A DNA stretch of 64,000 bases, taken from Auriscalpium vulgare. Lineage: Eukaryota; Basidiomycota; Agaricomycetes; Russulales; Auriscalpiaceae. Position numbers and translations under genes: made by a program. Shown piece by piece: positions 1 to 64,000 of the stretch (its first letter is position 1; each line of letters starts with the position of its first letter). Below the pieces are notes generated by a model. That model made no database searches, had not been told where the DNA came from, and was given only the letters and a program-made list of their open reading frames with translations. The stretch is taken from NCBI GenBank assembly GCA_019915015.1, contig JAHBBC010000001.1:1-64000 (forward strand). Direction: 5' to 3'.

Positions 1-1539
1 TATCGCCAGGGAGCCGGCGGCCCTCTAACAGACTTCATGCGCGCGCTGTATTCCAACATGTCCTATGTTTTGCGAGCCGATGGACAGATGTCGGACTCTT
101 TTGCGTCGGGACATGGTGTCCTCGCTGGTGACTCTGCGTCCCCCATGTTGTGGCTGCTGTTCATGGCGGACCTGGTCTTTGCCCCGGACCCCAATGATGT
201 GGTGCTCGACGGCGTGCCTGTGTCGCACCTGGAACATGCGGATGACATTGTGCTGTTCTCCCTCTCTCTGGAAGCCCTCCAACGGAAGCTCGACACCCTG
301 CAGGCGTGGTGCGCGGTGAACTTCATGCTCATCAATCGATCCAAGACCGTCGGCATGGTCTTTGGCCCGCTGCCCACTGTTCTTGCTCCCCTCCGGCTGT
401 ACGGCGATACCATTACCTGGAAAGCCGAATACACCTACGTCGGAGTGGCCTTTGGCTCCACATATGCCAATATATTCTCGCCGCATTTTGCGGTCAAGGC
501 GCGGAAGGCGCGTTCTGTTGCGTTAGTGAGCCTGGCCCTGAACGACCATGTCGGAGACCTGCCTCCCCGTGAGGGACTCCTGCTGTACATGGCCCGTGTT
601 GACCCGCATCTGACACATGGCTGCGACATCATCCCCGACACCGAGGAGCGTCTGCTCGCGCCGTTGCAGGCGGTCCAACACAAATTTCTGTGCCGTCTTC
701 TTGGGCTCTCTTCCCGCTCAATGTGCGCTTTCCTATTCACAGAGACCGGCCTTCACCCTCTGCTGTATCGCCGCGCAGAGCTTCTGCTGCGATATCTTAT
801 TTATGTGCTTCAGCAACCCCCGGGACGCTTGGTCCACCACGCGGTTCACGACTCCCTCGCGCTCGCTGCGGCGGGGCTGCCGGGTTGGATCTGTGACATA
901 GTCCATGTCCTCCGGCACCGTCTGCCTGTGCCCATGCCCATCCATTTCGTGTCCCTGGCCAGCACCGACGCTGTCGAGCTGCTTGTCACATCTCTCGCCG
1001 ACTCCATGCTTACCCACCTCCGCTCCGCTCTCGATGCGTCTCCCCTCGCAGAGTTACTGCTTGGCGGTTGCCTCGGCTATAGGGCGCCCGGCGTGGCCCC
1101 GCGCCCTGTGCTGCGCTTCCGCGAGTACCTATCGATTCCCATTCGCGACCACCGCATAGCGCTCACAAAGCTGCTCCTCTCCGATCACTGCCTTGCTGAA
1201 GTGCGGCTGAGATGGATCGAGCGCTATCGTCGTGTCGCTGTGCCCCGTGCATGGCGCCTCTGTCGGTTCTGTGAATGGACTGTGGAGTCCCCCGCCCACG
1301 CTCTACTGGAGTGTGCGGCGCATCCCCCGCTGCTCGCTGCTCGTCAGGAGTTTCTTGCCCTGTTGACTGAGCGCGCGCCGTTCGTGCGAGCACGCACCCT
1401 GGATGCCTCCGCGTGGTTGGCGTATCTCGTGACATTGAAGGATGTGTTACCCTTGATGGGCAGCTTTGCGTGCGACGTGTTGGAAATGTACCGCGAGCAG
1501 CCTATGTATAACTATGTAGGTCCTCATGTGGTGGCCTAA
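1..1539 (+). CDS. Non-LTR retrotransposon (LINE) reverse transcriptase, 3' part
   Basis: The frame is open from the first base, so the 5' end lies outside the window; about 512 residues remain before the stop. The protein runs through the second half of a reverse transcriptase: a GHGVLAGDSASPMLWLLFMA block, then the catalytic HADDIVLF box (the usual first residue Y or F is H), then the conserved CAVNFMLINRSKT helix-and-strand segment. Near the C-terminus CRFCEWTVESPAHALLEC gives a C-x2-C...H...C zinc knuckle, typical of the post-RT region of fungal LINEs. No RNase H or endonuclease domain is seen in what remains. The frame has no internal stop, so the element may be young. Family assignment is by motif reading; the clade is not determined. 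Confidence 0.85.
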   Translation, partial: YRQGAGGPLTDFMRALYSNMSYVLRADGQMSDSFASGHGVLAGDSASPMLWLLFMADLVFAPDPNDVVLDGVPVSHLEHADDIVLFSLSLEALQRKLDTLQAWCAVNFMLINRSKTVGMVFGPLPTVLAPLRLYGDTITWKAEYTYVGVAFGSTYANIFSPHFAVKARKARSVALVSLALNDHVGDLPPREGLLLYMARVDPHLTHGCDIIPDTEERLLAPLQAVQHKFLCRLLGLSSRSMCAFLFTETGLHPLLYRRAELLLRYLIYVLQQPPGRLVHHAVHDSLALAAAGLPGWICDIVHVLRHRLPVPMPIHFVSLASTDAVELLVTSLADSMLTHLRSALDASPLAELLLGGCLGYRAPGVAPRPVLRFREYLSIPIRDHRIALTKLLLSDHCLAEVRLRWIERYRRVAVPRAWRLCRFCEWTVESPAHALLECAAHPPLLAARQEFLALLTERAPFVRARTLDASAWLAYLVTLKDVLPLMGSFACDVLEMYREQPMYNYVGPHVVA

Positions 1540-1802
1540 GACTACGGTTTGTTGTTGCACTGCTTTGTCCCTTTTAAGGCCTGTCTTTGTCGTGATATTT
1601 CTCCGTTCTGTGGGTTTTTGCTTTTTCACAGGTTGTCCCGACCTATGCGCGGCATTTACGAAGCAGTCTTGGGGTTGTGTCATCCGTGGCGTAGATTTTG
1701 TATGTCGTTGTATGTACAGCGCCATCTGCGTAGCGCGGGCCCCCGCTATGTTCCTCATCGGGACCCCTGCGGGTTTAATCCTATCCTATCCTATCCTATC
1801 CT
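1540..1802 (+). repeat. LINE 3' untranslated region with a pentanucleotide tail
   Basis: After the reverse transcriptase stop there are about 240 bases of non-coding sequence that end, at 1779-1802, in tandem copies of TATCC/CCTAT. Many LINEs end in a short simple repeat left by target-primed reverse transcription, so this is read as the 3' tail and 1802 as the probable 3' end. It abuts the minisatellite that follows. Confidence 0.6.
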
Positions 1803-2675
1803 GCAGAGCATGCTGCGCAGGCTGGCGCGCGGTGTGGGCGTCCTGGACGCCCACTGCACGCGCAATTGCTGTCAGCGGGCCCTGCGCTGTGTGTGTCAAG
1901 GAAAGATGCTGCCGAGCATGCTGCGCAGGCTGGCGCGCGGTGTGGGCGTCCTGGACGCCCACTGCACGCGCAATTGCTGTCAGCGGGCCCTGCGCTGTGT
2001 GTGTCCGTCCGGGACGGACACTGCCGAGCACAGGCAACACGCTGCGGAGGGTGGCGCACGGCGTGCGCGTCCTGGACGCCCACTGCACGCGCAATTGCTG
2101 TCTGCGGGCCCTGCGCTGTGTGTCTGTCAAGGAAAGATGCTGCAGAGCATGCTGCGCAGGCTGGCGCGCGGTGTGGGCGTCCAGGACGCCCACTGCACGC
2201 GCAATTGCTGTCTGCGGGCCCTGCGCTGTGTGTCTCTGTCAAGGAAAGATGCTGCAGAGCATGCTGCGCAGGCTGGCGCGCGGTGTGGGCGTCCTGGACG
2301 CCCACTGCACGCGCAATTGCTGTCAGCGGGCCCTGCGCTGTGTGTGTCCGTCCGGGACGGACACTGCCGAGCACAGGCAACACGCTGCGGAGGGTGGCGC
2401 ACGGCGTGCGCGTCCTGGATGCCCACTGCACGCGCAATTGCTGTCAGCGGGCCCTGCGCTGTGTGTCTCTGTCAAGGAAAGATGCTGCAGAGCATGCTGC
2501 GCAGGCTGGCGCGCGGTGTGGGCGTCCTGGACGCCCACTGCTGTCTGTGGGCCCTGCGCTGTGTGTGCTTGTCCAGGACAGATGCTGCAGAGCATGCTGC
2601 GCAGGCTGGCGTGCGGTGTGGGCGTCCTGGAAGCCCACTGCACGCGCAATTGCTGTCTGCGAGCTGTGTGCTGCG
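1803..2675 (+). repeat. GC-rich minisatellite, about eight ~110-bp units in an A-A-B order
   Basis: A unit of about 109 bp beginning near GAGCATGCTGCGCAGGCTGG repeats from 1803 to 2675. Two units (from about 2020 and 2365) are a variant type B, in which GCACAGGCAACACGCTGCGG replaces the usual start and a near-palindrome GTCCGTCCGGGACGGAC precedes it. The order reads A A B A A B A A, a higher-order repeat. Every unit carries the imperfect palindrome GGCGTCC-TGGACGCC. Long open frames on both strands here (up to 424 codons) come from the repeat and are not genes. Confidence 0.9.
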
Positions 2676-3212
2676 TGGTGAGTGGAGAGGTTTCACCAAC
2701 CCTACTGAACCCTACCATGCCCCATAACCCTACATCCTCGATCCTTCCTTTCCTGGCCCCTCTATTTGCGATCCCGAACCACTCGTCGTCGATGCATTAG
2801 TGGATCTGTTCCGCGGCCTGGAAGATCCCCGCGGCGAGTTTGATAGTCCAGTCGCACACAATGCTGCGGCGTTTGGACGGTCAAGCCTGCCGGGCGGCCT
2901 GAACCTGGGCGGCGAGCTGAGGGACCACCGCATAGAGGTGATGGAGACGAAGACGAGGGTGGACGAAGATGGGTGCGCGTGGAGCTGCTACAGTCATCGA
3001 TGGGTAAAGCTTAGGAGCGGGACAGACATTCATCGGCGACTTTGATTCAGATAACTAAACGGTCACATGAACGGGTTCTTGAGCTTCCCTTTTTGCTTAC
3101 TCAGTTTGGCGTATTATTCCTGATTTAATATCCTTATGATTTCCCTCTGCTATATGTTTATTTCACTATAAGCTACTTGTGATTCTCTGGTATTCCTTTC
3201 TTTTCCTTTAAG
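2676..3212. other. Unassigned spacer with one short open frame
   Basis: Three AACCCTA-like words lie at 2697-2732 but do not form an array. An 81-codon plus-strand frame (2800-3045) contains DLFRGLEDPRGEFD and is open upstream; it could be a remnant of a retrotransposon gag, but no zinc knuckle or known motif is visible. From about 3050 the base composition turns AT-rich. Confidence 0.4.
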
Positions 3213-3338
3213 TTCTATTCTATTCTATTCTATTCCATTCTGTTCCATTCCATTCCACTCAATTCCATTCCATTCCATTCCAGTTTTGACTCTTCATTCC
3301 AGTTTTGACTCTTCATTCCAGTTTTGACTCTTCATTCC
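3213..3338 (+). repeat. TATTC/CATTC microsatellite followed by three perfect 19-bp repeats
   Basis: Positions 3213-3281 are degenerate pentamers of the TATTC and CATTC type. Three exact copies of AGTTTTGACTCTTCATTCC follow at 3282-3300, 3301-3319 and 3320-3338. A TATA-like GTATAAATA lies downstream near 3415. The stretch resembles the repeat-rich part of an LTR or promoter, but no matching second LTR was found. Confidence 0.85.
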
Positions 3339-4238
3339 ATTCTGACCCTTCATTCTTATGTCTCTCTTGAATATTGATATCCTACTTAGGCAGAAAACTC
3401 CCACAGGAGAAAAGGTATAAATACCTGACCTCTGGGCTAATGCAACAAGACTCTTTTCCCCCATCAGAACTGGAATTCTCTGTCCCTCAAGAAGTTCTCA
3501 CCTGAAGTAAGTGTTATTTGAAGTCTCGCTGCTCTCCTGGACGTCAACTATCTGCTTTACGTGTACTCTCGTGCTTATCTCTCTCGTCGTTGTATCTGTT
3601 ATAACTCTCGTAGTCGCCGTTAGTCTCAGCATACCCTTGTCTAGTCGATCTCTGCTTGTGCGCGCGCATAGTGTTTCTCGTCATATTATTCGTTGTCACT
3701 CGTCTCGCAGTGCCTAGATATCGTGCGGTCCTCACGGCAGGATTAGTACGCACCCTGATCTAGCGCTGGGCCTGTGTCTGGACATATATTCTCGTCGTCA
3801 TCGCCGCTTGCGTCAAGTTCACGTTCGTCTCGCCCTTCGTATCTGTGATTCACCCGTCTCCGTCGTCGTTTCGCATACATACGTTCACCATCGCATATCA
3901 CCATCGGGTATCCTCCCTCTCCGTCTTGCTGTCGTTCGTTGGTTATACTCTGCCGATCATCGCCGTGTAGAGTACCGTCAATTGTACTCTGCATTTCTAT
4001 ACTTTCGACCGAATAATACCCGCTTCATATGCATCACACGGGCCACCCGACGGACCTCTCACATCCAACTTTATCTCTCTTTCCTTGAATCCCGGATTCC
4101 TCGGCCCGATCCTTCCCAGGTACATTTTGGCGACGTAAGTGCGGACCACAGGAAGAACCCATCGCACAACGAACGACTAGGTAACTCTGGGAATATAGAA
4201 AACCCGAGAGCCTAGGGCGAGAACTCTCATCGCCACTT
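3339..4238. other. AT-richer non-coding stretch upstream of the gypsy integrase
   Basis: Several short frames exist on both strands (for example 3808-4215, plus), with no recognisable domain. If the downstream retroelement were complete, its gag, protease, reverse transcriptase and RNase H would be expected here, but none of their motifs is present. Either those regions were deleted, or this is unrelated sequence joined to a 5'-truncated element. Confidence 0.4.
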
Positions 4239-6002
4239 GTGTTGCATTCTGCACCACGGTACTTTGAACGTCCTCCCGCCGCGACAGCGGAACGGGTACT
4301 ACTGGACCCTCAATTTTTCCGCATCCGCGCTACTCGTCCTGGCGCTGTCACCTCCCTTGGCAATCACGACCTCCGACGTCGCATCCGAGAAGCAAAGACC
4401 AAGGACATAGAAGTTGTCAAGGCTCTCGACGTCATACTCGGCAATGGGCCTCGATCACTAACAAAGAACCTAGAAGAATGGAACACCGAAGACGGACTGG
4501 TCCTGTTCCGGGGGAAAGTCTACGTCCCTGCGAACGATCAACTGCGACGTGACATCGTTCGGATGCATCACGACAACCCTTCAGCAGGACATCCAGGGCG
4601 CCACAAGACACATGAACTAGTTGGACGTGAATATTGGTGGCCCGGTATGTCAGTCTTCATACGGGACTATGTCGACGGTTGCGCTACTTGTCAAGCAACC
4701 AAGGTGCAGAATCATCGAACGCACGTCGAGACTATCCCAAACGCCATCCCCAGCCGACCATTCCAAGACATCACTTCGGACTTCGTAGTTGAACTCCCGC
4801 CCTGCAACGGATTCGACTCAATCTGCGTTATAGTGGACAGGTTCACTAAACACGTCACATTCACACCCTGCAACAAGACCATCACTAGCGACAGCACAGT
4901 TGACCTTCTCATTGACAAGATCTATCGGCACTACGGCCTCTGGGAACGGCTTATCTCTGACCGCGGACCCCAGTACGCTGGGAAGGTCATGCGCGGTGTA
5001 TTCGACAAACTAGGCATCAAGTCTGCACTCAGCACGGCCTATCACCCACAGACGGATGGTGAGTCCGAACGTGTAAACCAAGAGATGGAACAATTCCTAC
5101 GAGTATTCTGCAATTATCGACAAGACGATTGGGTGAAGTGGTTAACATTCGCTGAGTTCTCGCATAACCACCGCATCCATAGCGCGACAAACCGTTCACC
5201 CTTCAAAATGCTCCTCGGTTACACTCCCCACGCCATGCCCCCTATCCACACTACGTCAACAATCCCTACCGTTGAAGAACACCTGCAGCACATGGAACAA
5301 GTGCGCACGGAGGTTGAAGCTAGCCTTCACTCTGCGGCCGAAGTAATGAAGCGCAACAACGCCGATCACATCAAGAGCAGCGTGCACTTCAAGATTGGAG
5401 ACCGCGTATGGTTGGATGGAAAGCACATTAGGACAACTCAACCAAAAGCTAAGTTGTCTCCTCGACGAGTAGGGCCCTTCGAAATCACCGAGATCATTGG
5501 ACCAGTGAACTATCGACTCAAGCTTCCACCCACCTGGCGAATTCACCCCGTGTTTCACGCATCCCTTCTAACGCCCTATGTGGAAACCTCCGCTCATGGA
5601 CCAAACTTCCTCGCACCTCTGCCTGAGATTGTCAATGCGGAAGAAGAATATGAGGTTGAAGCAGTCCTAGACGCAAGACTCACGCCCAACAAGCGGGGCA
5701 TTCAGTACCTCGTCAAGTGGGTCGGTTATTCTGACTCGGAGAATCAGTGGCTTCCCCGGACGGCTATGACCAACGCCACCGGGGCTATCACAAAGTTCTA
5801 CAAGGACCATCCGCGGGCTGTTCGCCCTCCTGCGCTACGTGGACTCATCTATTTTGATGCACTACAAGCTGATCATGCGCTCCAGGAGAAAGCGCGTCTT
5901 AGAGAGGGGGTGATGTCACGAATCGCTCCATTTCTTTTGACTCTCTTGACTGCCATTTGCATCCACCATCAATCACAGACCACGATCCAGACTCCTCATT
6001 AA
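4239..6002 (+). CDS. Ty3/gypsy chromovirus polyprotein, integrase and chromodomain part
   Basis: This is the 3' half of a gypsy-type pol. In order it shows: the linker before integrase (LDPQFFRIRAT...DGLVLFRGKVYVP); an integrase H2C2 zinc site with HHDNPSAGHPG and, further on, GCATCQ; the rve core, with acidic residues in DITSDFVVELPP and SDRGPQY and the E in the GESERVNQEMEQFLR segment; and a C-terminal chromodomain with YLVKWVGYSDSENQWLP. The frame begins without a clear ATG, and no reverse transcriptase or RNase H precedes it, so the element is 5'-truncated or internally deleted and cannot be autonomous. The frame itself has no stop or frameshift. It runs on into the 3' LTR, as is usual for these elements. 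Confidence 0.9.
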   Translation: MLHSAPRYFERPPAATAERVLLDPQFFRIRATRPGAVTSLGNHDLRRRIREAKTKDIEVVKALDVILGNGPRSLTKNLEEWNTEDGLVLFRGKVYVPANDQLRRDIVRMHHDNPSAGHPGRHKTHELVGREYWWPGMSVFIRDYVDGCATCQATKVQNHRTHVETIPNAIPSRPFQDITSDFVVELPPCNGFDSICVIVDRFTKHVTFTPCNKTITSDSTVDLLIDKIYRHYGLWERLISDRGPQYAGKVMRGVFDKLGIKSALSTAYHPQTDGESERVNQEMEQFLRVFCNYRQDDWVKWLTFAEFSHNHRIHSATNRSPFKMLLGYTPHAMPPIHTTSTIPTVEEHLQHMEQVRTEVEASLHSAAEVMKRNNADHIKSSVHFKIGDRVWLDGKHIRTTQPKAKLSPRRVGPFEITEIIGPVNYRLKLPPTWRIHPVFHASLLTPYVETSAHGPNFLAPLPEIVNAEEEYEVEAVLDARLTPNKRGIQYLVKWVGYSDSENQWLPRTAMTNATGAITKFYKDHPRAVRPPALRGLIYFDALQADHALQEKARLREGVMSRIAPFLLTLLTAICIHHQSQTTIQTPH

Positions 6003-6250
6003 TCCGGACCTCTCTAGACTCTTCTATGAAGTTCTATGACGAGGCTGTGTACGCTATTGTTCGCCCTTCTTATTGTTCTCCATTGTCATGGTTCCTTCCT
6101 TATTGTTCCGCACCCTATTGTTCTTCCGTTTACCCTTGTTTGGCTTCACTCAGTATATAAGGACTCGTCTCTCTCCCTATTCCTCAGACTGTTCACTTCG
6201 TCTACACCGTACGCAATACATTGCCTGCGCTGTTGGTCACAGCACTCTCA
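5914..6250 (+). mobile_element. 3' LTR of the gypsy element
   Basis: A purine-rich tract (AGAGAGGGGG, 5901-5910) is followed at 5914 by TGTCACGA, the usual start of fungal gypsy LTRs after a polypurine tract. The segment is richer in A+T than its surroundings and has a TATA box (TATATAA, 6154-6160) at the place expected for the U3/R promoter. The 3' boundary is set only by where Plavaka transposase coding sequence begins, about 6250-6260. No 5' LTR partner was found upstream. Confidence 0.65.
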
Positions 6251-8445
6251 CTCGTCTCGTCCCTCTGGTCCGGTCGGTGACTTGGGCGGCTCTTTTGTGT
6301 GTTCCTTGACGCGAGTCTTGACAGTAGGCTTCGAGATGCCGGTCTTCAAGCGTCGCTTCTTGAACTGCGTGATGTTCGGGGAGTTCTGAACCAGCGCCAG
6401 ATTTTCCTGGTACCTCTCGGGATCCGGAGGAAGATCAGCGAGTTCTTGAAGATTAATGTCGTCGTGATCAGAACCGTGCACCGTGAAGTTGTTCGGCTTC
6501 AGCGCAGCAGGATAGTAGGTCGGAAGGTTTTTTTTGTGACGTGCCTTCATAGGACAATACATGCGACAGCCTTGCCCGCCGTTGTGACCAACACAGCCAT
6601 CGATGTGGACCATGCCAGGGCGGTCGGCGGTCCAAAAGATGACAAACGGTTTTGACTTAAAAATGCGATTGGTGCTCGCATCCCACACCTTGAGACCCTC
6701 CCGCTGAAGCGCAGAGACGTGGTGGATGCCGAAGAATGTGTACGAATCCATATTCTTCGGCGGATGCGGCCCAGGAATGATGCCGCCCGGGAGGATATGG
6801 ACCTTCTTATAACGCCGGTCAGGGGAGAGGTCGCAGACAATCCAAATGTAGATCCAGCAGTCGGACTGCTTGCTACGATACAGCTGGGCACCGTCGATGG
6901 ACATCATTACAACAATGTCATTGTCCTTGATGTCCCCGCGAGCAACGGCTTCAATGTAATCCGAGCCTTGAAAGATAACATCATAGACATCTGGTTGGAT
7001 CCCAAGGTCGAGATCTTCCATGACTTTGGCAGTGAACTCTGTGCGGTAGCGCATCTTCTCAGCGCTCTCGGGGCTCCGGAAGAGGGCCTGGAGCTGCGGG
7101 CCAAGCGGTATGGTGTGGAACTGCTGACGTGGAATTTTCCGCTGTCCGCCGCTGGCTGCACGCTTGACTGGGTCGTATCGTGGCTCCGCGCACTCCGGGC
7201 AGACCTCCAGCTTGGCAAATGGTCCTGTGTATGCAAGACAGCTGTTGACGCACATGTCGTGCACGATCGAGGCGATCCCGCTGATATCAGCGACTCGTCG
7301 CTTGATCTGACTGAACGAGAGCAGCTCGTCCTCGGGATGTGCGCGGCGGATGGCGGCACAGATGTCGTTGTATGTCTGCTCCGATGCGTTTGTGATGGCG
7401 AGGTAGATGTCGAGGGAAAGACGTAGACCAGACTCAGTGAGGTCGACCGCCGTCATGAGCGGATGCCGAAGTCGCTCGACGATCTCGGGGTCGAGGTTTC
7501 CATTGTCGAGCGTCGCATTCTTGATGGCCTGGATAAATTTGAGTGCAGTCTTGATATCCTCAATGCAAGACGTCGCTGCGTCCTCGATATCGGCTTGAGG
7601 ATCCGGCTCTTCAGGCTCCTCGTCGCTATCCTCTTCGCCCTCAGAAGGTGGCCCTGGCTCAGCTTGGTCCTCAGGATCCTCTGCACCAGCGGGATTGGCG
7701 GCACGATTGTCCTGCGGAAAATACAGTCCCTCGCCGTCATCGTCCGGGTCAAGTAGACTGCCAGGCTCGGGGAATTCGGCTGGTTGACGAGGCTAATGTA
7801 CACATATGAGCAGCTGCAGAGATAATGTAGTTTTGAGTATACGTACAGACTGCGGTGGAGTCGCCTCTTCGACTTCTTCACGATCCCCAATTACAGCGAT
7901 GAGATCGCCTTCAAGAGGCTCCTCATCATCGTTCTCTAGCATTGTATACTGTCAGCTATGACAATGCTATATGTAGACGTACAGACTCACCATTCGGAAT
8001 CGATGTCGCGCGCACGGGCTAGTCCGAGTGCATGAGTACAGCATTTGTGACTGATTGAGACACTGAAAACTTACATCTACAGGCTCATCGACCTCCATTG
8101 GGGCTTGTGTAGGGCGTACAGTGTTTTCTTCGACATCGTCTTCTTGAAAATTGCTGTCGTCCACTTCGTGTCCGAATTGTTCAATATCCTGCAAGACAAC
8201 AAATGAGATCAATATAGTGATAAAAGGTGTGCACATACATCAATGCCTTGGGATGACTTCCGTCTTCGTTTGTTGCTTTGCGCCGCTGTGGATGAACCAC
8301 TTGCTTCACCCGGGATGTTGAGCGGAGTGGAGCCGGACGCGTATTTGGCGTCTCGATGACTATAAAACGTCGATTTGCTGACTATGCAAAGGACTCCTCC
8401 GCAATGGAGCTGGCAGTTGCAGCGGAACTCTTTTTTTGGCGGCAT
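6248..8445 (-). CDS. Plavaka-type (tnp2, CACTA-like) transposase, C-terminally truncated
   Basis: Five exons join cleanly: 8445-8239, 8188-8075, 8018-7991, 7935-7847 and 7792-6248, giving 660 residues. The N-terminus has the Plavaka-style cysteine/histidine cluster FRCNCQLHCGGVLC...FYSHRDAK. A long acidic linker follows, then the start of the tnp2 catalytic region: MSIDGAQLY with a first candidate catalytic Asp, WIYIWIVCDLSPDRRYKK, FVIFWTADRPGMVHIDG, and a GHNGGQGCRMYCPMKARH cluster. Plavaka transposases are usually close to 1000 residues. This one stops where it meets the gypsy LTR, so the distal catalytic part is missing. The third exon is only 28 bp. The gene was probably intact before the junction and is now inactive. 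Confidence 0.85.
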
Positions 8446-8699
8446 GGAGAAGATGTGACGGTGCCCGGGAAGGTGCACAGATGCGGGCAGTAGTACACCA
8501 ATATAATGCGTTTGCAGCGTGCGCAAGGCAAGACTAGATGCGCGCAGATGAAAGGCGCATGCACGGAGCAGAGGAGAGGAGCCAGTGCGTGGAGGAGAGG
8601 CGTATGCGTGGAGCACTGGAGGGACGTGTTGCAAGGCGCGACGCGACGCGCGCAGACGAGAGGTGCGTACACAGAGCAGGGGCGCGCGAATCGCAACGC

Positions 8700-8880
8700 G
8701 CGTGCAGCAAAGGAGCGCAGCGATGCGCGTGCAGCAAAGGAGCGCAGCGATGCGCGTGCAGCAAAGGAGCGCAGCGATGCGCGTGCAGCAAAGGAGCGCA
8801 GCAATGCGCGTGCAGCAAAGTGCTGCAGCAAAGGAGCGCAGCAATGCGCGTGCAGCAAAGTGCTGCAGCAAATTGCAGCG
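8700..8880. repeat. 27-bp tandem repeats at the 5' end of the Plavaka element
   Basis: A 27-bp unit containing GAGCGCAGCGATGCGCGTGC repeats about four times from 8700, followed by variants with an added TGCTGCAGCAAAG segment to about 8880. The array lies about 250 bp upstream of the transposase ATG, outside the coding region. CACTA-like elements carry subterminal repeats bound by their transposase, and that is the likely role here. Because 27 is a multiple of three, all frames stay open and produce spurious reading frames. Confidence 0.85.
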
Positions 8881-8992
8881 AAGTGAAGCAGATGCGCAAG
8901 GCGACGCGTGTCGCAGCCTGTCACGCGACTCAGGCCGATAGCTCCGATCGGCGATTGCGCATATGCACACAGATTTGGCAGCTCAAAACATA

Positions 8993-9107
8993 TTACGATT
9001 CCCTGAGTTTACGAAGTTGAATCGTTTACTAGGGGGTTTTTCGAGGTTGTGCCTGCATCTATTCGGTCATGGTCGCCGGGTGCCGGTTTGATCCCCGGTT
9101 TGATCTC
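8993..9107 (+). repeat. Left copy of a ~115-bp sequence inverted at 18450-18565
   Basis: From TTACGATTCCCTGAG the sequence matches, in reverse complement, 18565 down to about 18450. The match is nearly perfect over the first 50 bases (through ACTAGGGGGTTTTTCG) and strong to the CCGGTTTGAT doublet near 9090-9107. Similarity stops abruptly outside 8993 and 18565, as expected for element ends. The flanks (ACATA on the left, CGCAG on the right) show no target-site duplication. Confidence 0.85.
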
Positions 9108-9125
9108 CGGTTCCTTTCCGTCCGG

Positions 9126-11755
9126 CCGGCCCGACCTCGCACCCACGCGTTGTCCCGCCTTGTCCCGCCACGGCGCTGTCCAGTGTCCTCGCCAAGGTCC
9201 TCGCATGCCCACCGTCCTTGCACGTCGCACTCCCTCCTCGTCACGCTCGTCAACGTGCACCCAGGCAAGGTGAGTTTGTGTACAGTAGCTACTACGAGAT
9301 TGCGCTGCCTCTAACCGCGCCCGCAGCACCACCGTCCCCAGCTCGTGCGGCGCCGCCCCAGCTCGCCCACGCCGCTCCAGCTCGCCCGCCGCCGCTGCCA
9401 CACCCTCCGCACCCTCCCAGCGCGTGCGCTGCTGCACCACCGGCCCCCCAGCGCGCCCGCCGCTGCACCACTGTCCCCCCAGCGTGCGCGCTGTCGCCCT
9501 AGCAACGGCCGCGGCGCCCCAGCTCGCCCGCCCCGCTCCAGCTCGCCCGCCGCCGCTGCCACACCCTCCGCAACCTCCCAGCGCGCCCGCTGCTGCACCA
9601 CCGTCCCACTAGCGTGCGCGCCGTCGCCCTAGCAACGCCCACGCCGCCCAAGCTCGCCCGCGCCGCTCCAGCTCGCCCGCCGCCGCCACAACCTCCCAGC
9701 GCGCCCGCAGCACCCCCGGGGCTGCACAGGTGTCAGCGCGGTGCAGCGGCGGGGCCAAGTGTTCGGTGGCGGTCTGGGCGCACGCACAAGCAGGGTGCGA
9801 GACAAGTCGGTCGTCAGCCTCGCTGCCATCGCACTGCGCTGACAACTGCTCACCTCGACCTGTCGAGGAAGCCCAACGCGCGCCTCAGAGGCGACCTGGA
9901 AGCGGCGCCACGTAGGATCGTCGAGGGATCGCGGACCGCGACGATGCGCCAGTGCGTGGGGTACGCTGCCACCCTTCTGTGGCTACGCGTCCGTGGCCAC
10001 GCGCCGCGCGCTGGCGTTGGACAGGCAGGCACAAGGTGAGGGCGTGGGGAAGATGCCGAGCGTGTTGCACGGGCGACGTCCGCGCTGCGCGCACAGCAGC
10101 ATATGAGAGTGAGGTGAACATATTGACAGCCTCGCTGGCGTTTTGTCACACTGACAGCTACACACCTCTCAGGGCCCAATTTCAGCGGCACACGGGCGTG
10201 CTGTGGGAAGGCGGTCGCCATGGCGATCCGGTGGGGTTGAAGGACCAGTGAGCGCGGAAGGCCGAAGCTCAGCCCGCAGAGGAGCGCACGCGCGAATTAT
10301 GCGGCCTGTTCATTCCGTAGTACGCTCGGCTCATTTCAGAATGTATTGTCTTTCAGCCCGTAAACTAGTATCACAATATAAAACCATGCAGAGCTGGGAG
10401 ATCGGGGCCTGCAGTCGTCGACGCATCCATCAATCTGGTGTTAATTCTCAAAGATTCATTTCGGCCGTGCACCAGCAGCACCACAATCACTTGCCTTACA
10501 TGCTGTAACCACATGTACATAATGTACAGGAATCGTATCGCCATGCTGAGCAGTGGCTCTCTAAAAGCTAGTATTGGCAGGACCCCACATATATACTAGC
10601 TTTTAGAGAGCCGTTGCTGAGCACGGCGGTACGATTCCAGAGATTGCTTGAAGTGAGCTCGCAATTAGTGGTCGCCATGGTTTCCACTCACTCGACCATT
10701 TTCATTCACAGCGCACTACTACCGTGACATTTACAAGGGGAATCACTTTGGCGCGACATGATTCTCGACATGATTCTCGTTCACGTAGCGCGCGCATCTT
10801 CGTAATGAATCACAACGGTATGTTTGAAAGTTTGAACGTTGCCGACTTGGAGAACTTACCCAATCTGTGTCTCGACAACACAGCACGTGTTCGCAGTGCG
10901 GTGTGGGTCGAGATTGCGTGACGCACGTGGCGCGATGCGCTTGTAGTGTGTTCGCGTTCTGGACAACATCCTAGCAACAGCGGGGCGTTGTGTGCAGGCG
11001 GGATAGGCCAACTTGCGTCGTCACGTCGTGGCCAAAACATTTTCATCTTCACTCATAATTGCCCTATGTTGCCCCAGGGGACAGCGCTCTGAGGCCTCAT
11101 GGATCTCAACGCAGGTGCGGAGCAGGCTCGATGAACAGAAGGCGGGACGTGGGGCTTTGGTGCCCGTCATGATTGCTGCGCTCATACACTACCTACGCAC
11201 ACATTAGAAATACCGCCGTGTTCAGAACTGCATGGCGTATAGTTGTTCATTGTAGTTAGATGGCATACATGCGGCTAGAGGGTATATATTGGCAAGTAGC
11301 AGGTAATACACGTCCCACAGGATGCTTACGCACTGTCACCGATATTCGCGTCTTCTCAGCTACGCTTGAGCCGCCAAAAGAAACCGCAAGTACTACCTTA
11401 CTCTGGGAGCCGCCGCAATAAAAAGCTGACAAGGCAGGCAGGCAGGCCAAAATGGAGAGGAAGCGCCATGTTTCTGTCCGCCGGCCCGAGTTGTGCGCAT
11501 CGTGTTGGTGTGGTGTCGACCGTGGTCGACACCATGGTCCGCGTGGACTGCCTTTCCACTGCATGGATGAAGAAAGTACATGGGGCAATTCTCCTGACTC
11601 GAGGGGGAGTTCAAATTCCACTAGGATACAACGAGGTTATCAGACGGTGGTTGATAGGGCGTTGTCAGTGCACCAGTTGTGTTTAACAGAGCCCTGCACA
11701 TGAAACGAGTCAGTCAACATATATGGAACAGACAAATCGCGCGACGTAGCGGGAG
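9126..11755. other. Low-complexity and unassigned sequence
   Basis: Positions 9310-9720 are imperfect GC-rich repeats rich in CCAGCTCGCCCGCC and CTGCTGCACCAC, which would encode Pro/Ala-rich peptides in any frame. The rest holds short frames on both strands without recognisable motifs. The one structured feature is a foldback element at 10529-10638. Confidence 0.6.
10529..10638. mobile_element. 110-bp foldback (hairpin) element, MITE-like
   Basis: The left arm starts GGAATCGTATCGCC and runs through GGCTCTCTAAAAGCTAGTA to about 10573. The right arm (about 10594-10638) is its reverse complement with a few mismatches, leaving only ~20 bp of loop. The outer nine bases, GGAATCGTA, also occur at the edge of the 8993/18565 inverted pair. 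No coding sequence is present. Confidence 0.75.
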
Positions 11756-11913
11756 CTAAAGTTGATGGCGGAGGCGACAGCGTCGCCGGCATCCGATAGC
11801 GAGCTTTGATTGATTCTGATATTTTTCGCCTGTCTTCTCGCCGCTATGCACGCCCATGCCCAAAGTGCCCCCATCACGCTCTTCCCATCGCAGTGACCGT
11901 TCCATCCGCAATG

Positions 11914-13824
11914 TCAAGAAGAAGCGCACGCACGGACCGCCTCCCTCTCCACCGCCCACCGCACTGCCGCCTCGACGTCCATGTGTCGGCGCATGTGCTG
12001 GCGGGCCGCTCGGGGGGTCATATACACCTGTGTGGACGAGCACGGACGACCAGCCTGCGACGTTTGCACCAAGGATGTCTGCATACAAGCAATCAGGATG
12101 AGCAATTGTACGATGAGGGAGGGACATACCGGATTGCGGCTTACCTGCGCCCGACCAGGAAATGTCAGTTGATTGAACTGCTGGAAGGGGCAGTCTCAGA
12201 CGACGCACCGCCGACCATGTAGCTGCCAACATCGTCAGGCATTCCCGTAAGCGACAAAATGAAGGCGATGGGACGCACAGATTTGCCTGCCGCGCCGCAG
12301 GTTCCCCATACCCTTCTCTGATGCGCTGCTGCAGCACCCCGCCCGCAAAATTGTACGTTGCAGTCGTCGGCTTGCCATACTGGACATGCGGGTAGGGCTT
12401 GCCTGTCAACGTCTGCAAGAACAGAGCGTCAGCATCGAGATGGGCAAAAGCAAGATGATTGCCAGCGCACGGTAAACACCGCCTGGAACGCCTCCCGGAA
12501 CGCGCCCTGCCCTAACCTCAACCGCTCAAACCCGCCGCGCCACACCAGATCCGGATTGCAGAACACGACCTTCACGCCTTCCTCGCCATCCTTGCGGCTG
12601 GTGTACGGCGCGCCGATTAGCCCGCGAGACAGGATCACGTTGGACATGATCTGGACATCAAGCGCCCAGTTGCGCGGGTCGTGGAAGACGAAGATTGCTG
12701 CGATGGGCGTCGTGGAGAAGTCTTCTGGCTGCGCGGGGTGTCGGAAAGGGTAGACAGGGAAGGGCAGGAAGGAGTACCTTGATGGATGCAACTTTGCTGG
12801 GGGTGAGGTCGTAGAAGGGCCATACACTGACGTACGTCAGGAGCAATCTGTGGAGAAGGAGGAATCACGCGCACTTTGAATTCCATGACTTGATGTCCAG
12901 CGTCGTGTACACGTTCTTGAACCCATACCTTCGCGCCCCAAATCAGCTTGACGTTTGCGAGGGATACTCGCGCACGCACCCCTCGGCAACCTTGCGCAGC
13001 ACGTCACGGCGCCCACCGAGGACCAGGACATTCTTGTCCGCATACTCGTGCGCGTGCAACTTGAGAATGGTGGGTGCCTGGATGAGGTTGGCGGGCGTGA
13101 TCTGTGGCAGCGTCAGCGTGTTTCCCGGAGACGGCAGCGGGGACATAGCCAATGATAGGCAGACAGAATGTGCGGGAAGAACAGACGATCCCAAACAAGA
13201 GAAGAAAACACGCACTGGAACGCCGAGCTGCTTCGTCAACCGCGCACTGCACTCATCCTCCCCCATCCCCCCGCCATTCGTCATCTTCAACCATCGCATG
13301 AGCACCCTTGCCCCCTGATATCCCAGAATATATTTCCCACCAGGATGTATGAAATCTTCCTTCACGCACGTTAGTTCCTTGTCTTTGCAATGAGCGAGGA
13401 GAGGACCTACAGTCCGAGCGCGTTGGCGCCGTCCAGCGAGGCGAGCGCGCGCTTCGCCTCGGGGAGAACCGCTGCGCCGCGCAGCAGCACACCGTCCTGA
13501 TGGATATCAGCCTGTATTGCGTCACTCAGTGCGTGTATTGCTCACAATGTCGAAGGCAACGGCCAAAGGGGAGGGGTGTGTTGATCCCGCATCTGGTTCA
13601 ACACATGATAAGTAAGTGACGTGTGGAAGCCAACCAGATGGTGGAGAACGAACTGCTGATGCACCGAGCTGCTTTGAGGGTGGGTGGGCGACGAGGGAGG
13701 TGGTGATGGTGGTGTAAGAGGCGCGGGCGCCTGTGAACATGGCGTCGACAAGGTGTCGTCGGCCGGCAGCGCCGACTAACGCCAAGTCCGATACATGCTC
13801 CTTTGCACACATCGACTCAAGCAT
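11914..13824 (-). pseudogene. HDHD5/CECR5-like HAD-superfamily hydrolase, damaged
   Basis: Exons on the minus strand spell out a CECR5-type HAD protein in order: PLAVAFDI | DGVLLRG (motif I DxDG, split by an intron at 13497-13545); MTNGGGMGEDECSARLTKQLG; KNVLVLGGRRDVLRKVAEG | YGFKNVYTTLDI; VWPFYDLTPSKVASIK; PIAAIFVFHDPRNWALDVQ; GLIGAPYTS; FCNPDLVWRGGF; LTGKPYPHVQYGKPTTATYN; and ANVAGWSSVLVHTGVYDP. Three defects are visible. Motif IV, normally VGDNP.SD, reads YMVGGKPQSD, so one acidic residue is lost. Near 11980 the frame after PAHAPTH must shift by one base to reach the expected tail DVEAAVRWAVEREA ending at 11914. No convincing start codon joins the first exon; 13824 is only the outer limit. 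The family is thought to be mitochondrial or peroxisomal phosphatases. Confidence 0.75.
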
Positions 13825-13889
13825 GAACGGTTGACGAAGGCAACATCAAGAAGTTTTACAAGGCTACTGCAACTTCAATATAATGGGCA

Positions 13890-16035
13890 CTAGTTTTCCT
13901 CCCGCACGCGCAGAAGAGTCATCGCCTTCTCCTCGGCGGCACCGCTGCCGCGCGCGATTTCATTGCCGTCATCTACACTCATCTGAGTCAAAAAGCGACG
14001 CCTCAGAGAGTCAGAGAGAGCGGCGGGAAGGAAGGTATTAAAAATGGATGATGGGCAAGGAACATTAAGTATCCGCGAAGATAATGGATTGCGCCTCAAC
14101 AAGCCAGGCTTGACACCGACACGCGCCAACGTGGCGAGCATGCCACGCAGAGCATCGAGGGAGCTCGTCGGGGCCTCAAACAGCCTCTTGATCGTGCCAG
14201 ACAAAGTGAATTCGATGCCGTCCACTGCGATTGCTACGCCACAGAAGAAAAACTGAGGTTCAGTGCAAAGAGCAAGGAAAGATGAGGGCTGTACTCACGC
14301 ATCGTCATCGCCTGACAGAGAGCGTGGAAAATCATCTTTCCAATGGTTTTCCCCTTGAATGCCGTGCGCAAAGCAGTCGAGGTCTTCACTGCCGATGTGC
14401 GGCCGACGACTGCCGTATTAGCAAATTCAGTCAAACATGGTGAAGGGAGGAAAGAACGTACGAGTTTATCGCAGTACGTCTACAGCATGCAGCGACGTAG
14501 GTACCGTAGAGGTCCAGGGTTTGGAAGACTGCATGTTGACTAGTTTGCCATACTCAGCTTTGCGTAGTGACCGAGCCGTCGACAGATGATAGAAACATGA
14601 CGGAGACATCCAGACAAGGCTTCAGGACAGGCAGATTCCGTACTAGTAGGACTTTTGCAAGCGCGCAGTACACAAGGCTGGCATTAGGTAGTAGATATTG
14701 TTGAACTCCTTGCGCGATAGAACAGCACCGCGATCAGCTCTCGGCAAGAGGATGGGTTACGGGCGTATAGATGTGTAGAAGGAGATTGTTTCGCCAAGAC
14801 GCCAGATTGCATAGAGCGAGCAAACGATGGAGGGAGGGTCATCACCGGTGGCTTGAAATGGCTCGATTTTATCGCAAGAAACGCAGTCAACTCATTGTTC
14901 AGGAAGAACGGAGCGCACCTGGGGAGAGTATCATCGTAGCGCCAGGCAAGCAGCTTGACAGTGACTGACACATTCCATCAGACTTGCTATACCATCGAAA
15001 AAGCCATGTTTGGAACTCACCGACACCGGGTACAATTGCATCCAATCTCAAACCCGAGCGCAGCAGGACGTCAGACAGATGATCCTGAGCCCGCAAAGGA
15101 TGAATCTGTTTACTCTGCCTCAGGGAGACTAAGCAGGACCCCACTGCATGCCGACCTGTGCCCGCGCCTTCTTTGCAGACCCTCCCGTCTCTTGCCATCC
15201 TTCCCTGCCCGCCGAAGACAAGGCGCCCTCCGGGAGATGCGCATTGCCTCGGGCGTGACGAACTCGAGCCCGTTGAACTAACACCGCAGGCAGATAGTAG
15301 ACTTGGGCCGGAGAGATCGTCGTTTCCGAGGGCGTGCATGGGAGGACGCATACATGCGCGAAGAGTGCCGAGGTGGTCGGTGCTGGAGAACAAGGAAGAC
15401 GACCGAGATGGCAATTCCGTCAAGACCTGTCAAGACCTGGGATTTATATTGTCCTGCACACGATGAGAGGTCGAGCGAGTACGAACAGGGCTGCTCTGCA
15501 GGTGGACAGTGACGAAAGATCTGTGCCAATGGTCGGTGATGTTGAGCACAAGGAAGATGGATAACTACGCACCTGAGGAACGTTCCTCTCCACCTGTCGC
15601 CCGCTGCCCGCTACCGTGACAGACATCCTGCGATAACGAGCATTGCCAGGTGCTGTCTTGCTGCTGATGACTATGGACGATGGTCAACGCTGTTGGGAGA
15701 TGGGACGGGCGCCAGATATTGCGCGTCTCGACTCTCGGCGTCGGGCGGCCGCGCACTACATAGCTTGCGCGCGCGTGTCGCTGTGCATGAAGATCTGGCC
15801 ATATATCGGGTTTTCAGCCGGCGCGCACAAAGACAGCTGTAACTCACCGACGACGTGCCCAACGCCGACACGGACGGGTTCCCGAGTACGCCCCGCATCC
15901 CTGAACACCGCCTCCAACGCTAATTGAGGCCCGGACGCTGTCAGGAAAACGCCAATCCGGTGGAGCGTGTTTCGGAAACGCGCGCGCGTGCGCGCTGGTG
16001 GACGGCTCTGTCAACTGGCGCGTTGTTCTAGTCTC
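13890..16035 (-). other. Unassigned minus-strand exon cluster
   Basis: Several minus-strand stretches look like exons with plausible splice sites. One around 15950-15850 contains HRIGVFLTASGPQLALEAVF. Another, around 15020-14900, joins LRSGLRLDAIVPGV to TVKLLAWRYDDTLPR. A third, from about 14400 through 13900, joins FKGKTIGKMIFHALCQAMTM to AVDGIEFTLSGTIKRLFEAP across an intron. The pieces do not assemble into one uninterrupted frame, and I do not recognise the protein. It could be a decayed gene or one with many small exons. Confidence 0.4.
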
Positions 16036-16044
16036 GTTCCCAGC

Positions 16045-16183
16045 CGTCATGGGGGTGTGTCCTTGCTCGCTGCGATATATGCGTAGGGAGGAGGGGAGCC
16101 GGGGCCGGGGATCACCGAGCGGAGATTAGAGTCGGAGGCAAAAAAAGGCGGTCAGGTACACTCGCAGGACACACCCCCATAAC
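16045..16183. repeat. 139-bp element with short terminal inverted repeats
   Basis: GTCATGGGGGTGTGTCCT at 16045 is mirrored by AGGACACACCCCCATAAC ending at 16183. The inverted termini are about 18-20 bp and the interior is non-coding. The right end touches the first base of the helicase/DUF6589 element at 16184, so it is either a tiny MITE or part of the same terminal structure. Confidence 0.6.
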
Positions 16184-16232
16184 GTCTGGGGCATTTCGTA
16201 TGGAGCCGTACACATACATCACAAACGTGACG
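16184..16232 (+). repeat. Left terminal inverted repeat of the helicase/DUF6589 element
   Basis: This begins GTCTGGGGCATTTCGTATGG, continues with TACACATACATCACA, and ends in GTGACG. It pairs with the reverse complement of 18004-18052, with mismatches mainly in three short blocks. Confidence 0.8.
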
Positions 16233-16384
16233 AATCGTTACATTTCGGTGACAACGCATGACCGCGTCGCGTCTGCACGTGATGGCCCGCGTCGCGTTGA
16301 TCACTGAAATTCACTTATGTAATAGTCGCGACGGCTTTTACAGAGTCGTCCGACGCGTTCCGCTTGCCCTTCAGCCTTCCAACC

Positions 16385-16923
16385 ATGCCCGAGGACGACA
16401 TCGACATCCAGGATTTCTCCGCAGAGCAACAGGCCAGAGCCGACAAACACGAGAGCCAGCGTCGGCGCTCGTATGCGCTCCTGCAAGAAGCAAAGACGCG
16501 CGCTGCCGCCAAGTCGGGATACAACTCGGCGCGGACGCGGCAGCAGATGAGCGAAGAGTGCGAGCGACGTTCGGGCGGTAAAATAATCCCGTATGACTGG
16601 CAGCTCGACGTCGCGGAGTGTCTGCTCCTCGGCGTCGACTGCGAGCTCATAGCGCCCACAGGCGCCGGCAAGACAATTCCTTTTGCGTTGCCTTTAATGG
16701 CCGAGTCGAGTTTGAAGGACAAAAAGACAATGGTGATACTGTCTCCCCTCAACGCACTGGAGGATGACCAGGTGCGTGTGCTGCTTATATGAGCCGGAGA
16801 TGATGCTGATGTGTCGACAAGGCGCGTCGCTTCCAAGAACTCGGGCTTCCCGCGGTAGCCGTAAACGGACAAACGTACACCGCAGACATTTGCGCATGGA
16901 GAAGACGCGCTTTGCGACATTGA
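16385..16923 (+). pseudogene. RecQ-like DEAD/DEAH helicase, N-terminal fragment
   Basis: Exon 1 is 16385-16771, the intron 16772-16821, and exon 2 begins at 16822. The peptide runs MPEDDIDIQDF..., then PYDWQLDVAECLLLGVDC, Walker A APTGAGKT, and motif Ia VILSPLNALEDDQ joined across the intron to ARRFQELGLPAVAVNGQTYT. This is the start of a RecQ-type helicase of the kind amplified in mushroom genomes. Helicase similarity ends near 16895 and the frame stops at 16923. Walker B (DExH) and the whole second RecA domain are missing, so it cannot be an active helicase. The ATG context (AACCATGCCC), the intron and the reading frame are all intact, so truncation was by deletion and not by decay. Confidence 0.8.
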
Positions 16924-17909
16924 GGTTGTCATAGGACATGAAGTAAGCGTGTTCTTCTATTGCTTGTCGGGCAGCGCTCATTGCCCGGTCGGAGATGTCT
17001 TCGATGGCGTCTACGGTCCACTTCGAGCTCATTGTCAGCCCGAGTGCGTGCAGGGCGTCGAACGCGCGCTCCGATAGTCCGCAGGATTTCAGGTAGATGG
17101 CCCACAGTTGTGCCATCCGGTTAATATGGTGAGATCGTGTGTACGCCAGCGACGCTACAATATTCATTATCACCTGTGCGTCACTCGTCAGTACTGCCCG
17201 GCATTGTGTGGAAGGGGCTAACGCGTACGTTGTTAGGAGTCTTATGTGTGTTGCGCGGCGCGGCCTGCTTCTCCGACCACCCAGCCCGCTGTAAGACTGT
17301 CCACAAGACCGGGGCGCCGTTCTCCGATTGCAAGGTGTCCGTTAAGTCGTGGAAATCCAGTCCGGTCAGTGTCTCGATTGAGAGCGCGTCGGCATCCTTG
17401 GGCGGCGTCAAGATGGGAGCCACCTTCTTCATCTCCTTCTCCACCATCTCCCCGACGCATTCCACTACAAATCTTCGCAGCACCGCGGGGCCCTTCTTCG
17501 CTCGACGACTAGGGGGCTTCCACCACCTTCGCAGCATGGGCACAAATCTGTCGCTGTTGAAGAATTGCGTACGCGCGGCCCGGATCGTCGGGTTGGCAAT
17601 GCTTTCTTCGTCTCCCCAGCAGACAGTATCCATCAGACTCGCGAGAGTGAGGCCTTGATTTTGTATGTATCTTATGGAATTGTATGCCGCAATCGAGCCT
17701 GAGAGCGTTCCACGAGGAACGTGTCGTTGTGTTTGCGCGCGCGGGACAGCTTCATCGTCTGATGAGCCTTCCGAGTCGGTGTCCGAATCGAAATTGTACA
17801 TTCCTGAGTCGTCCGTGTCCGCAATTGACACGTCGTCAGGATCAGAATCTTCGCGAAAGTCTTCGGGAAAGGCTGCGCGGAAATCTTCGTTGTCACTGTC
17901 GTCGGACAT
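16905..17909 (-). pseudogene. DUF6589-like protein, N-terminal fragment
   Basis: Exon 1 is 17909-17229 (227 codons, phase 0), the intron 17228-17174, and exon 2 runs from 17173 to about 16905. The N-terminus is very acidic (MSDDSDNEDFRAAFPEDF...). A middle part contains RFVPMLRRWWKPPSRRAKKG and ADALSIETLTGLDFHDLTDT. After the intron come IMNIVASLAYTRSHHINRMA, LWAIYLKSCGLSERAFDALH and the marker YDNLNVAKRV, which matches the region before DUF6589 proper in Agaricomycete proteins (usually YDNINF or similar). The sequence then runs into the antisense of the helicase fragment. The C-terminal DUF6589 core is absent. Assignment is from memory of the family pattern. Confidence 0.65.
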
Positions 17910-18003
17910 TGAGGGAATACGCCCTCGAAATGAAAACCTGTCATCTCTACAGTGGACATTACAAATATTGATTACGCAAATCCCGGTCACAGGTACGACA
18001 ATG

Positions 18004-18052
18004 CGTGACTGATGTGATGCATGTGTATGTCTCCATACGAAATGCCCCAGAC
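18004..18052 (-). repeat. Right terminal inverted repeat of the helicase/DUF6589 element
   Basis: Read on the minus strand from 18052, it begins GTCTGGGGCATTTCGTATGG and then ACATACACATGCATCACA. It lies about 95 bp upstream of the DUF6589-like start codon at 17909. Confidence 0.8.
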
Positions 18053-18449
18053 CTTGGAGGGGCGAGCCCGCGAGTGAACTTTACCTGCTTTTTTCGACTC
18101 CGCTTTTGAACTCAGCGGATCGGGCGGGCCGGCGCACCTCCAAGGGCTGGGGACGAGACTAGCGTTGTTCTCTTCTTGAAGGACGCAGCGGCTCACAAGT
18201 CTGTGATGTATGTAAGCAGATGTGCCGAAGGCCGGTCATGGCCGGGGCCGGCTGGCCGCATCAAAACGAAAACGAACCTCGGACGTCTCGTCGAGTGTAG
18301 CACGTTGGTGTACTGAAACCTATTGGCGATACATCGAGTGCTTGTTCGAGATGAGCTTTTGAGACAGAGGTGCAGAGGAATGGGGGACGTGGTGTGGGTG
18401 GTAGGACGACCGTAGGCGTGAGGAGGCGTGAGGTCAGGCGGGCACCACC

Positions 18450-18565
18450 GGGAATCAAACCGGGAATCAAACCGGCATTCGGCGACCATGACCGAATAGA
18501 TGCAGGCACCAACCCGAAAAACCCCCTAGTAAACGATTCAACTTCGTAAACTCAGGGAATCGTAA
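18450..18565 (-). repeat. Right copy of the ~115-bp inverted pair
   Basis: The reverse complement from 18565 begins TTACGATTCCCTGAG and matches 8993 onward. It contains a tandem CCGGTTTGATTCC doublet. The sequence immediately outside (from 18566) belongs to a different repeat family. Confidence 0.85.
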
Positions 18566-19100
18566 CGCAGGACCGGTTCTCACTGGGCATGAAGCTTGAG
18601 GCACGGCCAGATAAAACCCGCTCGCGCACGGTAGCTCTGCTCGAAGTGGGGCAGAGCCGCATGGTGCCTCGCCCTCATCTCAGTGCGCGCGGAGGAGCAA
18701 AAGGCGCGATGCGGAGCGGACGACTCGGAGGTGTGTGGGCGGAGAAGCGGCGACATGGTGGTCGGGAGGGAAGAGCGCTGGGGCAGGTGGGTAGGGTTGG
18801 GGCTCTTTATATATACGTGTGGTTTTGGTTGGGGGCAGGGGACTAGTAACAAGGGAGCAACGCGTTGACGCGTCGGCGGCACGCGGGAGCGAGACCAAGG
18901 ACCGCGCGGCTCGGGCTCTGCGCGTACTCTGCTCGTCCTCCCAGCTTGTCGCTCGTTCCTGCTTTGACTTTCCTGACATCCTGCCCGCAGCATGTGCTAC
19001 CCTGAAGGCGTAGCATGCGACCTTCACCCGCAACCGTCGGTGGCCTCCATCCATGACTCATTCATCCAAGTTATTCAGAACATCTAGAGCGCAGTCGCAC
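18566..19100. repeat. Shortened copy of the repeat block found at 24110-25490
   Basis: The order of conserved words matches the arm block: AGCAAAAGGC; GCGGCGACATGG; a TATA region; GACGCGTCGGCG; and finally a TTCATCCAAGTTATTCAGAA segment that parallels 25454-25482. The middle of the block is missing. On the minus strand the TATA box at 18805-18817 precedes an ATG at 18756, which opens MSPLLRPHTSESS...AFCSSART, matching the start MSPLF...AFCSSAD of the arm copies. Confidence 0.6.
18805..18817 (-). promoter_or_regulatory. TATA box in the repeat family, minus strand
   Basis: The minus strand reads CGTATATATAAAG, about 60 bases before an ATG at 18756. The right-arm relative keeps TATATAAAG at 61687-61695, 57 bases before its own ATG at 61744. 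The left-arm copy has lost the match. Conservation in two divergent copies suggests a real promoter. Confidence 0.45.
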
Positions 19101-19504
19101 AGTCGACTGCGCTCTGGCCAATATCCACCCCTCGCTCTACTCACGGTCCATGCACCGCGGTCCGACGAGCGGGCCTGGCCTCCCTTTGGCCGATGTATTG
19201 CGACCGCAATCGCGCTCCGGTGCAGCGCTGGAGCTTCAAGCTTCAAGCCGTGCTCTTCCCTGTGTCGAGGCTTGGCCTGGTAGTCGCTGCGCGGCTTGGG
19301 TGATACAACCTCTAGCATATGCTCTAGCCATTCGCGCAACGTCCGAGTCAAGTACTCGGCGGGAATGGCCGATGGCTACTGTGTAGTACATTCAAGTCAT
19401 GAATATATGCGTGTTTTTTTTGGTGCGCTTGATGGGATCCAGACACCTCGGATGATCAGTTGTACACCTCGCTGGCCGCAACGAAACTGCATAGTGGCAT
19501 GGAA
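19101..19504. other. Spacer downstream of the F-box gene
   Basis: Nothing recognisable. A short perfect inverted repeat, GAGCGCAGTCG with CGACTGCGCTC, lies near 19088-19112 and could form a small hairpin. Confidence 0.5.
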
Positions 19505-21040
19505 TCACACCCTCCCGTCGACGAGCTCCCCATTCTGCCTCACCACCAGCCGCGGGATATACTCCCGCATCGCGCGCACAACCCTCGCCTCCGCGTCGCA
19601 CCCCTCCAGCACCAGCTCCCTCATCGCCGGCGCGACGCGCGACAGCAAGTAAGGCAGGCCGCTTGCCACCACGCCGCAATAGCCCCACGCGTCCTCCCGC
19701 AGCGCCGCGCCCGCGATGACGAGCACCTCGAGCGCGGGCAGACCCGCCAGATCCAAGTACAGCAGCGCGCGGAAGAGCCAGCGCAGCGCCGGGCCGCGCA
19801 CGACGATGCGCCGCAGCTGCGGCGCATGCTCCAGCGGTCTGAAATGCGCGGGATCCCACCCGTTGATGCCGACCTCCAGCTCCCGGAGATGCGCGGATGC
19901 GAAGGCGCTCATCGCAGCCTGTATGATCTCGTTCACGCCCGTGGTCTGGGAGACGAACGCCGGGACACCGTGGGGGTCCCCGGCACGCCACGCGGTCACC
20001 TGCACGAGGTTTGCAGCGCCCTGTTCGACTTGGATACGCGTGACGGGGGCGGCGTGCGCATCGATGCATCCTGCGATGGCGGGGAACACCCCCTTGGGCG
20101 TACTCCACGTGTCGGGGCGCAGTGCGCAGTGGATGCGGACGTCCGCGGGGAGGGAAAGGTGCATCAGGACGTGCCGCGCCGCGCCCATCCCCGTGAACAA
20201 GCGCAGGCGGCGCAGCTTCGCCAGGGCGACGCCGCCCTTCGCCAGCGGCGCACCCGCGGACGTCTCCAGGGAATCGACGGCGAAGCCCAGCGCGAGGTAC
20301 TCCAGCGCGTGCATGCGCGCCAGCGCGTCGAGCATCTCCGCGAGCTCCGGCGCAGCCACCCGCCGCGTGGGCTGCGAGACGTCCAGCGACACGAGGCCCG
20401 CTAGCGCCGGCGATGTCCACGCCAGCGCCGCGTGCGTGCACACGCGCAGGTGCCGCAGCGCCGGCGCGGCGAGGCCGCCGGGCACGAGCGCGGGCGGCGG
20501 GGGCAGGAGGCTGGGGGGGGCCTCGGTGGCGAAGGTCAGGTCGAGGGTGTGCAGGATGGGCGCGGCGCCGCAGAGTGCTTCAGGTATGGCGTGCGCGGTG
20601 TGCAAGCGCAGGACGTGCGTGCGCGCGAGGTGCGCGAGGATGAATGCGCGTTCGGGATGGCTGGGGGACGTTCCTTGCTGCGCGCTGGGGGTTTGGATGG
20701 TGAGGGGCGCTCTCTGAGCGCGGGATATGAGGGTGTTGGCCCAGGCTGGCCCCAGCGTGAATGACACGGAGACGTTGGATGCCCAGATGAAGCGGTCGTG
20801 GAGGGCGATATTTCGCCAGCGCCGGCATACGTGGGTGACCGTGATCCATCCGAGGCGAGTCTTGGAAGGGGACTCTGTGGTGGATCGCGCAGGCGGGTCC
20901 ACGGAGGCGAGTAAGGTGAAGATTTGGGTGAAGATGTCTGGCGGAGGGCGTGAGATGGGGAGGAGAGCGTTGTGTCGATGCAGGTCTTGCAGCGATTTGG
21001 TAGACATGATCTGTGCAGATGGCAGTTCAGGGACCTGCAT
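19505..21040 (-). CDS. F-box protein with degenerate leucine-rich repeats
   Basis: A single open frame of 511 residues from ATG 21040; ATG 21007 is an in-frame alternative. The N-terminus reads SLQDLHRHNALLPISRPPPD followed by IFTQIF, then TVTHVCRRWRNIALHDRFIW. This is the F-box-like signature of the large Agaricomycete F-box family, which recruits substrates to SCF ubiquitin ligases. The rest has leucine-rich motifs at irregular spacing (LRHLRV, LVSLDV, LRRLRLF, LRELEVGING, LRRIVVRG, LPALEVLVIAG), consistent with a degenerate LRR substrate-binding domain. No stop or frameshift interrupts it. GC content is high, as in other family members. Substrate unknown. The gene sits just outside the inverted-repeat arm. 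Confidence 0.85.
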   Translation of the reverse strand: MQVPELPSAQIMSTKSLQDLHRHNALLPISRPPPDIFTQIFTLLASVDPPARSTTESPSKTRLGWITVTHVCRRWRNIALHDRFIWASNVSVSFTLGPAWANTLISRAQRAPLTIQTPSAQQGTSPSHPERAFILAHLARTHVLRLHTAHAIPEALCGAAPILHTLDLTFATEAPPSLLPPPPALVPGGLAAPALRHLRVCTHAALAWTSPALAGLVSLDVSQPTRRVAAPELAEMLDALARMHALEYLALGFAVDSLETSAGAPLAKGGVALAKLRRLRLFTGMGAARHVLMHLSLPADVRIHCALRPDTWSTPKGVFPAIAGCIDAHAAPVTRIQVEQGAANLVQVTAWRAGDPHGVPAFVSQTTGVNEIIQAAMSAFASAHLRELEVGINGWDPAHFRPLEHAPQLRRIVVRGPALRWLFRALLYLDLAGLPALEVLVIAGAALREDAWGYCGVVASGLPYLLSRVAPAMRELVLEGCDAEARVVRAMREYIPRLVVRQNGELVDGRV

Positions 21041-21995
21041 GCGCTGTGATGATGGAGACGGACGTACGGTAGCGGCAGGGTAGAGCGTCGTGGTGCAGGC
21101 GCAGGCTGGATTGCAGCCATCGGATCGCGACCCAATTCGGCAGCCGCACCAATACGGGTGGTGGGAGACCGCTGCCACTGCAGTACTCTCGGCGGTTGCA
21201 CGCCCTGCGCATGCTCGCCCCGCACTGGCCATCGCTCGCCAAGCTTGATGGTAGACGGTCTGCACGCTGAACAGGCCATTCCACCATGCCATGTCGAAGC
21301 ACAAACGACACCTCGAAGGGGACTCTTCTGTGGAAGGTCAGCCACGAAGACTAGCTGGAAGGTCAATACTTGCGTGCAGGTGTTCCAGACGCTGCGTGAA
21401 CCGCTCTTCGGCTTGTCCAGGCGTCAATTCCTCCATCAAGCTGCTAGAAGGAACCTAAGTCCTCTGCCTCTCCCCGTGCTCGTTCCCGCGCCACCATTGA
21501 CCCATTATACAGCAGATTCGGCCCGTAGGAGGGTGGGTTGTTGCGCGTCGAGGCGCGAGATCTTGAGCGATGCAAAGCGCGTTGTTGAAGTCCGAGTCGG
21601 CGTGGTACGCGGTCATCCGTCGCAGGGCGGAACCTCGACGTAGACAGTCGCCAGCTGAGGGTGCTATTCGTAGCTATCTGAGAGAAAGACCGTGTCCTGA
21701 TATTTCGAGTGATTGGGTGTACTTATGACTCTGTGAGCAAGGTTGCATGCGTGTCCTCGGCAAGTCAAACTTCCCACGCCAGACGTTCGCCAGAGATTCG
21801 CCGTTGGCACTGGCAGCCGCACATGCCCCGTTCCTCTACCTCCAACATACGACCGACCATGCGAGCGAGGCTATCCGCCTCATCGCAATCATGCTGGTGT
21901 GGCGGACCCAAGGGATCTCTGGTGCGTCGCCACATCATCCATCGAACAGCTGGCACTCACAAAAATTCCTTCATAGACCAAACGCTGGCGAACTA
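21041..21995. other. Upstream region of the F-box gene, otherwise empty
   Basis: The minus-strand frame stays open to about 21304 without an ATG in a good position; an upstream exon or 5' UTR is possible (donor-like GTACGT near 21065). No other gene seen. The matched part of the left inverted-repeat arm begins at 21996, only because the partner arm is cut there by the window end. Confidence 0.45.
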
Positions 21996-22924
21996 ACAGG
22001 GCAACTGCCTTAATTCATGGCCTCGGGAGGCGTGTGTCTCGCCGCGCCTGTTGCTCTCTGAATCCCACAAATGAGTGCGAAGGCCGGAACGAAGTGTGCA
22101 GCGGACGGCTCGCAGCAAGTACGTCGCCAGCCCTGCCCCATCTGGGTGCTTCTGACCATGCGATTTGCCCGCAGGTCTTGCGCCGGCCCCGCGCAGTCCG
22201 CCTCGCTAGCAAGCGCCTTCGCTCGACCCACGCCGGCCGCCTCTGCCCCAGCCGCCCACCTCGGTCTCCTAGCCCCCGTACCCCGTCAACATGCCACACC
22301 GTGCCCTTCCAGTGGCTCAAATCGTCCCTGGCCAGCATTGCTGCTGCCGCGAAACACAGAGGCGCCATTCTGCGCTCGCCAGGCACAAGTCGCGCCATCT
22401 GACATTGCGCTCGGTTAGAAATAGAAGATGGCTGCACGTCTAGAGGAGAACAACAACGCTGATCGAGTTTTCGTGGCGGTGGTGCTCTGGTACGTCGCCT
22501 CCCCTTTCACGCCTCGGCGGTCCTGACGGCCTTTGTCTCGTCGCCTTCTTATTGGTCAGGTTTTGTGCCTCCCCAAGCGCATGTTCTTCCGCGCCTCGCG
22601 CTACACAGCTGTCGCCTCGATCCGCCAAACTGCGCCAACGAGCATGCGCTGTTCACCGCCCCCGACCCTTCAGCCATCAACACGCGCCTACGTCGCCTTC
22701 GACTGGTATGCCCAGAACGTATCTGGACCAAACACCCCGAGTCCAATTGCAAGCTTCAGATCGCTCATGCGGGCCCGAAGATGACGCTCGCCCCCACCTT
22801 TACCGCGCGACTCAAGCCAGACAGAAGATAGTAAGTACGAATGCCTCCCGGGTGCGTGTCCAGTTTCTTCTGTCCTACTGTCCGTTACTGATAACTATAG
22901 TGTACAGGAATCTCGCTACCACGG

Positions 22925-23560
22925 AGCCCATCATGCCGCCTCTCACCGGCTCCAGCTCGCCGACCCCAGCTTCGATATCCCAGTCTCATTTTTTGGCGCC
23001 GACAACTGCGGTCCTGTGCCCCACCTCAGCGCCCACCCACGGCCTCGACCCGCCATCCAGAACCTCCATTTGCAATGCAGTACCGCGCGGGTCGGTAATT
23101 GCTATTCCCGCGCGGTATCGGTAATTGCTATTGAGAGTCTGAGACTAATTGATTAATTGCAACGATTCCCCTGACTGTGCTGCACACCTGTGTTGATCGC
23201 CAGGATGCGCCGAACGGTTTGTGCGCTTTCTTTCCTCGCGCAACCAGCTGCTCCCGATAACAGGCCCAGGTCCAGCCCCACCGCCAGTCCATCTCGGCGG
23301 CGAGCCCACCGCGACGACTATTGGTCCTCCGTACACCGAACCTGTCTTCGCTCATGTGTATTCGTACCTGGCATGCTTTGTGCTTTTTCTGACATGGCGA
23401 ACCTACAGGTGCGGAATGGCCTTACCAGCGACTTGTGCCATCGCCACTGCAGCGTCCGCGGAACATGCGGAGGATGGATTATACTCGTTGGCCCGCCCGA
23501 TGCTGGATGCTTAGCACTATTGTTGTTGTACGGGTACGTCGCGGACGTGAATATATGAGT
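22925..23560 (+). repeat. Internal duplication, copy 1 (partner 26420-27060)
   Basis: Shared landmarks in the same order are CCGGCTCCAGCTCGCCG, GGCGCCGACRACTGCGGTCC, TGTGCTGCACACC versus ATGCTGCGCACC, GTGCCMTCGCCACTGCAGCG, CCCGCCGGAACAT-like words and GTACGTCGCG...GTGAATA. The two copies are clearly diverged, so this duplication predates the inverted duplication of the arms. Confidence 0.7.
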
Positions 23561-24941
23561 GCATTCCTCCACTCTGTGCGCTCGACGAGAGTCAGGCCCT
23601 CGCGCGCGCGGGTCGCAAGTGGCAGTACAGTTTCTCGGCACACTATAGGTAGTGAAGTCGTGGTGGGACGTACGAAAGAGATACTATTGTATATGCCTAA
23701 CTAAGTACAGTGATGATCCGAGAATACGACCGGCGGGAATGATATATCATCTAGAAATGATAAAGCCGATGTAATGAGGAGGGATGCAGCGCTATGAGAA
23801 AGGTAGGTCAGACGGAAATGAGACGAAAGACATATAAGCCAGGCAGCTCTCGTCGCGCTCCATGTGGTGGGCACCTTCGCTGCATCATTGGCGCTGTCAG
23901 TTGATGTCGCAGTGCATGGAAGAAGATCAGACGGACCAGGTGGGCCGTGGCTACGAGGCAGGATCAGGCGGTGATTGCATTGCGGGACTCGGCGTGCGGC
24001 GGGGAACAAAACCAGGTTTTTGGGTAATGTCTCTAGCAGAAACGTGGTACTGAATGTTCGTCCCGAGGCCTGCTCCGGCGACCTGTGAAACTTGTGTGCA
24101 GCACGTCCGCGTCAGTCACGAAGCACGGCCAATAGCCGCATACGTCTGTTGCAAGCGCGCAGTGTCACTGTCCGCGGAAGAGCAAAAGGCCAGATGAGGA
24201 GCGGGTGGGCAGAAAAGCGGCGACATGGCGGTCGGGAGTGAAGAGCGCTGGCACAGGTGGGTAGGTGGAGAGCTCTTCGTATATGTGTGCTGTTTGGTTG
24301 AAGTTCGGGGGAGGGGACAAATACAGTAGAGGGCGGGTCGCGTCGACGCGTCGGCGCACGTGTCCTTCTCTGCCAGCGAGACCATCGGGCCGCGAGCTCT
24401 ACTACCACTACTGGGTCTGAGTCTACCTTCCTATGACCAGCGCTCAGCCCGCAGTCTGTATTATCATGAAGGCCTGCCTTGTGAGTACCAACTATCGGCC
24501 TCACAGCCGCAGCCGGACAGTACCTGAAGGCCTGACCTGCCCATCGACCTCATCAGCCTCGCATGCCTTCCAGTTTCCGCATGCTCATCCAGTCACTTGC
24601 TGGGTCAGAGACAGCGACAGGAAGCAAATGGTGCGCCACGTATCGACCGCCAGAGAGCACCCCAGCTGACCCCTCATATACATAACCCAGCGCGCTACAC
24701 CGTCGCCTCCATCCGTATGCGCGACTTCTACCACGTCTGACAGAATCCAACCCTCTTTCCATGGCACCGTATACCCGCCGCCCACCGCCCATCTCTCCCA
24801 TAAGATTTAGCATACGTTTTGCGCGCCACGACTACCGCATCTACCCTCATCCAGTTCAAACTTTCTCGCCGCGCGATCGACCTGTGGAGGAGGCAGATAA
24901 GCAAGGTGCGTCGCATCCAGTTCTCTTCCTCCGTCACGCAG

Positions 24942-25482
24942 GCTGATATCAGCATGGCTGGGCGACCCCGCCCGCTATCCTGTTTCAGCAGACTGGCAAA
25001 ACCCGGCCTCCATCCCGCCCGAGCGCCTGGCATGCTATCCTCTCTCTGGACAGAAAGACCGACCCGTAGCCGCATACCATCGTCCGGCCTCCGGGCCAAG
25101 CGCAATGTGAGGTGCGTATCACCCCGTTGTATATGTCTGTCTGTACCTGACCTCAGACTCGTTTGCTAGAAAGTCGCCCACGGGCACCAACATCGGAACC
25201 CATCTCGCGATACAGTCAATCTACGAACCCTGCCTATCGCCAGCCCCCACGTCAAACGCGTTCGTGCCACAGGCCCCTCGCGGTCGCCCATCGGCCGTCG
25301 GGCCTCCAAGCTCCAAGGTCACCCTCAACATACGCCAAATTTTCTCCCTGCTGGCACCGTCTGCGCTATTTGGACATGTCGACCTCTACGTCAAACATTG
25401 CGACCTCTCGAGGTTTTTGCCCGCGACCGTGCGTGTCCCGTCCCTCGACCGTGCATTCATCCATGTAATTCAGACCATCTAG
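24942..25482 (+). other. Coding-like exon pair in the left arm, unknown protein
   Basis: Exon 24942-25106 (after acceptor CGCAG, donor GTGAGG) reads LISAWLGDPARYPVSADWQN, PASIPPERLACYPLSGQKDR and so on. It joins in phase to exon 25170-25482, which reads KSPTGTNIGTHLAIQSIYEP ... SKVTLNIRQIFSLLAPSALF, GHVDLYVKHCDLSRFLPATV, and ends ...DRAFIHVIQTI at a TAG. The composition is protein-like, but I cannot find a clean upstream exon in phase, and no domain is recognised. Related C-terminal words recur near 19065-19092 and, frameshifted, near 25763-25800, so this is a repeated family. The mirror copy is at about 60486-61030, minus. Confidence 0.4.
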
Positions 25483-26419
25483 TGCGCGCTCGTTCCCTGC
25501 CACGCATAATCACCCTCGCGGTGATCATGGCACCCCACACGCCGTTCTCGAAGTCTTCGCGGTCCGGCGCTGGAATTCGCACACGACGCTGTCTGCTCCT
25601 CGCGAACCGCAAGAGCATCCCTCCAGCGCTCAGGCCCGACGTCCCAGGCCACCAGGCCCAGGCCCAGGCCCGCCCCATCCACTCGCGTCCATCGCAGTCT
25701 CCACCCACCCAAGCAACATCGGAACGAGCGAACGAGCGCGTGTGTCCCTTTCTGTCCATCCATCCATCCAAGTATCTAATTTCAGACCATCTAGCGCGCA
25801 CCATGCCATGTCATATCCCTCACTCACACGCAGTGGCGCTCCAGTGCCATTGCTGGGCTCTCTGGCTCCGTATCCTCCGTCGTCATCCTCGGTGGCTGGT
25901 GGATCAAAGACGACAGGCGTGCGTCCTACCCCGTTCGACAACGTTGGCTGCTCAGCATCCATCGCGCAGCCCGTCCCGCCCCGATGGTTGTCGGCTCGGA
26001 TCGAGCGCTGCGCACCTACCCGTCGTCGCCCACAACGCACAGCCCTGCCCGTCCGCCAGCGCAGCGCCCTATCCACCCGGAGCCCTCGACCGTCAAGCTT
26101 GGGCCCTGATCAACATCGGGGCGTGTCCGTTCCACCCGCATATGCATCTTACCCACTTGATACCAGCGGCAGGTCCTAATGAGCGCCCGTTTAATGCCAC
26201 GAACTACCTGCACATCAGGCCCGCCATCGACATGCCCCCGTCACCTGCGCGGAGGACCAGATCGCCACTGTCAGCACACCGAGCAAGCCCCCGCATGTGT
26301 CGTCACCGCGTGCGCAGACGCCTCTGCAGCGCAAGTCCGTCGACTGTAATAGAGCACGAGGTGCGTTGTGATGTTCCTTTGCTTCTAGCAATAACTTCAT
26401 TATTCTCTGTGGATTAGAC

Positions 26420-27060
26420 CGCCTCACACACCGGCTCCAGCTCGCCGCCCCCACCCTCCTTCTCGGCGCCGACGACTGCGGTCCTGCAACCCGCGGCCTC
26501 TATCTGCACTCCATGCCTCTATCTGCCCCGCGCGGGCGTCAGGATCTCGTGGCCGGGAATTGCAATTTGATTCCAAATGATCGATTGCAGTGAGGCCACT
26601 GACTTGTGACTATGCTGCGCACCGGCTGTTTGCTCGTCAGGCTTCAAGCTGCGGGCCTGGGACTGGGACCGGGACTGGGACTGGGACTGCCGCGCTCGCT
26701 CGACGGACGGTCCGTGCGCTCTCTGTCTTCGGGCACACACTGGCTGCCGCTGCAGATCCTCCCGCATAGCAGGCCCCTCCGCGAATCCAGTCCATCTGAG
26801 CACCGAGTCCAGCGCGATCACGGCTTGGACCTGGTGCGGCCGAGTCTGTCTTTTGCTGTGGATTCGTATACCTGGCAAGGTTCGCGCCGGTCGCACACCA
26901 GTTTCCGGCGACTGGTGCCCTCGCCACTGCAGCGCCCCCGCGGAACATTCAGACCACCGATTACTTATGCTAGTTTGGCACGCCCGACGCTGGATGCTTG
27001 CTTAGCACGATACTGTTGTCGTACGTGTACGTCGCGTCGCGGGCGTGAATAAATATTATA
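26420..27060 (+). repeat. Internal duplication, copy 2 (partner 22925-23560)
   Basis: Diverged direct repeat of 22925-23560 about 3.5 kb downstream in the same arm. It is present again, inverted, in the right arm. Confidence 0.7.
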
Positions 27061-28293
27061 ATGTTGTGTGTCTGGACTCTGAGACTAGTTTTGTACTGAG
27101 ATGTATCGCCTACGCAGGATTCCCTCTTGATATGGGAAAGACGGCCCCGGCAGGTTGCAGCAGTCGATAGATTCACGGCCGACGAGGCGGTCATACTCCC
27201 ACCGTTCCTCCTCGCCCCTACCGTCTCCAGAGTGAGCGTGCCTGTATACTGTCATATCTGCCACGTCCTACGCGGGCAGCCGCCAGAGACACGCATGCTT
27301 CCAGAATGACAAAGGATCTTCTCCAGCCGACGCAGAGAAAGCAACGCGTACGTTCGTCACACGCGCCGCAAGAAAGGAACAAAGGCGCGATGCACCCATA
27401 AATAAGAAAGGCCCTCGCACAAGCTACAGCACACGCCCCGGCGGCGTGTCCCTCGTCGTCTTCTTTTCATTGACGCACGACGAACTCTGCACTTCCACGA
27501 CCACCCACCCCGGAATACTCTCAACTAGGGTCCCCGACCCTTGCCAAGGTGGGCTGCTGGGTCCAGCATGCAGAGTTTGTCGTATGGCGATGGCCGTGCG
27601 CCGGCGCACGCACCACTAAAGGTACGTGTCTGTCAGCAACAGCGCGGGCGGTCGGAGGGCGCTGACGACGTACCCATGCTGCTAGGCGGCGGCGTTCGAC
27701 TCCGCGTACGCTGCTATCGGAGAACCCCCCGCGCAATGCGTGGATTAGCTCCCGGTCGGCAGTGTCGCGCTAGGCGCCCCGAGCCGTGGCGCTCGACGGG
27801 CAGCCCGCGCTGGGCATCGGCGCGCCTGTACATCTGCAGCTGGTGGTGAGTCCCTAGCACAAGTGTCCGACGTGGAAGCCACTTACCGAGGACCCGGCAG
27901 ACTGCGCTGTACTGGGTGGTCTAGCACGTCGTCTGCGCCCGCTGCAGCGGCAACTGCAGCGAGGGAGCGACCACGGCGCCTGGTACGATGGGTAGAAATA
28001 AATAGCTAGATGATGATGATATTCGGCGTCGTGTGGGCAAATTTATACGGATTCATTAATGAGCGCGGCCCACAAGACAATGCGTGATGTATCCCCCGTG
28101 TCGACGATTGAATGGCCATTGATGAGGTGGCGGCAGACGCTTTCATTGCGGGAAGGGGAGCCGAAAGGCAGCATTGTATTCGTTTGACTATAGGATGATA
28201 CATACGTGCTATACGCGTTACGTGGAGACAACGACGCCTTGCGGGCACCGTCCCCAGCTTCCGTTCGGTCCTCAGATGAACCCCGCCCTTTGA

Positions 28294-29020
28294 TCACGGA
28301 CGATGGATCGCAAAGGCCATTCTGAAGCGGCGGTAAGAGAACATTTGGCAGTGGGCGAGGAGCGAGATCGACGTTGCGATTGCGGTAGGGTGGTGAGCGC
28401 CGGTGCTTTGACGTTGCAAGGCAGGCAGTCTGTGCCATGGGCGATCAAGCAGGCCCACCTATAGGGATAGATAGATGGGGCGCACTAGCCGCCGGGGAAC
28501 GTATGATGATGCGGAGGACTTACCCAGTCGACGTTCAGCAGGGATGCCTGTACAGCTGGGCGCGCTGTCACTCCATCAATCCCAATGGCCCTATGAAGAA
28601 ATGGAAGGAAGGGTCAATGAAAGAAAGCTGCGCGACGTCGTACGCACCTCATTATCATCTCTTCCTCGGCCTGCTCCCTCCACAAAGCAGCCAGCGTATC
28701 TCTGTAAATGCGCACATGTCCGCACCTCTGACAGTAGACTGGCGACGTGCGATGCGAGAAGGACTCCCTCTGAAGAAAAGACATTTTGATATTGGCGGTG
28801 GTCGCTCGAGAGCCAAACACTGTCGCTTTTCATCCGGTCGGTCGAATGTCATAGCGTCCAGCCATCGCAGGACGGACACAGTGGAGGATCGAAGAGGGAA
28901 GAGCGACTGGAAGTCGAGGGGATGATGCTCGGCGTCGCCGTGGACGGCTAGACCGCGCGACGAGGCGATGTTTGTCCTTGTTAGCACAGCCCGCACCCTC
29001 CGTCCCGCCGACTGGCTCAC
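28294..29020 (-). pseudogene. Left-arm copy of the YCQRCGH gene, 13-bp deletion
   Basis: Exons are about 29020-28649, 28590-28524 and 28458-28294, with the same splice sites as the right-arm copy (57128-57706). The first exon here is open far upstream (RTNIASSRGLAVHGDAEHHP...), with no MITE insertion. At about 28775 this copy lacks 13 bases that the right copy has, so the frame breaks between SKCLFF and LQRESFSHRTSPVYCQRCGH. An alternative reading is that the deleted bases lie in a pyrimidine-rich acceptor (TTTTCTTCAG) and the two copies splice differently. Function unknown. Confidence 0.5.
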
Positions 29021-30137
29021 TTATAATAGACTACAGATTGCAATTGCAGCAAGCATACACGCGCTATTTTGCGGCTACTGTCATATCGAGCCCGGTTCCC
29101 GCTCACGAAGAAAAAGCGAAACAAAGAAAAAGACGAACGGACAAAGACAACGGGTACATAAAATCCCGCGCGATCCACCCAATTCTTCATTGCCCTCGCC
29201 CTCCCCCCCCAGGGGGTGGGCCCCTGCTCCACGGACTACCGTTTTATTCCATGGACTATCGACTCGCCCCAACGGGCGGGCCCGTCGGCCCCTGTCCCCC
29301 GCTTCGCGCTGGCGCATACAAGCTCCCGCCCTTGCAGACCTGGTGATCCAGCCGCAGGTCGGCCACGCCGGGCGACAATGTTTCTATATGGCGCGGTGAG
29401 CACATATGCCACCATCAATAATATCTCAGCGATGGGCCACTCACAAGGGGGTGCACGCAGCGCTGCCAAATGGCGAGCCGACTCGGTCGCCCTTCGCCAC
29501 CGTCTCTACCCCTTCACCGCCGCGCTCGGGGAGGCTGCCACCTCGCCGCGCGCCCGCTCACCGGAATCCGTCGCTCTACACCGAGGTAAGTCAGCATTGT
29601 TCCCCGCAATTAAACCTAATAATCACCTCTCGAAGCTTGATGGTGGTAAGTGATTCGAGCCGCTCACGCTCCCGGTGCCCTCCCGGTCAGCTGCATGTAG
29701 GAGTGTACAGCTGAGCCGGGTGAGGAGGGGCGTAAACCTGGGGTAAGCTTGGTGGGACCGCTGGAAGAGAGATACCCTACAGTCGTAATTACAGTGGCGG
29801 TCGAGCATAACATTTTATACGCACGATGTGTGCGGAGTTCCACGCTGCGTGACCGCCAATGCACATCCACACCGGCCGTAGAATGGGCGAGCTGAGACAA
29901 AGAGCTGAAGGACGCGGCGAAACTGTGATGAAGGCACACACGAACCTTTGTAAACGACGAAGTGCTTCACGATAGAACTTTCGGATGGCTTTGTTCACGA
30001 AGCGCAAGCGCTGTCGAAGAAGTTGTGGCACGCCCATCTATGGGACGGCGTGCAGGAAGTCTGAGGTGGCATTGTGAGCGTCGAGCGGCCGAGGTGAGTA
30101 TCTCTGTCCGCACCTGCTACAGTTCGCCCGCTTCCGC

Positions 30138-31202
30138 TGGGTACATGTCTGGCTCGGGGGGTTGCGTCGTCGGGGAGCTGCGGGGACAGCGTGCCTGGAG
30201 CCGTTTACCTTGCGCTGATCCCTGCAGGCGACAGATGCCATGACCGCCGACCGTCGACCGTCGTAGGCGAAACGATCCGCCGTAAAAACGGATGGAATGT
30301 TCCTGAAATTTAAGTTTAGTGATGTCGAAACGTCGGCTGTAAAAGTCGGGCAGGGGCGTGTGGGGCCGGGGCTTCTGGAGACGGTATGGCGAGAGGGCGC
30401 AACTGAATGCGGCGTGCAGTCTGAGCGCGGAAATCCAAGGTTATCCTGCTGGTCGGACTCCATCAGTCCAGTCCGCATCGCCCAGTAAGTATGCGTACTG
30501 CGTGGCCGTCAAATTGATTGAATGCGCACCGCAGTAGCGGAGGCATGAGCTTTCCGAGACTCCGAGCGATGGGAAGGGGGCATGCGCGGCGCGCGGCGGC
30601 GTCGGCCAGCGTCGCCTGTTACAAACTTTCATGACAGTCAACTAGAGCTCAAAATATAGCCACGTACCACGCTGTTGACAGACGAATTTGACTGATGAAG
30701 TACGCGTACGCTGCCAGTGAGCGGTCAGAGTGCATTTGCGGTGCATTAGTCACTGCAGTGGTCGTTCATCAGCACTGCCAACATGGCGCCCACGGTCTGA
30801 AAAGCGCGATACGTACCCTCTTAGAACCATATTGCATTCATAGTTGAAGCGAGAAATCATGTGTGTGCACAGCAAGCATGATGGTGGTCACGGTTCCCTT
30901 GGAATGTCCGAGTCGGAGACGATGGCCTGCGGTGCTGCAGTAAGCTGCCGAGTCGGGTTCCCACCTGCTCCCTCTGCCTCTTCGTGGAGACTTGCGAAAG
31001 AAAGCTCGCCGCTCGATTCCCGGATAATGACCAGCTAGTCGATCAGTGTCGTGTTCAAGTTTTCCTCGCGTCTTACTCGGCCCGCCACCTTCGTTATCTT
31101 ATCAGCTAGAACGATCTTTCTTCTCACCGCCGTCCACGATGTCGAGCAACCGTGCACTCACAGCCATCGCTTTCCTCTCACCACCAAACACAACGTCCTG
31201 CA
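30138..31202. other. Upstream region of the dehydrogenase gene
   Basis: No convincing coding region. Weak similarity to the arm edge may continue for a few tens of bases past 30137. The last 200 bases are the probable promoter and 5' UTR of the gene at 31203. Confidence 0.5.
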
Positions 31203-32229
31203 ATGCCTCCAATAGTCGCCATCGTCGCCGCCGGGGCCATGGGGAGCGCGGTCGCCGCGAGGCTGACTGCCGCGGGCATCACCGTCCTCACGAACCTCGA
31301 CGGCCGATCTGACACGACCCGCCGGCGCGCGCACGACGCTGGGATGCAAGATGTCCCATTCAAAGATCTAGCTGCGCGCTCGGAGCTCTTTCTGAGCATC
31401 CTCCCGCCCAGCGACGCGCACGCGCTGGCCCAGACCTACGTGGACGCGCGGAAGACTCTCTCTCCGGCCCCAGCCAGCGCGATCTACGTGGACTGCAATG
31501 CGGTTAGCCCGCACACAGCTAAGGGTATTGCAGCGCTGTTTTCGGGCAGCGGCGTGCCATTCGTCGACGCAGGCATCATCGGCGGGCCGCCGCGCGACGC
31601 GTACAACCCAACCTTCTACGCCGCGGCCGAAGAGAAAGATATCGCCGCGCTCGACGCATTCGAGGCGCTAGGCGGGCATGGGTTGGTGGTGAAAACGCTG
31701 AGGGGGGATGGCGCGGGCGTGGGAGATGCGAGTGCGCTGAAGAATTCGTATGCGGTGCGTCGTCTATCCCGGCCCTCGATGAGCAGCTGACGGACGTGGT
31801 GTCTCAGGGAATCGCCAAGGGCCTCACGGGGCTCTTCACCACGATGATCCTTTGTCAGTCTCGGTTCGTTCCTCTCATTTTCCACGGGTGTACTGACTGC
31901 CGTTAGCCGCGCACGCGTCTTCGCCCGCCACAGCCACCGCCCTCCTCCACGAGCTCAACCACTCACAACCCGCCCTCCTGCAGCGCGCAACTCGCTCCCT
32001 CCCCGATATGCTCCCAAAGGCATACCGCTTCGTGGGCGAGATGCGCGAGATCTCTGCATTCGTGCATGACATGGGTGGCGAGGGGATGAGTAACGTGCAT
32101 GAGGGCATGGCGAGCGTGTACGAACGGATAGCGAAGTCTGTGAGGGAGAATGGCGAAGATAAGCAGGTGCTAGAAGCCTTCGTCGAGGACGCGAAGAAGG
32201 TGCTGGAGGACGAGGCAGCGAGGAAGTGA
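31203..32229 (+). CDS. 6-phosphogluconate / 3-hydroxyisobutyrate dehydrogenase-like NAD(P)-binding protein
   Basis: Three exons, 31203-31754, 31808-31853 and 31907-32229, give 306 residues; introns of 53 nt each have GTGCGT and GTCAGT donors. The N-terminus PPIVAIVAAGAMGSAVAARL is a Rossmann fold in which the family GxGxMG appears as AGAMG. Then come ILPPSDAHALA, YVDCNAVSPHTAKGIAALF, the substrate-side GIIGGPPRD, and a helical C-terminal domain (ALKNSYAGIAKGLTGLFTTM, LLHELNHSQPALLQ, MLPKAYRFVGEMREI) of the DUF1932 type. This fits the fungal 6PGDH-like, beta-hydroxyacid dehydrogenase superfamily; the substrate is not known. An in-frame ATG 51 bases upstream is possible but less likely. The gene is the first single-copy locus inside the left arm. 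Confidence 0.85.
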
Positions 32230-35200
32230 CCCATGGAAATAGGGACCGGTACGTGCCGTGCTGTTAGTGCGGGTGTGGAATATCTCACAACGACCAGGCA
32301 GGTTTTCGGTCGAATGTAACATCACAGTCAGAAGATATGAAGTCAGCTTGAGTCGTACGTGATCAGCAGAACATCGTTCGGAAAGTAGTTCGAGGGCGCA
32401 CCGTGGATCGTTTGGCCTAGGCTGAATCGTGACATACAATCAAGCTCAACCGCTCTTGGCCTCTGCGGAGCGATCACCGGCAATATGCATCACGCAGTAT
32501 GTATCTCGTTTCTTTATTGCGCGGTAGAGCTAAACCGTTGAGCCTAGCACTGCGCGCATGCAATTGGCCCGTCAGCAGAGCGCCATGGCGTTCGAGACGT
32601 CTCACCGTCCGGCTGTCGCCGACAGGCTAGGCGCACACTTTCCCATTCGCCCCCTCGATGGCAAGGACATGATTCGTGTGATCGCAGAAGACTCGGCATA
32701 TTCAGGGCATGATTGCCCCCGCAGAGTTTGTCGCCTCCTTCTGTGCATGTCGAGCTTATGTCCGATGTCCGACAGGTCTGTATGAGCCTAAGACCTCGTC
32801 CAGAAGTCTGCGAATGGCCAGGTCTGGGGACGAGAATGGGACGGCGTCAGTCCGAGTCGCTAGACAGACGATGTAATGAGAAGAAACAGTCAACGCAATA
32901 TCTTCCCAGATGACCATGAAACGCACCGAGATCGCTCGGCGTGCTGGACTGTTCACACAACCCGGGCATGACCGCGAATCAAAAATGCGTACTGGTTGAC
33001 CGTGCCATGGATCGGACTGAGCCCTGCATTTCGTCGCAATCTCCGTACGCACAGTGACCGGGTCTTCCGTCTGCTCTTCTCACGGCCTCCGGAGGAAAGG
33101 AGCGAGTTTCCGGTATGGTTGACTTGCGCACTGACATGGAGGCAGGTGGACAGGAACACGAGGATGCGAGGCGAAATGGCCAGGGAGAAATTGACGCGAA
33201 CGACGTTCAAAACATCAGTCACAAGCCATAGCGTACGGTTGACGTCCTTGATCTCAGATGAATCAAGCAGACTGGCAGCCTCTCATGGACCTGACTGCAT
33301 CGCTGACTATCGGCGGACCGGGCTAGGCGCTTCGAGCGTTCCGCGGCGATGGGACACGCGAATCATCGAGTACGTGCATCATTGCATCGGGGCATTCGGT
33401 CGACATCGAGGACCTGACCTGGCGGCAAAGATAGCGGCGACTAACACAGTTTCTTGCCGGATGACGTGACCGAAATCAACTGCGCGGGCTACCCGAATGA
33501 CGTATGGATCCGTGTTGTTGCGTCGGGAGGCCGTTGCTCGGCGCCTGGAGACAGGAGAGAGAGCTGGGCCAGACCAGGGCAGACAGGGCGTTCAACCTCG
33601 GCATTCGGGACGGTAGTTGGTAGGCGTCTTGTCCTCAGCTCGACGTGGCATATCCATCTTAGTCGGTCAAACATCATAACGTTCCGCAAGGACCTGATTT
33701 ATTTCGCACGTAAGTAGTCATCTATCAGAAGAGAACAGATGACATGGACGCAAGAAGTTACGAAGACCCAAGACAGGTTAGCCATTTAATCAATCGAGGG
33801 GCCGGCCAGCAGCTGCCAGAAAGATCCCGACGGCACACGCCATTTCATGTCGCGGTAACTGTAACCTTGGATTGACGGGGATATGCCAGCTCGAGCGTCT
33901 GCACAGACTGCCGGCAGCGCAAAGGGTCTCCTCGCCAGCTCTGGGCTGCATATGAAGGAACAAAGGGCAGATATGTGAGGCGAAGAGCACCCTAGAACAT
34001 GCAGAGATGTGCCAATCAGATTCTCACTTGGTTCGCGTCCTGATAAACTGAATGAATATCGTACTCTGCTGGGAGTCCGGCGCTACTACAGGCGCCGGTG
34101 TCGGCGGCTAATGCGATAATTATGACCCGCTGCGGTGGGCCTGTCCTACCATCTTTGTGCGCCGGAGGCTTCGCTAGCACTCGAGAAGGAGAAGGGCGCC
34201 GCAAGTATCCGACATAGGTACCAGATATAAGCGAATACCAGTCGATGGCCGTCGCAGAATTCAGTTCTCATCTTCTTCCGGCGAAAGGAAAGTCCTCGAT
34301 AAACCCGCACAACCGCAAGGACCCACACGACCTACCACGGGAGTCCGGGACATACATATAGCACACAGGCCGAGAGAGAAGTATGGCGGCAAGCGATGGT
34401 CAGATCTTTCAAAGTACCAGATTCCGCCCAAGGCAAACCGAAGATCTCGACAGCGAGCGGCATCTGGCGCCTGGAACAACGTTCAAGCCTTGCAACGGCA
34501 AAGATCTGAGGCCCACGGGAGGTCCCAAATATCGATACGTCTACCTGTCTAACAAAAACGGTAAGACACAGCTCTATTTGAATTACATACGAAGGCATTA
34601 TCCCCGTATCGACCTGGGCGCCCGCATCGTAACAGCGCCGCCGTCACGGTCCAAGGAATCGGGCCCCCCTGTGCCATTGGTGAACAACATTGAGCCCCTC
34701 CTGCAATCCAGGCCGGAACGACCCCCAGCCCGCAGTTGCCTGCACGTGCGGGCGGGGCTTCTGCGACACGGACGGACGCTGAGGGAATCTGACCACCAGT
34801 ATTCCCCGCAGAAGCGTGTCTCCAGGCGCTGGCGAAGCGCCGCCTTCGACAGCCTCGAGCAGCGTCCGCGCCCGAACGCCCCGCTCGTGACCGCGCGCGC
34901 GACGTCAGATGTGGAGGCTTCGTGCAGGGTCGCGCCGGTGTGCGGACCAAAGGAGTGCGCGCGGGCCTAACGTACGAGTGCCGTGCGCCGTGGTAACGAT
35001 CGGCCGAATGGTTGGTGCAGGTTCAGCTGACGGGTGGGTGAGAAGGGCGTTGAATCGAGCTGGTTCGAATGACAGACGCACCTGCCTCGAGCGGCTGCGC
35101 AGTCATCGTTACGAGAGAAAAAGTCTTACTACGAACGGACAGAGAGTGGGTAGACTTTATTCTGTGATGGTGTAACCCGCGCGAGTCAGAGGCGACCAGC

Positions 35201-38200
35201 GCGTTTGTCAGGCTAGAGTCAACTGCGTGATCGTGAGAGCGGCATCAGTAAGGGAGCTTGATTTCAAAGCCGTTGGCCCACCTTGCATTTGCCGAGCAGC
35301 GCCAGCGATGAAGCCTGGCTTCGCAGGACCAGACCGCCGTGACATCAGCTCCCCGCACGAGCCTGGTATCCGCCCTGGAAAAGAAGACTGGGAGCCGCCG
35401 CCGATCGAAACCGCACGCTTGCGGGAGAGGCGCCTGCGATCCTGGCTCCAGTTCGACTTGACGAACGTGCTGCTACGGTAACTTCAATAATCAGCGCTGC
35501 CGGGCCACAGACCGACATTAGATTGACTCACGGAGTGTGCTTCCTCGCGCCAGCAGGGGCGGCGCGAAGCACCGGAAGCGCGAGAATGAACGGAACAGCA
35601 TCAGACAGCCATCTTGACACCGGGGTTCTACCCAAGAAGAACCATCCCTTGAATCCCGGAGGCGCAGAATGGACAAGCCGGGCGAAAACGGAAGGTGGTC
35701 GGCCGCTCCAATGACGCCTTGTGCACAAAACGCAGGCGCACGGCGCAGGAGACATCTCCAAACGAGTGCTGTCCTCGTGAATCCGAGGCAAACGGCGCCG
35801 TTGGCGCGGAATGGCGCTTGGCTGCTGCGGCAGAGTGAAACCAGGGACGGCGGATGCCTGGAATTTGACGTCCTAGCAGTGCATTTCTGAGTCAAAACCG
35901 TGCACTATAAGCGCCGAGACACAAGACGCGCACGAAAGCTCGCCACGGATCTTCGAATTTCCAACGAGCATGTTCCGAGCGACTGCGATCGCCTGCTTGT
36001 ATTCGCATTAGGGGCGCCAGCGACACCGAGAGCAGCACACGCACCTGAAAACGCCGGATGCCCCGAGACATTGGGGATCAGGCGCGCCATCCGCCTCGGG
36101 GTGTGCCCGATGCACGCCTACGTGTACCGCCCAGCGCTGCGCTGCGCCTCGGTGATGCCGTTGCTCGTGCCCGAAGACCGCTGTTTCAATTCATTTCGCT
36201 GCGCGGCGGGATGCATGCATCAGGGAGAGTGAGGCGCGTCCGCGAGGGTCGGTGCGCATCCCGACGTACATGCGGGGTGGAGGGCCCGCCTGCGATCGAA
36301 GCAAACCGGTCTGGCAGCGACGGCTGACGCGAGCTGGTGGTGCGGTCGCACCTGGGTGGGGTGTCGCGAGCTGATAGATCGTCCAGGTGGTGGGCTGGGA
36401 GTCTGGAAGGGCACGGAGGTCTGGGAGGTCGTGGTCTGCGCTGGATGCGACGCGTCAGCCTCGGAGGTCGTCGCCCGACGCTGACAGAAGCCAGCAGGCA
36501 ATTTACGATGGACTCACATTTCCCACCACTCCCTCAAGCCTCATGAGCTGGCACAGTCTTGGAGAACGCGTCGCGCGTGTGCTGCGTAAGCGGAAGGGTG
36601 CGCGGGAGCAGATTTCGTCTTGACCGTCGACGCCGTCACCGTTGGCCCGTGCCCCTAGAAGCTGCAGCATCAGGACAAGATTGAAGGAAAAGCAGGGGCA
36701 ACTGCTCACCGAACGCGCGCTTTAAAGATCTCTCGAAGCCAGCTCGGCGACCGAAGCGCCTGAATGGCGATAGATGGCACACTCAACTCCAGGGGGTACG
36801 CGAACGCGTCCTTGACGGCCCTCCTGGGGTGGAGAATTTGAAGGAGAATTGCAGCCGCGGTCGCAGCGGTCGCTCTTTTATACGGTCCAGACGGTGAGTC
36901 GGAACTTCACCACGGGCGCTGATGGGCGCTGCCGCTGGGCGCGCAATGTCTGACGATAACCCGTGCTTATCCGCACATATTCTCGCAATAATTATTTGCC
37001 ATGCGACGAAGCCAAGTGTCAGAAGCATACGCTGCGGGTCAAATTTGTACATAGCAGTGGAAATATTAAAATACAGAAGTACATGTGCAAAGTGCGAGGG
37101 GGATGTCGAGGGCCGCGGCCCGGATTCGGACTCCCGGACCCCCTCGGCTTGATGGAACCTGGTCTGTCCCACCCGACGAAAGTAAATGCTCCACCTATAT
37201 GCTCAGCTTTCAAGACATTGCGGCTTTTCGTGACGGTAATCGTGAATTCATATACCATCGTTTAACTGACCCGACCCGACGGAGGCCCCGCCAAGCACCC
37301 CTAAGTACGCTTAGCGGGGCACAGCAATGTGCGCGCTAGATGGCGGAGGTAAAGAGCGAGCACGGAGTACATACCTCAGTACCTGGGTCCTGTCCTACCC
37401 GGCTTGCCTTCAGGAGATAACGGGAGGTCATGGGCGAGAATGGCCTAGACACGAATGCGCGTCGGATGCCTCTAAAACGGAGGCCGCGTGCCCTACAAGT
37501 GCAGTGCAGAATGTCACTTAGACTTGCTGATCTGCGTAAGAGCCAGGCGAACGGTACGTAGTAGATGCCACTCACTATATGCACACGGTGGCCGACGAAG
37601 CCGTATCTCGGTGTCCTGTGCTGGCTTCGAGGGCACCGGCATCCCAAGCGCAGATACCGATGCGTATACGATCGACCAGATTCCAAGGGCCAGGCGAAGA
37701 TGCCGCGCGGGGTCCAGGGAAGGTTGGTAGAAGCCGCGCTTCGAGTATGCCCCGCAGCGTACCGCCGGCACACGCTTGCGGGGAGATCGTCCGATTGACT
37801 TCGGGTAGAAGGGCTAAAACTGTATGCGTTCACAGCGGTGTTGGACTGCAGGTCCGCAGAAGTCTGCAGCAACGGTGAGCGACGGCAGCCCGGGAAAGCG
37901 TAGACAACCATACGCGCCTATGCTCGAGGAACCACCAAACTGATCCGAAGGCACAGCGGGGAAGACGAAAGGAGGTGGATCTGAATCTATGCGTGTATTT
38001 AGCAGTTGTCGCAGTGCGGCGCGGGGTTGTTAGCGTGGGCAGAGCCGGAGATCGCGAAGGCTAGATTGAAGACACCGCACCCGCGGCCGGCCTCTATACA
38101 CTCCTCGCGGGTTCCAAGGAGAAGCCGGTGAGACAAAACGCGGCTGTATGCGTGCGTACTGGTCTCTGCTGGTCAGAGAGTCCCACATATTCCCGTGTGA

Positions 38201-38984
38201 GCGTTTGCATACCTGAAGAACGTCATCACGATCACCGGACCGCACATCGAGATTGCCCGTCGGTCGAAATTGATCAGACATGGCTCTATGAATTTAGATG
38301 ATGGCGCGGGAAGGGACCAGGAAAGACAATTATATGCGCGGCAGCGTGACAGCAGAACGTTAGCACGTCCACTGGGCAGACGAGACAGCGCTTCCCGTGA
38401 ACAAGCCGAGCGTAGACCGAGTGATTCCTTGGTGAAGTTCGAGCAAGCAAATGAGGGCGTGCCAGCGACGGATCAGGAGGAACACTCACCCCAAGACTGT
38501 CGGCCCATTGCCAGAAACGCGACCAGCCTGTCCTCCAGACCGGTATTCTGTGCTTCATCGTGCGCCAAGCCACGACACGACGGAATTCCCTGTCGTTTCT
38601 CGGTGGCATCGCGGAGAGCATGACATACGGACGTCCCGCTCAGGCGGCTTTGTGGCTAGAGTGGGCGTTACAAGACATGTGGTGCGATATGGCGCGCGAC
38701 TGCGGAGATTCCGCGCAGCACAACGGGCATGTGGTCGCTGGGCATCGTCCTGGATGTCGCGTCGGCAACTGTGACGGCCAACATTGAATACGTCTTGTCT
38801 TGTCTGCAGCCGAGCACATCACTGACCGGAGGGCTGGAAGGTGCGGCCGTCAAAGGTTGCCGTTGCACTGAGGAAACCGGAACTCGAGCAACGTGGGGGC
38901 TTTGACGTCATCGCACGCCTGCGCAGCGCCAACGTGACGCTCGCTACCAACGCGCCCTACATAAACCTCCTCCCATCCCCCCAT
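32230..38984. other. Long interval without a recognisable gene
   Basis: Many short frames on both strands, none above ~195 codons, and none with a domain I recognise. The longest (34383-34970, plus) lacks any motif. A minus-strand pair near 36700-36340 has a plausible intron but no identity. Composition resembles non-coding host DNA more than the transposon-rich left end. It may hold old, decayed mobile DNA, non-coding RNA genes or fast-evolving genes. Confidence 0.45.
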
Positions 38985-40143
38985 ATGCCCCGCAACTCGC
39001 ATACGCTGCTCGACATGCCCTCCAACACCTCCTGGAAAGATGGTATCCTCCTCAAGGTGCGTCGTCGCTGACAGCACCGTTCCTGGACGAGCGCGCTGAC
39101 GGGCAACGGGCAGATCGTGAACGTTGTCGTGTACCTCCTCTTCCTCGGCTCGAACGTGTACACCGTCGCCGCGCCGCACGACATCTACCTCAACGGCAAG
39201 GAGACCTACATCACACCCGCGCCCTGGGCGTTCCTCATCTGGTGCGCCCCTCGCTCTCTTCATACGTGCTGCGACTAACCAGCGCTTTATGCAGGTCGCT
39301 CATCCACCTCCTGCTGCTCGGCACCGTCATCTACCAGTTCTTCCCCGGAGGCAAGATCGTCATCGTCGACGGCATCTCGTGGCGCCTTCCGCTGCTCGGC
39401 ATCCTCAACGCGATCTACGTCAACCTCTGGTCCACGCACCACTATGTCGTCGGTGCGCCCCTTTCCCACTCCCTGTCTTCCCCCTTACTCACGCCTCCTA
39501 TGCCAATCTTAGCCTTCGTATTCGCGCTGTTCGTCTCGTCTGCCGTAACGGTGCGCTTTGGAGCAGTGATATGGCGCGATGTGATGCTGACGCCTGCGCT
39601 GCCTACAGCACATCTACTATGTCGTGAAGAAGTTCCACGAGCCCGCCAGCCTCGCGGACGAGCTGCTCGTGCACCTCCCGTTCTCGCTGTACCACGGCTG
39701 GACGACTGTGCTCGTCGTGCTCACCGCCTTCGAGGCGTTTGGCGTGGATGCGTACGAGCACCATGCCGGCGTGTGGACGAAGGTCTTCGTGTTCCTCGGA
39801 CTGTACGTGCTTTCTCTTCACATCCCTTCCCTCCTATCACCCTCGTGTCGACCCCGTGCTCACAGTCTGTTCTCCTTCCAGCTTCTTCCTCGAAGCGACC
39901 GCCGCCGCCTACGCGTTTTCCTCGCCCGAGGGTGACCTGCCTGCGTCCATCGCCATCGCATGGTCGCTGTGGGCGATCTTCGCGCACCAGCTCAATGCCT
40001 TCGTGCACTGGTCGGCGCTCGCGTTCTCCATCCTGGCGCTCATCTGGGTCGTCAAGGCTGCCATCGGGCTCACCACGACGTGGCGCCGGGGTGGAATTGT
40101 GCTGGAGGATGAGGAGCGCGCGCCGTTGGTTGGTGGTGCGTAA
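38985..40143 (+). CDS. Multi-pass integral membrane protein, possibly TspO/MBR-like
   Basis: Six exons (38985-39056, 39114-39241, 39295-39452, 39513-39550, 39609-39802, 39882-40143) join without a phase error to give 283 residues. About six or seven hydrophobic segments are visible: [102 protein letters not shown]; and a final pair including [30 protein letters not shown] resembles the first part of tryptophan-rich TspO-like sensory proteins. I recall conserved fungal relatives of this kind but not a function, so the family name is tentative. The start could lie further upstream in the same frame. Confidence 0.7.
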
Positions 40144-40756
40144 AGGCGCCTCGCGTACATTGTGGGGATGCGTAAGTGATACTGCTATCTATCCTTGCCT
40201 GCCATTCTTGATCTCCGAATCTGTTTCTTTCTTGTTTTCCTCGCATTGCTCTTTTCACGTTCCCACACGAACCGAACCATGCCCCGAGTCGACGTGTAAA
40301 TAAGTAGCGTACAGTTCCGTCTCGCATGTATGATAATGAAGTGTTGCCTGCTATCCTGTCCTCTGTCCCGCCGCGTGCCTGTGTTAGATCGCGGCTGAGA
40401 TGATCAGCGGAGGGTGTGCAAATGCCGCGATGTCGCGAAGCCCGCAGACATGTGTTTCTCGATCTCGCCTCCCTCCTGCTCGACAAACTCCTGTAAAGTC
40501 CCTGGGATATTTCCACATCCCCTGCAGCGTCCACACAAGTCGTCCAAGCCGGATCATACTTGCCTCGTTTCCTCCACGATGACGCCGATGCTGAGCCCAG
40601 AATGGCCATAAGCGGGCGGGCGGAGCTGCTCGTCATTATGACCGCATAGCGACGGTACGTTGAAAACGTTGAATGCAAGCCTTCGCAGCTCCATTCACAC
40701 CCGCCCCTGCCCTCAGCCTCTCACCAACGTCTTGTAGTTTCACCAAACCTCGAAAA

Positions 40757-41383
40757 ATGTCTGTCTCCTCGTTCACGAGCCCCGACGCGGCGCGCATAGC
40801 GACCGCGCTGGGTCTCTTCTCGTCCGGCCTCCTCTCAGGTGCGCACACAGTCCACTCCGACGTCACATCCTCGCCCGGTACCTAACGAAACCCTGCAGGG
40901 AGCACACTCGCCCTCTCCGCGTTCGCGGCGCCCGCGCTGCTCGCCGCCTCGCACACCGCGCCGACGCACACGCCCAACACGCTCGTCGCGGCGCTCTTCA
41001 CGCGGCTGCACGCGCGCGCGCACGCGCTCGCCCCGCCGCTCGCGCTCCTCTCCTCCTCGCTCCTCCTGTACACGTCCGTCGTGCACTACGCGACCGGCTC
41101 CCGGCGGTGGGCGGTGTATGCGGCCGCCGGCGCGCTCGCTGCGAGCGGGGCGGTCGGCGGGAAGGGGCGGGCAACGGGCGCGGCGCGGCTGGCGAGGACC
41201 GCGGGCCAGGACCGCGTAAGCGGGGCGGGGAAGGACGCGGAAGGCGCGGAGGAGGCGCTGCTCGACGTCGACGGGCAGGTCGCGGCGGTCGTCCAGTGGA
41301 CGCGCGCGAACTGGGCGCGCGGCGCGGCGCAGGCGCTCGGCTTCGCGCTCGCGCTCGCCGCCGCGTTCAGCACGTACAAGTAG
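40757..41383 (+). CDS. DUF1772 (anthrone oxygenase-like) membrane protein
   Basis: Exons 40757-40838 and 40899-41383 give 188 residues. The N-terminal half reads GLFSSGLLSGSTLALSAFAA, then LFTRLHARAHALAPPLALLS and a further membrane helix; this is the pattern of DUF1772 small four-helix membrane proteins. The family includes fungal anthrone oxygenases, but most members are not tied to any pathway. The C-terminus ends with a hydrophobic segment (AQALGFALALAAAFSTYK). The second exon is extremely GC-rich, with strong use of C- or G-ending codons. No biosynthetic cluster genes lie beside it, so a role in polyketide synthesis is not implied. Confidence 0.65.
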
Positions 41384-44300
41384 CATGTCGTCGTCCCCGC
41401 AAGCTTGGCATAATGTGTCCGATATGTCAGGGCCATCGCGCACATCACTGGCGTGGGCCCCGCGTATATCATATATCATCTTCGATGCGCTTGCGTTGGG
41501 CCATCTTCAGGTGCGCGTGGGGCGGCCGTGTGCATCGGACGGTGCGCGGTCGAGCGACGAGCGAACCGTCCGAGTGGGCTGCTGCGTCGGGGCGCCGGCT
41601 CGTCGGGGCTGCGTGGATGCGGGGGCTTGTCGAGTGGATGCGCCTGCGCCTGGCGCGCGGCGCCGGCAATCAAGCCCCAGCGTGCACAGCGGGCGCGGTT
41701 GCGCACGGACCGCTGCTCGAGCGGAGAGCGCGCAACGCTTGTGCCTAAAGCCTGCGTGGGGCTCATGCGTTGGTTGCTCGATCGTTTCAGAGGAAGCCCA
41801 TGACCCACCGGTCCGCGCGCATGCTCCTCATCAAGCATCCTCGCGAGTCGGGCTGCTGTCCTTTGTGTCTACAGCACCGACTCTTCCCGAGCGACGGGCG
41901 GCGTTCAATGTCGAGGCGAAAGCCGTGTGCCGGTGCCGGTGCGGTTACTTATCTTGAGCAAGACGAGTCGACTGTTCAGCCGGTGCGGTGACTTGTCTTG
42001 AGGAAGACGAGTCGAGTATTCACCGTTATTGTCCCTGACGAGCTCGAGGGTACGTAATCTCGTCGGCTTGTTGTTTGAGATCGATTCGGATGAGCTGCGA
42101 TGAGATAGGGGCAGCTGATGCCGGAAGAGGCGCGCTGAACGGTCTTCTGGGTGGTCGCAGTGAGGACGACAATTTGGTGGAGGGACGCGGACGACTTGCC
42201 ACAGTCGCAAGCGCCTGCATCAAACGCCCGACTGACCATCATCGAGTTGTCAACAGCAAGGAATGGAAGGCACACACACCGCGCCACTATATGCCGATGT
42301 GATCATGCGTCCGGTTGGTCTCTGGATCCAGGACGTGCGCGGATCGACCCATCAATTGTCCACGGTGGGCTCGGGCGACCTAGGGCGTAGAGTGAGAGGC
42401 GGGATGGTGCGGGTCGGGTGGCGGGCCTGATTCGCAGGGATGACGAGACATGTGTCGCACAGCTCAGGGCGGCATTAGCTGGCCACACGGTGCTTTGCAC
42501 TGTCCGTTGTCCCTCGGATGCAAATTCCCATCGACACCGAAGAAAAATTGTCAGGAGAAGACGGAAGACGGCGCCCGGCGCGTCGTGATGCCAATAAATG
42601 AGCATGGCGATCCCATTCAACAGGATGGTCCGTTTACCCAGGCGAGCGCGCGGACGGCTGTCAGCTCTCGATCACCAGCGTGATGCAGAGGGCCCGCACC
42701 GCGCCGCCCCCCGCGCGCAGGCGTCGGCCGCGAAAACACGCCGTGCGAGTCTGCGTCCCAATCGGGCAGCCGCGGCGGGATGTGGCGGTGCCGCCCCGTG
42801 GCTGTGATCGAGGGCCGATCGCTTCAGGCGCCGCCGGGCGCGGCGCGCTGGGCACGAGTCTGGTGCCGCGCGCACGAGCAGTTCGAACGCCTGTGCAAGG
42901 TCGACCGCGTGCAGACAGCCCGCCGGGCAGCCCGAGGCGACCCGTGGCCATTTCATCTTCCTGTAAACACTCCTGCTGTAGGCGGTCGCAGTATGATGGT
43001 CGTTTGACAGCTGCGAAAAGGGTCCCCAACGACACGGAGCGTGGGTAGAGCGACTCGGAGGATGATTGATAACGAGTCCCGGGCCGTGTCGGATTTTGCA
43101 ACAAGGTCGAAAGCTCGCTCGAACAAGGGGTGAGATTCGTCGAGACCTCGTCGACAAGTCGGATCAGGGTGAAGACACAAGACGAACGCTCGACACTGTG
43201 ACCACTGGCATGGTATCACGGCCATAGGCACGCCAGAGATCGAGACGCGCACCTCCGGGGCTGTCTTCGCAGCTGTTGGACGCTGGGGCGAGCAGATGAC
43301 GGGCTTGCGTCGCCGGTGTGCTGGAGCCAAGCGCACAGGTGATGACCAGCGCGATTGAGGTGAGAGCGACAGCGTGCCATATCCAGCCGTCCACGAATAG
43401 CCTGCGATGAATGGGCGATGATTCGAGGACTTCCAAAGAGCGCCTTAGAACCCAGCAACGCAGAACCTGCAGCAGTATATTAGTGCGAGCCGTGATTGAT
43501 TGAACGTCGCTTGGCAAGTAGGCAGCAGGGAGAACGTTTATGACGAGGAAGTGCGATGCGAAAAAGACGGGCCAGCCTGTCGCCGGCGCTTGTTGGAGAG
43601 AGCGATCATGATGCGCTGGGTAAGACGTGATGATCACGAAAGAAAGACAACCTCGAGCAGGAAGGTCGATGCGTCTATTGTGTATACGATTGAGCATGTC
43701 GGTAAACCGAGCAAGATGCGTGCGCGAACTGTAGTCCAAGCTACTCGATACGGCTGGATCAAAGTACGTCTGTGAACAACTCGAATAATTCAGCTTGCGG
43801 TCGAAGACCGTCCTGTCAAAGTGCTTACTTCGTACACAGACTCGATCGGGTTCAGGCAATGGTCGTCACAGACAACGTCGCTGCACTCTAGGCCAGTCTG
43901 GGGCCCCGCATCGTCGGCATCTGGGGGCCGGAAACCGAGAGTACCTGATTGCCCAATAACACCGAAGCGTTTCTAACGCCATGGTAGCCGCCGGCCAACC
44001 CATACTAGGAACATCTGAATGTTGATACTGTCAGTAAAGCCGATACAGCAGAAAATGAAGGATAGGTCATCGGGGTGCGATAGCGTCATTGCGATGAGCA
44101 TCCTGCCGAGGCGGCGTCCGCGTCCGCGCCCGTATTTATGAACAACACGTACGCACATATGATATGCGCGGCCAACTTTGCCTTCCGCAGCAGCGGACAC
44201 GGTACATATTGTATACACAGCCGCGACAGACACAGATAGTTCACGCCACCTGTCGAAGGCAAATGTGAACCGATCATCAAGAGGCCCAAATGCACGGCGT

Positions 44301-45966
44301 CCGCACCTATAGCACCCGCGCTGCGCCCGTCCAGCGCGCGTATGAATCACCGCGCTGAGCTACAGAATGTCCCACTCCATGCGATGTCAGACCTAGCGCG
44401 TGCAGAGGATGGGGTGCGGATGACATACCTCGCTGGCCGCGCGCCGCTCGCCTGACATGACGTGGTCAAACAGCGCGTCCGTTCCCAGACGATATATTGC
44501 ATCGCACGTTGCGCTCTGCGTCCGGTCCGGCGCCGGCGACCAGGTTGTGTGTGGAGCGGCATTCAGAGAGCACAACGAGGGTAACAGATACTGTGGTGAG
44601 GTTAGTGTATGGTTCTCTGAAAGAGGGGAGAGCGCTTAAAGCGCGGGAGCTCATCGCTGCATACAATACAGTGCTCGCCGGCGGCAGATGGTCGAGGCGA
44701 CGGAGGCGACGGGTGGCACGCGGGCTAGCGGATACGAACGTCATGCAGCCTTCAGTCCTAACCCTAAGAGGGGACCCGCAGAGGAGCATACAGTGCATAG
44801 ATAGCGTGCTGTGGTTCGCTGACTTGCAACAGCACCCTCGTGTGCGCGCTTCACGGGCGCTAGCGTGTGTGCTTCGGCTCGGAAATGCTGCGGAACAAAT
44901 GACATGGAGAAGCGCGAAGGAGAGAAGGTACTGCAGGACCAGTTGAATGCGAGCCAGGAAGGCGCCCTGCACCCTTAGCCGCTGTCCTGTGACTTTGCTT
45001 ATCCAGGGCTACCGTCGGGCCGTCGGTGAGGCACTGACTGGTGTAGTTGAATTGACTGCGTTACATACCAAGGCGCTATGATCGATTGACAACATATGTA
45101 CTCGAACAAGCTATCTGTGATTCACGTATGGCATGAGTACGATGGACTGGCAGGCGCCGGCGTAGATTACTCACCCGTAATATGTGACACCAATGCCGCT
45201 TGCTCATCAGACTCTGATCAGCCTCGCAACGCAGCATAGTCACGGGCAAGGCACCGCGCCATCGTGGACCATCGGGGCCTCGTCCCGTGAATAACGTTTG
45301 GTGTGCTGGCATCCGGGGTGCCGCTGAAGTTCCAGGACGGGGTGATCGCCCCGAAGGCGCCAGTGGTCGCAGCGCCACTAGGATCCCGCCTCCGCAGCAC
45401 TGTACGGATAACCAAACATCCCAAGAAAAAGCCACTGCGCATATGAGCGCTAGTGGGTCGCAACGCAAAAGAAAAGATCCGGGGGAAGAAGTCGCTAGGA
45501 TGAGCCTCTCGCCACAGCTGTTTACGCGCGGCCGGGGCTTGGAGAATCCACATCGTCGACGGTGGGCATACACGAGTACGATTAGGTACTAGCCCAGGAG
45601 AATGGGCTTGTATCCAAAAAGACGGTCCCTCGGTCGACAACCGAGCTGGTGCGCAGGAGTCCCGGTAGATCGTTAGGCGGCAGTCCGCATATGTCGCGAC
45701 CCCTGCCATGCGGCGATAGCCATGTGGGTCGGAAGCCTGAAATAACGGGAGTGAGCGTCTGCTCACAGCTGCGCGGCCTCATTGATAGCCATATTGCACA
45801 TGGCGACTGGCGTCCAGGAAACCAAAGAGGAGCGCATAGGAAAGATCTGAGCTGGGCGACGTGGAGGCGAGAGGCAAGAAGCTGGCTGGCAGAAAAAGGA
45901 GATACGTTCTATATGCGGATAATCGCGTGGCGCGACGGTGAGCTCGACGTTTTCCGTCCGCCCATC
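41384..45966. other. Interval without a recognisable gene; possible decayed gene on the minus strand
   Basis: Minus-strand pieces near 44570-44400 (APHTTWSPAPDRTQSATCDA...MSGERRAASE), 44140-43980 and 43680-43300 look exon-like, some with membrane-helix character (WIWHAVALTSIALVITC). They do not join into one frame, and no family is recognised. A fungal multi-pass receptor-like gene in decay is one guess. Positions 41937-42023 contain a 43-bp tandem duplication. Confidence 0.4.
41937..42023 (+). repeat. 43-bp tandem duplication
   Basis: CCGGTGCGGTTACTTATCTT...AAGACGAGTCGA is followed directly by CCGGTGCGGTGACTTGTCTT...AAGACGAGTCGA, with a handful of differences. Confidence 0.85.
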
Positions 45967-47289
45967 ATGTCCGCCTACGCAACACAGCGACATTCGCCCG
46001 CCTCCTTTTCGTCCCCGGCGTCGACCACGCTCTTTCGTCGCCTGACATGGGAGGGCACCGTGCCGCTCGAGATACGCGTCGACTCCAAGGAACTGCCGGC
46101 GAACAGTAACCGCGGATTGGAAGTGTACTTCATCCAGGCCGCACGTGTCACATATCTCCCGCTGTTGATCCCAGAGATCAAGCGCTTCCTGCTCGACGTG
46201 GTCTTTGACGAGGATGCGGCGAGGCTGCTGAAGGAGGAGGACTGGTGGTTCGAGAGCGAGGAGGGCAATCTGCTCAAATGGTGCGTGCGATCGCGATGCC
46301 TCCACAGCGCCGAAGTGCTCAGCTCGATATCATCCAGGCACTGGCCGGTCGGGCTCGTCTACGACAACCACACCACCCTCCTGTCCTCGCAAGCAGGAGC
46401 GTCGAGCTCTGCAAAGTCGGCTGCTGCCGTGCCCCTGCGGCTCATCCTGCATCTCGCCTCGCCGCCGACGGATAAGCTGCTGCTCTCGCCAAGCGCAGAG
46501 TCATGCAAGCAGGCCTTCATGGGCCAGCTCAAGGAGGCCGACTTCATTCGCTGGGGCAACACCAAGCGAATGACCGGGCTCCGGAAACAGGAGCAGGACG
46601 GTATATGGGAAGGCATCAAAGAACGTGAGTATCAGCGCGCATCATACGTGCGAATCTCTTTTAATGCATTATTGATCCAGACAATTTCGACGACTATTGG
46701 CGCGTCGCGTCCAAGGTCACTCCGACGACGACGCCAGGGCGGCCGAGCTCCCCTCCCGTGCAATCTGCAACGTCTACTCTGCATGCGCGGCCCCCGTCGG
46801 CGGATCCTCAAGGCGCTCCGGATCGTGATGGCGCGTACGTCGTGCGCAGTGTCCCGGTCAGACTGTATTTGCCGGAGGGCCCTGTGATCCAGGACCTCGC
46901 CCCGCCTTTGCTCGAGGATGGTACGTGCTCTCTAACGTCTGAATCCTATCATTCCTGCGCAATGCAGTGCCACCGCGCCCGCTGTCAATTGCAATCATCC
47001 TTCTTGCCCGCCATACCCGCATCTCGCCGTTATGGTTCTATGCTGATGGTCGTCGGTATGCGCAGGCTCGCCAAATACACTGTCCGACTTCCTGTCGCTG
47101 CACCTCCCGCTTCTCTTCCCCGCGCCGTCGTCCTCGACACAGGCGCCCCGTAACCTTGCCTACGCGCTCATCCAGGGCGTGCTCGCGCCTCCCGAAGCCG
47201 AGCTCGCGTGGCTCGGCGCGTGCATGTCAGGCGCGGATGGCTGGGTCAACATCTGCATTGGGCTTTTGCGCGAGCCCGGCGGCCGGTAG
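45967..47289 (+). CDS. ATG5: Autophagy protein ATG5
   Basis: Exons 45967-46280, 46338-46624, 46681-46920 and 47066-47289 give 354 residues. Family landmarks in order: TLFRRLTWEGTVPLEIRVDS; YFIQAARVTYLPLL; WWFESEEGNLLKWHWPVGLV then YDNHTT; LRLILHLASPP; QLKEADFIRWGNTKRM with IWEGIKE; FDDYWRVASKVTP; VVRSVPVRLYLP; NTLSDFLSLHLPLLFP; and ALIQGVLAPPEAELAWLGAC followed by GWVNICIGLLREPGG. ATG5 is conjugated to ATG12 and, with ATG16, forms the E3-like complex that lipidates ATG8 at the phagophore. Where animal ATG5 has ALK at the conjugation site, this protein reads FIR; the acceptor lysine is probably the one in GNTKRM, as I recall for other fungi. The third intron is long (145 nt); an alternative with an extra small exon is possible. 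Confidence 0.92.
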
Positions 47290-48181
47290 GCGTGGCGTAA
47301 GGTCTGGATGCGCCCCGTAGGCAAGCGGCGTCCCTGCCTACCTCCGACGTTCGAGGGCTCGGGTTGTTGTCGTCTTCTATATCACTAGAAGTTCCTCTCG
47401 CCAAAATTATACATTCAACATGCGACACTTGTGGGGTCGGATGGTAGCGGGCACCGATCGCCTCGAACCGCAGCAGTGTGTTACATCTCGTAGTGGGTTT
47501 GATGTCGCCCAGGGCTAGAAACAAAGCAGAACATCCATCATTGGTACAAAGACGCGTGGACCAGACTGCGCTGTTTGATCGCATGCAGTGCATTGGAGGG
47601 GGGCGGCCGCCAGCTCGCGGCCCGTAGTGACTGGACCTCGGCCGGAGGCCGACTTGTTGTACCCTGCGGGTTGCACGGTGCGGCCACGGCGGCGACATTC
47701 TGTGTCGTACTGCCCTTCGCTCAAGAAAAGCCCATCAGCGCTAGTACCTAAGAGGCACATAGGCGCAGCAGACGCCAGCGATGTTCCTCGCGCCTACGCC
47801 TCGACCCGCTACGAGAACCGCATGCACGACTCCTCGAGCCTCGCGGCGCTCCGACACGGAGGGGCCTGTGCCGTCCGCCTACACCGTACCCCCGATATAG
47901 AAACATGCCGGCCGACGCTAGAGGGCAAGCGAGATAGAATCTGATAAGCGACACACGCGGTGAGATTTTATGGATCCGATATGTACTATACACGTTATAT
48001 GGCTACTACGATAGGTGGCGCTACAGAGGGGGAGGGAAACGTCGGTGGAAGACCAGCCAAGAAAAAAGATGCTACTAAAGGAACGTCCATGCGCGAGGGC
48101 GCTCGCGGCGCCCCTCCCGCCTCGTCGTATTAGTGCCCCGGTCACCCTGCGACACGCGCTGCAGCACATCCCGTGGACGGC
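47290..48181. other. Interval between the convergent ATG5 and Zn2Cys6 genes
   Basis: Both neighbours end here, so this holds two 3' UTRs. No coding region or RNA gene recognised. Confidence 0.55.
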
Positions 48182-49712
48182 TCAATGCGACGAGAACGCG
48201 CCCGCGCCCGACGCGCTGGACAGCGAGACCTGCTGGAGCTGCACGACGGACGTCCACGTGCTGCGGTAGAGCGTGCGCTCGCCCGCATTCGCGCCCGTTG
48301 AATCATTGAGCCCCATATTGACTGCCATCTTGGTCGCCATCTGCAGACGGGCGTAAGCGCTATCTCAAACCTTCATCGGTAACTAGGGGGTGTGACGCAC
48401 CTCGCTGTACTGGCTGAAGCCTGCACCACGCACGCAAGAACTCTCAGCGCCGGGGCGAGGACGAGGCGTGGGAGAAGGCTCACCTGAAGCGCGGCCGCTC
48501 TTGTATTCGGTCCATGCGAGGATGATCACGGCGTGCAGGATCTCGATGTACGGAACGTGGGGGCTGTCCCCCAGAAGGTGCTGGTGATTGAGGGGCATGA
48601 GAAGCGGGATGAATAAGACGCCGGCAAGCTTACGCACCTTCGCCATGTCACAATAGGCGTTTGCCACCACCGTCACTCCGCGCCCCACAATTTCCGGCAT
48701 CTGCGAGTACCTGCGCAGCGCGTCAGCGCTGGACGACACGGAGCGCGGGGCAGGATACGCACCTGCACGCGACCCCGGCCATGCTGTTCGCGAGCAGCGG
48801 AGAAAGCGTGTTCTCGTAGATCCGCTTCGAGACATCGTCATACGACAAGAAAGGGAAAAGTCGGCCGAAATGCTCGAAGAAGACCTGCACGAGGTGGGCC
48901 ATGATGCTCGAGTGTGGGCGATTAGGTTGGCGGGGGTCGAACAGATTGGATATTGGGAGGTCGCGTTGGGCCATGGAGAGCGAGCGATCGCGGTAGAAGG
49001 TGGAGGACGCATCGATGGGGTGGCTGATGGCCATTGCGCCGCGCCCCGTTTGCGAGGGCATCAGGGAGGGTAATTGCGTGGCTCCGTATGAGGAGCTGGA
49101 CATCGATCGTGTGTCAGTCAGCGCGCCGGCAAAGAGGGGGGAAGGTGCAAAAAAAGCGTACGCGGGCCGCGCGTCCGGTTCAGGCGAAAGCCAGAGGTCC
49201 GCAGACGACTGGGGGGACGCGTTGCCGTAGGAGGACGGGGAGCCGGACGAGTAGCGCGACGGCTGGCTCTGGTCCGACGGGGGCGACGGCAGGCCGGTCG
49301 CGTACCAGGCGCGGGGATCCGCCGCGTCGTCGCGGGCAGCGATGGACGGCATGAGCAGCGCCGCGTCCGCGCGCGCGCCACCGTGTGGCGAGGACCGCCT
49401 GCTGTGCGCCGCGGACCGCGACGAGGAGGCGGACGAGGAGCCGGTGACGATGCGGCTGCGCTCTGCAAAGTAGCGCTCCCGGTCGCGGAACTGGCAGGCG
49501 GTGTTCGCGGCCTCGCAGGCCTCGCAGCGGTCCTGGGCCTTGACCTGGACGCACTTGATCTTCTTGAGACGGCTGGGGGAGGGTGAGTGGGACGGGGGGC
49601 GGGACGGGGGGGTGTGCGCGTACCAGTTGTCGCAGGAGGTGACGAGGCGGGGCCGTTTCTTGTGTGTCTGGTTGAGCTGGGGGGCCTCGAGGACGAAGCG
49701 CAGGTTGTCCAT
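48182..49712 (-). CDS. Zn2Cys6 fungal-specific transcription factor
   Basis: Six exons (49712-49624, 49572-48763, 48710-48638, 48580-48484, 48420-48401, 48340-48182) join in phase to 415 residues. The binuclear zinc cluster is split by intron 1: CDNC | RLKKIKC, then eight residues, C-EAC, six residues, C (C-x2-C-x6-C-x8-C-x2-C-x6-C). It is followed by RDRERYFAERSRI and a long Ser/Pro-rich linker. The C-terminal part starts with IMAHLVQVFFEHFGRLFPFL and includes a middle-homology-like piece (HLLGDSPHVPYIEILHAVII, LAWTEYKSG, MATKMAVNMGLND). At 415 residues it is shorter than most family members (600-900), ending soon after the regulatory domain begins. Exon 5 is only 20 bp. Target genes unknown; it is expected to act in the nucleus. 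Confidence 0.88.
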
Positions 49713-50884
49713 GGCGCGGGGGGCGTGTGGGCGGGGCGGAGGCGCGACTGTGAGGATGACCGGAAGTAAATAGCAGAGCAAATGACACGCCTGTGCGTTA
49801 TATAGGGATCCGGCATCACGGAGACGCAAAGAGGATCTGGCGCGGCGGACGGCAGATCGGCGGCCCCCCAACGCTGCAGCCGCCAACGCAGCAGCGAGGC
49901 AGGATCTGTGGACCTAGCGACCAGATCCGACTGACACGGGGGCGATGCACCGTTCGAACCGCCTCCTGACCCACGTTCACAGACAAACCGGTCCGCCGCG
50001 TGCTGGTCGGCTCAGTGCGCTGACTCCTCGCGGGCGGGCGCTCGTCAACGCGACAGAGCGGGGTCGGAATCTCAATGTCCCAGCCCCCCTCCCCCGCCAG
50101 TCATCGCAAAGTCAATCTGGCGTCGCGCCTGGTATCCGAGTGCACTTGAATCGCCGGCCGAAATGCGATGCCTCGGCACGCACGTCGTTCGTTGAGTTGC
50201 CGGCGACGGTCGACGCTGGGGCAGCCTTCGGAGGCGTGGTCGCGGACCCTACGGCTGCCTCGCTGACTCCAGCTCTGATGAGCACACGCTGACTGTCCAT
50301 GGAACGCGACAGAATAATCGGGCAGCTGAGCTATCATCTACCGTACACATGCGCCCGCCGCCCACTGGAAGCGCCTCGCATCCCAGGGTCAAACACCAAC
50401 GACGCCGCGGAAAAAGAAGCTCACGAGTCGTCGAGCCCCAGACAAAACGGCCAGCGACCAGCGTCTACCCCGAGTACAAGGGCCGGCGCAGGTGGGCCGC
50501 CGTCGGTGACTTCGCGGTGGCTGGCGCCTCTCGCTGCGCCCGACCTTGCATGCGCCATCACGATATGTCCCAGCGGCGTGCATGGGTTCCGCGTGCTTTC
50601 CGAGATGCGCCTGATAGATGGGCGCGATCGAGGCAGTGGTGGCACCGCAAAGTACCTGTTGATGACGCACGATTGGCGCGACCCGACATCGCGAATCACT
50701 TTGCGGCCAAGAGGACACCGCGCTCGTGCGTCACGGTCAGAGGGCGGTGAGCCGCGTAGGGCGTGCCGCGCACTCGACGCATCGACCATCACATCACGGC
50801 CCATTAAATTCCGATATAACTTATCTATAGACAGAGTGAGTCAGGTAGTCGTCACGAGCCGCCGCAATCTTCCTCCAGGGGGTG
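49713..50884. other. Upstream region of the Zn2Cys6 gene and 3' flank of the transporter gene
   Basis: No gene recognised. A plus-strand open frame (50299-51132) overlaps the transporter's last exons in antisense and is not supported. Confidence 0.5.
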
Positions 50885-52791
50885 TCAGTGGGGCAGCCGA
50901 GACGCTGGGGGTCGGTTTTCACCGTCCGAAAACAGGAGCTCGTCCTCTGGCAAGTCGAAAAGCACCTCCTGCCGCACCTCCACCGACGGTCTACGTTCCT
51001 CGAATGAATCGCGCGACGCTCGCCTTGGCCCATCCTGGAACGACAAAATACGTAGAGACGTCAGCACCACATACACCAGACCCAGGTCAGGCCAGACTTT
51101 TTACCTACCGTTTCAAAATCGGCAGGGTGTGACACCAGCGGCATGGACTCGAGCTGGAGCTGGTAACCATCTTCTCGCCCTTCGTCGCCCTCGGCAATGG
51201 GGTTCCCATGTGCGTCCAGGGGCACAGACGAGCCCACCGACTTGCTGTACTTGTGGTAGGTGAACAGCGCGATACCTGATAAAGACGGGTTTCAGCACAA
51301 CGTAGCGGCGCCGCCACGCGGGGACAAAATTCAGAGGTCACAATGGCGCCGGCAGCTCGTCCGGCACGGCCGCGCAGATCCTGCCGCAGCCACGCAGGTG
51401 GGCCAACTCGGCTCGGTGGGGAAGGAGATGAACGTGAAACACGCACCGCAGACGGTAATTGCGACGCCCGTGATATTTAGGGGTGTAAGCTCGTCCCCAA
51501 AAAACCACGCCGACACGGTGATCGTCGCGACCTCCTTTGCGATGCCGGCAATAGACATGGGCACGACGCCGGTCCGCTGGATTATGCTGCACCGTGCGGC
51601 GCGTCAATGATCACTCAAGAAATTGCTGTGGGAAGTACACGCACTAATACTCACTGAGGACCATGCTGAACGCGAGGATTCCGGGAAGGAAGAGGAGCAG
51701 AAGCGTTCGAAGCGTCTCGCCTGTGCCCGCGAAGAAGTGGCTCTGGAACATTGTCGACCACGGATCTAGTATAGCGCTGATGACTGCGAGCGTCAGCCCC
51801 ATGACTGGCGCGAGCCAGAAGATTGTTGCGGCGGGATTATTCAGGCCCATTTCCTTGTTTCGGAGCAGGACCTGGGTGAGGCTCCAACGAAGTCCGCCCA
51901 GGGCGCTAGCCGATAGCACAAGGATGAATCCCGGCAGCACAAAGTGCGTCTCGGTAGCGACCATCAAGAGGACGCCCGAGAATATGAGGAATATAACGGC
52001 AATGAGGCGGATGGAGAACTCCTCGAGGCGGAAGAGGAATGCGAAGATCAGCACGAAGATGAGCGACGATGATTTGCACATTGCTGTGCGCGGGGCGCGT
52101 CAATGTGAATGACTCGCGTGAAATATGCTGACGAACGACGCACTGTAGAATGATAGGGTAATGGTTTTGAGGGACAAATTCGATAGGCCGATGTCGAGAC
52201 CCGTAGTCACAGCGGTCGGCGCCGCCTTTTTCCTAACAAAGAACAACAGATCCATCAGCCTGTCAGCATTCGAAGGCAATTTACGTGGATTGTCCGCTAA
52301 GAAATGAATGGAAAGGAAGATGGGAACCCCGCCAGCGGGTGCCGTTCGGGTGTCCGCCCGCGCTTGTGAGACGCGCCGAAGAGTGAGAAAGGCACTCACG
52401 CGTAGTCCGCGCTTGACGGGCTGTTGTCCGGACGGAAGTGCCGTGGCCAGCCGAACCGCATGACCGCGGCGAACATGAACTGGACGAACATGTGCAGCAT
52501 GGTGACGAATAGCGGGTACGGGAAGCCGAAGTGCTCGGGAGAGAACATCCATTTGTTGTACAAGGACAGCACGAGGGCGAAGAGAAACCTACGGCTATGT
52601 TAGAATTGCCGGGTTTCGAAGCGGAGGATGACGCACCAGGATGCGATGAAGAGCGCGTTTATGATCGCGTTTCGCATGAATAATCGCTTTTTCTCCTCCT
52701 TCGTCGCCATGTGTACGTGTAAGGGGGCATACTCGAGTGCTTCTGACGTGTATGGGGGAGGTGAGCCTTCTTGGTCAGGCGCGACTGGCAT
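50885..52791 (-). CDS. SLC35C2/YMD8-like nucleotide-sugar / triose-phosphate transporter
   Basis: Seven exons (52791-52637, 52588-52400, 52232-52144, 52083-51651, 51586-51447, 51275-51109, 51034-50885) join without error to 440 residues. Key segments: FLFALVLSLYNKWMFSPEHF; TGLDIGLSNLSLKTITLSFY; TMCKSSSLIFVLIFAFLFRL; EEFSIRLIAVIFLIFSGVLL; LSASALGGLRWSLTQVLLRN; LFLPGILAFSMVLSD; RTGVVPMSIAGIAKEVATIT; and GDELTPLNITGVAITVCG. These match the SLC35C2 branch of the drug/metabolite transporter fold: ten membrane helices, Golgi or secretory pathway, implicated in GDP-fucose supply in animals. The cytosolic C-terminus is long and acidic, ending FDLPEDELLFSDGENRPPAS. Intron 2 has two possible acceptors, one of which would add about nine residues (LMDLLFFVR). 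Confidence 0.9.
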
Positions 52792-53289
52792 GGTGTGACG
52801 GTGTGCGACCTCAGGTCATGAATTTGACTCGGGGGAGGCGAAGGCTGCGAAGTTTTTCGAGTTTTGCACAATAGCGTATCAAAATGTGCTCTTTGAGGTC
52901 TCTGTGGTGGCGATTGAGGGCAACATCAGCTCCCACTCGAGGAGACAGGTCGGCAGGAGTTGTCCCGCGCCTGGTTGATGTGTCGACGTACCTGACACCA
53001 CTCGGACCGGACACTCCAGCGGTGCTGCGTGAGGACTATAGAGACACCGTAGCCGTTTCCCGTAAGATCGCAGTGGAGGAGTGGACGGTGGTTATGGTAC
53101 AGAGCGAGCTGGCCGCGAGCCTCCGACGTTGTCGCGCACGCCGATGCGGAACGTGGGTAACATATGATCGTGGGAACGTTGACTTGTCCCGCCCTTCAAG
53201 CGCTCCTGGCACTGCTCGTCTGCACTGCTATCCCCGCCCTGCTTTGCATTTACTGAATACACATCAACTTCGTCTTTCCGTACTTTGCC
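52792..53289. promoter_or_regulatory. Shared divergent promoter of the transporter and MED31
   Basis: The transporter starts at 52791 (minus) and MED31 at 53290 (plus), so this 498-bp interval must carry both promoters. No clear TATA box was identified. Confidence 0.6.
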
Positions 53290-53819
53290 ATGTCCCAAGG
53301 TCCCGCTGCATTGGGCCTCGATGCTGAGGTCAGAGTCAAGAACCGCGCACGATTCGAGCTCGAGCTCGAATTCGTACAAGCACTCGCGAACCCCTTCTAC
53401 CTCCATTCTCTCGCGCAACAGGGCGTGCTCAACCAACCTGCCTTTGTCAACTACTTGGAGTATCTGCAGTATTGGAAGCAGAAAGACTACGCCCGCTTTA
53501 TCCTGTACGTGTGCACGCGACTGAGCACGCTCGTGGCTGATCAGTTCGGGCAGCTATCCGCACGCTCTCCATCATCTCGAGCTTCTGCAGCATGAAAAGT
53601 TCAGGGAGGAGATATCCAAGGACGGGTGGAGGGACTTTCTCAGCCAGAAGCAGTACGATCACTGGCGGACGTGGTGCGTGCTGTGCAGATCTATCTCTGT
53701 GCCTATGCTTATGCGAGTGTTCTAGGCGGCAGCCTCAGCATCTGGCAGGCCAAGATCCAGCGGACGCCACGAAGGAGCAAGATCTCGGCCTCGCAGCCGA
53801 CACGCATGGAGACAACTGA
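53290..53819 (+). CDS. MED31: Mediator complex subunit 31 (SOH1)
   Basis: Exons 53290-53504, 53554-53673 and 53726-53819 give 142 residues. The conserved core is complete: RFELELEFVQALANPFYLHS; LAQQGVLNQPAFVNYLEYLQ; YWKQKDYARFIL, then (after an intron) YPHALHHLELLQHEKFREEI; and FLSQKQYDHWRTW. MED31 is a small, highly conserved subunit of the Mediator middle module, which bridges activators and RNA polymerase II in the nucleus. The C-terminal tail (GQDPADATKEQDLGLAADTH) is acidic and variable, as in other fungi. The ATG directly precedes the first family residues (ATGTCCCAAGG), so the start is secure. Confidence 0.93.
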
Positions 53820-55549
53820 AAAAGGCGTCCTGCTCCTCGGTCGATGCATCTACTCTACGTTTCCGGCTTCCTACTTGTGCAGCCACGGCCGAGGCGTCTG
53901 CTGTTCCAGACCCCTCGAGCCGGAAGGATGGGGGCGACGCAGTCTGACACCCGGGCCGTTTCCCGCAGCTACAGCCTGTCCTCACGCATGTACCATTTGC
54001 CTTTAACTCCATTACCGTCCGCGCTCCAATGCTCAATATGCGAACTCAAGCCCCACTGTTCGAACCATCGCCGCGTAGCTCGCTCATCGACCGGTCTGCC
54101 AAGCCAGCCCGTCTGGGGCGTGCCGCACCGTCGACATCTGCTGCAGGCTGTAGACGCCCTTCCGATCGCGTCGTACGAGCAGGGCGGACGACGGAGCTCA
54201 CAATCGGTGACCAAATTTGCTATCCGAAGCCGTTCGTCAGTGCCGGTTGAATACCGTATTGCAGAAGTTATACGCGACCCGCAGGTACCCGAACGTCCAC
54301 TGTAAGTAGCTTCCCGCTCACACAATACAATCCGTATATTGCATTTTGACGAAATTTAATGCCCTGAAGCATTGGCCCCGATCGCGCCGGTATCCCGCGC
54401 AATACGAGCGCCGTAAAAGGCGTCGTCTTTCCCAAGCACCTTCGTGCAAGCGACAATCCGCCCTTCCGTGGCTCGCCTCTGGGTGATCTGATGATCATGC
54501 ACCTGTCTGCCGCACGGCAAATTTCATCTTGTCGTTTGCTCGTTTGGATGGCCTGCGGGTGCGGTCAAACCTCGGTCCTGCGCGTGTTTCACACCTGGTC
54601 CTCGACTGACTAGACTGACGACCAGAAGAATCGCCTGTCATTAACGACTCTCGCCAAGGCTCGCAAATTCGGTACCCTTTACATCTCATCGTCTGAAGCT
54701 CCCCCCGCCGGTCAACTCCTACGGGCATCTCGACACCGAGTTCGAATTCTACTTGCCACCGCATACCCTTTTCTTCGCCGCGTCGTCATGCCATGGCATC
54801 TGTGAGCGCCGCAATCCGCACTGCGCATCACAGTGAGGACTGCTTGTACTCCTGGCACATTGGGTCCTAGGCGACGACCAGAACCCGGCGGCCCTTTCCA
54901 CCGGTCGGCCATGTGCTGGCGCCGGCGCCTTCTTCAACACAATATAGCGCGTGGCCGTATGTATTGGGGGCAACGCGAGTCTGACCCGTAGGAACCCTGT
55001 CAACGATCTTCACGCCTCGTGGCTGCACTCGTCATTTCACCTCCAGCCTCTCGTTCCCTCCTAGCTTCGACCGCCACCAACGCTTCGCTCGGCACGACCG
55101 AGTTCCACGCGCCGCCGCGTTTTCGCCTGTCGGGTGTCGCCTGCGACGGCGGCCATGGCATCCGTCAATCAGCTTCGCGGATTATGACGAGTATGGGCGG
55201 TGGGCATACTGCACCCGCTGCGGTTTGGCTGCCGAGTCACCCTCAATAGAGCGGGCGGACCTTATCAGGTACGAACGGATATCGTCGCATCGGCTGCTCG
55301 ACGTTGACAAGGGACAATTCCACCTCAGAATTCAATTACAGCGCCCGCGTCATGGCTGTCTTCGGCAGCGCAAAATCATGCGAAAGTGCGATCGTGAAGC
55401 ACGTCAGCAGCATACGAGGTTTGGGTGAGGTCCCGCTCCTCCCGACGCAACCGTCGTCCGTAGCAATCAACTTTGCGCATCTTGGACGATTCCCTGCACA
55501 CCGTGCCCTCCGATGTATTGCAGTGCATCTGAGCATAGGCATGCTTTAA
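53820..55549. other. Interval between MED31 and the right arm, with coding-like exons at the end
   Basis: Most of it shows no gene. Near 55175-55268 a plus-strand exon-like stretch reads FADYDEYGRWAYCTRCGLAA then ESPSIERADLIR, followed by a possible 43-nt intron and NSTSEFNYSARVMAVFGSAK with SCESAIVKH. The same words return at the arm edge (55550 onward) as ERADLSR and SESSIVKH, so a ~300-bp module is tandemly duplicated here and the right arm seems to begin inside a repeated gene-like unit. Confidence 0.45.
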
Positions 55550-56745
55550 ATGGAGCGGGCGGATCTTAGCAGGTGCGAACAGAAATCCTCGCCTCGGCTG
55601 TCCGACGCTCACAATGCCACCTCAGGTTTCTGCACGCTGTCGGCGAAATGGGCGTGCCGCACCTTCTTCGACAGCGCTTGCGCTTCGTGCACAAAGCCAT
55701 CCGAAAGTTCTATCGTGAAGCACTTCGTCGTTTACAAAGGTTCGTGTGCCTTCATCCCAGTGTCGCCGCGTCCTTCAGCTCTTTGTCTCAGCTCGCCCAT
55801 TCTACGGCCGGTGTGGATGTGCATTGGCGGTCACGCAGCGTGGAACTCCGCACACATCGTGCGTACAAAATGTTATGCTCGACCGCCACTGTGATTACGA
55901 CTGTAGGGTATCTCTCTTCCAGCGGTCCCACCAAGCTTACCCCAGGTTTACGCCCCTCCTCACCCGGCTCAGCTGTACACTCCTACATGCAGCTGACCGG
56001 GAGGGCACCAGGAGCGTGAGCGGCTCGAATCACTTACCACCATCAAGCTTCGAAAGGTGATTATTAGGTTTAATTGCGGGGAACAATGCTGACTTATCTC
56101 GGTGTAGAGCGACGGATCCCGGTAAGCGGGCGCGCGGCGCTCGGAGAGGTGGCAGCCTCCCCGAGCGCGGCGGTGAAGGGGTAGAGACGGTGGCGAAGGG
56201 CGACCGAGTCGGCTCGCCATTTGGCAGCGCTGCGTGCACCCCCTCGTGAGTGGCCCATCGCTGAGATATCATTGATGGTGGCATATGTGCTCACCACGCC
56301 ATCTAGAAACATTGTCGCCCGGCGTGGCCGACCTGCGGCTGGATCACCAGGTCTGCAAGGGCGGGAGCTTATACGCGCCAGCGCGAAGCGGGGGACAGGG
56401 GCCGACGGGCCCGCCCGTTGGGGCGAGTCGATAGTCCATGGAATAAAACGGTAGTCCGTGGAGCAGGGGCCCTCCCCCTGGCGGGGAGGGCGAGGGCAAT
56501 GAAGAATTGGGTGGATCGCGCGGGATTTTATGTACCCGTTGTCTTTGTCCGTTCGTCTTTTTCTTTGTTTCGCTTTTTCTTCGTGAGCGGGAACCGGGCT
56601 CGATATGACAGTAGCCGCAAAATAGCGCGTGTATGCTTGCTGCAATTGCAATCTGTAGTCTATTATAAGTGAGCCAGTCGGCGGGAGGGCGCGGGCTGTG
56701 CTAACAAGGACAAACATCGCCTCGTCGCGCGGTCACCTTCTAGCC

Positions 56746-57032
56746 CATCAGCAAAAGCCCCAGAATCTTATATTACATTATATGAGGTTATATTACTTCC
56801 CTTCAAATAGCGATGACTCCATTCTGGAAAAAGGACCAGCTCAACAGGTCCCAGTACTACACATGAGTTATACAGACAGTATGATTGTGTGTTTGTGAAA
56901 GAGATCGGGTGCATATATCCTGCTCAGACAGCAGTAATGGCCGCGCCCGAATATCTTATCTTGCCTTATCTGCATGGCAATATCAGTATAACTCAATATA
57001 AACACCATAATATTTCGTCACTTTTGCTGATG
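56746..57032. mobile_element. 287-bp AT-rich MITE present only in the right arm
   Basis: The ends are CATCAGCAAAAG and its reverse complement CTTTTGCTGATG. The interior is AT-rich, in contrast to the GC-rich arm, and encodes nothing. The left arm has the empty site (GCGGTCTAGCCGTCCACGG), so this is an insertion after the arms duplicated. A 2-bp CC duplication at the junction is possible, and six extra bases (ACCTTC) lie just before TAGCC. Confidence 0.8.
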
Positions 57033-57127
57033 CCGTCCACGGCGACGCCGAGCATCATCCCCTCGACTTCCAGCCGCTCTTCCCTCTTCGATCCTCCACT
57101 GTGCCCGTCCTGCGATGGCTGGACGCT

Positions 57128-57706
57128 ATGACATTCGACCGACCGGATGAAAATCGACAGTGTTTGGCTCTCGAGCGACCACCGACAATATCAAAACGTC
57201 TTTTCTTCAGATCTTTTCTTCAGAGGGAGTCCTTCTCACATCGCACGTCGCCAGTCTACTGTCAGAGGTGCGGACATGTGCGCATTTACAGAGATACGCT
57301 GGCTGCTTTGTGGAGGCAGCAGGCCGAGGAAGAGATGATAATGAGGTGCGTACGATGCCATCCGTCGCGCAGCTTTCTTTCATTGACCCTTCCTTCCATT
57401 TCTTCATAGGGCCATTGGGATTGATGGAGTGACAGCGCGTCCAGCTGTACAGGCATCCCTGCTGAACGTCGACTGGGTAAGTCCTCCGCATCACCATACG
57501 TTCCCCGGCGGCTAGTGCGCCCCATCTATCTATCCCTATAGGTGGGCCTGCTTGATCGCCCATGGCACGGACTGCCTGCCTTGCAACGTCAAAGTACCGG
57601 CGCTCACTACCCTACCGCAATCGCAACGTCGATCTCGCTCCTCGCCCACTGCCAAATGTTCTCTTACCGCCGCTTCAGAATGGCCTTTGCGATCCATCGT
57701 CCGTGA
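57128..57706 (+). CDS. Unknown protein with a YCQRCGH zinc-ribbon-like motif (right-arm copy)
   Basis: Exons 57128-57345, 57410-57476 and 57542-57706 join in phase to 149 residues from ATG 57128. The protein reads MTFDRPDENRQCLALERPPT..., then SHRTSPVYCQRCGHVRIYRD and TLAALWRQQAEEEMIMR; exon 2 reads AIGIDGVTARPAVQASLLNV then DW; exon 3 ends ...HCQMFSYRRFRMAFAIHRP. CxxC followed by H suggests a small zinc-binding fold. The frame is open upstream of the ATG but is interrupted 96 bp before it by the MITE, so the N-terminus was probably longer originally. No family is recognised. Intact splice sites and phase in both arm copies argue for a real gene. Confidence 0.5.
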
Positions 57707-60485
57707 TCAAAGGGCGGGGTTCATCTGAGGACCGAACGGAAGCTGGGGACGGTGCCCGCAAGGCGTCGTTGTCTCCACGTAACGCGTATAGCACGTATGT
57801 ATCATCCTATAGTCAAACGAATACAATGCTGCCTTTCGGCTCCCCTTCCCGCAATGAAAGCGTCTGCCGCCACCTCATCAATGGCCATTCAATCGTCGAC
57901 ACGGGGGATACATCACGCATTGTCTTGTGGGCCGCGCTCATTAATGAATCCGTATAAATTTGCCCACACGACGCCGAATATCATCATCATCTAGCTATTT
58001 ATTTCTACCCATCGTACCAGGCGCCGTGGTCGCTCCCTCGCTGCAGTTGCCGCTGCAGCGGGCGCAGACGACGCGCTAGACCACCCAGTACAGTGCAGTC
58101 TGCCGGGTCCTCTGTAAGTGGCTTCCACGTCGGACACTTGTGCTAGGGACTCACCACCAGCTGCAGATGTACAGGCGCGCCGATGCTCAGCGCGGGCTGC
58201 CCGTCGAGCGCCACGGCTCGGGGCGCCTAGCGCGACACTGCCGACCGGGAGCTAATCCACGCATTGCGCGGGGAGTTCTCCGATAGCGGCGTACGCGGAG
58301 TCGAACGCCGCCGCCTAGCAGCATGGGTACGTCGTCAGCGCCCTCCGACCGCCCGCGCTGTTGCTGACAGACACGTACTTTTAGTGGTGCGTGCGCCGGC
58401 GCACGGCCATCGCCATACGACAAACTCTGCATGCTGGACCCAGCAGCCCACCTTGGCAAGGGTCGGGGACCCTAGTTGAGAGTATTCCGGGGTGGGTGGT
58501 CGTGGAAGTGCAGAGTTCGTCGTGCGTCAATGAAAAGAAGACGACGAGGGACACGCCGCCGGGGCGTGTGCTGTAGCTTGTGCGAGGGCCTCTCTTATTT
58601 ATGGGTGCATCGCGCCTTTGTGCATGCGTTCCTTTCTTGCGGCGCGTGCAACGTATGTGTTGCTTTGTCTGTGTCTGGTGGAGAGGATCCTTTGTCAATC
58701 TGGAAGCATGCGTGTCTCGCGTAGGACAGATACGCCAGTATACAGGCACGCTCACTCTGGAGACGGCAGGGACGAGGAGGAACGGTGCGAGCATGACCGC
58801 CTCGTCGATCGTGAATCTATCGCCTGCTGCAACCTGCCGGGGCCGTCTTTCTTATTTCAGGAGGGAATCCTGCGTAGGCGATACATCTCAGTACAGTACT
58901 AGTCTCAGACACACAATATTATAATATTTATTCACGCCCGCGACGTACACGTACGACAACAGTATCGTGCTAAGTAAGCATCCAGCGTCGGGCGGGCCAA
59001 ACTAGAGCAAGTAAACAGTCCTCTGAATGTTCCGCGGGGGCGCTGCAGTGGCGAGGGCACAAGTCGCCGGAAACTGGTGTGCGACCGGCGCGAACCTTGC
59101 CAGGTATACGAATCCACAGCGAAAGACAGACTCGGCCGTACCAGGTCCAAGCCGTGATCGCGCTGGGCTCGGTGCCCAGATGGATTTGCGGAGGGGCCTG
59201 CTATGCGGAAGGATCTGCAGCCACAGCCAGTGTAAGTATACCCGAAGACAGAAGAGCGCGCGGACCGTCCGTCGAGCGAGCGCGGCAGTCCCAGTCCCAG
59301 TCCCGCAGCTTGAAGCCTGACGAGCAAACGGCCGGTGCGCAGCATAGTCATAAGTCAGTGGCATCACTGCAATCAATCAATTGGAATCAAATTGCAATTA
59401 CCGGCCACGAGATCCTGACGCCCAGATAGAGGCCTGGGGTGCAGATAGAGGCGTGCGTTGCAAGCTGAGGCGTGGCGCAGGACCGCAGTCGTCGGCACCG
59501 AGAGTGAGGGTGGGGGCGGCGAGCTGGAGCCGGTGTGTGAGGCGGTCTAATCCACAGAGAATAATGAAGTTATTGCTGGAAGCAAAGGAACATCAAAACG
59601 CACCTCGTGCTCTATTACAGTCGACGGACTTGCGCTGCAGAGGCGTCTGCGCACGCGGTGACGACACATGCGGGGGCTTGCTCGGTGTGCTGACAGTGGC
59701 GATCTGGTCCTCCGCGCAGGTGGCGGGGGCATGTCGATGGCGGGCCCTGATGTGCAGGTAGTTCGTGGCATTAAACGGGCGCTCATTAGGACCTGCCGCT
59801 GGTATCAAGTGGGTAAGATGCATATGCGGGTGGAACGGACACGCCCCGATGTTGATCAGGGCCCAAGCTTGACGGTCGAGGGCTCCGGGTAGATAGGGCG
59901 CTGCGCTGGCGGACGGGCAGGGCTGTGCGTTGTGGGCGACGACGGGTAGGTGCGCAGCGCTCGATCCGAGCCGACAACCATCGGGGCGGGACGGGCTGCG
60001 CGATGGATGCTGAGCAGCCAACGTTGTCGAACGGGGTAGGACGCACGCCTGTCGTCTTGATCCACCAGCCACCGAGGATGACGACGGAGGATACGGAGCC
60101 AGAGAGCCCAGCAATGGCACTGGAGCGCCACTGCGTGTGAGTGAGGGATATGACATGGCATGGTGCGCGCTAGATGGTCTGAGATTAATTAGATACTTGG
60201 ATGGATGGATGGACAGAAAGGGACACACGCGCTCGTTCGCTCGTTCCGATGTTGCTTGGGTGGGTGGAGACTGCGATGGACGCGAGTGGATGGGGCGGGC
60301 CTGGGCCTGGGCCTGGTGGCCTGGGACGTCGGGCCTGAGCGCTGGAGGGATGCTCTTGCGGTTCGCGAGGAGCAGACAGCGTCGTGTGCGAATTCCAGCG
60401 CCGGACCGCGAAGACTTCGAGAACGGCGTGTGGGGTGCCATGATCACCGCGAGGGTGATTATGCGTGGCAGGGAACGAGCGCGCA

Positions 60486-61870
60486 CTAGATGGTCTGAAT
60501 TACATGGATGAATGCATGGTCGAGGGACGGGACACGCACGGTCGCGGGCAAAAACCTCGAGAGGTCGCAATGTTTGACGTAGAGGTCGACATGTCCAAAT
60601 AGCGCAGACGGTGCCAGCAGGGAGAAAATTTGGCGTATGTTGAGGGTGACCTTGGAGCTTGGAGGCCCGACGGCCGATGGGCGACCGCGAGGGGCCTGTG
60701 GCACGAACGCGTTTGACGTGGGGGCTGGCGATAGGCAGGGTTCGTAGATTGACTGTATCGCGAGATGGGTTCCGACGTTGGTGCCCGTGGGCGACTTTCT
60801 AGCAAACGAGTCTGAGGTCAGGTACAGACAGACATATACAACGGGGTGATACGCACCTCACATTGCGCTTGGCCCGGAGGCCGGACGATGGTATGCGGCC
60901 ACGGGTCGGTCTTTCTGTCCAGAGAGAGGATAGCATGCCAGGCGCTCGGGCGGGATGGAGGCCGGGTTTTGCCAGTCTGCTGAAACAGGATAGCAGGCGG
61001 GGTCGCCCAGCCATGCTGATATCAGCCTGCGTGACGGAGGAAGAGAACTGGATGCGACGCACCTTGCTTATCTGCCTCCTCCACAGGTCGATCGCGCGGC
61101 GAGAAAGTTTGAACTGGACGAGGGTAGATGCGGTAGTCGTGGCGCGCAAAACGTATGCAATCTTGTGGGAGAGATGGGCGGTGGGCGGCGGGTATACGGT
61201 GCCATGGAAAGAGGGTTGGATACTGTCAGACGTGGTAGAAGTCGCGCATACGGATGGAGGCGACGGTGTAGCGCGCTGGGTTATGTATATGAGGGGTCAG
61301 CTGGGGTGCTCTCTGGCGGTCGATACGTGGCGCACCATTTGCTTCCTGTCGCTGTCTCTGACCCAGCAAGTGACTGGATGAGCATGCGGAAACTGGAAGG
61401 CATGCGAGGCTGATGAGGTCGATGGGCAGGTCAGGCCTTCAGGTACTGTCCGGCTGCGGCTGTGAGGCCGATAGTTGGTACTCACAAGGCAGGCCTTCAT
61501 GATAATACAGACTGCGGGCTGAGCGCTGGTCATAGGAAGGTAGAACACAGAGACTCAGACCCAGTAGTGGTAGTAGAGCTCGCGGCCCGATGGTCTCGCT
61601 GGCAGAGAAGGACACGTGCGCCGACGCGTCGACGCGACCCGCCCTCTATTTGTCCCCTCCCCCGAACTTCAACCAAACAGCACACATATATAAAGAACTC
61701 TCCACCTACCCACTTGCGCCAGCTCTCTTCACTCCCGACCGCCATGTCGCCGCGTTTCTGCCCACCCGCTCCTCATCTGGCCTTTTGCTCTTCCGCGGAC
61801 AGTGACACTGCGCGCTTGCAACAGACGTATGCGGCTATTGGCCGTGCTTCGTGACTGACGCGGACGTGCT
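60486..61870 (-). repeat. Right-arm mirror of the 24110-25490 repeat block
   Basis: Same block as in the left arm, inverted, with a few substitutions (for example the codon for R in GDPARYP becomes C). It retains the better TATA box at 61687-61695 on the opposite (plus) strand. Confidence 0.8.
61687..61744 (+). promoter_or_regulatory. TATA box and start region in the right-arm repeat block
   Basis: TATATAAAG at 61687-61695 is followed 57 bases later by ATG 61744 opening MSPRFCPPAPHLAFCSSADS. The copy near 18.8 kb has the same arrangement with MSPLLRPHTSESSAPHRAFC. The downstream frame is short (about 37 codons), so whether a protein is made is uncertain. Confidence 0.4.
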
Positions 61871-64000
61871 GCACACAAGTTTCACAGGTCGCCGGAGCAG
61901 GCCTCGGGACGAACATTCAGTACCACGTTTCTGCTAGAGACATTACCCAAAAACCTGGTTTTGTTCCCCGCCGCACGCCGAGTCCCGCAATGCAATCACC
62001 GCCTGATCCTGCCTCGTAGCCACGGCCCACCTGGTCCGTCTGATCTTCTTCCATGCACTGCGGCATCAACTGACAGCGCCAATGATGCAGCGAAGGTGCC
62101 CACCACATGGAGCGCGACGAGAGCTGCCTGGCTTATATGTCTTTCGTCTCATTTCCGTCTGACCTACCTTTCTCATAGCGCTGCATCCCTCCTCATTACA
62201 TCGGCTTTATCGTTTCTAGATGATAGATCATTCCCGCCGGTCGTATTCTCTGATCATCACTGTACTTAGTTAGGCATATACAATAGTATCTCTTTCGTAC
62301 GTCCCACCACAACTTCACTACCTATAGTGTGCCGAGAAACTGTACTGCCACTTGCGACCCGCGCGCGCGAGGACCTGACTCTCGTCGAGCGCACAGAGTG
62401 GAGGAATGCACTCATATATTCACGTCCGCGACGTACCCGTACAACAACAATAGTGCTAAGCATCCAGCATCGGGCGGGCCAACGAGTATAATCCATCCTC
62501 CGCATGTTCCGCGGACGCTGCAGTGGCGATGGCACAAGTCGCTGGTAAGGCCATTCCGCACCTGTAGGTTCGCCATGTCAGAAAAAGCACAAAGCATGCC
62601 AGGTACGAATACACATGAGCGAAGACAGGTTCGGTGTACGGAGGACCAATAGTCGTCGCGGTGGGCTCGCCGCCGAGATGGACTGGCGGTGGGGCTGGAC
62701 CTGGGCCTGTTATCGGGAGCAGCTGGTTGCGCGAGGAAAGAAAGCGCACAAACCGTTCGGCGCATCCTGGCGATCAACACAGGTGTGCAGCACAGTCAGG
62801 GGAATCGTTGCAATTAATCAATTAGTCTCAGACTCTCAATAGCAATTACCGATACCGCGCGGGAATAGCAATTACCGACCCGCGCGGTATTGCATTGCAA
62901 ATGGAGGTTCTGGATGGCGGGTCGAGGCCGTGGGTGGGCGCTGAGGTGGGGCACAGGACCGCAGTTGTCGGCGCCGAAAATGAGACTGGGATATCGAAGC
63001 TGGGGTCGGCGAGCTGGAGCCGGTGAGAGGCGGCATGATGGGCTCCGTGGTAGCGAGATTCCTGTACAGTATAGTTATCAGTAACGGACAGTAGGACAGA
63101 AGAAACTGGACACGCACCCGGGAGGCATTCGTACTTACTATCTTCTGTCTGGCTTGAGTCGCGCGGTAAAGGTGGGGGCGAGCGTCATCCTCGGGCCCGC
63201 ATGAGCGATCTGAAGCTTGCAATTGGACTCGGGGTGTTTGGTCCAGATACGTTCTGGGCATACCAGTCGAAGGCGACGTAGGCGCGTGTTGATGGCTGAA
63301 GGGTCGGGGGCGGTGAACAGCGCATGCTCGTTGGCGCAGTTTGGCGGATCGAGGCGACAGCTGTGTAGCGCGAGGCGCGGAAGAACATGCGCTTGGGGCG
63401 GCACAAAACCTGACCAATAAGAAGGCGACGAGACAAAGGCCGTCAGGACCGCCGAGGCGTGAAAGGGGAGGCGACGTACCAGAGCACCACCGCCACGAAA
63501 ACTCGATCAGCGTTGTTGTTCTCCTCTAGACGTGCAGCCATCTTCTATTTCTAACCGAGCGCAATGTCAGATGGCGCGACTTGTGCCTGGCGAGCGCAGA
63601 ATGGCGCCTCTGTGTTTCGCGGCAGCAGCAATGCTGGCCAGGGACGATTTGAGCCACTGGAAGGGCACGGTGTGGCATGTTGACGGGGTACGGGGGCTAG
63701 GAGACCGAGGTGGGCGGCTGGGGCAGAGGCGGCCGGCGTGGGTCGAGCGAAGGCGCTTGCTAGCGAAGCAGACTGCGCGGGGCCGGCGCAAGACCTGCGG
63801 GCAAATCGCATGGTCCCAGGTCAGAAGCACCTGGCAGATGGGGCAGGGCTGGCGACGTACTTGCTGCGAGCCGTCCGCTGCACACTTCGTTCCGCCACGT
63901 AACGCACACGCCTTCGCACTCATTTGTGGGATTCAGAGAGCAACAGGCGCGGCGAGACACACGCCTCCCGAGGCCATGAATTAAGGCAGTTGCCCTGTTA

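What the first reader, a model, noticed from the sequence alone, without database searches (positions are those of the whole stretch)
16184..18052. A TIR element pairing a RecQ-like helicase with a DUF6589 protein, seen as an internal-deletion derivative
Two inverted ends of ~49 bp enclose only the first parts of two convergent genes. A RecQ-like helicase (Walker A, motif Ia, one intron) enters from the left end, and a DUF6589-like gene (acidic N-terminus, one intron, YDNLNV) enters from the right. Both reading frames and introns are clean up to a shared breakpoint at ~16900. That is how a non-autonomous deletion derivative looks, and it predicts a full-length parent with both complete genes inside the same ends. 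I do not know of a described DNA transposon class with this gene pair, so it may be a new kind of helicase-bearing element.
Basis: partly seen in the sequence, partly recalled or inferred. Interest (0 to 1): 0.88.

Follow-up and report, generated by a model that had tools for sequence, protein, structure and literature searches.

The report
Deleted copy of helicase-carrying jumping gene
This is an internally deleted copy of a fungal jumping gene that normally carries a DNA-unwinding enzyme and a cutting enzyme; that kind of element (AcademH) is already described, but the evidence here gives the cutting enzyme's "unknown function" family (DUF6589) a likely job and shows ends that could fold into hairpins.

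Summary
The element is window 16029-18161 (2,133 bp), with termini TAGTCTCG...CGAGACTA and a perfect 9-bp target duplication. Four paralogous repeat copies show the site without it. An identical copy with a different duplication lies on contig C9. Inside are only the 5' parts of a RecQ-like helicase gene and a convergent DUF6589 gene, which meet at ~16888-16919.

The predicted parent type exists: C6:1702700-1719068 has related ends, a 9-bp duplication and both genes, convergent. A helicase match lies within 20 kb of 17 of 25 DUF6589 loci (13 convergent, 4 divergent). No parent with these exact ends was found in this assembly.

It is not a new class: helicase plus 9-10-bp duplications is what the literature gives for AcademH. 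Homology to Academ transposases could not be tested.

What the work adds: a structure model and conserved D317/D489/E733 point to DUF6589 being a DDE transposase (Hermes, P element, ISCth4, RAG1-like). Ends of the focal element and of most relatives examined carry stems whose arms vary but stay complementary; 6 of 8 ends folded beat shuffles strongly, the two C6 ends do not.

The parts
16029..18161 (.). Whole non-autonomous element (2,133 bp)
   Evidence: Exact edges of the 100% identical copy at C9:35046-37178; 17-bp terminal repeats; flanking 9-bp duplication
16020..16028 (+). Target-site duplication, left copy, GCGTTGTTC
   Evidence: single copy at the empty sites
18162..18170 (+). Target-site duplication, right copy, GCGTTGTTC
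   Evidence: single copy at the empty sites
16029..16045 (+). Left terminal repeat TAGTCTCGTTCCCAGCC
   Evidence: genome-wide pattern count 45 against 0 in the control
18145..18161 (-). Right terminal repeat TAGTCTCGTCCCCAGCC (minus strand)
16039..16063 (+). Left terminal stem, outer arm
   Evidence: pairs with 16166-16190, 92% over 25 nt; 0 of 100 shuffles reach it; DNA fold z -3.07
16166..16190 (+). Left terminal stem, inner arm
18133..18152 (-). Right terminal stem, outer arm
   Evidence: pairs with 18045-18064, 90% over 20 nt; 0 of 100 shuffles reach it; DNA fold z -4.82
18045..18064 (-). Right terminal stem, inner arm
16167..16238 (+).
   Evidence: 72 nt, 78% complementary to 17998-18069
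17998..18069 (-). Inner (subterminal) inverted repeat, right
16385..16771 (+). RecQ-like helicase fragment, exon 1 (Walker A GAGKT; lacks DEAH box and C-terminal helicase domain)
   Evidence: PF00270 42.3 bits; 43% to C6:1703348-1703728
16822..16905 (+). Helicase fragment, exon 2, cut by the deletion; intron 16772-16821
   Evidence: intron borders by eye
17229..17909 (-). DUF6589-family transposase fragment, exon 1 (acidic N-terminus)
   Evidence: 34% to C6:1717829-1718644 over residues 66-313, which spans exons 1 and 2
16919..17173 (-). DUF6589-family fragment, exon 2, ending just after the first catalytic Asp (YDNLN); second Asp and Glu are missing; intron 17174-17228
   Evidence: intron borders by eye
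16888..16919 (.). Deletion junction (interval)
   Evidence: homology limits of the two genes

Best explanation
A non-autonomous, internally deleted copy of a cut-and-paste DNA transposon of the AcademH kind. The full-length element carries a RecQ-like SF2 helicase and a DUF6589 protein that is its DDE transposase. Shown here: the element boundaries, 9-bp duplications, paralogous empty sites, two identical copies at different sites, a full-length-sized relative with the convergent gene pair, and conserved DDE residues in a modelled transposase-like fold. Inferred: an autonomous copy that is now absent or unassembled supplied transposase in trans; the transposase pairs the ends and cuts both strands; and it joins them with a 9-bp stagger. 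The helicase's job is inferred too: it may open or clear the terminal stems or aid gap repair. The internal deletion probably arose in interrupted gap repair after excision, and the deleted copy then moved again, giving the identical C1 and C9 copies.
Confidence: 0.87

Rival explanations
1. A new class of helicase-bearing transposon, unrelated to Academ: DUF6589 would be a DDE family of its own, with the helicase acquired independently.
For: DUF6589 could not be tied to an Academ transposase by sequence here; Pfam still calls it unknown, and no paper in the held library contains the term DUF6589. Homologues with a named source are all Agaricomycetes as far as I recall their taxonomy (capped candidate lists), whereas AcademH is reported also from Ascomycota and Mucoromycota and from animals (title of Kojima 2020).
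Against: The two traits the literature uses for AcademH, a helicase and 9- or 10-bp duplications, are both met, and AcademH is reported from Basidiomycota. Two independent lineages with the same pair of rare traits in the same fungi is the less simple reading.
Confidence: 0.12
2. A hAT-like transposon: TAG...CTA termini and a Hermes-like fold, with the helicase as accidental cargo.
Against: Duplications are 9 bp, not 8; the only Pfam match is DUF6589. A helicase match lies near 17 of 25 DUF6589 loci, so it is hardly accidental. Z to P element, ISCth4 and RAG1 is not far behind.
Confidence: 0.03
3. Not a transposon: two chance gene fragments between repeats near a contig end, copied to C9 by segmental duplication.
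For: The locus lies 16 kb from the end of contig C1, and the C9 copy 35 kb from the start of C9.
Against: Identity to C9 stops exactly at the termini, and the two copies have different 9-bp duplications and flanks. Empty sites exist, and the same ends bound gene-bearing elements elsewhere.
Confidence: 0.01

Closest known systems
AcademH (helicase-bearing lineage of the Academ superfamily; Kojima 2020, Mob DNA 11:15, not readable here)
   Same: Helicase gene, 9-bp duplications, fungal host; terminal inverted repeats and a DDE-type transposase (expected for Academ, recalled)
   Different: Whether the transposase is the same protein family could not be tested; whether paired terminal stems are described for AcademH is unknown to me
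AcademX
   Same: Would be the sister lineage in the Academ superfamily
   Different: Encodes a nuclease (XPG type recalled) and makes 3-4-bp duplications; here 9 bp
hAT (Hermes)
   Same: Best fold match of the DUF6589 model; TAG-type termini (recalled)
   Different: 9-bp instead of 8-bp duplications; a helicase gene; no hAT Pfam match
P element, ISCth4, RAG1
   Different: No sequence-family relation shown; gene content and ends differ
KolobokH (other helicase-bearing transposon superfamily, named in PMC10799480)
   Same: Carries a helicase
   Different: Kolobok targets TTAA (recalled); here the 9-bp duplications are varied sequences
Helitron
   Same: Encodes a helicase; palindromic stem near one end (recalled)
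   Different: Helitrons have neither TIRs nor target duplications (recalled); this element has both

Membership tests
AcademH | Encodes a helicase | tested here: met
   C6 relative: DEAD 76.1 bits and Helicase_C 55.5 bits, recQ_fam 176.8 bits, under its cut-off. The focal copy keeps only a DEAD N-terminal fragment
AcademH | 9- or 10-bp target-site duplication | tested here: met
   9 bp, perfect at 12 of 15 sites with both ends in hand, one mismatch at 1, absent at 2; rule taken from PMC10045372
AcademH | Transposase homologous to the Academ superfamily | not testable with these tools
   No Academ profile or Repbase entry available; Kojima 2020 not held
AcademH | DDE/D transposase fold and residues | tested here: met
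   Model and fold search; conserved D/D/E columns. Computed, not biochemical; spatial closeness of the residues not measured
AcademH | Terminal inverted repeats | tested here: met
   17-bp TIR at both termini
AcademX | 3- or 4-bp target-site duplication | tested here: not met
   9 bp
AcademX | XPG-type nuclease gene | not tested
   No XPG search was run, and about 9 kb of the C6 relative is unread
hAT | 8-bp target-site duplication | tested here: not met
   9 bp at sites with different sequences; the 8-bp rule is stated in PMC12730594 (passages), which also reports 5-7-bp hAT groups
hAT | hAT transposase sequence family | tested here: inconclusive
KolobokH | TTAA target-site duplication (recalled) | tested here: not met
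   Duplications are varied 9-mers
PF20231 (DUF6589) | Profile match over curated cut-off | tested here: met
   C6 relative 402.7 bits against cut-off 27. The window fragment itself has none, as it lacks nearly all of the region the profile covers

The most novel reading that the evidence does not exclude
The ends of these elements are recognised partly as structure. About 10 bp inside the terminus an outer arm pairs with an inner arm 21-118 nt further in. The variable part of the arms differs between the left and right end of the focal element (6 of 10 positions) and between lineages, yet mostly stays complementary to its own partner. The element-borne RecQ-like helicase would extrude, hold or resolve these stems during synapsis and cutting by a DUF6589 DDE transposase: a helicase-assisted, hairpin-end cut-and-paste mechanism.
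Probability: 0.35. Interest if true: 0.75.

Novelty: new member of a known kind. Interest (0 to 1): 0.5.

Why it matters
It gives a likely function, DDE transposase, to Pfam's DUF6589, a 'family of unknown function' found here in many Agaricomycete gene models, which may therefore be transposon genes annotated as host genes. It shows that a single genome holds full-length-sized, divergent, deleted and ~100-250-bp forms of one helicase-bearing transposon group. It also points to paired stems at many of the ends as a concrete clue to why a cut-and-paste element would carry a RecQ-like helicase, which can be tested with purified proteins and end mutants.

Tried and rejected
Parent search: DNA and protein searches of the own genome found no full-length copy of the focal family, only two identical derivatives and end-only copies. 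The tool scores only the best candidates, so this is not proof of absence.

1,377-bp copies as many independent jumps: rejected. The 8 copies whose two ends could be compared share one duplication (AGCCAGCTA) and near-identical near flanks (100 bp on each side at 99-100%, 500 bp on the left; 500 bp on the right drops to 67-68% in the 7 compared with the reference copy), so they are one insertion amplified inside a host repeat. A ninth (C4:900026) has only its right end in the fetched stretch.

Convergent-only rule: rejected. Four of the 17 paired DUF6589 loci are divergent; C14 and C49 are near-identical duplicates (99.98% over 4,170 bases), and C38:48903 shares its helicase with a second DUF6589 locus.

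In one search I left out 18 of 63 helicase rows (the short 1,377-bp copies).

The looser end pattern TAGNCTCGNNNCCAG gave 104 matches against 53 in its reversed control (100 places listed), so many single matches are chance; I used it only to find pairs that bound gene loci.

Nested retroelement in the unread middle of C6: the RVT_1 search scored 150 of 293 candidates, none of the listed ones inside C6:1705801-1715014. Not conclusive.

C38 element ends: not found by the inverted-repeat and duplication scan; the right end of the C7:47823 element was not found by the pattern.

Stem test: of 16 ends examined, C25R has no inner arm and the two ends of the 140-bp C13 element lack their own inner arms; these three were left out, as were three ends that repeat an included stem (C13R, C20L, C6dR). 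The permutation used 8 of the 10 ends typed (not C13L and C6dL). C7L pairs at 3 of 10 without gaps there, no better than cross pairs, though it folds well with a bulge. The outer arm of C6fL fits the inner arm of C6fR as well as its own. Of 8 ends folded as DNA, 6 beat shuffles clearly and the two C6:1702700-1719068 ends do not (z +0.32, +0.30). In one search, C6 and C27 ends did not stand out from shuffles either.

First motif regexes for the triad were too strict and were replaced by a profile alignment.

Literature: DUF6589 0 papers; RecQ helicase with transposon and Agaricomycetes 4; AcademH 7 papers, of which passages of five were read and two off-topic ones were not opened; a loose Academ search returned mostly off-topic papers; Academ superfamily 3; Academ with XPG and transposase 0; cut-and-paste transposons in fungi 27, seen as a listing of 20; five-term search 1 Helitron paper. 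Papers were seen as passages only or as listings.

Full report
Check of the observation. The window segment holds a real element, but its termini are 16029 and 18161, not 16184 and 18052. The window element and a copy at C9:35046-37178 are identical over all 2,133 bases, and their similarity stops exactly at these positions. The termini read TAGTCTCG...CGAGACTA, with 17-bp terminal repeats. The flanks carry a perfect 9-bp duplication, GCGTTGTTC here and AATTAGCGG at C9. The pattern TAGTCTCGNNNCCAGCC occurs 45 times in the 51.6-Mb genome and 0 times in the reversed control.

Empty site. The element sits in a repeat. Four other copies of that repeat (C26 twice, C8, C10) lack the element and show one copy of the target. 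The two C26 copies match GTCAACTGGCGCGTTGTTCTCTTC exactly, C8 differs at one base and C10 at two. These are paralogous sites, not the same locus in another strain.

Contents. The left gene fragment is a DEAD-box helicase N-terminus (42.3 bits) with Walker A GAGKT. The right fragment matches no Pfam family by itself, but aligns with the start of a DUF6589 gene at C6 and with a Mycena DUF6589 protein (37% over 97%). Homology of the two genes ends at about 16887 and at 16919, so the deletion junction lies between. The transposase fragment stops just after its first catalytic aspartate, so two of the three catalytic residues are missing. The helicase lacks its DEAH box and C-terminal domain. Neither product could work alone, so the copy was probably moved by proteins supplied from elsewhere (inference).

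Relatives in the same genome. Other elements with the same ends lie at C13:1520991-1522646, C21:81812-83471, C20:700373-702108 and C7:966274-967529, each with its own 9-bp duplication. Beyond the ends (about 155-203 bp on the left, 158 bp on the right) their interiors show no DNA similarity to the focal one; what those interiors encode was not tested. At C4:2217377-2217896 two tiny derivatives of 257 and 254 bp lie head to tail, with GGTTTGCTC before, between and after them. A full-length-sized relative, C6:1702700-1719068, has TAGTCTCGGAACCAGCC ends and duplication TAGAAGATC. It has a RecQ-like helicase gene (DEAD 76.1, Helicase_C 55.5 bits; recQ_fam 176.8 bits, below its cut-off) and, 11.3 kb away and convergent, a DUF6589 gene (402.7 bits; distance). 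About 9 kb between them could not be fetched. A 1,377-bp family is a deleted derivative of that type (helicase pieces 75-85%, DUF6589 residues 1-170 83%). The 8 copies whose both ends were compared share duplication and near flanks, so they count as one insertion.

Gene pairing. PF20231 gave 43 matches that form 25 loci; the C6 helicase gave 63 matches, of which 45 (without the short copies) form 35 loci. A helicase match lies within 20 kb of 17 of the 25 DUF6589 loci (13 convergent, 4 divergent, 8 without) and within 5 kb of 12 of 25, against 0.68 and 0.17 expected for random placement. Some of these matches are weak (E up to 7e-4), two loci are duplicates of each other and one pair shares a helicase. 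The looser pattern TAGNCTCGNNNCCAG (104 matches, 53 in its control) bounds three divergent elements: C49:95579-103141 (duplication GAAGATACC; the duplicate C14 copy starts at 135413), C20:906423-915704 (CGGTAAAGT; a second left end with the same flank lies at 908250) and C6:19682-27978 (GGAATCTGC/GGAATTTGC, one mismatch). For the convergent C7 pair only the left end, 47823, was found. Over the 15 sites with both ends in hand, 12 have perfect 9-bp duplications, 1 has one mismatch, and 2 have none (the 102-bp C5/C73 element and a 384-bp C25 element).

Terminal stems. Each end of the focal element has an outer arm that pairs with an inner arm: left 25 nt at 92%, right 20 nt at 90%, reached by 0 of 100 shuffles each. 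Their variable parts differ between left and right at 6 of 10 positions, with four pairs changed on both sides. Across eight stem types, own arms match at 62 of 80 variable positions, and 1 of 40,320 reassignments reaches that. Homologous ends C20R and C6dL differ by one T-A to C-G pair changed on both sides. Folded as single-stranded DNA, 6 of 8 ends are far more stable than dinucleotide shuffles: window left z -3.07 (1 of 200 shuffles as good), window right -4.82, C6:19682 -5.94, C7 -6.57, C14 -5.04, C25 left -7.98 (0 of 200 each). Against this: the two ends of C6:1702700-1719068, the main full-length relative, are no better than shuffles (z +0.32 and +0.30), three of 16 ends lack an inner arm of their own, the eight types were chosen by me, and whether such stems form in the cell is unknown. 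The link to the helicase is inference.

What is known. PMC10045372 states that AcademH makes 9- or 10-bp and AcademX 3- or 4-bp duplications, seemingly related to the helicase or nuclease they encode. PMC10799480 reports AcademH from Basidiomycota, Ascomycota and Mucoromycota. The primary paper was not readable. The element therefore works like AcademH and meets the testable traits; formal membership needs the transposase comparison. No held paper contains DUF6589, so the DDE assignment may be new, but this rests on that one library.

Verdict. The claim of a new class is not supported.

Noticed in passing
C4:2217377-2217896 (L043): Two different ~250-bp deletion derivatives in direct tandem with the same 9-bp duplication before, between and after them (GGTTTGCTC three times). 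Suggests repeat insertion into the same target or a tandem intermediate.
   Followed up: partly
C27, C13 (three), C52, C12, C10, C2 copies (L070, L072-L078): A 1,377-bp derivative is embedded at one fixed place in a larger repeat that has itself multiplied; near flanks are near-identical and all 8 compared copies share duplication AGCCAGCTA.
   Followed up: partly
C5:1911062-1911163 and C73:11029-11130 (L087, L088): 102-bp miniature element made of little more than the two ends, in two copies with identical near flanks and no target duplication.
   Followed up: partly
window 15763-16009 and 18187-18567: The element sits in a multi-copy repeat (copies at C26, C8, C10, C23 and others); its right part, window 18446-18566, has many short partial copies.
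   Followed up: partly
window 1-300: The contig starts in what reads by eye like a reverse-transcriptase-type ORF (HADD motif), so the contig end may lie in a retroelement and not at a telomere.
   Followed up: no
C1:16 kb, C9:35 kb, C7:48-52 kb, C6:20-28 kb, C12:65-73 kb: Several elements of this group lie within 75 kb of a contig end; possible enrichment towards chromosome ends, not tested.
   Followed up: no
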